DNA of 43,547 bases, from the NCBI GenBank assembly GCA_903845345.1, contig CAIMXF010000016.1, positions 1-43,547 of the forward strand. The letters are read 5' to 3'. The position numbers were made by a program, and so were the translations under genes. The notes beneath the pieces were generated by a model. The model did not search any database, was not told the origin of the DNA, and worked only from the letters and a program-made list of their open reading frames with translations. This DNA comes from an uncultured beta proteobacterium. Lineage in GTDB: Bacteria; Pseudomonadota; Gammaproteobacteria; Burkholderiales; Burkholderiaceae_C. This document shows positions 1-43,547 of the stretch, one piece after another. Within the stretch, counting starts at the first letter, position 1, and every line of letters starts with the position of its first letter.

Positions 1-55
1 GCTGCGCGCCGCGCGCGCGCAGGAACAGCTGGCCGCGCTGGAGTCGGGCAGTTGA
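1..55 (+). CDS. prfA: Peptide chain release factor 1, C-terminal end (partial)
   Basis: Only the last 17 codons and the TGA stop lie in the window, in the frame starting at base 2; they read LRAARAQEQLAALESGS. The QEQLAAL tail resembles the C-terminus of bacterial RF1, which recognises UAA and UAG stops on the ribosome. The call rests mainly on position: prfA directly upstream of prmC, which methylates RF1, is a widely conserved arrangement. The stop overlaps the prmC start (TTGA), so the two are translationally coupled. The tail alone is too short to prove identity. Confidence 0.7.
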   Translation, partial: LRAARAQEQLAALESGS

Positions 56-894
56 CGACGGTCGGCGCCGCGCTGCGCGACGCGCGCTTGCGCGGCGTGC
101 AGCGTCTCGACGCGCACCTGCTGCTGGCGCACGTGCTGGGGCAGTCGCGCGCGTGGCTGCTGGCGCATGGCGACGACGCGTTGTCCGATGCGCAGGGCGC
201 CACCTTCGAGGCGCTCGTCGCGCGCCGCGCGGCCGGCGAGCCGTTCGCCTACCTGGTCGGCGAACGCGAGTTCCACGGCCTGGCGCTGGCCGTGAACGAG
301 GCCGTGCTGGTGCCGCGTCCGGACACCGAGACGCTGGTCGACTGGGCGCTCGACCTGTTGCAAGGCGAGTTGGGCGGCATCGAACACCCCGCGGCGCTCG
401 ACCTGGGCACCGGCAGCGGCGCGATCGCGCTGGCGCTGAAGAACGCCTGCCCGCGCGCGCGGATGTGGGCGGGCGAGCGCAGCGCGGGCGCGCTCGCGGT
501 GGCGCGCGCGAATGCGCAGCGCCTGGCGCTGGACGTGCGCTTCGCAGCGGGCGATTGGTGGGACGCGCTGGCCGGCGCGCCGGATGCGCCCGTCTTCGAC
601 CTGGTCGTCAGCAACCCCCCCTACATCGCGGCCGACGACCCGCACCTGGCGGCGCTGACGCACGAGCCGTTGTCCGCCCTGGTGGCCGACGACGACGGCC
701 TGGCCGACATCCGGCGCATCGCCGACGGCGCACGCGGCCGGCTGCGCACCGGCGGCTGGCTGCTGTTCGAGCATGGCTGGGCGCAGGCCCTGGCGGTGCA
801 GGAGATCCTGCAGCGATCCGGCTTCGGCGAGGTGCGCACGCGGGTGGACATCGAAGGCCGGCCGCGCTGCACCGGCGGCCGGCTGGGCGCCTGA
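52..894 (+). CDS. prmC: Release factor glutamine methyltransferase (PrmC/HemK)
   Basis: PrmC methylates the glutamine of the GGQ motif in release factors RF1 and RF2 using S-adenosylmethionine, which raises termination efficiency. The 280-residue protein has the usual length and order: an N-terminal helical RF-binding domain (about 1-75), then a Rossmann methyltransferase with the SAM loop DLGTGSGAIALAL near residue 120 and the catalytic NPPY motif in VVSNPPYIA near residue 185. After beta-strand 2 the usual acidic ribose-binding residue falls in GERSAG, so Glu probably replaces Asp. The TTG start overlaps the prfA stop; no better in-frame ATG precedes the conserved domain. Confidence 0.95.
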   Translation: MTTVGAALRDARLRGVQRLDAHLLLAHVLGQSRAWLLAHGDDALSDAQGATFEALVARRAAGEPFAYLVGEREFHGLALAVNEAVLVPRPDTETLVDWALDLLQGELGGIEHPAALDLGTGSGAIALALKNACPRARMWAGERSAGALAVARANAQRLALDVRFAAGDWWDALAGAPDAPVFDLVVSNPPYIAADDPHLAALTHEPLSALVADDDGLADIRRIADGARGRLRTGGWLLFEHGWAQALAVQEILQRSGFGEVRTRVDIEGRPRCTGGRLGA

Positions 895-1091
895 GCCTCT
901 CTTTGTAAGGCCTGCGGCCGACGCACGCAAGCGTCGAAACGACGCTATCGTCACAACGTCTCTGCAAAGTCACAGGAGGTAATGAGACAGGCAAAAGCCC
1001 TTTGTTTGCCGATATCTCCAGCACGGCAATAGGCGTAGCATCGATTTTCTGGAGTCTGGTTTTTTGCCTTCGAGGCACTCGGGAGCCGACC

Positions 1092-1628
1092 ATGGGACAT
1101 GCATATTCGACAGGGCGACGCTCGCGCGCCGGCCGCCAGGTTGCCGCACTGGCGATCCTCGCGGCGTTGACGATGGGTGCCCGGGCCCAGGGGACGGCCT
1201 TGCGCATCGAAGAAGGCGCCTATCCGCAGCACACTGCGGCCGAGTATGCGCTCACAAACAACCGCTCGACCGGCGGCAGCCTGCGCGTCTTCAGCGACTA
1301 CTACTTCTTCGACTCGGCCCAGGCCAACCTGGGTCCGACCGTCGGCAGCGTCGTCGGCGGCCTGCGCGCGAGCACCGGCGTGGTGGGCCTGTCCCAGCCG
1401 CTGTCGCTGTACGACGCCCGTCCCGACCCGCTGCAAAGCCTGCCCTACATCGGCCTGGGCTACAGCCATCTCTGGTTCAACAGCCAGCTGAGCCTGAACG
1501 CCGACTTCGGCCTGGCATCCCAGAACCACGGCCACGGCTTGTTCAGCAGCGCCAGCACGCTGGACGACGCCAACGGCCAGTTGCACTGGGCGCCGGTGAT
1601 GGCGGTCAACGTCCGCTACTCGTTCTGA
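1092..1628 (+). CDS. Probable outer-membrane beta-barrel protein
   Basis: This encodes a 178-residue protein of unknown function. The ORF is open from 1002, but the ATG at 1092 puts a normal signal peptide at the N-terminus: a basic stretch (TGRRSRAGRQ), a hydrophobic core (VAALAILAALTMG), then ARA-Q as a likely cleavage site. The mature part is rich in alternating aromatic and polar strands and ends VNVRYSF; a C-terminal Phe after an alternating strand is the usual Bam-recognition signature of outer-membrane barrels. It sits between prmC and grxD with a 197-base upstream gap, so it probably has its own promoter. Barrel status is inferred from composition and the C-terminus. Confidence 0.7.
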   Translation: MGHAYSTGRRSRAGRQVAALAILAALTMGARAQGTALRIEEGAYPQHTAAEYALTNNRSTGGSLRVFSDYYFFDSAQANLGPTVGSVVGGLRASTGVVGLSQPLSLYDARPDPLQSLPYIGLGYSHLWFNSQLSLNADFGLASQNHGHGLFSSASTLDDANGQLHWAPVMAVNVRYSF

Positions 1629-1685
1629 GCGCCCTGCCGGTGCGCCGGGGGAAGCCTTTGGGGTGCGAAGACAAGCCGTTTGGCT

Positions 1686-1691
1686 TATAAA
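1686..1691 (+). promoter_or_regulatory. Possible -10 element upstream of grxD
   Basis: TATAAA lies 46 bases before the grxD ATG, in the 108-base gap after the barrel gene. No good -35 hexamer sits 16-18 bases upstream, so this is a weak call; it suggests grxD-ubiX can be expressed independently of prmC. Confidence 0.3.
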
Positions 1692-1736
1692 CGCAGGATC
1701 CGCGCCAGCGTGCGCCTCCTTTCGAATTGCACTGCC

Positions 1737-2048
1737 ATGTCCGACGTCCAGCAACGCATCGATGACCTCGTGAAGAACAACCACATCGTGTTGTTCATGA
1801 AAGGCACCGCCCAGTTTCCGCAATGCGGTTTCTCCGGCCGCGCCATCCAGATCCTGAAGGCCTGCGGCGTGACCGACCTGAAGACGGTCAACGTGCTCGA
1901 GGACGGCGAGGTGCGCCAGGGCATCAAGGAATACGCCAACTGGCCGACGATCCCGCAGCTGTACGTCAACGGCGAGTTCGTCGGCGGCTCGGACATCCTG
2001 ATGGAGATGTACGAAGCCGGCGAGCTGCAGCCGCTGCTGGCCGCCTGA
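1737..2048 (+). CDS. grxD: Monothiol glutaredoxin, Grx4 family
   Basis: This 103-residue protein has the CGFS active site (QFPQCGFSGRA) typical of class II monothiol glutaredoxins. Such proteins bind a [2Fe-2S] cluster with glutathione and pass clusters to apoproteins in the cytoplasm. The WPTIPQLYVNGEFVGGSDI segment with the cis-Pro (TIPQ) and the GG(S/C)D glutathione-binding turn are present. The ORF is open from 1680, but the ATG at 1737 gives MSDVQQRIDDLV, the usual family N-terminus and length. ubiX follows 62 bases downstream on the same strand, as in other betaproteobacteria. Confidence 0.95.
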   Translation: MSDVQQRIDDLVKNNHIVLFMKGTAQFPQCGFSGRAIQILKACGVTDLKTVNVLEDGEVRQGIKEYANWPTIPQLYVNGEFVGGSDILMEMYEAGELQPLLAA

Positions 2049-2110
2049 GTTGGGCGCCGCCCGGCCGCCGGCAGGCGCTCGCGCCGACGTCTGCAGGAGG
2101 TAGGCTTCCG

Positions 2111-2680
2111 ATGGACAAGGCTCCGGCGATCATCGTCGGCATCACGGGCGCCTCCGGCGCCGCGTACGGCGTGCGCCTGCTGGATCGCCTGCGCGAGCTG
2201 GGTGCCGAGACGCACCTGGTCGTCACGCCGTCCGGCGTCATCAACGCCCACCACGAACTGGGCCTGTCGCGCGACGATCTCGCCGCCAGGGCCACGCACG
2301 CCTGGCCGGTCGGCGACATCGGCGCCTGCATCGCCAGCGGCAGCTTCGGCGCGCAGGCGATGGTGGTGGCACCGTGCACGATGAAGTCGCTGGCGGCGAT
2401 CGCGCTCGGCTTCGGCGACAACCTGCTCACGCGCGCCGCCGACGTCATGCTCAAGGAACGCCGCCGCCTCGTGCTGATGGTGCGCGAGACGCCGTTCAAT
2501 CTCGCCCACCTGCGCAACATGACCGCCGTCACCGAGATGGGCGGCGTCGTGTTCCCGCCGCTGCCGGCGTTCTACAACAAGCCGCAATCGATCGCCGAGA
2601 TGGTCGACGACACCGTCGAGCGGGTCATCGAGATGCTGGGCGTCAGCGGCGCGGCGCCGAGGCGCTGGAACGGCCTTTGA
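2111..2680 (+). CDS. ubiX: Flavin prenyltransferase UbiX
   Basis: UbiX joins a dimethylallyl group to reduced FMN, producing the prenylated flavin used by the UbiD decarboxylase in ubiquinone synthesis. The 189-residue protein opens with the FMN-binding IIVGITGASGAAYGVRLL loop and keeps the VVAPCTMKSLAAIA segment, RRLVLMVRETPF and the late PPLPAFYNKPQ motif, all diagnostic of the family. The ATG at 2111 follows a good ribosome-binding site (GCAGGAGGTAGG, about 10 bases upstream). The frame is open far upstream only because it shadows grxD. It probably shares transcription with grxD. Confidence 0.96.
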   Translation: MDKAPAIIVGITGASGAAYGVRLLDRLRELGAETHLVVTPSGVINAHHELGLSRDDLAARATHAWPVGDIGACIASGSFGAQAMVVAPCTMKSLAAIALGFGDNLLTRAADVMLKERRRLVLMVRETPFNLAHLRNMTAVTEMGGVVFPPLPAFYNKPQSIAEMVDDTVERVIEMLGVSGAAPRRWNGL

Positions 2681-2725
2681 GACCGCGCCGGGGCTGCTTC
2701 GCAGCGCTGAACGGCCTCTAGACCG

Positions 2726-3390
2726 TCAGCGAGACGCCGGCGCCGACGCCGGCTTCGCCTGCGGATCCGTCCACTCCCAGCGCTTGCGCGCGCCGAGCAC
2801 CATGTTCGGATACGCCGCCTGACCGCGGCTGCCGTTGTAGCGGCCCAGCGCCATGAACAGGTCGCCGTTCTCGATGTCGAGATAGTGGCGCAGGATCACG
2901 CAGCCGAAGCGCAGGTTGACCTGCATGACGAACAGCCGCGCGGCGTCGCCGTCGCCGATCTGGCGCGTCCAGAACGGCATCACCTGCGTGTAGCCGCGCG
3001 CGCCGACGCTGCTGATGGCGTACTTGCGAAAGCCGCTCTCGGCCTGGATCAGTCCGAGCACCAACGCCGGCTCCAGGCCCGCGCGTTTGCTCTCGTACCA
3101 GACGGTCTGCAGGAACTCGATGCGCTCGTGGCCGTCGCTCTTGTTCTTCTTCAGGCGCTCGCTCATCGCCCCGAGCCAGCGCAGGTAGGCCAGGCGCTCC
3201 TGGATGTCGGCGAAGTGCAGCTCGGGCGGCGGCGCGGCGCTGGCGATGGCGGCGCTCAGCGCGGTGCGCACCGCGTCCGCCAGCGGCTCCTCGATCTGCG
3301 CGCCCGCTTGCGCGCGCGTGACGCAAGCGAGCGCGAGCGCGCCGGCGACGAGGCCCGCGACGGCGCCGCGTCGAACCGGCCCGGACAAGC

Positions 3391-3394
<4 letters not shown>
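2726..3394 (-). CDS. Lytic transglycosylase, SLT domain
   Basis: This 222-residue exported enzyme is predicted to cleave the MurNAc-GlcNAc bond of peptidoglycan with formation of 1,6-anhydro-MurNAc. It has a signal peptide (basic start, then [19 protein letters not shown]) and the SLT core: the catalytic Glu in [19 protein letters not shown], the GYTQVMPFW segment and the late GRYNGSRG motif. Its ATG overlaps the proS stop by four bases (ATGA), so it is translationally coupled to proS and lies second in that operon. The hydrophobic segment could alternatively act as a membrane anchor. Confidence 0.9.
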
Positions 3395-5136
<1,742 letters not shown>

Positions 5137-5264
5137 GGGCGCAAGGTTACCGGGTTGTCATCAAGGAATCACGAATCCTGCCGCCGCATGCGGAAAAACG
5201 CGAACTCGTGTTTTGTGTACCGCCAGTGCAATAATGTCGACAGTTAAAGAATCGGGGTCAGATT

Positions 5265-5888
5265 ATGCTCGACCGAGAGGGCTTCAGGCCCAACGTCGGC
5301 ATTGTGCTGCTCAACTCGCGCAACCAGGTGTTCTGGGGAAAGCGTCTGCGAACGCATTCCTGGCAGTTCCCGCAAGGGGGCATCAAATACGGCGAGTCGC
5401 CCGAGCAGGCAATGTTCCGCGAGCTCCACGAGGAAGTGGGGTTGCTGCCCGACCACGTGAAAATCCTGGCGCGCACCCGCGACTGGCTGCGCTATGAAGT
5501 CCCCGAGCACTACATCCGCAAGGACGCGCGCGGCCACTACCGCGGCCAGAAACAGATCTGGTTCCTGCTCAAGCTGCTGGGCCGCGACTCCGACATGAAC
5601 CTGCGCGCCACCGACCACCCCGAGTTCGACGCGTGGCGCTGGAACGACTACTGGGTGCCGCTGGACGTCGTCATCGAGTTCAAGCGCGGCGTCTACCAGC
5701 TGGCGCTGACCGAGCTCGCGCGCTTCCTGCCCAAGACCAATTATCACAACCGCTACCTGCGCGGCGGCCCGCGCGGGCCACGCGATGACCACGACCCGCC
5801 CGGCGACCTGCCCGACGATGTCGTCGCCAACGGCGATGGCCGGATCGAGCCGCATCCACCGGCCGCCGACGACCTGGCCGCGCACTGA
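5265..5888 (+). CDS. rppH: RNA pyrophosphohydrolase, Nudix family
   Basis: RppH removes pyrophosphate from the 5' triphosphate end of mRNA, which allows RNase E-dependent decay. The Nudix box is intact ([20 protein letters not shown] then VGL, near residues 38-60), preceded by the family N-terminus [17 protein letters not shown]. The core ends near residue 160 ([12 protein letters not shown]). The remaining 45 residues form a Gly/Arg/Asp/Pro-rich tail ([15 protein letters not shown]) that makes the 207-residue protein longer than the E. coli enzyme; such tails are common in betaproteobacteria. It is divergent from proS. Confidence 0.96.
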
Positions 5889-5987
5889 CGCGACGACAGG
5901 ACACACGACGCCGCGCCGGCCGCAGAGCCGGGGAACGAGTGGGGGATCGCGCCGGCCACGCCGGACGCGAGGCCGAGGCAGGACGAC

Positions 5988-6512
5988 TTGTTGCGCGATA
6001 GCCAACGTGCCTTCGTCGCAAGAGCGCTCGCGTGCGCGCTCGCCTGGAGCGCGCACGCGAGTCGCGCCGCCGACGCGGCGGCCCCCGCGGCCAGTGCAGT
6101 GAAACCCGGCGGCCAGGGGCCGCTGTCGGAACTGCGTGCGTCGGCCGATCGCGGCGACCGCGTCTCGCAATACAACCTCGCGCGTCGCTACCTGTGCGGC
6201 ACCGGCGGCGCCGACAAGGACGATGCGCAGGCGCTCGGGTAGCCGACGAATTCGGCCACCCGGGGCACGCCCGAGGCGCAGGACGCGCCGGGGATCCTGG
6301 TTTCGTCCGGGCGCGGCGTCCCGCGGGACGACCAGAAGATGTGCGAGTGGTTCCAGACGGCGGCGCAGCAGGGCGACCCGCACGCGAAGGCGAGCCTCGG
6401 CGCGCGCTACGAGACCGGCCACGGCGTCGGCCGGATCGCTCCCAAGGCGTTCCAGGGGTATCGCAAGGCCGAGGAACAGGGCAGCGCGGTCGCGCAGAAC
6501 GAGACGCCTTGA
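5988..6512 (+). pseudogene. Sel1-repeat protein, broken by an in-frame TAG
   Basis: The reading frame from 5988 encodes a signal-peptide-like start (RALACALAWSAHASRAAD) and then a Sel1/TPR-like repeat (SQYNLARRYLCGTGGADKDD). It stops at TAG (6240-6242). The same frame continues for another 89 codons with further Sel1 features: GRGVPRDDQKMCEWFQTAAQ, then GDPHAKASLGARYETGHGV. Sel1 repeats have a Trp soon after the acidic-AxA segment (as in KMCEWF), and the TAG falls at that place, so a TGG-to-TAG change is a simple explanation. The TTG start is uncertain. Intact relatives are usually periplasmic interaction proteins. Confidence 0.65.
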
Positions 6513-6549
6513 TGGCCAAGTCGCTCGGGCGCGACTGCGGTCCGGGCCG

Positions 6550-6566
6550 CTGAGCGCGCGGCGCGC

Positions 6567-6570
<4 letters not shown>
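6550..6570 (-). terminator. Hairpin spanning the proB stop codon
   Basis: CTGAGCGCG-CGG-CGCGCTCAG is a perfect 9-bp stem with a 3-base loop covering the end of proB. No T-run follows on the minus strand, so it is not a textbook intrinsic terminator. It could be a bidirectional transcript-end or 3'-protecting hairpin between the converging Sel1 pseudogene and proB. Confidence 0.4.
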
Positions 6571-9336
<2,766 letters not shown>

Positions 9337-9378
9337 GGTGCATTAGCTCCTGTGCAATGAGTTCGGGCGAATCGACGC

Positions 9379-9690
9379 TTACGCGTTGATGGCCGAGATC
9401 TCGAGTTCGGTGAAGTGCTGGCGATGACCGCCATGCTTCTGGTAGTGCTTGCGACGGCGCATCTTGAAGATGCGAACCTTGTCGTGCCTGCCTTGGGCAA
9501 CCACGGTAGCCTTCACGCTTGCACCCGCGACCAGGGGCGCGCCGACCGTCAGTTCCGCGCCGTTGCCGACTGCGAGAACCTGATCCAACACGATTTCCTG
9601 GCCAACGTCCGCAGCAATCTGTTCTACCTTAATCTTTTCGCCGGCAGCAACCTTGTATTGCTTGCCACCGGTTTTTACGACCGCGTACAT
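9379..9690 (-). CDS. rplU: 50S ribosomal protein L21
   Basis: This 103-residue ribosomal protein binds 23S rRNA. It has the family start [19 protein letters not shown] and the basic C-terminal segment [20 protein letters not shown]. The frame runs open to 9858, but MYAVVKTGG is the conserved N-terminus, so the ATG at 9690 is used. It is the first gene of the rplU-rpmA(-obgE-proB) unit and has a consensus promoter about 190 bases upstream, leaving a leader long enough for regulation. Confidence 0.98.
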
Positions 9691-9876
9691 AGATGACCTT
9701 TCAGTTGACTTCATCGCCGTCCGACGGCTTGGCCGGCGCTGCCTGCCTCCCGGACGACGCGGTCGAAACTTGGCAATTTCGAGGGAGTCGCCCCGGCCAG
9801 GAACGTTCCACATGTGGTCATGCGGTAACACCCGGCCCAGGCACGCTTGGACCGCCATTGGTCGGCGAAGCCCTCG

Positions 9877-9905
9877 ATCATATCATCGAGTGCTTGAAAC
9901 GTCAA
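9877..9905 (-). promoter_or_regulatory. Sigma70 promoter for rplU-rpmA
   Basis: On the minus strand TTGACG (9900-9905) and TATGAT (9877-9882) are separated by exactly 17 bases. Both hexamers differ from consensus by one base. The start site would leave a leader of about 180 nt before rplU. Confidence 0.8.
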
Positions 9906-9945
9906 AGCAGGTGGCAAGGACAGACGGCGGGGCCTCCGGCCTTCC

Positions 9946-9951
9946 TATAAT
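9946..9951 (+). promoter_or_regulatory. Consensus -10 element for ispB
   Basis: A perfect TATAAT lies 28 bases before the ispB GTG start. The -35 region at the right distance is poor, so the promoter may need an activator or an upstream element. With so short a distance, the leader would be about 20 nt. Confidence 0.55.
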
Positions 9952-9978
9952 GGCCCATTCCCCCTTCCGCGAACCGTC

Positions 9979-10962
9979 GTGAACGCCCCCCTCACCCACG
10001 CGCCCTTGCCTGCCGATCCGATGGCTGCCGAAATGCAGGCCGTCGACGACGTGATCCGTCGCCGGCTGACGTCCGAAGTCGCGCTGGTCGACCAGATCGC
10101 GAACTACATCGTGGGCGCCGGCGGCAAGCGCATCCGCCCGCGCCTGGTGCTGCTGTTCTCGCGCGCGCTCTCGTTCGCGGGGGACAGCCGCTTCGAGCTG
10201 GCCGCGATCATCGAGTTCATCCACACCGCCACGCTGCTGCATGACGACGTCGTCGACGAGTCGGCCCTGCGCCGCGGCCGCGCCACCGCCAACGCACTGT
10301 TCGGCAACGCGGCGAGCGTGCTGGTGGGCGACTTCCTCTATTCGCGTGCGTTCCAGCTGATGGTCGGCGTCAACAGCATGCGCGTGCTCGACGTGCTGGC
10401 CGACGCCACCAACGTGATCGCCGAAGGTGAAGTGCTGCAGCTGATGAACATGCACGACGCCGACCTGGCCGTCGAGGACTACCTTCGCGTGATCCGCTAC
10501 AAGACGGCCAAGCTGTTCGAGGCCAGCGCCCGGCTGGGCGCGGTGATCGCCGGCGCGCCGCGCGACATCGAGGACGCCTGCGCCAACTTCGGCCGCTCCC
10601 TCGGCACGGCATTCCAGCTGATCGACGACCTGCTCGACTACGAAGGCGATCCCGCGGCGCTCGGCAAGAATGTCGGCGACGACCTGCGCGAGGGCAAGCC
10701 GACGCTGCCGCTGCTGTTCGCCATGTCGCACGGCACGCCCGAGGAGGCCGCGCTGATCCGCCACGCCATCGAGCAGGGCGAGGTCGAGCGCCTCGGCGAG
10801 ATCGTGCAGGTGGTGCGCCGCACCGGTGCGATCGACGCGACGCGCGAGGCCGCGCGCCGCGAGGCCGACCATGCGCGCGCCCAGCTCGCCGCGCTGCCCG
10901 AGTCGGACGCCAAGTGCGCGCTTCTGGAGCTGTGCCTCAAGTCGGTCGAGCGCTCGTCCTGA
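9979..10962 (+). CDS. ispB: Octaprenyl diphosphate synthase (long-chain polyprenyl synthase)
   Basis: This enzyme condenses isopentenyl diphosphate units to make the polyprenyl side chain of ubiquinone. The 327-residue protein has both aspartate-rich metal sites: the first in LLHDDVVDES near residue 95 and the second in QLIDDLLDYEGD near residue 220. GGKRIRPRLVLL and the KT motif in RYKTAKLFEAS are also present. It starts with GTG at 9979. Chain length cannot be read from sequence; octaprenyl is assumed from ubiquinone-8, usual in this order. It is divergent from rplU and upstream of tRNA-Pro. Confidence 0.93.
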   Translation: MNAPLTHAPLPADPMAAEMQAVDDVIRRRLTSEVALVDQIANYIVGAGGKRIRPRLVLLFSRALSFAGDSRFELAAIIEFIHTATLLHDDVVDESALRRGRATANALFGNAASVLVGDFLYSRAFQLMVGVNSMRVLDVLADATNVIAEGEVLQLMNMHDADLAVEDYLRVIRYKTAKLFEASARLGAVIAGAPRDIEDACANFGRSLGTAFQLIDDLLDYEGDPAALGKNVGDDLREGKPTLPLLFAMSHGTPEEAALIRHAIEQGEVERLGEIVQVVRRTGAIDATREAARREADHARAQLAALPESDAKCALLELCLKSVERSS

Positions 10963-10982
10963 CGCGCGCATGGCGCCGGCGC

Positions 10983-11012
10983 TTGCCGGAGCCCTGAAAA
11001 ATGTGCGAGAAT
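10983..11012 (+). promoter_or_regulatory. Possible promoter for the tRNA-Pro transcript
   Basis: TTGCCG (10983-10988) and GAGAAT (11007-11012) are 18 bases apart, just after the ispB stop. A start about seven bases downstream would place the transcript's 5' end at the base of the stem closing the leader described below. The hexamers are only moderate matches. Confidence 0.4.
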
Positions 11013-11017
11013 CCTTA

Positions 11018-11126
11018 GCTCAGCGAAACGGTGGAAACCAAAGCAATCAGCCGGATCGAGCGAATGTCCGGAAGGACAGCCCGCAAGGGCACCGTCAGAG
11101 GCTTCTTTCAGGCTTCGCTGAAACAT
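11018..11126 (+). ncRNA. Candidate structured leader or small RNA before tRNA-Pro
   Basis: The 109 bases between the putative promoter and tRNA-Pro are non-coding and can fold compactly. TCAGCGAA (11020-11027) pairs perfectly with TTCGCTGA (11114-11121) to close the element, and ACGGTG (11028-11033) pairs with CACCGT (11090-11095). Inside are TGTCC-GGAA-GGACA (11065-11078) and GCCC-GCAA-GGGC (11079-11090), both with GNRA tetraloops; one C is shared between two stems, so not all pairs form at once. RNase P processing of the tRNA would release it. I do not recognise the family, and it could be an ordinary leader that folds by chance. Confidence 0.35.
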
Positions 11127-11203
11127 CGGGGTGTAGCTTAGCCTGGTAGAGCGCTACGTTCGGGACGTAGAGGCCGGAGGTTCGAATCCTCTCACCCCGA
11201 CCA
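11127..11203 (+). tRNA. tRNA-Pro(CGG)
   Basis: The 77-base cloverleaf includes an encoded CCA end. The acceptor stem is CGGGGTG/CACCCCG with the C1-G72 pair typical of proline tRNAs. The anticodon stem CTACG/CGTAG encloses loop TTCGGGA, giving anticodon CGG for codon CCG. The T-arm GGAGG-TTCGAAT-CCTCT is standard. Its 3' end borders what looks like an integrase remnant, so it may have been an island attachment site. Confidence 0.97.
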
Positions 11204-11234
11204 GAATTCTCCTTGTATATCAAGGACTTGCAGA

Positions 11235-11256
11235 AGCCGCGGAGACGCGGCTTTTT
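11235..11256 (+). terminator. Intrinsic terminator after tRNA-Pro
   Basis: AGCCGCG-GAGA-CGCGGCT forms a 7-bp stem with a GAGA tetraloop, followed by a short T-run (CTTTTTGC), 31 bases after the tRNA end. Confidence 0.85.
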
Positions 11257-11364
11257 GCATTTCTGGTGGGTTCTGTTCCACAAGACCGAGATTGGTCGGC
11301 ACAGGCACCCGAGAAAATAGACCTGGGTTGCTTCAGGCATCTCCCTCGTCAACTGGGGATGGCC

Positions 11365-11690
11365 ATGGCAGATCGCACCATCGCTCCCGCTTCCTAGTCA
11401 GCGTCAAGAACCGTGACGAACTCACGGAACACTTCCCCTTCGACAAGCTCCCGGCCGTCGAAGCCTGCATCGCGGCACTGAAGGCGCAAGGCTTCAAGTC
11501 GCGCGTCGGGAAGTTCGACGAAAAGCTGGCTCGTTCGCATCCGTGAGACAGGTCACAAGGCCATTGGCGCGACCTTCCCAACGCGTGAGCTGGCGCAGGG
11601 CTTTCTGGAGCGCACCACCAGCGAGCGCCGGCTGGGACTCTTGTCGACTACACCCTCTCACTGAAGACCAGCGTCGCCGACCACCGTCAT
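11365..11690 (+). pseudogene. Frameshifted remnant of a tyrosine-recombinase N-terminus
   Basis: No intact ORF is present, but successive pieces in different frames join into one plausible protein. They are NRDELTEHFPFDKLPAVEAC up to KFDEK, then SWLVRIRETGHKAIGATFPT, then LERTTSERRLGL, then DYTLSLKTSVAD. The RIRETGHKAIGATFPTREL segment, followed by a Glu/Arg helix and GL-x-DY, resembles the arm-binding N-terminal region of phage and island integrases, which contact attachment-site DNA. At least two frame changes are needed, one fixed by a single missing T near 11640. The catalytic domain is absent. The position right after tRNA-Pro supports the reading. Family assignment is from pattern only. 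Confidence 0.5.
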
Positions 11691-11726
11691 CGCACTGCAC
11701 CGCGAAGCAGCTGGGTGCCTTGCTGG

Positions 11727-12137
11727 TCAGCTCGCTCGCGAATAGAACGCGTCGACGGCCCCCTGGTCGGCTTGGAAAAGCTCTATGCGCTTCTTGCGCC
11801 GGCCTTCGAACTCGAAGGCAATCGCCTCGGTCCAGCTCAAGCTGGCGCCCTGGATGGTTGCGTGATTGCGTGTGGTCAACATCACCTTGCAGTCGTTGAC
11901 AAGCCACAACATGTCAGAGACGCCATAGGTTCCGCCCGTCATCTGCATCAGTCGAGCAAAGTACGCCATGACCGCGTCGGGCCCCACATGAAGTCCGCTC
12001 AGGACGTTGCTGCCTGGCACGCTGTAGACGACATCCGGCGCGAAGATCTCGCGCGCCTCGTGGAAGTCTTGTTGCGCCATGGCTGCCTGGTAGGCCACGA
12101 TTCTCTTCACCAGCGGGTGTGAAAGAGCTCCGCTCAT
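11727..12137 (-). CDS. SnoaL-like / NTF2-fold protein
   Basis: This 136-residue protein has the look of the SnoaL-like superfamily, a cone-shaped fold used by isomerases, hydrolases and many uncharacterised proteins. Typical pieces are an N-terminal helix (HPLVKRIVAYQAAMAQQDF), the EAREIFAPDVVYSVPG strand-loop, the GPDAVMAYFARLMQMTGG segment, and alternating strands toward the C-terminus. The ATG at 12137 is 11 bases after the SDR stop, so the two form an operon; the frame is open further upstream but that overlaps the SDR end. Substrate unknown. Confidence 0.75.
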   Translation of the reverse strand: MSGALSHPLVKRIVAYQAAMAQQDFHEAREIFAPDVVYSVPGSNVLSGLHVGPDAVMAYFARLMQMTGGTYGVSDMLWLVNDCKVMLTTRNHATIQGASLSWTEAIAFEFEGRRKKRIELFQADQGAVDAFYSRAS

Positions 12138-12148
12138 CGTTGTATCCA

Positions 12149-13039
12149 CTATCGATCTCCCGACTCGGGCTTCAGCACCTCCTTCAGCGACGCAGCGAGA
12201 TCGTTGCGTCGCGGCTCCCATCCGAAGTCACGCTGCGCCTTCGCGGCGCTGAAATGCTGGCTGACGGCCAACGCGGGCGCGAAGAACCCATAGGCGCTCT
12301 GCAGCGTCTGTTCATCGGCGGCGAAGGGGGGCGACAGCGTCCAGACGTCGGACGCGATGTCGAGCAGCTTGCCGATCGACACCGCAGGGCCCGCCGCCAG
12401 GTAGGCATGCCCCCCGCCCGGTCCGCGCTCCAGAACATGAGCGATGAGCTGGGCCCAATCCTCGACATGCACCGTCGACCAGAGCTGGGTCCCGGTGCCC
12501 GGTAACGGCAAGGAGCCCCGCTGCGCCGCGGCGCGCGCCAAGGCCCCCGGGATCATGGCGCCCTTGCCGCCATGCACCATAGAGGCGTAGACCACGAAGG
12601 ATCTCGGGCCACTGCCTCGTGCGGCGGCGAGCACCGACTCCTCAAGCCTCGCCTGCTGCGCCAGGAACGGCGGGGGGTGGAAGCCGGAAGATTCGTCGCG
12701 CACGGCCGTCGCGGTGTCGCCGAAGACCAGTGAGCCACCTTGCATGGCGAAGGCCTGATCCCCCTTGATGGCCGCCAGAACGGCCGACACCGCCCTGGCG
12801 TTGAGCGCCGCGAACTCCGGCGTGGGCGCCGATGCAAAGTGTCCAACTGCGTCGAAGCGGGACGCAATACGCGCGAACTCGTCCGGCCGCGCGAGGTCTG
12901 CTGCCACCGGCTGCATACCGGTGGGTGCCGGTTCGCCGGCGCCGCGCACCATCGCAAAGAGCTGATGCCCGTTGCGCATCAGATGCCTGGCGACGTGGGA
13001 CCCAATGTACCCCGTCGCACCTGTCAGAAAAATCCTCAT
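12149..13039 (-). CDS. NAD(P)-dependent epimerase/dehydratase (extended SDR)
   Basis: This 296-residue oxidoreductase-type protein begins MRIFLTGATGYIGSHVARHL, the TGxxGxxG nucleotide-binding loop of extended short-chain dehydrogenases. DLARPDEFARIASRFDAVGH matches the usual adenine-side segment, but the classical YxxxK is not obvious (SFVVYASMVHGGKGA carries a Tyr and a later Lys), so it may be an atypical SDR or an NmrA-like protein. The ATG at 13039 is chosen because it starts the fold; the frame runs to 13114. It is divergent from a LysR gene, with an operator-like repeat between them, and is followed by the SnoaL-like gene. Confidence 0.85.
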   Translation of the reverse strand: MRIFLTGATGYIGSHVARHLMRNGHQLFAMVRGAGEPAPTGMQPVAADLARPDEFARIASRFDAVGHFASAPTPEFAALNARAVSAVLAAIKGDQAFAMQGGSLVFGDTATAVRDESSGFHPPPFLAQQARLEESVLAAARGSGPRSFVVYASMVHGGKGAMIPGALARAAAQRGSLPLPGTGTQLWSTVHVEDWAQLIAHVLERGPGGGHAYLAAGPAVSIGKLLDIASDVWTLSPPFAADEQTLQSAYGFFAPALAVSQHFSAAKAQRDFGWEPRRNDLAASLKEVLKPESGDR

Positions 13040-13100
13040 GCCATATTCCGAAAAGTTGCTGCGGATCCACTGTAAGAGCGGCAACGAACGGTGGCGTACA

Positions 13101-13129
13101 GTTTGCCTAAACACTGGCTTTAGTCAAAC
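13101..13129. promoter_or_regulatory. Inverted repeat operator between SDR and lysR genes
   Basis: GTTTGCCTAAA (13101-13111) and TTTAGTCAAAC (13119-13129) are inverted copies matching at 10 of 11 positions, with a 7-base spacer. It ends 15 bases before the LysR GTG and 62 bases before the SDR ATG. Size and location fit a LysR-type binding site controlling both directions. Confidence 0.7.
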
Positions 13130-13144
13130 AAGATGAGGTGATCT

Positions 13145-14053
13145 GTGACCTCGGGACCCTCCTGGGACAATTTGCATGCGTTTCTCGACATCGCCCGGTC
13201 ACCGAGCCTGGGAGCGGCCGCGCGCCGTTCGGGGGTCACCACATCCGCGATGAGCCAGCGGCTCAGCACAATCGAGAAGCAAGTCGGAATGCAGCTGGTC
13301 CACCGCTCGTCGAGAGGGCTGAAGTTGACCGAGGCCGGCCAGGCCTTGCGTGCGGGTTGCGAGCAGATGGAGCGGGCCGCCCAATGCCTCCTGGACGACG
13401 GGGGACGCGAAGGCCAGATGCGAGGCTCCGTTCGTCTGAGTTGTCCAGTCGGACTTATTGATGCACTCATCGTCCCGATGCTCACCAAGCTGCTTCTGCG
13501 AAACCCTGGCGTCAGTCTAGAGATCGTGGCCAGCGACGAGCATGTCGACTTGAAGAAGTTGGGCATCGACGTGGCCCTGCGTTTCGGCTGGACGCGTGAC
13601 GGCGACTACTTCGCCAAGAAGCTGGCGTCGTTCGAAGAATTCGTTTGTGCGTCTCCCGAGTACCTGCAGCGGCGAGGCCTGCCCCAAAGGCCAGAAGACC
13701 TGGCCGCTCACGACTGGATCGGCTACGCTGGCTTCGGAGCCCGACAACGCCTGACCTTCAGGCATCGCACGGAGTCGTCCGTACGGGTGTCGATCGGCTG
13801 TCGCGTTCTCACGTCGAGTTCGACGTCAATCGCGCATTGGCTGTGCGCAGGCGCCGGAATCTCGCGACAACCAGCGCCCGTTGTGCAGTCGCTGATTGAA
13901 GCGGGGCGGGTGACGAGAGTACTGGCTTCATGGGAGCTTCCCGGCCCTTCGTTGTATGCGGTCTACAACAGGACAACGGGTGCCCCGCACGTGCGCGAGA
14001 TCGTGTCCTTCCTTGGTCAGGAGATGCGCTCGGCCACGATGTCGGGGCGGTGA
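13145..14053 (+). CDS. LysR-family transcriptional regulator
   Basis: This 302-residue regulator has the N-terminal winged helix (WDNLHAFLDIARSPSLGAAA, then VTTSAMSQRLSTIEKQVGMQ, LVHRSSRGLKLTEAG) and a LysR effector domain (SVRLSCPVGLIDALIVPMLT, then DVALRFG near residue 140, and the late SIAHWLCAGAGISRQP). It starts with GTG at 13145. It is divergent from the SDR/SnoaL pair, the usual LysR layout for an activator of the neighbouring operon responding to the pathway substrate. The inverted repeat between them is the probable site. Effector unknown. Confidence 0.93.
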   Translation: MTSGPSWDNLHAFLDIARSPSLGAAARRSGVTTSAMSQRLSTIEKQVGMQLVHRSSRGLKLTEAGQALRAGCEQMERAAQCLLDDGGREGQMRGSVRLSCPVGLIDALIVPMLTKLLLRNPGVSLEIVASDEHVDLKKLGIDVALRFGWTRDGDYFAKKLASFEEFVCASPEYLQRRGLPQRPEDLAAHDWIGYAGFGARQRLTFRHRTESSVRVSIGCRVLTSSSTSIAHWLCAGAGISRQPAPVVQSLIEAGRVTRVLASWELPGPSLYAVYNRTTGAPHVREIVSFLGQEMRSATMSGR

Positions 14054-14428
14054 GCGCCTCGCAGCGCCTTCACGCAATACCCTCGCAGGGAATCAGGCGG
14101 CGCGCCCGAACGGGTGCTCGCCGGGCAGCCGCCACTTCATCCGTGAATCCGACCTGCGGCCGACCAACCCCATTGCGGGCCAGCATGCACGTCGTGGCTG
14201 ACCTCAGACGGTGTCAGTGGCGCGGCGGATTCGCCCGGGCTGCGTGAAACACAAAGAAGCGTGGTTTCTTGCTCGCATTTCTTCCGCGCAAAGCGCTGTT
14301 TCATAGGCAATCTATGGGTAGCTCGAAGAGATAGGCATCGCATGGCGCGACGGGGAACGACACCTCGACCGGGTCAGAGACGCTCTCGAACCGGGGTAGG
14401 CGACCGTGGGTTACCAAGACGATCCCGA
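14054..14428. other. Intergenic stretch before the first diguanylate cyclase
   Basis: This 375-base region has no convincing gene. Plus-strand frames overlapping it are Arg/Pro-rich shadows. A minus-strand frame ends PVEVSFPVAPCDAYLFELPI, which looks somewhat protein-like, but its upstream part is shadow sequence over the diguanylate cyclase gene. No clear promoter or terminator was seen. Confidence 0.5.
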
Positions 14429-15601
14429 ATGCGCATCGAAGAACCCCCAACCCATGATTCGAGGAGAGGCCCCGGCAGGGCGCCCTACGTGAACTCGGCA
14501 AAGGCGAGGACGTCGCGGCTCGCTGGAGGAGCCTATTGGCCCATGATGCGGCGCATCGTGGTGACGGCGGGCTGCATCGATGCCGTCTGGATTCCGCTCT
14601 ACGCCTGGTTCGGTTCACCCCGGCTTGCCATGCTGAACGTGGTGAGCGTCATTCTCTACTTGTCAGCCTGGCGGCTGCTGGTGCGACGCCACAACCGGGT
14701 GGCGGTCAGCCTGATCTGGGCAGAAGTACTGACGCACGCAGCCATCGGCTCCCTGCTCCTGGGGTGGGACAGCGGATTCCACTATTTCTTGCTCCTGTTC
14801 ATTCCGGCAATCGTTGTCGGCTCGGTCCGCAGGCTTGCGGTGCCCATGGTGTTGGCCGTATTCGTCTTCTATGTGGGCCTGGACGCACTGTGCGATGCGT
14901 ACGCCCCATTGCAGCCGATCTCGACCTCGGCGCTTCGAATGGCCAAGTGGCTGAACATGGGGTTGATCTTCGGCATGTTCTTCACGATGGCCTCCCTCTA
15001 CCGGAACACCATCCTGAGGGCCGAGCGACGTCTCCTGGCGCAGGCGACCACGGATGCCCTGACCGGCCTCGCCAACAGAAGTCACTTCCAGCTTCTCGCC
15101 AGCGCCGAGATCGCCCGCAGCCGGCGCAGCGGCAAGCCGTTGGCGCTGATCCTGTCGGACATCGACTTTTTCAAGCGCATCAACGATGAGTTTGGGCACG
15201 AGGCGGGCGACACCGTCCTGCTCGAGTTGGCAACTCTGCTGACGGCTTGCCTGCGGGAGGTCGACATTCTCGCGCGATGGGGTGGTGAGGAATTCCTCGT
15301 CTTGCTTCCAGACAGCGACGAAAGGGGCGCCGCGGAGGTCGCGGAACGGATACGGCAAAAGGTATGCGCTGCACGGATCCGGGTCGCGGATCGCGAGATC
15401 GCAGTCTCCATGTCGTTCGGCGTCACACAGATCGGCGCTGATCGGGATCTGCGCGCGGCGACCGCCTGCGCCGACCGGGCGCTCTACCGCAGCAAGCAAC
15501 AGGGGCGCAACCAGGTCAACCTGGCATCCGCTGCCGGGAAGGTCGAAAGTCCAGGCGAGGCTGCACCTGCGGCGAGAGATACCAGCGCGGACGGCGCGTG
15601 A
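14429..15601 (+). CDS. Membrane diguanylate cyclase (GGDEF)
   Basis: Predicted to make cyclic di-GMP from two GTP. The protein has about five or six hydrophobic segments (VVTAGCIDAVWIPLYAWFG to GLIFGMFFTMASLY), then a GGDEF domain from residue 205. DALTGLANRSHF, LSDIDFFKRINDEFGHEAGD and ARWGGEEF (285-289) are intact. REVD five residues before GGEEF is an inhibitory I-site, so product feedback is expected. The frame opens at 14261; the ATG at 14429 gives 390 residues, while MMRR at 14543 would start just before the first membrane segment and is an equally good candidate. The C-terminal 25 residues are Ala/Glu-rich. Confidence 0.93.
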   Translation: MRIEEPPTHDSRRGPGRAPYVNSAKARTSRLAGGAYWPMMRRIVVTAGCIDAVWIPLYAWFGSPRLAMLNVVSVILYLSAWRLLVRRHNRVAVSLIWAEVLTHAAIGSLLLGWDSGFHYFLLLFIPAIVVGSVRRLAVPMVLAVFVFYVGLDALCDAYAPLQPISTSALRMAKWLNMGLIFGMFFTMASLYRNTILRAERRLLAQATTDALTGLANRSHFQLLASAEIARSRRSGKPLALILSDIDFFKRINDEFGHEAGDTVLLELATLLTACLREVDILARWGGEEFLVLLPDSDERGAAEVAERIRQKVCAARIRVADREIAVSMSFGVTQIGADRDLRAATACADRALYRSKQQGRNQVNLASAAGKVESPGEAAPAARDTSADGA

Positions 15602-15946
15602 GATCCCGGTGACGCGATGGCGCCGAGCAAGGCGCCGAACGAGGGTCGTCAGATGCCTTCCGACAATCTCGGCGTCGCACGTCGTCCGACGAACCTGCCG
15701 ATGAACAACCCGCTGCGCGACTCGTGGCGAGACCCGTCAGGCGTCGCTGGAAACCAGGTTCGAAGCCACGCATTGATCCCGCTCGCGACGAGGTTTCGTT
15801 TCGGACTGTTTGGCCAAGGCGTGCAGGACCGTCTGACGTGCAGCGCGTAGGCAAGCCAAGCTGACATGGAACCGGGCTTCACCTCGACAGGACGGCGCCA
15901 GGTCTTCTGCCGTGGCGGCCGCCGCCGCCTCTGCCCGGGGGAGATC
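15602..15946. other. Gap between the diguanylate cyclase and the LytTR regulator
   Basis: This 345-base region separates two convergent genes. Short ORFs on both strands have shadow-like composition and no recognisable start signal or motif, and no classical terminator hairpin with a T-run was seen. Confidence 0.5.
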
Positions 15947-16666
15947 TCAGGCTGACGGTCTGCGCGCGAGAGCCTCGACAGCGTCGCGGTAAGCGCGCGC
16001 CACCGGACGCACCATGCGGTGGCTCAGGGTCACCTCGTCGCCCGAAACACCCGTCAGGTGCGCGCGGTTGACCAGATGGCGCTTGTGGATGCGCACGAAG
16101 CCGAACAGGGTCAGGCGCTGCTCGAGCGTGGCGATGCCCTCGCTGACGCGGATCGACTCACCGGACAGGATCAGCCGGGCAGCGTCGCTGCTGGCGTCAG
16201 CGTCCACCGCGATGATTGCGCTCGGCACGACGAGCCGGTGGCCAGGGCCATCGGCGAACGCGAGCGGCATCGCTGTCGGGCTGCCGCCCTGCGCACGCTT
16301 CAAGCTCAGCAGGGGCCTCAAGCGCCCCAGCGTGTCGTCCAGCGTGCCCTGTGCGATGGGCTTGAGCAAGTATTCGCGGACCCCCGCCTCGTAGGCCAGC
16401 ATCGCGTATTCGGCATACGCGGTGAGCAGGACCCCGATGCCGCCGGGCTTCCAGGCGCGCAGCCATTCCAGCCCGGACATCGCGGGCATCCGGGCGTCGA
16501 TGAATACGAGGTCCACCGGATCGCGAGACAGCACTTCGAGCGCCTGGACTGGCTGCAGAAACCTTCCGCCGTCCACGAAATCGGGATGGCTGCGCAGGAG
16601 CACCCTGAGCGCATCGTGGGCGACGGGCTCGTCATCGACCGACGCATAGACCCAGGGCGCTACCAC
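15947..16666 (-). CDS. LytTR-family response regulator
   Basis: This 239-residue protein has a receiver domain (acidic pair in SVDDEP, phosphoacceptor Asp57 in VFIDARMP, switch Thr in LLTAYAEYA, conserved Lys in EYLLKPI) and a C-terminal LytTR DNA-binding domain (FGFVRIHKRHLVNRAHLTGV, then VTLSHRMVRPVARAY). LytTR regulators usually bind short direct repeats and often pair with LytS-type kinases. It starts with GTG at 16666, overlapping the end of the degenerate kinase by seven bases. It is the last gene of a minus-strand run with two kinases and probably receives phosphate from the intact one. Confidence 0.94.
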   Translation of the reverse strand: MVAPWVYASVDDEPVAHDALRVLLRSHPDFVDGGRFLQPVQALEVLSRDPVDLVFIDARMPAMSGLEWLRAWKPGGIGVLLTAYAEYAMLAYEAGVREYLLKPIAQGTLDDTLGRLRPLLSLKRAQGGSPTAMPLAFADGPGHRLVVPSAIIAVDADASSDAARLILSGESIRVSEGIATLEQRLTLFGFVRIHKRHLVNRAHLTGVSGDEVTLSHRMVRPVARAYRDAVEALARRPSA

Positions 16667-17631
16667 GTCGCCAGTTCCACGCGAAAGTTGTCGCCGTGCA
16701 CTTGTGCCTCGAGCCGATGGCGTCCAGGCATGACATGGTGCAGGCGGCGTCGCAGGAGTGCCAGGCCGATCTCGGCTTCGCGTCGTGCGATGGCCGCAGC
16801 GGCCTCGCCGGCTGTCCGCTGCGAGATCGACAGCCTGATGCCGACCTCGGTGGCAGACATCGCGACACGCACGTCAAGAGGCGCGGCCGATCCGCGATCG
16901 CGGCGCAGTGCGTGGTGGAACAGGGTGGCGGCCAGCAACGACGGCACGGCTTCGTCGCCGTCGCCCTCGAATTCCAGACTGATCGTCCCGACCTCGTGGT
17001 CGCGCGCGAGGCAGAGTCGGGCGCAGGCTTCGATGTATCGCCTTTCCTCGTGAAACGCAACCTCATCACGCCGCGGTGCTTCCACCAGGTGGCGCATCAC
17101 GACGGACAGGTCCAGGATCAGCGACGATGTGCGTTCCGGCGCACGGAGGGCCACCTCGTGCAGGGTGCGCAGGTTGTCGCTCAGCACCTGCGGCGCCATC
17201 TTCGAGCCGAGCAGTCTTTGCTCTGCCGCGGACTGCAGGCGCTTGGCGACGGGCAGCCGTCTGTCGGTCTGCCAGGCGGCGAGCATGCCGCGGATCGCCA
17301 GGGTGAGCGCCACGGCGAACAGGCAGGCGGCGAACAGGGAGACCAGCGGTGCGTCGGTGCCCAGCCGGCGCATCATCGGAGCGAAGGCGAAAGACCAGAC
17401 TGCGCAGCCCGCTATGACCAGGCCGACCTTCAGCCACGTGCCCGGCCGGGCACGCCCCGCCAGCCACCGGGCGGCGTAGATCGGCGGTGCGAGCAGGCCC
17501 GCCAATTTGAGCAGGCCGGGCACGAACTGATGCGGCATCGGCGACTGGACCGGGTTGGCGCGCGTCACCGCGGCGATGAGCAACGCCGTCGCGAGCCAGA
17601 GGGCGACGTGCACGAGGAGCTTGCGCATCAT
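16660..17631 (-). CDS. Degenerate LytS-type kinase homologue (likely pseudokinase)
   Basis: This 323-residue protein has about four N-terminal membrane segments, then the same layout as its upstream neighbour. AAEQRLLGSKMAPQVLSDNL aligns with AAEQQLLGAQLAPHTLFNLL of the neighbour, so the phosphoacceptor His is Gln148. The N-box LFENAVKHG becomes LFHHALRRDRG, losing the Glu and the Mg/ATP-binding Asn. Autophosphorylation should be impossible, yet the frame is intact and shows coding constraint (EERRYIEACARLCLARDHEV). The track ORF runs to 19014 only because it shadows the neighbour; MMRKLLVHVALW at 17631 is the natural start. A regulatory or sensor subunit is an inference. Confidence 0.88.
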   Translation of the reverse strand: MMRKLLVHVALWLATALLIAAVTRANPVQSPMPHQFVPGLLKLAGLLAPPIYAARWLAGRARPGTWLKVGLVIAGCAVWSFAFAPMMRRLGTDAPLVSLFAACLFAVALTLAIRGMLAAWQTDRRLPVAKRLQSAAEQRLLGSKMAPQVLSDNLRTLHEVALRAPERTSSLILDLSVVMRHLVEAPRRDEVAFHEERRYIEACARLCLARDHEVGTISLEFEGDGDEAVPSLLAATLFHHALRRDRGSAAPLDVRVAMSATEVGIRLSISQRTAGEAAAAIARREAEIGLALLRRRLHHVMPGRHRLEAQVHGDNFRVELATW

Positions 17632-17693
17632 GCTGCCTTCGGCCAGCAGCGCGCGTTCGGTGCGGCTGGGTCCCGCCGTCGCGTCGTGGCGGC

Positions 17694-18728
17694 TCACCAC
17701 GCCTCCATCAGGACCTCGAACGAGCGACCTTGCGGAGCGGCCTCGAAACGATGGCGGTACGGGTAGAGGTATTGAAGGCGCCGCCGCACCAGGTCGACGC
17801 CGGCGAGCATTCCCGGCGGTGCGTTGCGAACGTCCGACAGCCGGTTGCTCATGCGCAGCAGGAAGCCCTGGGCATGCACGTTCAGGTTGACGTCGATGTC
17901 CACCTTGCCGGCCGAATCCATGCCGTGCTTGACCGCATTCTCGAACAGGGTGGCGGTCAGGAAGGCGGGGATGGCGTTGCCGGGATCCCCCTCGAACGCC
18001 AGTTCGATCGTCGAGTGCGGGTCGAGACGGATCAGCGCGAAGCGCCTGTAGGCTTCGATGAAGCGCCATTCCTCCGCGGCGCTGTGGAGTTCCGCCGGAC
18101 GCTCGACCGTCAGCGGGGTCATCATGTTGGCGAGATCCTGCACCAGCGGTGCCAGCTCCGCGGGACGCGTCAGCGACACGGCGTAGAGCGTGTTGAGCAG
18201 GTTGAACAGCGTGTGCGGGGCCAACTGGGCGCCGAGCAGCTGCTGTTCGGCGGCGATGCGCAATTGCTCCAGCCGTGCAATGCGACGCCGCGCCCGCAAT
18301 CCGCGCAGCGTCTCGCTTGAACCGAGGGCAATGGCGGTCACGAACGCCATGTCGGTGATGCTTTCCAGAAAGGTCGCCCGCAGACCCATGGCCCTCGAGA
18401 TCGGCAGCAGGCAGACGCTCCAGGCGACGGCCATGATCGCCACGGCAAGCAGTCGCATCGGCAGACTGGCCCTCAAGCGCCTGAACAGCGCAATGCATCC
18501 GTACCACGGCAACGCGAACCCGATCAGGGTCAGCGCCACGTAGTCGATGAACACGCGCAGGCTCAGTCTGTCGCTCGATTGCTCCAGGTCCACCCACAGG
18601 AGCAACAAGCACCAGGCGCACCAGGCGAGCGCGTGCAGGGCGATCCTGCCGGCGATCACAGGCAGGGGCAGCGTCCCTCGTGCCGCGTGCGACGCGGAAC
18701 CGGCCTTGGCCGACTGCGCTGGTTTCAT
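17694..18728 (-). CDS. LytS-type sensor histidine kinase
   Basis: This 344-residue membrane kinase has four hydrophobic segments (residues 25-140), a coiled linker (RRRIARLEQLRIAAEQQLL), the His_kinase region with phosphoacceptor His172 in LAPHTLFNLLNTLYAVS, and an HATPase domain with the N-box LFENAVKHGMDS (Asn264) and a later VDLVRRRLQYLYPYRHRFEA segment. It is expected to autophosphorylate and pass phosphate to the LytTR regulator two genes downstream. The ATG at 18728 has a strong AGGAGG site. The signal sensed is unknown; no extracytoplasmic domain larger than a loop is visible. Confidence 0.93.
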   Translation of the reverse strand: MKPAQSAKAGSASHAARGTLPLPVIAGRIALHALAWCAWCLLLLWVDLEQSSDRLSLRVFIDYVALTLIGFALPWYGCIALFRRLRASLPMRLLAVAIMAVAWSVCLLPISRAMGLRATFLESITDMAFVTAIALGSSETLRGLRARRRIARLEQLRIAAEQQLLGAQLAPHTLFNLLNTLYAVSLTRPAELAPLVQDLANMMTPLTVERPAELHSAAEEWRFIEAYRRFALIRLDPHSTIELAFEGDPGNAIPAFLTATLFENAVKHGMDSAGKVDIDVNLNVHAQGFLLRMSNRLSDVRNAPPGMLAGVDLVRRRLQYLYPYRHRFEAAPQGRSFEVLMEAW

Positions 18729-18943
18729 CGAGCCTCCTCATGCAATGCGATGCCGCCTGGATGTGCCGGGCTCCGGCGACCCATCCGCCAGCATAGCGGC
18801 ATCCAGGTCGAGCCGCGTTCATCCCGGCGTGGCATTCGCCGGCCGCCTCCGTGCAGCCAGGGAATTCTCGACGCCGGACGGCGGACTGATCCGTCGTGAG
18901 CCCGCGCGCGGGCGCCGGACGACGGCCCGTGGGAGCGACCCGG

Positions 18944-20122
18944 TCACGGCGCGGGCGTGCGCGCGCCGCCCGAGGCTGCAACCGGTGGCCACTTCCTCTG
19001 CAGCGCCTGGACATCCGACGGATGGACGTTGGCCTGCGCCAGCGAGCCTGCGCAATACGACAGCACGCGCCGATCCATGAGCGCGAACCACACCGGAGGG
19101 AGGTAGACCGCCCACATCAGGCCCGCATAGCCGATCGGCAATTGCGGGCTGTCGCGATCCGCCCGCAGTGTCTGGTATCGGCGTGCGGGGTGGGCGTGGT
19201 GGTCCGAGTGGCGCTGCAGGTTGAACAGCAGCCGGTTGCTGAGCCTGCTGTCGCAGTTCCACGAGTGCCTCGGGGCACAGCGCTCGAGCTTGCCGTCGAT
19301 CGTCTGGCGCTTGAGGCCATAGTGCTCGATGTAGTTGATCGCCTCCAGCAGCGAGACGGCATAGGCCGCCTGCAGCAGCACGAACAGCGCTACATGGCCG
19401 TTGCCCAGCATCCACGCCGTCGCCACGAGCATCGCCGAGACCGCATGCGACTGCAGGCACTCGTTGGACGCGTGCCAGGGCGTCCGCCCAACGCGGGCGA
19501 GCCTCACCGCTTCGATGCGCCAGGCCGAAACCGCGCCTCCTGCCACCGAGCGAGGCAGGAAGCGCCAGAAGCCTTCGCCCAGGCGCGCGCTTGCCGGATC
19601 CGACAAGGTGGCGACGCGCCGGTGATGGCCCCGGTTGTGTTCGATCCGGAAGTGGCCGTAGCAGGCCGGCGCCAGGGCGAACCTCGCCGCCGCAGCAGCG
19701 AGCGCGCCGGCGTGATGGCCTATTTCGTGGGCTGCAACGATCGCGAGCCCATTGACGGCACCGACCGTCGCGACGAGGCCTGCGAACGCGACCGCGGACA
19801 GGGACGGTCGCGCCGCGAGCGCCAGCGCCGCGGCGAACGTGGCCCATTGCAGCGGCAGCAGCAGCCATGGCAGGGCCGCGTGCGCGCCGTCCGCCTGCCC
19901 GGCGCCAGGGCCTTGCGGATCGTCGCCGAGCAAGGCATCCAGCGCCGGGATGACCACAAACAGCAGCGCGGGCACGCACCACAGGAGCAAGGTGGGCGCC
20001 CCCAGGCAGACGGCCAGCACGAGCAACGACGCCAGAGCAGGCATCAGCAGGCTGGGCAGCCACCGCGCTGCGCGAGGCGGGGCGTGGCGGCGGATGGCTG
20101 GCGAAGGGGCAGGCATGTTCAT
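18944..20122 (-). CDS. Alkane 1-monooxygenase-like membrane hydroxylase (AlkB/XylM family)
   Basis: This 392-residue integral membrane protein has the four histidine-rich signatures of the AlkB/XylM di-iron hydroxylases: HEIGHH (132-137), EHNRGHH (161-167), NYIEHYGLKR (263-272) and LQRHSDHHAHP (302-312). These enzymes insert oxygen at the terminal carbon of alkanes or at aryl methyl groups, drawing electrons from rubredoxin. No rubredoxin or rubredoxin reductase lies in the window. The substrate could be an alkane, a fatty acyl chain or a membrane lipid. It sits 215 bases upstream of the two-kinase/LytTR run on the same strand and divergent from the tandem diguanylate cyclase. Confidence 0.88.
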   Translation of the reverse strand: MNMPAPSPAIRRHAPPRAARWLPSLLMPALASLLVLAVCLGAPTLLLWCVPALLFVVIPALDALLGDDPQGPGAGQADGAHAALPWLLLPLQWATFAAALALAARPSLSAVAFAGLVATVGAVNGLAIVAAHEIGHHAGALAAAAARFALAPACYGHFRIEHNRGHHRRVATLSDPASARLGEGFWRFLPRSVAGGAVSAWRIEAVRLARVGRTPWHASNECLQSHAVSAMLVATAWMLGNGHVALFVLLQAAYAVSLLEAINYIEHYGLKRQTIDGKLERCAPRHSWNCDSRLSNRLLFNLQRHSDHHAHPARRYQTLRADRDSPQLPIGYAGLMWAVYLPPVWFALMDRRVLSYCAGSLAQANVHPSDVQALQRKWPPVAASGGARTPAP

Positions 20123-20299
20123 TGGCGCGCGCCGGCGGATCGGCGCATGTCGGCGGTTTGGCGCCGGGGACGGGGGAGCATCAATCTTTCACATATCGGC
20201 AATCGGACTGGTCGCTGAAGCCTTCAACCTTCCTTCACAGGCGCCGATAAGAAAGGCAGAGCGGGTCGTTCCCGACGCCGCGACCCGACCACAACTCCC

Positions 20300-22792
20300 A
20301 TGAAAGCCCTCTTGTCCGCAGTACCGCACCTGGTATCAGGACTGGACCCGGGCGCGCCCGACGCCGCGGGGCCGGTGCGCGAGCATGAACGGCGCCTGGC
20401 GCAAATGGCGGTGCTCAACGTCATCGCCAGCGTGCTGCTCGCGCTTGCCGCAGGACAGGGCTTGGCCGCATGGACGGCCGTCATCGCCACGATGGGCTAC
20501 AGCTGGTGCGGGCAGGTCGTGTTCTTCGCGCTGGTGCGCAGCGGCTGGTCGAAGCGGCGTCCGGATCCCACGTTGTCGTTCGAGCAGTTGATGTTCGCCA
20601 TATCGGTGGTGGTGCTGTCCTACGGCCTGCTCGACATCGCGCGCGGCGCTGCGCTCGAACTCCTGTGCCTGCTGCTCGCATTCGGCATGGATCGCTTGTC
20701 CACGCGTCAGTTGCTGAAGGCCTCGATCTGCGCCGTCACGATGCTGGCGTTGACCTCGGTGGCGCGCATCGCGCTGGGGACGGGCGCCTTGCGCGTGCAC
20801 CTGGAGGTCTACAACCTGCTGATGGCTGCGGTACTGCTGCCCGTGGCCATCATCGCCGGTGGAGAGATCAGCCGGCTCCACAGACGTCAGGCGATCCAGC
20901 GCAGCGAGCTGGCCTCGACGCTGGGCAGGCTGACCGAACTGTCGCTTCGCGACGGATTGACCGGGCTGACGAACAGGCGCCATGTGCTGCGCATGATCGA
21001 GCAGACCCGTCAGCAGGTGGCGACGACGGGAAGCGGGTACTGCGTCGCGATGCTGGACATCGACTGGTTCAAGCGGGTCAATGACGGCTACGGGCACGCG
21101 GTGGGCGACCTGGTGCTCAAGGAGTTCGCGTCGCTGATGCGGTCGATCCTCGACAGTCGCTTCACGCTGGCGCGATGGGGCGGCGAAGAATTCCTGCTGC
21201 TGATGCCTGCCTGCAACCTTCTCGAGGCCCAGGCCGCGCTGTCCGCGTGCAGCCGGAGCGTGCAGGCGCACGACTGGTCTGCCCTGGCCGCCGGGCTGGC
21301 CATCACATTCTCGGCGGGCATCGCAGGAAGCCGGGACCACGAAACGATCGACGACACGCTGCAGCGTGCGGACCGGAGCCTGTACGTGGCCAAGGCCAAC
21401 GGCCGAAACCGCACCGAGGTCTGCGTCGAGGACAGCAGGCACACGAGCACCGCAGCGATGTCCGCTGCGCGGCCGCCTGCGGTTGCGCATGCCGCGCCAA
21501 CACCGCATCGGCCGCAGCACCAGGCGTCAGCCGGCGCCTTCCCGCACCGGCCCGTCGGCAGTGGCCGCGCGGCGGGCCATTTCGTCGAACGGCGCGCGGA
21601 GGATGGCCGGGCCGTCGACGCCGGCCGTCGTCCAGCCAACGTCGTTGCATGGCTGGTGGATGTCGTCACGAGCAGGTCGCCCGACATCCGCGAGAACCTC
21701 AGGTTGCCGCTGATCGCCTGCGTGCTGCACGCCGTCTGGTTGGCGGCTGTCTACTTCTATGCGATGCCGCATGGCGCGATCGATGCCCTGGCGGGGTGGT
21801 TCGTGATCGCCTATGAATCCGCCTGCGCGGTCGGCTTCTATGCAGCCATCCGCTCGGGCTGGTCGCGGCGATTCGCCGACGGCGGGCTCGTGCTCGCCCA
21901 GATGCTCGCGGCGAGCGCCATCGCTTCCTTCGGCTATGTCGCGGCGCCGGAACTCAGGCCGTCCATCCTGCACCTGCTGTGTGTGATACAGGTATTCGGC
22001 ATGGTGACGCTGCGCCCCGGCGAGACCAGGACCGCGGGCATGGTCGGCATCGTCCTGCTCGGCGCGGTCATCGCGTGGCTGACCTGGACAGCGCCCGCTG
22101 ACCTGAACGCGGAGATCTTGAAACTCGTGCTCGCCTGCACCGTCATCTTCCAGCTCTCGATCCTGTCGCATGTGTACAGCACCCTTCGCGAGCGCGTGCA
22201 CTCCGATCGCCTGCAACTCGAACAAGCCGTCGTGCAGGTCGAGGAGCAGGTGATGCGGGACCCGCTCACCGGACTGCTCAATCGCCGCTACATGGAGCAG
22301 GCCCTGGCCGCGCGCCATGCGGCGTGGCTCGCCGGCAACGGCGACTTCTGCCTGGGTATCCTCGATCTCGACCACTTCAAGACGATCAACGACGAGAAGG
22401 GTCATCACATCGGCGACGCGGTGCTTGTCGCGCTGGCCCAGGCCGCGGCACAGACGCTTCGCGACTCGGATCTCATCTGCCGCTGGGGCGGAGAGGAGTT
22501 CATATGCCTGCTGCAAGGCAGCGCGCCCGAGTCGGCGAGTCGCGCGACGCTGCGGCGGCTGCGCTCGGCATTTGCGCAGGCTTCTGCAAACGTCCCGGGC
22601 CTCGGCCAGACCGTGACGTTCTCGACCGGCTTCGCGCGCCCGCGCGACGGGGTGGCGCTCGAGGAACTGATCGCGCAAGCCGATCGTGCGCTCTATGACG
22701 CCAAGCGGGGCGGCCGCGATCGCGATGTTTTCGCCTACGAGCCGTCAGACCGCGCCGAGCGCGTTCCCGCCGCATCGATCGCGACGCGATGA
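20300..22792 (+). CDS. Tandem membrane diguanylate cyclase (two MASE-like/GGDEF modules)
   Basis: The 830-residue protein contains two complete modules. Module 1: membrane helices (35-190), GGDEF domain with RDGLTGLTNRRH, LDIDWFKRVNDGYGHAVGD and GGEEF 294-298. A Pro/Ala/Arg/His-rich linker (about 375-455) follows. Module 2: membrane helices (468-625), GGDEF domain with RDPLTGLLNRRY, LDLDHFKTINDEKGHHIGD and GGEEF 730-734. Both membrane parts share an RSGWS(K/R)R motif followed by a similar hydrophobic stretch, so the gene arose by duplication of a whole unit. Module 2 has the RxxD I-site (RDSD) and module 1 does not (DSRF). Two cyclases in one chain could form an intramolecular dimer. Divergent from the alkB-like gene. 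Confidence 0.93.
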   Translation: MKALLSAVPHLVSGLDPGAPDAAGPVREHERRLAQMAVLNVIASVLLALAAGQGLAAWTAVIATMGYSWCGQVVFFALVRSGWSKRRPDPTLSFEQLMFAISVVVLSYGLLDIARGAALELLCLLLAFGMDRLSTRQLLKASICAVTMLALTSVARIALGTGALRVHLEVYNLLMAAVLLPVAIIAGGEISRLHRRQAIQRSELASTLGRLTELSLRDGLTGLTNRRHVLRMIEQTRQQVATTGSGYCVAMLDIDWFKRVNDGYGHAVGDLVLKEFASLMRSILDSRFTLARWGGEEFLLLMPACNLLEAQAALSACSRSVQAHDWSALAAGLAITFSAGIAGSRDHETIDDTLQRADRSLYVAKANGRNRTEVCVEDSRHTSTAAMSAARPPAVAHAAPTPHRPQHQASAGAFPHRPVGSGRAAGHFVERRAEDGRAVDAGRRPANVVAWLVDVVTSRSPDIRENLRLPLIACVLHAVWLAAVYFYAMPHGAIDALAGWFVIAYESACAVGFYAAIRSGWSRRFADGGLVLAQMLAASAIASFGYVAAPELRPSILHLLCVIQVFGMVTLRPGETRTAGMVGIVLLGAVIAWLTWTAPADLNAEILKLVLACTVIFQLSILSHVYSTLRERVHSDRLQLEQAVVQVEEQVMRDPLTGLLNRRYMEQALAARHAAWLAGNGDFCLGILDLDHFKTINDEKGHHIGDAVLVALAQAAAQTLRDSDLICRWGGEEFICLLQGSAPESASRATLRRLRSAFAQASANVPGLGQTVTFSTGFARPRDGVALEELIAQADRALYDAKRGGRDRDVFAYEPSDRAERVPAASIATR

Positions 22793-22820
22793 CGGCCATG
22801 ATCACGCCGCCTGCCGACGC

Positions 22821-25472
22821 TCAGGCGACGCCCCGCACCGTGTTTCGGCCCGACTGCTTGGCTTCATAGAGCGCGCGATCCGCCAGTTCGACGACTTCCT
22901 GCCAGCCGGCGGCGGCCGGACGCAAGGGATCGCTCGGGAAACAGGCGAACCCGATGGACGCCGTGATGGCCAGCGATGCATCGCCCGCAACGAAAGGACT
23001 CGCGCAGACGACGCGCCGCAGCCGCTCGCCGAGCGCGGGGACGCGATTCCTGCTGACGCGTCGAGTCACGACCATGAATTCCTCGCCGCCCCAGCGCGCC
23101 AGGTAGTCGCCGTCGCGGCATGCCTGCACGAGCCGGTCCCGCATCTGAGCCAGCACGGCGTCTCCGACGGGATGGCCGTACGTGTCGTTGACCTGCTTGA
23201 AGTGGTCCAGGTCGATCATGAAGAACGCGAGGTCGTCCGAAACGGGCAGCGCCGGGCGCGCGTCCTCGTAGGCGCGCAGGCACAGTGCGATGTCAGCGTC
23301 AAGTTGCTGCAGCAGGAAGCGCCGGTTGCGCAATCCGGTCAGGGGATCGGTGAGACTCATTTCGGACAGCCGGGCATTGGCTTGTTCGAGCTGCTTGTAG
23401 GTGCGTGCGTTGCCCAGCGCGATGGCGCCGTAGGCGCTGAGCGTTCTCAGGACGAGCCGTTCTCGATGGCCATAGGCGTCGCCGCGCTCGGACTGCAGGG
23501 TCATGACGCCCAGAAGCCGTTCGCCCACCAACAGCGGCGAATACAACGCGCTGCGGGTATAGAGCGTCCCGGCCATGCGTTGGTCCTGCGCCGGCTCGTC
23601 GCTGCCCCGCGTGCGGAAGACTTCCTCGCGAGTGCGCGCGCACAGGGCGGTTCCGGCCTCCGGGTCGTCGATGCTCACGACGACGGGCACCAACAGCGGC
23701 AGGCCGTCTTCCACGCCATGCGCCAGTTCCAGGCGCAGCCCGTCTTCGCTCATGAGGAAGATGGCGAACGAACTCGCGTCGAGCAGGCCGCACAGGTGGC
23801 GGCCCAGGGCCTCGAAAATGCTTCGGTCGTCGAGATGCGCCGTCACTTCGCGACCGACGATGCCCAGCAGCGCGAGCGTGTCGCTGGTGCGTGTCAGGAC
23901 GTCGGCGCGCGCGGCCTGCTCGCGCGCCAGTTGCTGATGGTGCTCCATCAGCGTGCGCGCGCGTTGCACACGGTGGCGCACTTCCATGGCGATTGCCCGG
24001 TTGGCAGTCTGCTCGGTGTATTCGGCACGCCGCGCCGTCGCGGCGCGGCTCGAAAACCCGTAGGCGACCTCGAAGTCCTGCCGCCTGGCATGCGCTTGCG
24101 CCAACCCGCTCAACAGGTCGGAGCGGATCGGTAGCCCGGCAGCGGTCGCGACGTCCAGCGCGCGGTGGAGGAAATGGATTTCTCCGTCGGGCCAGGGGCT
24201 TTCGGGGACGGGTGCCGTGCTGCCTGGCGCGTAGGCGGACGCCATGACGAACAGGATCTCGGACTCGACGAGGGCGTTGCCCAGCAGACGCACCAGCGTC
24301 AGCGCAGACTGGCCGATTTCGAGTGCTCGCTCGTGCTGTCCCAGCGCGACGTACACCTCGACCTGCTGCCTCAGCGCGAGCACCTGATGGGTCGTGCTGC
24401 CGCTCGCAAGCGCGTGTTCCTCCTGCGCGCGGTAGGCTTGCAGCGCCTGTTCCAGGTTGCCGAGCGCGAATTCGACTTCGCCCAGAACTTGCAGCAGGAC
24501 CGTGTAGCTCGCGATCCGGGTGAGGCCGGCAAGCGCCTCCCTGGCTTCCAGGATCTGCTCGCGCGCAGCGTCGACATTGCCGAGCTCGCACAAGGTGTGG
24601 GCGCTCTGGACGAGGCAGATGCCGATGTGCCGGGGAACCCCGCGTTGCCGCGCACGCTCCAGTGTTTCGTCGATACGTTCCAGCGCGCCTGCATGGTCGA
24701 CCAGGTTGGACAACGCGCTGGCCGCGTTGCAGGCGCAGACGGTCGCTCGGCGTTCCTGCCCGACCCATCGGTAGGCATCGACGGCGATCGTCAGGGATTC
24801 CAGGCCGATGCGGTTGTCGCCGCGATTGATGGCCACGGTGCCGACGTAGTCGTGCACGACGGCCAGCAACGCGGCATCGTCGCCGAGCGCGCGCAGATCC
24901 GATCCTTGCCGAGCGGTATCGACGAGGCCCTTGTCGACGAACGACCGCCACCGTGCGTCGGCCGCGACGATGCTGGCCGATGCGGCGAAGATCGCCTCGA
25001 AACCGTCGAACAGGCGGGCGCGGGTGTCGTCGCCGACCACGCGTGCACGCACGGCCGCGGCACCCAGCAAGGCGGAACTGGCCTCGCGGTCGCCGGCGTC
25101 GTGTTCGACCAGCCCGGCCACGAACAGCGCATCGGCAACGCCGACGCCGTCACGGGCGGACTCGAACAGCGGCCTGGCGCGAGCCGCCTGGGACCGGGCA
25201 GCGTCCAGGCGCGACATCTGGAGGTCGACCTCGGCCATCACGAGCGCGAGACGGCCGGCGAAGGACTGCTGCACCGGCGACGGCGCCAGTGCGATTTCAG
25301 CGTCGAGAGACCGTGCCGACCGCTCCGCCGCGAGCGGAAAGCGTTGTCGGAGGTGCCATGCGATTTCGACGCGCAACGCCAGGCGCCGGTCGTCGTCGCG
25401 TGCGTCCGATCCGAGCTCGCTGCATTCGCGCTCGAGCGCCTCGAGCGCCTCGTCAGTGACCATGAACTTCAT
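22821..25472 (-). CDS. TPR-GAF-GGDEF diguanylate cyclase (cytoplasmic)
   Basis: This 883-residue protein has no signal peptide or membrane segment. Residues 20-500 are helical repeats of TPR type (for example ALQAYRAQEEHALASGSTTH, QVEVYVALGQHERALEIGQS). A coiled stretch (EVRHRVQRARTLMEHHQQLA) leads to a GAF-type domain (about 545-690) and a GGDEF domain with DPLTGLRNRRFL, MIDLDHFKQVNDTYGHPVGD and GGEEF 795-799. RDGD five residues upstream is an I-site. The first 500 residues resemble the sensory halves of SARP and LuxR-type regulators, which fits the adjacent SARP gene. The ATG at 25472 has TAGGAG upstream. It converges on the tandem cyclase with a 28-base gap. Confidence 0.93.
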   Translation of the reverse strand: MKFMVTDEALEALERECSELGSDARDDDRRLALRVEIAWHLRQRFPLAAERSARSLDAEIALAPSPVQQSFAGRLALVMAEVDLQMSRLDAARSQAARARPLFESARDGVGVADALFVAGLVEHDAGDREASSALLGAAAVRARVVGDDTRARLFDGFEAIFAASASIVAADARWRSFVDKGLVDTARQGSDLRALGDDAALLAVVHDYVGTVAINRGDNRIGLESLTIAVDAYRWVGQERRATVCACNAASALSNLVDHAGALERIDETLERARQRGVPRHIGICLVQSAHTLCELGNVDAAREQILEAREALAGLTRIASYTVLLQVLGEVEFALGNLEQALQAYRAQEEHALASGSTTHQVLALRQQVEVYVALGQHERALEIGQSALTLVRLLGNALVESEILFVMASAYAPGSTAPVPESPWPDGEIHFLHRALDVATAAGLPIRSDLLSGLAQAHARRQDFEVAYGFSSRAATARRAEYTEQTANRAIAMEVRHRVQRARTLMEHHQQLAREQAARADVLTRTSDTLALLGIVGREVTAHLDDRSIFEALGRHLCGLLDASSFAIFLMSEDGLRLELAHGVEDGLPLLVPVVVSIDDPEAGTALCARTREEVFRTRGSDEPAQDQRMAGTLYTRSALYSPLLVGERLLGVMTLQSERGDAYGHRERLVLRTLSAYGAIALGNARTYKQLEQANARLSEMSLTDPLTGLRNRRFLLQQLDADIALCLRAYEDARPALPVSDDLAFFMIDLDHFKQVNDTYGHPVGDAVLAQMRDRLVQACRDGDYLARWGGEEFMVVTRRVSRNRVPALGERLRRVVCASPFVAGDASLAITASIGFACFPSDPLRPAAAGWQEVVELADRALYEAKQSGRNTVRGVA

Positions 25473-25592
25473 TGATGGCTCCTAGAAGGGCGTCGGCGCC
25501 CGGGTGCCGCACCGCCGACACCCTTCGGCATTGCCCGGGAGGGACGCCGGCCGCCATCGCGCCGGCCATCCTGGCGATGATAGGTAAACGCG

Positions 25593-25614
25593 CCGGTGCG
25601 GTGCACCGCGCCGG
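25593..25614. promoter_or_regulatory. 22-bp palindrome in a divergent promoter region
   Basis: CCGG-T-GCGGTGCACCGC-G-CCGG is symmetric at 20 of 22 positions, with a perfect 12-bp core. It lies in the 285-base gap between the TPR-GAF-GGDEF gene and the first SARP-type gene, where an operator serving both directions would sit. Confidence 0.4.
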
Positions 25615-25757
25615 ACGGCAATCGACGAGAGTCGTCGGTTTCACAACGGTCGGGCTCGCCTGTGGCGCAAAGTGCAGCAAAGAATGATCGATCGCGAGGG
25701 TTCACAATCCACTGCACGCACAACGATCCTCCTGCAAGCATCGATTCACAGCTGCCG

Positions 25758-28700
25758 ATGAAACGTCCCAGCGCTGCCAATACGACCGTGGAGACCGCCC
25801 CGATCGAGATCCTGGTGCTGGGAGGATTCTCCGTGCGAGGGATCGGCGGGCAGGGCCTGGGCCAGATTGAAGGGCGCACCCACGTGCGGGCCCTGCTCGC
25901 CCTGCTTGCGGCACATCCTCAAGGCGTGCAGCGCGACGAGGTCGCCGACGTGCTCTGGCCCCGCCTGGGCGAGGCCGCGGCGCGAAATCGGCTGCATCAC
26001 ACCATGCATCTCGCGCGCCAGGCGCTCGGCGCGATCGCCTGGCCGGATGAGTGGCTCCAGCTGCAACAGGGTCGTGTCCAGCTGGATCCGCGGGTCGACT
26101 CGGACGCGCATCGGATCCTCCGCCTCGTGCAGCAGCCGCTGGAGGCCGCGTCGGAGGTGGATCTGCTCACCGCGCTGGACCAGTATCGCGGCGAGTGGGC
26201 GCCCGAAGTTGTCGCAGGAGGCCTCGGCCATACGGTGCGGCGCCAGTTCCAGGAAGCGCACGTCGCCTTGCTGAAGGAAGCCGCGCGCCGCCGCATCGCG
26301 GAGGGCGACGTCCCTGTGCGCAGGCAGTTCCTCGAACGCATCGTCGACATCCAGCCTGCCGACGAATGGGCCTACCAGCAGCTGATGCAACTCGATCTGG
26401 ATTCGGGCCGCCATCACGCCGCGCTGCGGCTTTTCGAGGCTGCCGGGCGCGCCCTCGGTCAAAAGCTGGGGCTTCGGCCATCGAAGGTGCTCGCCGACAT
26501 CGCCGCGGACGCGGCGGCGCGGATCGGCCCCGACGTGCGCCTGCACGATCGCCTCGCCGCGCCGGGTGAAATGCTGATCGACCGGGAACCGCTGATACGA
26601 GACATCTGCGCGGCACTGCGCAGCGGGCCCGGGGTGTGGAACGTGCACGGCCTGGGCGGAGTCGGCAAGACGGCGCTGATGCGCGAGGTGATGCGCCGCG
26701 CGGGGCCCACCCGTCCCGATGGCGTGATCTACGTGCCGTTGGGCGACGGCAAGGGCCCTTCCATCGCGCAGACGGTCTGCCTCGCCGCCGGCCTCGATCC
26801 CGAGAGCGAGCTCACCACCGAGGCCGCCTTCGCTTTGTTGCTGGCGTCGCGGGACATGCTGGTCGTGCTGGACGACCTCGATGAAAGACCCGAAGGCGCT
26901 TCGCTTCTCGCGGCCCTGCCCGCAGGCCTGCGATCGCGCGTGGTGGCGATCACGCGCGTTCCGGTGGCACTCGCCGAAGTGAACCACGTCGCCGTCCGCC
27001 CGCTGGGGGTTCCGGACGCTGACGCCCCGCTCGTCCAGGTACGGCTGTCGCCGGCGATCGCGTGCTATCGGCTGCGCCGGCCCGTCGCCGACGTCCATGA
27101 ATGGTCAGCCCAGCACTGGAGCGAAGTGATCGCCCTCGTGCGCAAGCTCGATGGCCTGCCCCTGGCCATCGAGCTGGCAGCGGCCCGCTCGGCCACGATG
27201 ACGGCCGGAGAGATCCTCGCGCAACTGGAGGCGAGCGCGGGCGACGATGAATCGCCAGGCTTGCACGACAGCAGTTACCTGCACGGACCGGTCGGTGCGG
27301 CCCTGGCGCTTTCGGTGCGGCTGCTCGGGCCGCACGCCCGCATCGTGCTGCATGGCTGCGCCGAACTGCCCGGCTGGTTCGCACCCGAAGATGCGATTGC
27401 CGTGTCGGAGGCGGCCGGACTCGGCAAGGGGCTCCCGCTCGCAGGCTGTCTCGATGAACTGGCAGATGCCGGGCTGCTCGAGCGTCGCGATGGCCGTTTC
27501 CGGATGCTGCATCTCACGCGCGATCACGCTCGCCGCGAGGCGGCGTACGCCGGGTTGTTGCCGGCCATCCGCCGCACCCGCATCGAGGCGATGGTGCAAC
27601 GCCTGCATCGCGAGGCCTGCGACATCGAATCGCCCGGATACACGCGCTGGATGGACACGCTCCTGGCCTGCCATGACGAGGCGCTGCCCCTGCTCGACGA
27701 GGTGGGCGCCGAGGACCCCGACTTGTTCCTCGGCTTACTGGTGCCGTTGATGCACTCGTGGGCGGTGCGCGGTCTGCTGACTCTCGGCTTGCGCTGGGCT
27801 CCGGTAGGCATCGCCGTGGCCGAAGCGGTCGGCGATCGCCAGGCGGCGGTCGGCGTTCGGATACTGACCGCGGCGTTGCTGATCGACGGCCGCCGTTTCG
27901 ACGAGGCGCTCACGTACTCGGGTGCCGCCCTGGCGGAGTTCGAATCCGGTGGCGGCGACGAGCTCTCGCCGGTCCTGCGGGCACACCTCGTGGCGCTGCA
28001 CGCCGAGGCCACGGCAGGCACGAGTCCGCTGGCTGTCGCACTCGGCGCCATCGATGCCGAACTGGCGGCGATGCAAGGTGCGGAGCAGCCGGGATGGTGG
28101 ACCTTGCAGGCAGCCAGGCTGGATCTGGGGCAAGCCATCGCGGTGGCGTCGATGCCCGGCGATCAGGCGCGCGTCTGGCCCGTCGATGCCTGGCGTGCAC
28201 GGTTGGCCGGGTCGCTGACCTGGTGCGATCTCCTGCTCGCACTCAGCGGTGGCGTACCGGGGATGGCGCCGCAGGAGCGGCTCGACCTCTGCGATGAACT
28301 GCTGGCCTGCGCACGGGAGCTGCGCGCGCCGCGTGCGACCCACGCCGCCTTGAGCCGTCGAGCGTGGGCGCAGATGGCATCGGGAAGGATCTCCGACGCC
28401 GAGGCGACCGTGATCGACTGGTACCGGCTCGCGCGAGCGGCGGGCCGCGACTCGGCGGCCACCTACGCCTGCCTGTGGCTCGCCGAGCTCTCGTGGCGGC
28501 GCGACGACGTGAACGGCTGTGCGCCCTGGATGGACGCCGCCAGGAAGCTTGTCGCTGACCTGCCGCACGCCAATTCCATGCGCATCAACGTCGCGCTTCA
28601 CGAGATCGTCATCGACGCGCTGCACGGCGCGCTGGCCGGCGGCATCGCGCGCTTCGTCGCATTGCCGGTCGATTTCATCGCCACCGCGCGTCGCACGGCA

Positions 28701-28967
28701 CTGGAACACGTGGTCGAGGCCGCCGCCTTGCTGGCCGCCCGATGCGGCCTGGCGCATCTGGCGACCACGCTCTCGCAGTCGCTCGGCGTGCTGTCGGACG
28801 CCAAGGACAACGTCGCGCTGGTGACCGACTTTCGGGCGCGCCATCTGACGAACGCTTCCCCCGTCCGGGAGGAGAGCCTGCTTGCCGCGGAACACGTCAT
28901 CGAACGCGCCCGGAGCGATCTGTTGACGCTGCATGAGTACTGGAGCGCCGCGCCTGCGGCCCGATGA
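25758..28967 (+). CDS. SARP/AfsR-type STAND regulator 1 (winged helix-BTAD-NB-ARC-TPR)
   Basis: This 1069-residue transcriptional regulator has an OmpR-like winged helix (IEILVLGGFSVRGIGG, then VQRDEVADVLWPRLGEAAAR, residues 16-95), a BTAD helical domain (about 100-255), and a STAND ATPase with Walker A GLGGVGKTALM near residue 300, Walker B MLVVLDDLDE near 375 and DGLPLAIELAAARS near 465. A long TPR-like C-terminal half follows. Such proteins are NTP-driven switches in which the repeats sense a signal. The family is best known in actinobacteria. The ATG at 25758 opens just before the domain, but no strong ribosome-binding site precedes it. Convergent with its paralogue. Confidence 0.9.
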   Translation: MKRPSAANTTVETAPIEILVLGGFSVRGIGGQGLGQIEGRTHVRALLALLAAHPQGVQRDEVADVLWPRLGEAAARNRLHHTMHLARQALGAIAWPDEWLQLQQGRVQLDPRVDSDAHRILRLVQQPLEAASEVDLLTALDQYRGEWAPEVVAGGLGHTVRRQFQEAHVALLKEAARRRIAEGDVPVRRQFLERIVDIQPADEWAYQQLMQLDLDSGRHHAALRLFEAAGRALGQKLGLRPSKVLADIAADAAARIGPDVRLHDRLAAPGEMLIDREPLIRDICAALRSGPGVWNVHGLGGVGKTALMREVMRRAGPTRPDGVIYVPLGDGKGPSIAQTVCLAAGLDPESELTTEAAFALLLASRDMLVVLDDLDERPEGASLLAALPAGLRSRVVAITRVPVALAEVNHVAVRPLGVPDADAPLVQVRLSPAIACYRLRRPVADVHEWSAQHWSEVIALVRKLDGLPLAIELAAARSATMTAGEILAQLEASAGDDESPGLHDSSYLHGPVGAALALSVRLLGPHARIVLHGCAELPGWFAPEDAIAVSEAAGLGKGLPLAGCLDELADAGLLERRDGRFRMLHLTRDHARREAAYAGLLPAIRRTRIEAMVQRLHREACDIESPGYTRWMDTLLACHDEALPLLDEVGAEDPDLFLGLLVPLMHSWAVRGLLTLGLRWAPVGIAVAEAVGDRQAAVGVRILTAALLIDGRRFDEALTYSGAALAEFESGGGDELSPVLRAHLVALHAEATAGTSPLAVALGAIDAELAAMQGAEQPGWWTLQAARLDLGQAIAVASMPGDQARVWPVDAWRARLAGSLTWCDLLLALSGGVPGMAPQERLDLCDELLACARELRAPRATHAALSRRAWAQMASGRISDAEATVIDWYRLARAAGRDSAATYACLWLAELSWRRDDVNGCAPWMDAARKLVADLPHANSMRINVALHEIVIDALHGALAGGIARFVALPVDFIATARRTALEHVVEAAALLAARCGLAHLATTLSQSLGVLSDAKDNVALVTDFRARHLTNASPVREESLLAAEHVIERARSDLLTLHEYWSAAPAAR

Positions 28968-29035
28968 GGGATGTCCGTCAGTTCATGAGGCCGCGTCCCG
29001 TGGACCTCGGCATCGTCGTGCGCAGGACGGCCTGG

Positions 29036-32000
29036 TCAGGGGCGCACGAGCGATTCCAGGAGTTCGTCGAGCGTCGCTACGCGCACCGTCAGGCGGGTGG
29101 ATTCCTCGCTCGAGCCTTCGGACAACGCTGGCAGGCCTGCCCTCAGGTCGTGCGCGCGCTGTGCGACCCACAACCGCAGGCGGTGCTGCGGCCGGCGCGA
29201 GAATTCCGCCAGCCGCTCCAGCGCGCGCGTGGCCAGGTCGGGGCGGCCCAGGTGCAGCAAGAGGTCGGCGGCATTCACGCAATCGCCCTGCAGGTCCGGC
29301 AGATGCCTGTCGCGGGAAGGGATGTCCAGGAGTTCGCCGACGCGCCGGACCGCGATCGCCCGCGAGCCCTGCCGCGCGTCGAGCAGCGCAGACAGGGTTT
29401 CGACGCTGACGCGTGTTCCCATGTTGGCGCTCAGCTTGGCCTGCTCGCGCAATTCCGTCGCGAAGGCCCGCGCCACCGGCCAGGCACCCATCGCGTAGTT
29501 GGCCCAGCCCAGCAGCAGCAGCCCCCGCGTGGCCAGCGCGGGATGCCGGGTGACCTCGGGCCGTGCCATCAGCAGGGACGTGGTCTCGATCGCGCGCTGG
29601 AACTGCATGTCCGACATCAGTACCGCGGCGCGCAGCAACTCCGCCTTGGCCGCCTCGCTCTGGTCGGACAGCGCGCGTGCCGAACGCTCGACGTGCAGGA
29701 TGCACTGCTGCGCAAGGCTCGTGTCGCCAAGCGCAAAGGCGATCTTGGCGCGCATCTGCTGGCTCTTGAGCAATCCTCGCGTCAACCCGAAGTGGTTGAA
29801 GACGCCGACGGCCTCCGCGCACGACTGGAGCGCCTTGGCCAGTTCGCCCTGGCGCAGCGTCGCCTGGGCGACCCGCAACAGGCTCTCGCCAGCTTCGATG
29901 CCCTTGGCGTTGACCGACGGGGCGCGCGCACTGCCGGCCTGGGAGGCGCCGTAGCGGTCGATCAGCGAGATGGCCGCAGATCGCAGCGCCTGGTCGCCCG
30001 AAGTCCCGAGCCGCGATACGGCCCGGCCTGCATCCTCGAAAGCGCCGTGCAGTTGACCGAGCTGCGCTCGCAGCCTGGCGCGCTCGACGAACAATTGTGC
30101 CGCGCAGGCGTCCGGCACCTGTTCCATGTGTTCGCCCAGGCTGGTGAGCCAGTCCAGCACCCGCGGCGCGTGGCGCGAGCCGCCCCAGGCATGCCGCTGC
30201 GCGGCGCAGAGCGAGGCCAGGTCGGCGTGCCGCCCGCCGATCTGCCACTCGCGCACAAGGGCCTCGAAATCGTCGATGTGGTCGTCGAACCAGGTCGCTG
30301 CGCGCGTGACGGCCGCGAGTGTCGTGTCCGAAGGCGATGCACCCAGCGTCAGCCAGGCCGCGATGCGCGCCTGCACCGTGTGCGGCGGCAAGTCATCGCC
30401 GGCGATCACCTGCGCCGCGACCGCGTAGCGCGGCACCCTGAATTCACTCCAGGCGCCGTCGTGCGCCTGCCGCACTCGCCGCAGGAACAATTGCTGGCGC
30501 ACGGCCTGCTCGACCAGGCCGTGCACGGCCGCGGGTTCGCCGTCCCACAGTGCCGCCAGATCATCGCGGGAGAGCCAGCTCCTGCAGCGCCCGGCCAGGG
30601 CCAGCAGGCGCTTGAGGTCCGCGGAGGCCGACTCCACCCACCGCACCAGCGCTTCCCCCGCCGGCGAGGCGCTGCGCGCGACGTCGACCGGTCGCAGGGG
30701 ATCGCGCAGCAGCACGACGGGATCGCGTTCCAGGCGCGAGACCAGTTCGTTCGGCCACATCGTCTCCAGGACGCGGCCGGCGGCTTCCAGCAGTGACGGC
30801 AGCCCGTCGACGGCGAGCGCGATCGCCTCGACGGTCGCGCGCACGCGCTTGTCCTGCAGCGACCAGCCGTGGACGCCCGACCGATGCACCAGTTGCGCCG
30901 CCGGCGGCGGTGTCGCCGAGTCCGGGGAATGCAGCAGGTCGGTCGGATCGACGATCAGGTTCTTCTCGTCGCGCAGGCGCAGCGGGGTCTGGGCCGTCAC
31001 CAGCCATCGGACGTCCCTGTTCATCGCGTGCCACGCGGAGATGGCGCGCGCGATCTCCGGGTGGCAGGGCGAGGCCAGGCCGTCCAGCACGACCAGCAAC
31101 TCGCGGCCATGCAGCGCCTGCATGACGGCCTCCACGGTCGACTCGCAGCGGTCGCGAGGCATGAGGGCACGCGCCACCGCCAGAAGAAAGTCGGTGACGT
31201 GCGTGCTCGCGTTCTGGCAATCGATCCAGACGACCCCATGGCGGAAGTGACTCGAGGTGCGATGGCACAACTCGATCGCCAGCGCGGTCTTGCCGCAACC
31301 GGGCGGCCCGACGAGCGCAACGAGGGTCGAGTACGGATCGGCGAGCGTCCGCGACGCGGCCTCCAGCAGCCCCTGGTAACCGACGATCGCCTTGCGAAGC
31401 GGCAGCGCGGCACGCGCCGGCTCCGGCGCCATGGCGACGATGCCGGGTTCGGTTGCCGAGGCCGCCGCGGGCCGGTTCGCGCGCTGCTGGATGTCACGCA
31501 CCAGGTCGTCGAGGCGATGGACGGCGCCGCCATCCTCCTCTTTCAGCAGATCGCGGATGCTCCGGCAATGCGACACCGCGGCATCGGGCCGACCCCGATC
31601 GGCCATCAGGCTCGCGTAGACGCAATGAGCCTCGACGCCGGCCGAGGGGCGCAGGGCACGGCGCAACGCATATTGCAGCGCGAGATCGGTGTACTCGAGA
31701 TCGGTGGCGAGCTGGACCGCTTCCGCGAGAGCCTGGTCGAACAGGCCCGCCAGCCAGGCACGGCGCGACTCGATCTCGGACGACGAGTCCCAGTCGGTCG
31801 CCAGATCGTCCTGGTACCAATGAAGCGCTCGCGCCACCGCCGCGAACCGGCTTGCGTCGTCAATCGCTTCGGTCTCGAACGCGGCGAGAAACTCCTGCGC
31901 ATCGAGCAGCACGTCCGGCGGCAGCTTGAGCTCCACGCGCTCCGCGCCAACCACGATCTGTGGCCGCAGGGCCAGCGGCAGCGTCTCGAAGCCCTGGCGT

Positions 32001-32302
32001 ATCCAGTGGACGGTGTGGTGCAGCCTGTTTCTGGCGCGCTGCTCGTCGAAATCGGGCCACAGCGCGGCCAGCACCTTCGCACGCGACTCCGACAGGTGCC
32101 ACGCGCTGCCGAGCAACTGGAGCAGCCGGCGGGCGTGGGCGCGACGCCACAGGCCCGGGTCGAGCGCGGCGTGCCGGAACTCGGTGGCGAAAGCGCCCAG
32201 CACGCGGATGAGGCCCGCGGGCGCGCTGGCTTCTCCCGGCACCAGGGTCGCCGGGGAGGAAGACGAGGTGCGTGCGTCCGCGAATGCCGGTCGGGATTGC
32301 AA
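29036..32302 (-). CDS. SARP/AfsR-type STAND regulator 2 (winged helix-BTAD-NB-ARC-TPR)
   Basis: This 1088-residue paralogue of the convergent gene has a winged helix (LIRVLGAFATEF, then SESRAKVLAALWPDFDEQRA), a BTAD region (about 100-270), a linker rich in Ala/Pro, Walker A VGPPGCGKTALA (333-342), Walker B LLVVLDGLAS, a DGLPSLLEAAGRVLE motif and TPR-like repeats to the end. RARNRLHHTVHWIRQ matches ARNRLHHTMHLARQ of regulator 1 almost exactly. It starts with TTG at 32302, supported by AAGGAGA about 7 bases upstream. Targets cannot be read from the sequence; the nearby lipoprotein gene and the gene itself are the obvious candidates. Confidence 0.9.
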   Translation of the reverse strand: MQSRPAFADARTSSSSPATLVPGEASAPAGLIRVLGAFATEFRHAALDPGLWRRAHARRLLQLLGSAWHLSESRAKVLAALWPDFDEQRARNRLHHTVHWIRQGFETLPLALRPQIVVGAERVELKLPPDVLLDAQEFLAAFETEAIDDASRFAAVARALHWYQDDLATDWDSSSEIESRRAWLAGLFDQALAEAVQLATDLEYTDLALQYALRRALRPSAGVEAHCVYASLMADRGRPDAAVSHCRSIRDLLKEEDGGAVHRLDDLVRDIQQRANRPAAASATEPGIVAMAPEPARAALPLRKAIVGYQGLLEAASRTLADPYSTLVALVGPPGCGKTALAIELCHRTSSHFRHGVVWIDCQNASTHVTDFLLAVARALMPRDRCESTVEAVMQALHGRELLVVLDGLASPCHPEIARAISAWHAMNRDVRWLVTAQTPLRLRDEKNLIVDPTDLLHSPDSATPPPAAQLVHRSGVHGWSLQDKRVRATVEAIALAVDGLPSLLEAAGRVLETMWPNELVSRLERDPVVLLRDPLRPVDVARSASPAGEALVRWVESASADLKRLLALAGRCRSWLSRDDLAALWDGEPAAVHGLVEQAVRQQLFLRRVRQAHDGAWSEFRVPRYAVAAQVIAGDDLPPHTVQARIAAWLTLGASPSDTTLAAVTRAATWFDDHIDDFEALVREWQIGGRHADLASLCAAQRHAWGGSRHAPRVLDWLTSLGEHMEQVPDACAAQLFVERARLRAQLGQLHGAFEDAGRAVSRLGTSGDQALRSAAISLIDRYGASQAGSARAPSVNAKGIEAGESLLRVAQATLRQGELAKALQSCAEAVGVFNHFGLTRGLLKSQQMRAKIAFALGDTSLAQQCILHVERSARALSDQSEAAKAELLRAAVLMSDMQFQRAIETTSLLMARPEVTRHPALATRGLLLLGWANYAMGAWPVARAFATELREQAKLSANMGTRVSVETLSALLDARQGSRAIAVRRVGELLDIPSRDRHLPDLQGDCVNAADLLLHLGRPDLATRALERLAEFSRRPQHRLRLWVAQRAHDLRAGLPALSEGSSEESTRLTVRVATLDELLESLVRP

Positions 32303-32805
32303 GAAAATCTCCTTCTGTGATTGCGCGAGCTCGTCGTTGCCCGCCGGGAGCGACCGGCAAGAGGCGTCGAACAGGGCGAATCGCAGTCCAGCTTATCGCC
32401 CGTTCGTCGACGCTTGCGTAGCAGAAGGTGACGGCACCGAAAGGGTTAACCCTCAACCGTGAACTATTGAGCAAAGACTCGGCAAAGGCCCCGGTCGCCC
32501 GGTGCCATGTCGTGGAGCCCCGCACGGGCAGCACTCTTCAGCGCCACGCCGCGCGGCCACCCCGTTGCAGTGGGCATCGACCGCGCGGGTGCTTCATGTC
32601 GGTGCTGTTCCAGTAGCGCCCTGTGACCTTCGATGCCTCCGGATACCTGGATCGGGCGCTCTGGAAGCCGAAGAAAGCTGAAGAAAATCGGCGCCGGGAA
32701 CCATGGTCGAGCCGCCGAAGGCATGCAGGTCTGCCCGCATTGCAGGTCGGTGTCGCCCCCATTCACCCACCGGTGCCCGTCAGGCCGAAGCCCAGCCGTC
32801 GTCCC
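32303..32805. other. Divergent promoter region between SARP 2 and the haem lipoprotein
   Basis: This 503-base gap separates two divergent genes. It contains a perfect 12-bp palindrome (AGGGTTAACCCT, 32442-32453) and no convincing gene. The ORF-track start at 32623 is an extension of the lipoprotein frame; residues before its lipoprotein signal are shadow-like. Confidence 0.6.
32442..32453. promoter_or_regulatory. Palindrome AGGGTTAACCCT
   Basis: A perfect 12-bp palindrome sits 140 bases upstream of the SARP 2 start and 353 bases upstream of the lipoprotein start. AT-rich for this genome, it is followed by AACC-like repeats (AACCCTCAACCGTGAAC) at 7-base spacing. Operator function is an inference. 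Confidence 0.35.
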
Positions 32806-35004
32806 ATGTCGAATCCGTCCCGTCCCTTCGCCGATCCCCACGCGCGCCGCCGCCCCATCGCCGCCGCCTGCAGCCTGGCCCTGGCCCTGGCCGGCTGCGG
32901 CGGCGGATCCGGCAGCACGCCATCGAGTGCCGGCGGCGGTGCGGTCGCCAGCGCGCCGCCCGCCAGTTCTCCCGCCTCGAGCGCGGCCCTGAGCGCGGAT
33001 CAACTGGCACAGGCGCTCAGCGCCGGCGTGAAGATCTGGCGCCAGCAACGCATCGACCTCAATGGCGAGAACAAGGGCGCCTGCGCCAATTGCCACTCCG
33101 CCGACGGGATCGAGCTCGCGATCTGGAACTTCACCGGCGACGACGTGGTTCGCCGGGCGCATCTCGACGGTGTCAGCGCCGCGGATCAGGCGACCCTCGT
33201 CACCTACTTCGTCGCGATGCGCCAGAAGTACAACGTGGTCAAGCTGCGCGACGTCGAGACCGACCATCCGTTCCAGCCCGGCGGCACCTGGTACACCGGC
33301 AGCAGCGACGAGCGCGACCTGGCCTTCGCCAACGGATCGTTCAAGCAGGCGGCACCCACGTTGCTGGGCCCGCCCATCGCGACGCTGGCCGACGCGCAGC
33401 GCGCGATCCAGGAGATCCGGGCCAGCAATCCGCTGCAACTGAAGGTGGGCATCGAGCTGCCGCAGATCTCGCGCGACTGCGTGCGTCCCGGGGAATGTTC
33501 GCTCAACGACTGGATGTCCGACCTGCCGCGCTTTCCGAAGCCGGAGATGGAGGCGCAGTGGTTCGCGCTCAACGACGCCTACATCGCCAACCCGACCGAC
33601 GAGAACCTGCGCGGGCTGCTGCTGGCGGTCGACACCATGACCACGCCCTGGCTGCAGCCGGGCGAGACGACGATCGGTCCCGCGGGCTCGTTCGGAACCA
33701 CCAAGTTCAAGTCGATGCAGGTGCTGCAGCATTTCGTGCGGCGCGAGCAGCTGGGCCTGTTCTCGCCGGCCGACAACGTGGATCCGATCGCCAGCATCAA
33801 CGGCCCTGGCCTCGAGCGCTCGAACTTTCCGTTCCTGGTCGGAGACGCCGCTTTCGACAAGACCGACCAGCCCCTGGACAAGGCCAGCGAGCTGCCGGCC
33901 TTCGTGCGCACGAGCCTCGGCGAGACGCCCACCAACCCGCTGACCGACCAGGACGTCGCCGAGCAGAAGATCGCCTTGCGCACGCCCTGGTGGTGGGCCG
34001 GCTTCATGTTCGATCCCAGCCTGTCGACGGGCACGAACGGCGAGTACTTCATCGGCAACCTCAGCAATCCGGAGGACGGCGAAGGCTACGCGTTCCATCA
34101 GCTGTACGCGGGCGCGCGCAGCGCCGTGGATCCCGGCTACCGCGCCGTGCGCGGCATCGACAACTCGGCGACGCGATTGCCCCAGGGCCTGAGCATCGGC
34201 GGCGGGGGCGACTCGGCGATGCTCTTCGTCACGGCGGACGCGCGCCTGATGTACCGCCGCGCTGCGGTCAACTGGGTGCGGATGCACCTGTTGCTGCTGC
34301 AGGATCAACTGACGCAGTTCGGGCCCACGGCGTTGTCGTCGACCGACGTGCAGTCCTCGGGCTATGTCTGCAGTTCGGACTATGGGCACGGGCTGCCGGC
34401 CGCGGTGATGACCGCGGCGACGTTCGACGGCGCGGGCGCGCCCGTCGTCTTCGGCCTGTACAACAAGGTGCGCGCGCTGGCGGGATGCCCGGGGCAGCCG
34501 GCGCCTGCCACCTGGGTCGCGGGCAACGGCACCGGGCTGACGGTGCAATGGTTCGCTTCGATCGACCTCGCGACCAGCAAGACCGGCGCATCCCTCGGCC
34601 AGCGCGTGGAGCCCATCGAGTGGATGCCGCGCCAGGACGTCGAGCGCGGCTACTTCCGCGACTATCTCGCCAGCATCGGCGTGGCCGGCAATGCCGGCTC
34701 GCGCACGACCGGCACCATCGAGGCGCCGATTTCGGGCGACTACATCTTCGGAGAAGGGTCGCTGTCGCAAGGCCGGCTGTGGATCAACGGCCAGCTCGTC
34801 TACAGCTCCGAGAACCCGACCTCCTCGTTCGGCGGCGTCAACGTCAATCCCGGCGTCACGCTGCACCTCGACGCAGGCCAGAAGGCCACGTTCCTGCTCG
34901 AACGATACAACGTCGCATTCAACGGGATCAGCGTCGGCTGGGCAACCGCGGACGGCACCTTGCCGATGAACTCGATTCCGACGACGCAGCTGTTTCCGCA
35001 GTAG
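32806..35004 (+). CDS. Secreted lipoprotein with a c-type haem motif and a PA14-like C-terminus
   Basis: This 732-residue protein begins with a lipoprotein signal (SLALALAGC, Cys31) and a Ser/Ala/Pro/Gly linker. One CxxCH motif (CANCH, 93-97) near the N-terminus predicts covalent haem. The middle part (about 100-620) matches no family I recognise; it has conserved-looking Trp/Pro/Gly blocks such as LRTPWWWAGFMFDP. Residues about 640-725 read as a PA14-like beta-sandwich (YFRDYLASIGVAGN, then GSLSQGRLWINGQLVYSSEN), a carbohydrate-binding type of module. A role in polysaccharide oxidation is speculative. The ATG at 32806 is chosen for the signal peptide. Confidence 0.85.
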   Translation: MSNPSRPFADPHARRRPIAAACSLALALAGCGGGSGSTPSSAGGGAVASAPPASSPASSAALSADQLAQALSAGVKIWRQQRIDLNGENKGACANCHSADGIELAIWNFTGDDVVRRAHLDGVSAADQATLVTYFVAMRQKYNVVKLRDVETDHPFQPGGTWYTGSSDERDLAFANGSFKQAAPTLLGPPIATLADAQRAIQEIRASNPLQLKVGIELPQISRDCVRPGECSLNDWMSDLPRFPKPEMEAQWFALNDAYIANPTDENLRGLLLAVDTMTTPWLQPGETTIGPAGSFGTTKFKSMQVLQHFVRREQLGLFSPADNVDPIASINGPGLERSNFPFLVGDAAFDKTDQPLDKASELPAFVRTSLGETPTNPLTDQDVAEQKIALRTPWWWAGFMFDPSLSTGTNGEYFIGNLSNPEDGEGYAFHQLYAGARSAVDPGYRAVRGIDNSATRLPQGLSIGGGGDSAMLFVTADARLMYRRAAVNWVRMHLLLLQDQLTQFGPTALSSTDVQSSGYVCSSDYGHGLPAAVMTAATFDGAGAPVVFGLYNKVRALAGCPGQPAPATWVAGNGTGLTVQWFASIDLATSKTGASLGQRVEPIEWMPRQDVERGYFRDYLASIGVAGNAGSRTTGTIEAPISGDYIFGEGSLSQGRLWINGQLVYSSENPTSSFGGVNVNPGVTLHLDAGQKATFLLERYNVAFNGISVGWATADGTLPMNSIPTTQLFPQ

Positions 35005-35197
35005 GTCAGCCGCTTATACGAGCGACGCCCGGATCGCAAGTGACGTCTGCGTGTGAAGAAGCCGTGGCCAGGGCTGCAGTCCTAGTCGCCCGCGTGTTAA
35101 AAACGCTGACAGCGGCGGCACGATGGCCCGCCAGAAAGGGCGCGACGGGCAGGCGTTCGCCACGTCGCGACCTGCTGCTCACCGGGAGGTTAGGCAA

Positions 35198-36163
35198 GTG
35201 TCCCAGGACTTCGAGACAGCGGCTGTCGACGCCGCAGGCGGCTTCTTTCGTTCAGCCGGGCATGGCGCGCACTGGCATCCCGGCAGCCCTTGCGCCAACT
35301 GCGCAACGCCCCTTCAGGGCAGATGGTGCCACCGGTGCGGCCAGGCGAGCGAAGACCTTCATCGCTCGATCTGGCTGCTGCTGGGGGAGGTCGTCGAAGG
35401 CGTTCTGCACTTCGACGGCCGGGTGTGGAAAACCTTGCCCGACCTGATCCTGCGTCCGGGTCGCCTCACGCGGGCCTATCTCGATGGCCATCGGGCGCCC
35501 CAGATCCCTCCGCTGCGCCTGTTCCTCGTGGTGCTGCTGGCGCTGTTCTTCGTCGGCTCGATGGCCGGGCACGCCGTGCATGCGGACGCCGAGGTGACCG
35601 TTGATCGGGCCCATGGGGCGGCGACGGCCGCCCGACCCTTCGTCAAATTGGATCCCGACGACGCGGCGAAGCTTGACGCGGCGCTCGCCAAGCCGCACGT
35701 CATGATCATGGACAAGAACGACGAAGCGGCGAGTTCCTGGCTCGAGCAGCGGATCAAGAAGGCGATCGACGATCCCGAGCGATTCAAGCTCATCCTGGAG
35801 CAATGGTCGGAGCGCTTCGCATTCCTGACGCTGCCGCTGGCCACCGGTCTGCTCAGCCTGCTGTTCATGTTTCAACGCCGGTTCTTCGTCTTCGACCATG
35901 CCATCTTCAGCTTGCACTCGCTCTCCGCGGTCGGTCTGCTGCTGATCCTCGCGCTCGCGTTGGCCGGGCCGACCAACGGCCATTCCTTCATCGTGCTGGC
36001 GGTCGCGCCGCTGCACCTTTTCATGCACATGCGCGGGGTCTACGGAACCGGCATCATCGGCACCCTGGTGCGCATGCTGGTGTTGTTCCTGGCGTCATCG
36101 CTCGGTCTGTCGCTCATCGCTCTTGGTTTCGTCTGGGTCGGATTGAACGGCATGGGTTCCTAG
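35198..36163 (+). CDS. DUF3667-like membrane protein with zinc-ribbon motif
   Basis: This 321-residue protein has a zinc-ribbon motif (CANCATPLQGRWCHRCGQ, residues 31-48) followed by a conserved-looking segment (GEVVEGVLHFDGRVWKTLPD) and about five membrane helices (PLRLFLVVLLALFFVG onward). The C-x-N-C...C-x-x-C-G-Q pattern before a membrane domain is the layout of DUF3667 proteins, whose function is unknown. Between helices 1 and 2 lies a charged soluble region (KLDPDDAAKLDAALAKPHVM). The GTG at 35198 is preceded by GGGAGGT and is preferred to the earlier ATG at 35123. It stands alone, 193 bases after the lipoprotein gene. Confidence 0.8.
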   Translation: MSQDFETAAVDAAGGFFRSAGHGAHWHPGSPCANCATPLQGRWCHRCGQASEDLHRSIWLLLGEVVEGVLHFDGRVWKTLPDLILRPGRLTRAYLDGHRAPQIPPLRLFLVVLLALFFVGSMAGHAVHADAEVTVDRAHGAATAARPFVKLDPDDAAKLDAALAKPHVMIMDKNDEAASSWLEQRIKKAIDDPERFKLILEQWSERFAFLTLPLATGLLSLLFMFQRRFFVFDHAIFSLHSLSAVGLLLILALALAGPTNGHSFIVLAVAPLHLFMHMRGVYGTGIIGTLVRMLVLFLASSLGLSLIALGFVWVGLNGMGS

Positions 36164-36477
36164 AGTCTTGTCCCGGAAATGCGCGGCCTGCCGATTCGAC
36201 CCGTGGCAGCACGCCACGACCAACTCGATCAGCCGCAGTTCCGGCAACGAGCGGGTCGAACCCCGTCGGGGCGGGCTCGAAGCGACGCGATCGCGGCGTA
36301 GCGGCAGGCCCGCGCGCTCACCGCGCTTCGCCCCGTCTTCAGGCCGTGTATTCCCGGGACAGGATGCCAGGGACGGGCTGCAACACCGGTTTGGAAAGCG
36401 CCCATCCGAGTCGGACGACGGCGCAGGCTGCGTGATTCCAAAATCGCGGTGCTCGCTTGGACGAAGCGGCCCGATGC
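36164..36477. other. Non-coding gap with imperfect inverted repeats
   Basis: These 314 bases separate two convergent genes. CTTGTCCCGGAA near 36169 and TTCCCGGGACAG near 36350 are imperfect inverted copies about 170 bases apart. No transposase, target duplication or clear terminator was seen, and short ORFs on the minus strand (such as the 70-residue one) look like shadows. Confidence 0.5.
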
Positions 36478-39400
36478 TCACTGGGAATAGGCGCCGATCG
36501 TGTAGCCCGACTTCGACGGGCGGGCGTTGCCGTTGATGTCGGTGGCGGGCGCGAGCCGTGACGTGCCGCTGCCGATGGCCGGACTTCCGGCGCGCAGTTG
36601 CAGGCTGATCGATGCCGGCTTGGTGGTATCGATATTGGAATAGAGCGGGTCGCCGACCTTGTCGTGCGCGCCGTTGGCGCCGAAGGTGCCCCGGGAATTC
36701 GTCCCGCCGTAGTAGAGGTTGTAGTCGACGCTGCAACTGGTGCAGGCCGAGCCTTGCGTCACCGGATTCTGGGCCGCCAGGCTGTAGAAGATGTTGTTGA
36801 AGACATTGACGTCGCTGATCTGGCCCAGGTTCATCTCGCCCCGGCCGTTGACGTGCGTGGACTGGGCCGCGCTGAGGCCGGTCGGCGAGAGGACGTTGTC
36901 CAGCGTCGAATTGTTGACGACGTCCACGTGGGAGCTCTGGTAGACCTCGATGGCCGCGCTGCCGTTCGAATACACGACGTTGTTGGCGACCAGCGTCCGA
37001 CCGGTATAGGCAGGATAGGGCACCGTCGCGTCATACGCATTGTTGTGGTTGGAATCGATGATGATGCCTTCCCCGTCCGAGATGTAGCCCACCTGGCCCC
37101 ACGGGATCAGCTCCTGGTTGCCGTAGACGACGTTGTTGGTGATGATCATCTTGTACGGCGTGGTGGTGTCGGACGGATTCGAGTCGTAGTCGATCAGCGT
37201 CGAGATCCCGGAGCAGCCATACGCGGAGTACAGCGCGTTGTCGAACACGGTATTGCCCGAGATCGTGACGTAGTCGGCCCCGATGGTGGCGATGCCGCCG
37301 CCCGGGCATTCGGACACGTTGTTGTTCAGGATCCTCAGGTGGTGCGGATACGGCGGCGTCTTGGCCGCCTGCGCCGCGATGCAGTTGCCGTTGTACTTGG
37401 GGTTGGCCGCGGGATTCGATTCGACAGCCTGGGCGCCGGCCAGGGTCAGCGACGCGTTGTCGCCCACCACGGTGAACCCGTTGACTTCCACGTACTGGGC
37501 GGTCGGCGTGAAGAAGATGCCTTCCCAGATGCCATCGGTCTGGATGACCGGATGGGCGCCAGGATAGGCCTTGTAGGTGATCCAGGCATTCGCCGTCCCG
37601 GCGCTCGAGATCGACAGCACCGCGCCGCCGGTGTCGTTGGTGTAGGTGCCGTCCATCGCGAGCACGACCTGGCCGGCCTTGACGAAGCCGGATGCCCGCG
37701 CCAGCGTGCGGAAGGCGGTGCCGGGCGTCATCCCGTCGTGCGTGTCGACGCCGGTGCCGCTCACGTACCAGGCCGTCGTGCAGTTGATGGCCACGCCCGA
37801 CACGTTGGCGACCACGCCCGATCCGGTCGCGCCGGTGGTCGTGCAGAACTGGCCCACGGGTTGGCCCGTGACCGCCACCGCGTAGCTGCCGCCGTACGCG
37901 ACCGGCGTCGCGAACGTGAATGTGCCGTTGGCAGCGACGCTGGCGACGTTGCCGCCCGTCCCGCCGTTGTCGGTCAGCGTCACCGTCTGTCCGCTGGCCA
38001 GTCCCGTGACCGTGCCGCCGATCGTGTAGGTCCGCGTCGAGCAGGTGATCGCCACGCTGGTGACGTTGGCGTTCACGCCGGTTCCGGAGCCGGTGCCGGC
38101 CTGGACGCTGCACGTCTGGCTTGTCGGCTGCGTGCCGGCGGTCACCGCGTAGCTGCCCAGGTAGGCGACCTGGCTGGGGAACGTGAAGGCGATGGGCGCT
38201 CCGGTCCCGGTGAGCGTGGCGGTGTTTCCTCCGCCGCCGCCGTTGTCCGCCAGGGTCAGTGTCTGCCCGGAGGCGAGGCCGGTGACGGTGCCGCCGATGC
38301 TGTAGGAATCTTTCGAGCAGGCAACCGCCGTCGTCGACACGGCGCCTGTCACGCCCGCGCCGGATCCGGACGACACGCTGCACACCTCGTTGGCAGGCTG
38401 GGTGCTGATCGTGACCGCGTAGCTGCCCAGGTAGGGCACCTTGGTGGCGAACGTGTAGCCATCCGTGCCGCTGCCGCTGCCGGTGACGGTCTTCGCGTCG
38501 CCACCGTTGTCCAGGAGCGTGACGGTCTGGCCGGCCGCCAGGCCGGACACGCTGCCACTGATCGCGTAGCTGTCCTTCGCGCAGGTCAGCGAGATGCTGG
38601 ACACGTCGGCGTTGACGCCCGATCCTGCACCCGTTCCCGCGGCCAGGCTGCAGGCCTGGTTCGTCGGTTGAGTGCTGATCGTGACGGCGTAGCTGCCCTT
38701 GAACGGGACGCTGGTGGCGAACGTGAAGGCATCGGTGCCCGAGCCGTTGCCCGTGATCGTCTTCGCATCGCCGCCGTTGTCGAGAAGCGTCAGGCTTTGC
38801 CCGCTGGCCAGGCCGCTGACCGTGCCGCCGATCCTGTAGCTGCTGGCGGAGCAGGCCAGCGCGACGGTCGAGACGTTCGCGCTGACACCCGAGCCCGAGC
38901 CGGAGCCCGACGCCACGCTGCAGACCTCGTTGGTCGGCTGGGTGCTCACCGTGACGGCGTAGCTGCCCTGGTAGGCCACCGCGGTGGCGAACACGAAGCT
39001 GTCGCTACCCGTGCCGCCGCCGACGATGGTCACAGGATCGGCGCCGTTGTCCTTCAGCGTGAGGCTCTGTCCCGCGACCAGGCCGGTCACCTTGCCGCCG
39101 ATGGTGTAGTTGCTCTTCGAGCAGTTCAGGTTGACCGACGTGACGTTCGCATTGACGCCCGATCCGGAACCCGAACCGGAGGCGACGCTGCACGTCTCGT
39201 TGGTCGGTTGGGTGCTGATCGTCACCGCGTAGCTGCCGAGGTAGGCCACCTTCGTCGCGAACGTGTACGCGTCGGCTCCACTGCCACCGCCCGTGATGGT
39301 CTTCGCATCGCTGGCGTTGTCGAGGAGGGTGACGACCTGGCCCGCCGACAGCCCGGAGACGGTGCCGCCGATGGCGTAGGTATCCTTCGCGCATGTCAAT

Positions 39401-40836
39401 GCGATGGCCGATACGTTGGCATTGACGCCGGCGCCGGAGCCCGTGCCGGCCGCCACGCTGCAAGCCTGGTTCGTCGGCTGCGTGCTGATCGTCACCGAAT
39501 AGCTGCCGTTGAAAGGCACTCGAGTGGCGAACGCGAAGGCGTCGCTGCCCGTTCCCGAGCCGGTGACCGTGGCGGGATCGCCGCCGTTGTCGAACAGCGT
39601 CAGATGCTGTCCGGAGGCCAGCCCCGTCACGGCGCCGCCGATGCTGTAGCTGTCGGCCGAGCAGGTGAGCGCCACGGTCGACACGCTGGCGCCGATACCC
39701 GATCCGGTACCGCTGCCCGAAGCGACGCTGCACACTTCGTTCGAGGGCTGGGTGCCGACGGTCACGGCGTAGCTGCCCTGATAGGCCACGGCGGTGGCGA
39801 ACACGAAGGCATCCACGCCGGCGCCGCTGCCGGTGATCGTCAAGGGATCGGCGCCGTTGTCCTTCAGCGTGAGCGTCTGGCCCGCGAACAGGCCGCTCAC
39901 CTTGCCCCCGATGGTGTAGCTGCTCGCGGAGCAGTTCAGCGACACCGATGACACGTTCGCGTTCACGCCCGACCCCGACCCGGAACCCGACGCGACGCTG
40001 CAGACCTCGTTGGTCGGCTGGGTGGCCACCGTCACCACGTAGGCCCCCTGGAATGCGACCGGCGTCGCGAACGTGAAGGCGCCGTTCGCGGAGATCGTGA
40101 GGGAGTCTGCCCCGTTGTTGCGCAATGTCACCTGCTGCCCGCTCGCCAGGCCGGCGATCGTGCCGCCTATCGTGTAGCCGTCCGCCGAGCAGACCAGGGC
40201 CACGGATGCGACATCGGCGTCGACGCCCGACCCGGAGCCCGAACTCACGGTGCAGCTTTCGTTGGGCGCCGCACCGGAGATGACCACGGCGTAGCTGCCG
40301 CCTTCGTTGATGCGCGTCGGAAACGAGAAGGCGCCATTGCCGCTGACGACCACCGAATCGCTTCCGTTGGCCAGGGTGACGGACTGACCCGCCACCAGAC
40401 CCGAGGCCGTTCCCGACAAGGCATAGGTGTTGGCGGAACAGCTGACGTCGACGTCCGAGACCGCCGCGGTCACGCCCGCGCCGGTCGCGTTGTTGATCGA
40501 GCAGGTCTGGCTCGCCGGCTGGGTGACGATCGTCACGGCGTAGCTGCCGTTCTGCGGCACGGCGGTGGCGAAGGTGAACGGCTGGTTGGCGCTCAAGGTC
40601 TGCGTGTCGCTGGCGCTGAAATTCGAGCCGCTGCTGATCTTGTCGGTCAGGACGAGCGTCTGGCCGGCCGCCAGGCCAGACACACTGCCACCGATCGTGA
40701 AGCTTGCCGTCGGGTTCGTACCGCCGCCGTTGCCGTTGCCGTTGTTGTTGCCACCGCCACCGCCGCCGCCGCAAGCCGTCAAGCTCAGCGCGACCAGTGC
40801 ACCGGCGATAGTCCAGGAGATCGATGGAAATTGCAT
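36478..40836 (-). CDS. Large surface lipoprotein: eleven cysteine-paired repeats plus beta-helix domain
   Basis: This encodes 1452 residues. The start MQFPSISWTIAGALVALSLTAC gives a lipoprotein signal (Cys22) and then a Gly/Asn linker. Residues 45-1022 are eleven tandem repeats of about 89 residues (consensus YxIGGxVxGLxxGQxxTL, then FATxVxxxGSYAVTI and SGVxANVxxVxLxCS); each has two Cys spaced for an internal disulfide. Residues about 1023-1452 read as a right-handed beta-helix of the type in polysaccharide lyases and hydrolases (HLRILNNNVSECPGGGIATI, then VTISGNTVFDNALYS). A cell-surface stalk carrying a polysaccharide-active domain is an inference. The ATG at 40836 is preferred to the frame opening at 40950. 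Confidence 0.9.
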   Translation of the reverse strand: MQFPSISWTIAGALVALSLTACGGGGGGGNNNGNGNGGGTNPTASFTIGGSVSGLAAGQTLVLTDKISSGSNFSASDTQTLSANQPFTFATAVPQNGSYAVTIVTQPASQTCSINNATGAGVTAAVSDVDVSCSANTYALSGTASGLVAGQSVTLANGSDSVVVSGNGAFSFPTRINEGGSYAVVISGAAPNESCTVSSGSGSGVDADVASVALVCSADGYTIGGTIAGLASGQQVTLRNNGADSLTISANGAFTFATPVAFQGAYVVTVATQPTNEVCSVASGSGSGSGVNANVSSVSLNCSASSYTIGGKVSGLFAGQTLTLKDNGADPLTITGSGAGVDAFVFATAVAYQGSYAVTVGTQPSNEVCSVASGSGTGSGIGASVSTVALTCSADSYSIGGAVTGLASGQHLTLFDNGGDPATVTGSGTGSDAFAFATRVPFNGSYSVTISTQPTNQACSVAAGTGSGAGVNANVSAIALTCAKDTYAIGGTVSGLSAGQVVTLLDNASDAKTITGGGSGADAYTFATKVAYLGSYAVTISTQPTNETCSVASGSGSGSGVNANVTSVNLNCSKSNYTIGGKVTGLVAGQSLTLKDNGADPVTIVGGGTGSDSFVFATAVAYQGSYAVTVSTQPTNEVCSVASGSGSGSGVSANVSTVALACSASSYRIGGTVSGLASGQSLTLLDNGGDAKTITGNGSGTDAFTFATSVPFKGSYAVTISTQPTNQACSLAAGTGAGSGVNADVSSISLTCAKDSYAISGSVSGLAAGQTVTLLDNGGDAKTVTGSGSGTDGYTFATKVPYLGSYAVTISTQPANEVCSVSSGSGAGVTGAVSTTAVACSKDSYSIGGTVTGLASGQTLTLADNGGGGGNTATLTGTGAPIAFTFPSQVAYLGSYAVTAGTQPTSQTCSVQAGTGSGTGVNANVTSVAITCSTRTYTIGGTVTGLASGQTVTLTDNGGTGGNVASVAANGTFTFATPVAYGGSYAVAVTGQPVGQFCTTTGATGSGVVANVSGVAINCTTAWYVSGTGVDTHDGMTPGTAFRTLARASGFVKAGQVVLAMDGTYTNDTGGAVLSISSAGTANAWITYKAYPGAHPVIQTDGIWEGIFFTPTAQYVEVNGFTVVGDNASLTLAGAQAVESNPAANPKYNGNCIAAQAAKTPPYPHHLRILNNNVSECPGGGIATIGADYVTISGNTVFDNALYSAYGCSGISTLIDYDSNPSDTTTPYKMIITNNVVYGNQELIPWGQVGYISDGEGIIIDSNHNNAYDATVPYPAYTGRTLVANNVVYSNGSAAIEVYQSSHVDVVNNSTLDNVLSPTGLSAAQSTHVNGRGEMNLGQISDVNVFNNIFYSLAAQNPVTQGSACTSCSVDYNLYYGGTNSRGTFGANGAHDKVGDPLYSNIDTTKPASISLQLRAGSPAIGSGTSRLAPATDINGNARPSKSGYTIGAYSQ
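37771..40704 (-). repeat. Eleven-copy coding tandem repeat
   Basis: Eleven units of roughly 250-280 bases encode the stalk of the large lipoprotein. Units 4-6 (39112-39921, 810 bases) and 7-9 (38308-39111, 804 bases) resemble each other in order: 4 and 7 share GGKV and KDNGADP, 5 and 8 share VPF(N/K)GSY and TNQACS, 6 and 9 share the (V/P)YLGSY segment. A three-unit block was therefore probably duplicated. The repeats also create long antisense ORFs. Confidence 0.9.
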
Positions 40837-41247
40837 GGATTCGTTCAAGGAAGGCGGAAGAGGATGCGACGCGACCTGCGAACGCGATCGAGGCCGGATC
40901 GTCGGCGCTCGCGCTTCGCAAAGCGACGGGATGGCCCCGGCCAGCACCAAGCCGCCTGGGCGGACGATGCCGTATCGAGGCGTTGCCAGGGCATTGTGGT
41001 CATCGGCTTCGCGGCAAGGCTTTATCGCACTTTGCTGCGAGCGATCCGGGTGTGAGTGGATGCAAGAGAGCTACCGGCAAAGCAGCGCAAAGCGCCCGCA
41101 CAACGCACTTTGAGTAACTGCAACCCACGCCCCCCCAGCCTTTCGAGTCTGCGCAAGAAGGCGGGTCCAGGACCCGTGCCTGTCGATCGAGAGTGCTGCA
41201 CGCCGCATCGCTGCGGTCCCCATCTTCCACCTACGGAGAGTTGCGAA
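40837..41247. other. Divergent promoter region of the lipoprotein and sedolisin genes
   Basis: In 411 bases I see no gene. Two palindromes lie near the sedolisin start: CGGGTCC-A-GGACCCG (41162-41176) and CCGCA-TCGC-TGCGG (41203-41216), both in what is probably its 5' leader. A GGAGAG ribosome-binding site follows before the ATG. Confidence 0.55.
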
Positions 41248-43062
41248 ATGAAGACCTATCTGAACGTGATCGGCCCTGTGGTGCTTGCGGCATTCGCGCT
41301 GCCGGCCGTCGCGTCCACCGTTCCCGCACAAGCGTCCTCGAAGCGGGCTGCCAGCCCCGACCAGCAAGTCGAATTCGAGGTCTTCATGCCTTTGCGCAAC
41401 GAGGCAGAACTCGACCAACTCCTGGCCAAGCAGCACGACCAGGCCTCGCCGCTCTACCGACATTGGCTCACGCCGTCGGAATTCAACGATCGCTTCGGCG
41501 CGAGCGCCGAGGCGGTCGAACGCGTGAGAACTTCGCTCGAATCGCGACATCTTCACGTCACGAGGCTGCATGCCCAGGGCATGCATGTGATCGGCAGCGT
41601 GGCCAGCATCAATGCGGCATTTGGTTCGAACCTGATGGAAGTCTCGCGCGCCGACGGACGCTCGCGCATCCAGGCACGGCGCGCTCTGCAGCTGCCCGCC
41701 GAACTCGCGAACGAGAACGCCGTGGTGGCCGCGTTCAGCAAGATCCGGGAGCGCCACCTGAACCTGAAGACGGTCGGGTCGATCAAGGACGGGCCCAACA
41801 ATCGCTACTCGGAGACCGGCGCCTACTGGTTCACCGACATCAAGCAGGCGTACGACTTTCCTTCCTACCAGGCCTTGTCCGGCAAGGGCGTCACCGTGGC
41901 CATCGTGATGGCAAGCGACTACCTGGACAGCGACATGACGCTGTATTTCGGCCATGAGAAGCTCAGCCCGCCCAAGATCGAACGAATCCCGGTGCTGGGC
42001 GGAGCGCCTTTCGATCCCAACAGTGGCGCCTCTGCCGAAGTGTCGCTGGACATCCAGCAGTCCGGCGGGATGGCACCCAATGCACGCATCAAGCTGTACA
42101 ACATTCCGGACCTGTCGGACAACTCGGTGCTGACCGCGTACAACGAGATCGTCCAGACCAATTCGGCCGACATCGTCAGTTCGTCGTTCTCGGGTCCGGA
42201 GGCAGGCTATCTGGCCTCGTACAACGACGGCACCGACTACACCTCGATCCTGACGCAGACCTATGAGGCGATCTTCAAGCAGGGCAACGCGCAAGGCATC
42301 ACTTTCGTGGCGAGTTCCGGCGACTCCGGAGGCCTGGACATTCCCGGCACCGCCTATTTCAATTCCCCGCCGTCGGCCGCCGCCAGGTTCGAGCCGGGCG
42401 TCGAGCACCCGGCATCAAGTCCGCACGTCACCGGTGTCGGCGGCGCGAACCTGATCACCACGAGCACGCCCGGCAGCCTCGCTTCCACCTATCTGTCGGA
42501 GAATGCCTACGGGGATCCGGAGGTTCCGTATGACCCTTACGGCCAGGGCGTGAACGTCGCTGGCGGCTACTGGGGATCGGGCGGTGGACAGAGCCAGGTG
42601 TTTGCGCGGCCCGGCTACCAGTTCCTCGTGCCGACGGGCTCGACCATGAGGACGGTGCCGGACGTCTCCCTGCAGGAAGGGGGGTGCCCGCTGGGGCTTT
42701 CCCAGTTGCCATGCGGAGCGCAGCGCAGTGCGGTCGTGCTGGCCTTCGGAGGCCAGCTCAGCGGCGCGATCGGCACGAGCGTGTCGGCGCCGGAGTTCGC
42801 AGGGCTTCTTGCACTGGCCGAGGAAAGCCTGGGCGGAAGACTTGGAAACGTGAACAACCTGCTCTATGTCGAAGCCGCCTTGCAGGAAGTCGATCCCCGC
42901 CTCAAGTTCTTCCATACCAACCAGGCGGGATTCAACGGCTACGAGTACACGAAGCCCGTCTACAACCAGGTCCTGGGCGTCGGAACTCCGTACGCAAAGA
43001 GGATGATCCTGAGGGCCGATCTGCCGTCTGCCGGTGATCCCCAGACTCCTTCGAATCCCTGA
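41248..43062 (+). CDS. Sedolisin-family serine protease (peptidase S53)
   Basis: This 604-residue secreted protease has a signal peptide (residues 1-22), a pro-kumamolisin activation domain (about 40-165, including SPLYRHWLTPSEFNDRFGAS) and a subtilisin-like catalytic domain. The acid triad is visible: Glu264 and Asp268 in GASAEVSLDIQ, the oxyanion Asp359 in ASSGDSGG and Ser511 in IGTSVSAPEFAG. These enzymes usually act at low pH after autocatalytic removal of the pro-domain. The C-terminal calcium loop is unusual: the position expected to read FHDI reads FHTN. The ATG at 41248 has GGAGAG nearby; the track's earlier start is not needed. Confidence 0.93.
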   Translation: MKTYLNVIGPVVLAAFALPAVASTVPAQASSKRAASPDQQVEFEVFMPLRNEAELDQLLAKQHDQASPLYRHWLTPSEFNDRFGASAEAVERVRTSLESRHLHVTRLHAQGMHVIGSVASINAAFGSNLMEVSRADGRSRIQARRALQLPAELANENAVVAAFSKIRERHLNLKTVGSIKDGPNNRYSETGAYWFTDIKQAYDFPSYQALSGKGVTVAIVMASDYLDSDMTLYFGHEKLSPPKIERIPVLGGAPFDPNSGASAEVSLDIQQSGGMAPNARIKLYNIPDLSDNSVLTAYNEIVQTNSADIVSSSFSGPEAGYLASYNDGTDYTSILTQTYEAIFKQGNAQGITFVASSGDSGGLDIPGTAYFNSPPSAAARFEPGVEHPASSPHVTGVGGANLITTSTPGSLASTYLSENAYGDPEVPYDPYGQGVNVAGGYWGSGGGQSQVFARPGYQFLVPTGSTMRTVPDVSLQEGGCPLGLSQLPCGAQRSAVVLAFGGQLSGAIGTSVSAPEFAGLLALAEESLGGRLGNVNNLLYVEAALQEVDPRLKFFHTNQAGFNGYEYTKPVYNQVLGVGTPYAKRMILRADLPSAGDPQTPSNP

Positions 43063-43471
43063 GCAGTCGCGGCGCGCGTCCAACAAGACCTTGCAAACCA
43101 AACCAGCCGACGGATCGACCCACCGGAGCACGCGCGGCCTCGCGGCTGAAACCGGGATCGGCAAATCCACGGTCGCGCGCCGCCTTCAGGCGTTCCGTCA
43201 CGTCGTCGAGCGCCAGGTCGATGTCCGTCGCCGCCGCCGCGAACGCACGCCTTGTCACAGCTCTGCCGGCTACTTGCATGTCGACGCTGCGCGCCCGGAC
43301 AACAATGCTCGGCGGATGCGCGAGCCTCGACAGTCGCTGCAGGTCTCGACTTTCTCGCTGACTGCGTGGGCACGTCGGCTTTGCGAGCCCCTGCGCTGCG
43401 GGCTGGCTTCGCGGCCGTCCATGCTTGGGCGCACGCCAGATGGCCGCGCCACCAATCTTCTCGGGAAATTC
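43063..43471. other. Gap after the sedolisin gene, no supported gene
   Basis: These 409 bases carry several overlapping ORFs on both strands, none convincing. A minus-strand frame from 43279 (ATDIDLALDDVTERLKAARD) looks somewhat protein-like but overlaps the sedolisin 3' end by 131 bases and has no good start signal. Confidence 0.5.
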
Positions 43472-43547
43472 ATGAACCTCGTCAAATTGCGCTCCGCTTC
43501 GGGTCTCGCCACGCTTGGCCTGCTCGCGTTGGCGCTGAGCGCGTGCA
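43472..43547 (+). CDS. Lipoprotein, N-terminal fragment (runs off the window)
   Basis: The last 76 bases encode MNLVKLRSASGLATLGLLALALSAC, a clear lipoprotein signal with a basic start, a hydrophobic core and lipobox LSAC. The gene continues past the window edge and is too short for the ORF track. Function cannot be said. It is oriented like the sedolisin gene, 409 bases downstream. Confidence 0.75.
   Translation, partial: MNLVKLRSASGLATLGLLALALSAC

Follow-up and report, generated by a model that had tools for sequence, protein, structure and literature searches.

Bacteria have few redox proteins that are physically linked to polysaccharide degraders, and these are poorly understood; it is an open question how electrons are supplied or drained in the extracellular space. 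Among the polysaccharide-associated multidomain cytochromes already known are Cbp2D, TERTU_3803 and PSCyt proteins with carbohydrate-binding modules (CBMs) (PMC8981238, PMC12542752, PMC10916295, PMC5615132). Specifically, Cbp2D of Cellvibrio japonicus and TERTU_2913 and TERTU_3803 of Teredinibacter turnerae, with their X158, X183, X132 and X122 domains, are secreted proteins that join single-CxxCH modules to domains of unknown function (PMC8981238, PMC12542752, PMC10916295), often bear CBMs and are tied to polysaccharide use. The X183 cytochrome c of the CBM-bearing Cbp2D has been proposed as an electron donor to LPMOs (PMC8981238). A second group, the 'Planctomycete-specific' PSCyt/PSD proteins, combines one (or two) haem motifs with large domains of unknown function and with CBMs that include PA14 (PMC5615132). 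From the DUF1587 annotation of Cbp2D, we infer that X132 corresponds to PSCyt/PSD Pfam domains.

The window analysed here, a stretch of 43,547 nucleotides from an uncultured betaproteobacterium, encodes a protein of similar general design, in which a large domain without a family name comes after a single-CxxCH module. The sequence places this window protein in a rare group, here called subfamily B, that is related to a widespread family A. This soil bacterium probably uses the protein for polysaccharide redox chemistry outside the cell. The features of the locus are as follows.

32303..32805, no strand: intergenic region of 503 bases between the window gene and the divergent AAA/SARP-like regulator gene 29036-32302 (-)
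32806..35004, + strand: gene for the 732-residue lipoprotein, with signal/lipobox, haem-c module, large domain and C-terminal PA14 (sequence, Pfam, codon bias)
32806..32898, + strand: lipoprotein signal peptide with lipobox LAG^C, Cys31 at 32896-32898 and Gly at +2 (sequence)
32986..33285, + strand: cytochrome c module, residues 61-160, through the conserved (P)FQPGG (hhalign to family A; better-predicted part of the window model)
33082..33096, + strand: CANCH haem-attachment motif, residues 93-97 (motif and conservation)
33166..33168, + strand: Asp121, 24 residues after the haem His (alignment of family A and subfamily B)
33286..34530, + strand: large central domain, residues ~161-575, common to subfamily B and including His309 at 33730-33732 (B alignment)
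34534..35001, + strand: PA14 domain, residues 577-732, with GSLSQG in place of the SDDG-type motif (Pfam, 6qdi alignment)

The frame runs from an ATG at 32806 to a stop at 35002-35004, and its GC content by codon position (0.64/0.52/0.89) shows a gene-like codon bias, which bears out the long clean frame of the original prediction. An in-frame GTG at 32623 would lengthen it at the 5' end; the ATG is preferred because the lipoprotein signal follows it. This signal consists of an Arg-rich n-region, a hydrophobic stretch and the lipobox, so that the lipoprotein assignment, too, holds. In E. coli, the residue at +2 after the lipobox Cys bears on outer-membrane sorting, and by this Lol rule the Gly of the window protein points to the outer membrane. 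No sigma-70 consensus was found in the 503-base region upstream. Beyond it lie two adjacent large SARP/AfsR-type ATPase regulators with BTAD and NB-ARC or AAA_22 domains, at 25596-28967 (+) and 29036-32302 (-), the latter divergent from the haem lipoprotein gene. A secreted pro-kumamolisin (S53-type) peptidase is encoded at 41239-43062 (+).

The gene is single copy in its own genome, and exact-peptide scans with its product found no match in 84,980 genomes, viral contigs and plasmids, nor in 399 genomes of its own phylum. Most low-E matches of a first search for relatives extended over the lipoprotein signal or the PA14 domain only, and comparable signals were seen in many unrelated Burkholderiales lipoproteins. 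Two larger proteins of the same genus, with lipoprotein-like signals of their own, have the haem module in common with the window protein. Profiles made from these two yielded family A, with 154 confirmed loci among 177 candidate stretches, in at least six phyla: it occurs in Betaproteobacteria, Gammaproteobacteria, Bacteroidota, Myxococcota, Acidobacteriota, Verrucomicrobiota and Bdellovibrionota, with examples in Scleromatobacter humisilvae (L030), Roseateles, Massilia, Caballeronia and Archangium. Some Sphaerotilaceae carry three or four paralogues per genome, as in Roseateles noduli HZ7 (L035, L036, L038, L045) and Rhizobacter sp. SG703 (L031, L032, L058).

Searching the family-A-bearing genomes with the core of the window protein then revealed subfamily B. 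Its first members came from a Polaromonas MAG (L110, E 2e-30), a betaproteobacterial MAG (L111/L131) and a Myxococcota MAG (L112), and their profile added five further myxococcal proteins (L152-L156). The nine proteins comprise the window protein, those of two betaproteobacterial MAGs and six from Myxococcota; the other eight share 22-35% identity with the window protein, and their alignment covers haem module and central domain alike, L131 being ended by its contig edge. In the tree, a branch with 100/100 support separates B from A, and the window protein sits on a long branch. Profile comparison by hhalign joins B to A from the haem module to about window residue 223 (prob 98%, E 1e-13). Both have the same order of elements, a cytochrome c module with CxxCH, (P)xQPG and then the large domain, and this order together with a weak alignment makes homology of the window central domain and the family-A large domain likely past residue ~223 as well. 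Family-A proteins are likewise secreted or lipoproteins, and have features of their own: a beta-sandwich ahead of the haem module, the signatures PWNPPYQPGPG and PDWNxWxPxxHPxD, and a His at +24 from the haem His that never varies.

The haem module itself is supported by several lines of evidence. The window protein contains exactly one CxxCH, against a composition expectation of about 0.001, and its residues 68-159 align with family A at prob 96% (E 3.3e-9). Cytochrom_C Pfam matches are weak and appear in 11 of 52 family-A cores (best E 0.006); in a Foldseek search with a family-A model, the one sensible match, and a weak one, was the small cytochrome c SorU over the haem module, at a prob of 0.44 and a TMt of 0.53 only. 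The original prediction of a single haem site is thereby upheld, and the conservation on which it was staked is found: CxxCH is kept in 9/9 subfamily-B proteins, and of 80 family-A picks 78 have it, the exceptions being a fragment (L060) and an apparent wrong-frame translation (L034). Since the motif is never lost among intact members, its retention argues that the haem, which would occupy this site, matters to the family.

The residue at a candidate position for the second haem ligand differs between lineages. Position +24 holds a His in 52/52 proteins of family A and 6/6 of myxococcal B, where it sits before the last helix of the cytochrome c module; the three proteobacterial B proteins all have Asp there, which in the window protein is Asp121. 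In small cytochromes the distal ligand is expected ahead of the module's last helix, and the His of family A and myxococcal B is a candidate for this role. In the window protein, His309 of the central domain, invariant in 9/9 B proteins, could serve as a substitute.

The central region had been described as matching no known family, and this assessment has withstood searches of Pfam, NCBIfam and the PDB by sequence, none of which gave a significant match at residues ~100-570. PA14 proteins were the sole PDB matches of the window protein, profiles of its cytochrome module and large domain found nothing significant among PDB chains, and the family core as a whole has no Pfam or NCBIfam entry. 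The proposed structure prediction and fold comparison succeeded in part. With 52 sequences, the model of a family-A core (L089) came out mostly helical and confident (pLDDT 89.7, pTM 0.90), with no PDB fold match at E <= 0.001 in Foldseek. For the window protein, family-A rows alone gave a model with a pLDDT of 45.7, which was left out of the fold search for this low confidence.

At the C-terminus, the PA14-like domain is real, just above the PF07691 gathering score (24.8 bits against 24; E 2e-5), and it aligns with the PA14 protein 6qdi at E 3e-7. This alignment shows that the SDDG/DNG-type motif before the LWI(D/N)G strand is missing from the window domain, which has GSLSQG instead; the ordinary PA14 of L007 keeps SDDG. 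The domain occurs in none of the other eight B proteins and in 1/46 family-A proteins, and appears to be a lineage-specific add-on, a spacer or contact module. Because it is not conserved in the family and its SDDG motif is replaced, the PA14 domain is itself no evidence for sugar binding, as the original prediction had taken it to be.

Better evidence comes from the relatives. One B protein (L153) carries GH16 (E 6e-27), CBM2 and CBM56 together with its B core, and as a laminarinase-type GH16 and CBM56 fusion it offers a direct lead to the substrate. It is encoded as a single 1408-residue frame (G1200 contig C75, 2056-6279 (-)) in which CBM2, CBM56, GH16 with EIDIMEN and the B haem core are all found, and on this sequence it is a natural glucanase-cytochrome fusion. 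L154 has a fused CBM2, L131 has dockerin-like repeats, and two myxococcal B proteins (L152 9402-11417 (+), L155 8493-11012 (+)) have an extra N-terminal CBB3-type cytochrome c and hence two haem motifs. Family A shows ricin-type lectins in 7/46 proteins, a PL4-domain-III CBM in 7/46 and T9SS sorting tails in 4/46. Pfam CDtoxinA matches in relatives were rejected as toxins, being cross-matches of the ricin-type beta-trefoil. The fusions with GH16, CBM2, CBM56 and ricin lectins support a polysaccharide link of the family, and the lipobox together with the relatives' sorting tails and lectins supports an extracellular location.

Gene neighbourhoods are less telling. No CAZyme operon surrounds the window gene, the neighbours of family-A genes vary, and no conserved neighbourhood or operon was seen around the family. 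The beta-helix lipoprotein to which the window gene had been linked lies 1.5 kb downstream, convergent and with a DUF3667 gene between, and proximity alone proves nothing. It is a 1490-residue lipoprotein-like frame (36478-40950 (-)) with tandem ~70-residue IGGxVxGLxxGQ repeats and a right-handed beta-helix end. Two B genes of one myxococcal genome also lie near pectate-lyase-like or beta-helix genes, and as a glycan link these beta-helix genes are suggestive only. One family-A gene (P0004) adjoins genes for a GSDH dehydrogenase and a GH9 cellulase: in a betaproteobacterial MAG, the cluster L027 1440-11816 (+) encodes these two, a further protein and a family-A haem protein, several of them with dockerin-like repeats by eye.

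The most likely model, to which we give about an even chance, is one in which the window protein is an outer-membrane-anchored haem-c protein working at extracellular glycan, where it exchanges electrons with a sugar-oxidising enzyme or with its own glycan-bound large domain. It belongs, as a rare and divergent member, to a family that spans several phyla and combines a cytochrome c with a large, mostly helical domain; it would be anchored in the outer membrane and probably exposed at the surface. The large domain would most likely engage extracellular glycan or its breakdown products, or dock a partner enzyme there; the haem would carry electrons in or out; and the PA14 domain, specific to this lineage, would act as a spacer or contact module. 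A secreted, GSDH-type (PQQ) sugar dehydrogenase is a plausible partner. GSDH genes are present in 12/12 genomes checked, the window's own included, which is weak support given that they are common in general. The only GSDH-type match of the window's own genome (G000:C334:13840-14827 (-)) is split between several frames and contains an internal TGA, and is either a pseudogene or a MAG error. Because the gene neighbourhood is not conserved, it identifies no partner enzyme. Against the model stand the lack of a bona fide CBM in the window protein, the missing SDDG motif of its PA14 domain and the low confidence of its full structural model. The original idea of a surface redox protein acting on polysaccharide is partly supported: it retains its haem-c module, its extracellular location and its polysaccharide link, and catalysis on polysaccharide stays a conjecture.

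The most interesting alternative, unlikely but deserving attention, makes the haem a catalyst: in the His-to-Asp branch, proteobacterial B proteins would have lost the distal ligand and gained a five-coordinate or substrate-accessible haem c, which might attack glycan or another extracellular polymer in the manner of a peroxidase or oxygenase. The change of an otherwise invariant His at +24 fits this idea, as do the many invariant residues of the large family-A domain around the haem module. It is weakened in that this His is only a candidate ligand, that His309 or another residue could take its place, and that there is a single haem motif; the RoxA/RoxB rubber oxygenases, whose manner of action it resembles, are di-haem proteins. 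We hold a distinctly low expectation of a narrower version, in which proteobacterial B proteins would be haem-c enzymes with an open sixth site that oxidatively modify extracellular glycans on a fold without known match. If true, such an enzyme would be a haem-iron counterpart of the copper LPMOs.

Rather doubtful is a second alternative, which would make a hydrolase, lyase or binding protein of the large domain and give the haem a structural or regulatory (redox-sensing) purpose without electron transfer. The hydrolytic context of the GH16 fusion and the GH9-like helical proteins among the weak Foldseek matches of the L089 model (E > 1, TM 0.16) are consistent with it, as is the lack of a known fold; that none of these Foldseek matches is significant and that the motif is retained in every intact member speak against it. 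Surface electron transfer unrelated to polysaccharide, to humics, metals or in extracellular respiration, with lectins and CBMs for matrix attachment, seems more doubtful still. It would agree with the missing CAZyme operon and the varied family-A neighbours, and it is countered by the recurrent glycan-module fusions, one with a GH16 catalytic domain, and by the single haem, unlike the multihaem proteins of extracellular respiration. Finally, a role as direct electron donor for LPMOs is suggested by analogy with the architecture of Cbp2D and TERTU_3803 (PMC8981238, PMC10916295) and by the AA10 (LPMO_10) genes of both genomes with CBM2-fused B proteins. It is very improbable for the window organism because, in a search that covered the AA10 family, such genes were absent from 22 of 27 family-bearing genomes, its own (93% complete) among them.

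The new family adds to this field a group that spans at least six phyla, is nameless in Pfam and NCBIfam and has no PDB fold match, that bears on the question of extracellular electron supply, and whose compact members of about 630 residues make it experimentally tractable. Unlike Cbp2D and the TERTU proteins, the window protein has no CBM2 or YceI domain, and its genome encodes no AA10 LPMO. X183 structures are in the PDB, and neither the A2 nor the A3 profile drew an X183 entry among its PDB matches down to the cut-off of E = 10. The PSD4 proteins examined share a CxxCH near the C-terminus of the core, whereas that of the window protein lies at the core start. Membership in PSCyt/PSD was rejected at an hhalign prob < 6% against PSD4-containing proteins, and no PSD4 gene was found in the window genome. 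The di-haem enzymes MauG, CcpA and RoxA were ruled out by the one CxxCH of the window protein, where two are needed. No paper describing families A or B was found in a literature coverage that was partial and lay outside the CAZy X-module list. Taken together, polysaccharide-linked cytochromes as such are already known, and families A and B are apparently a widespread, undescribed group of them.
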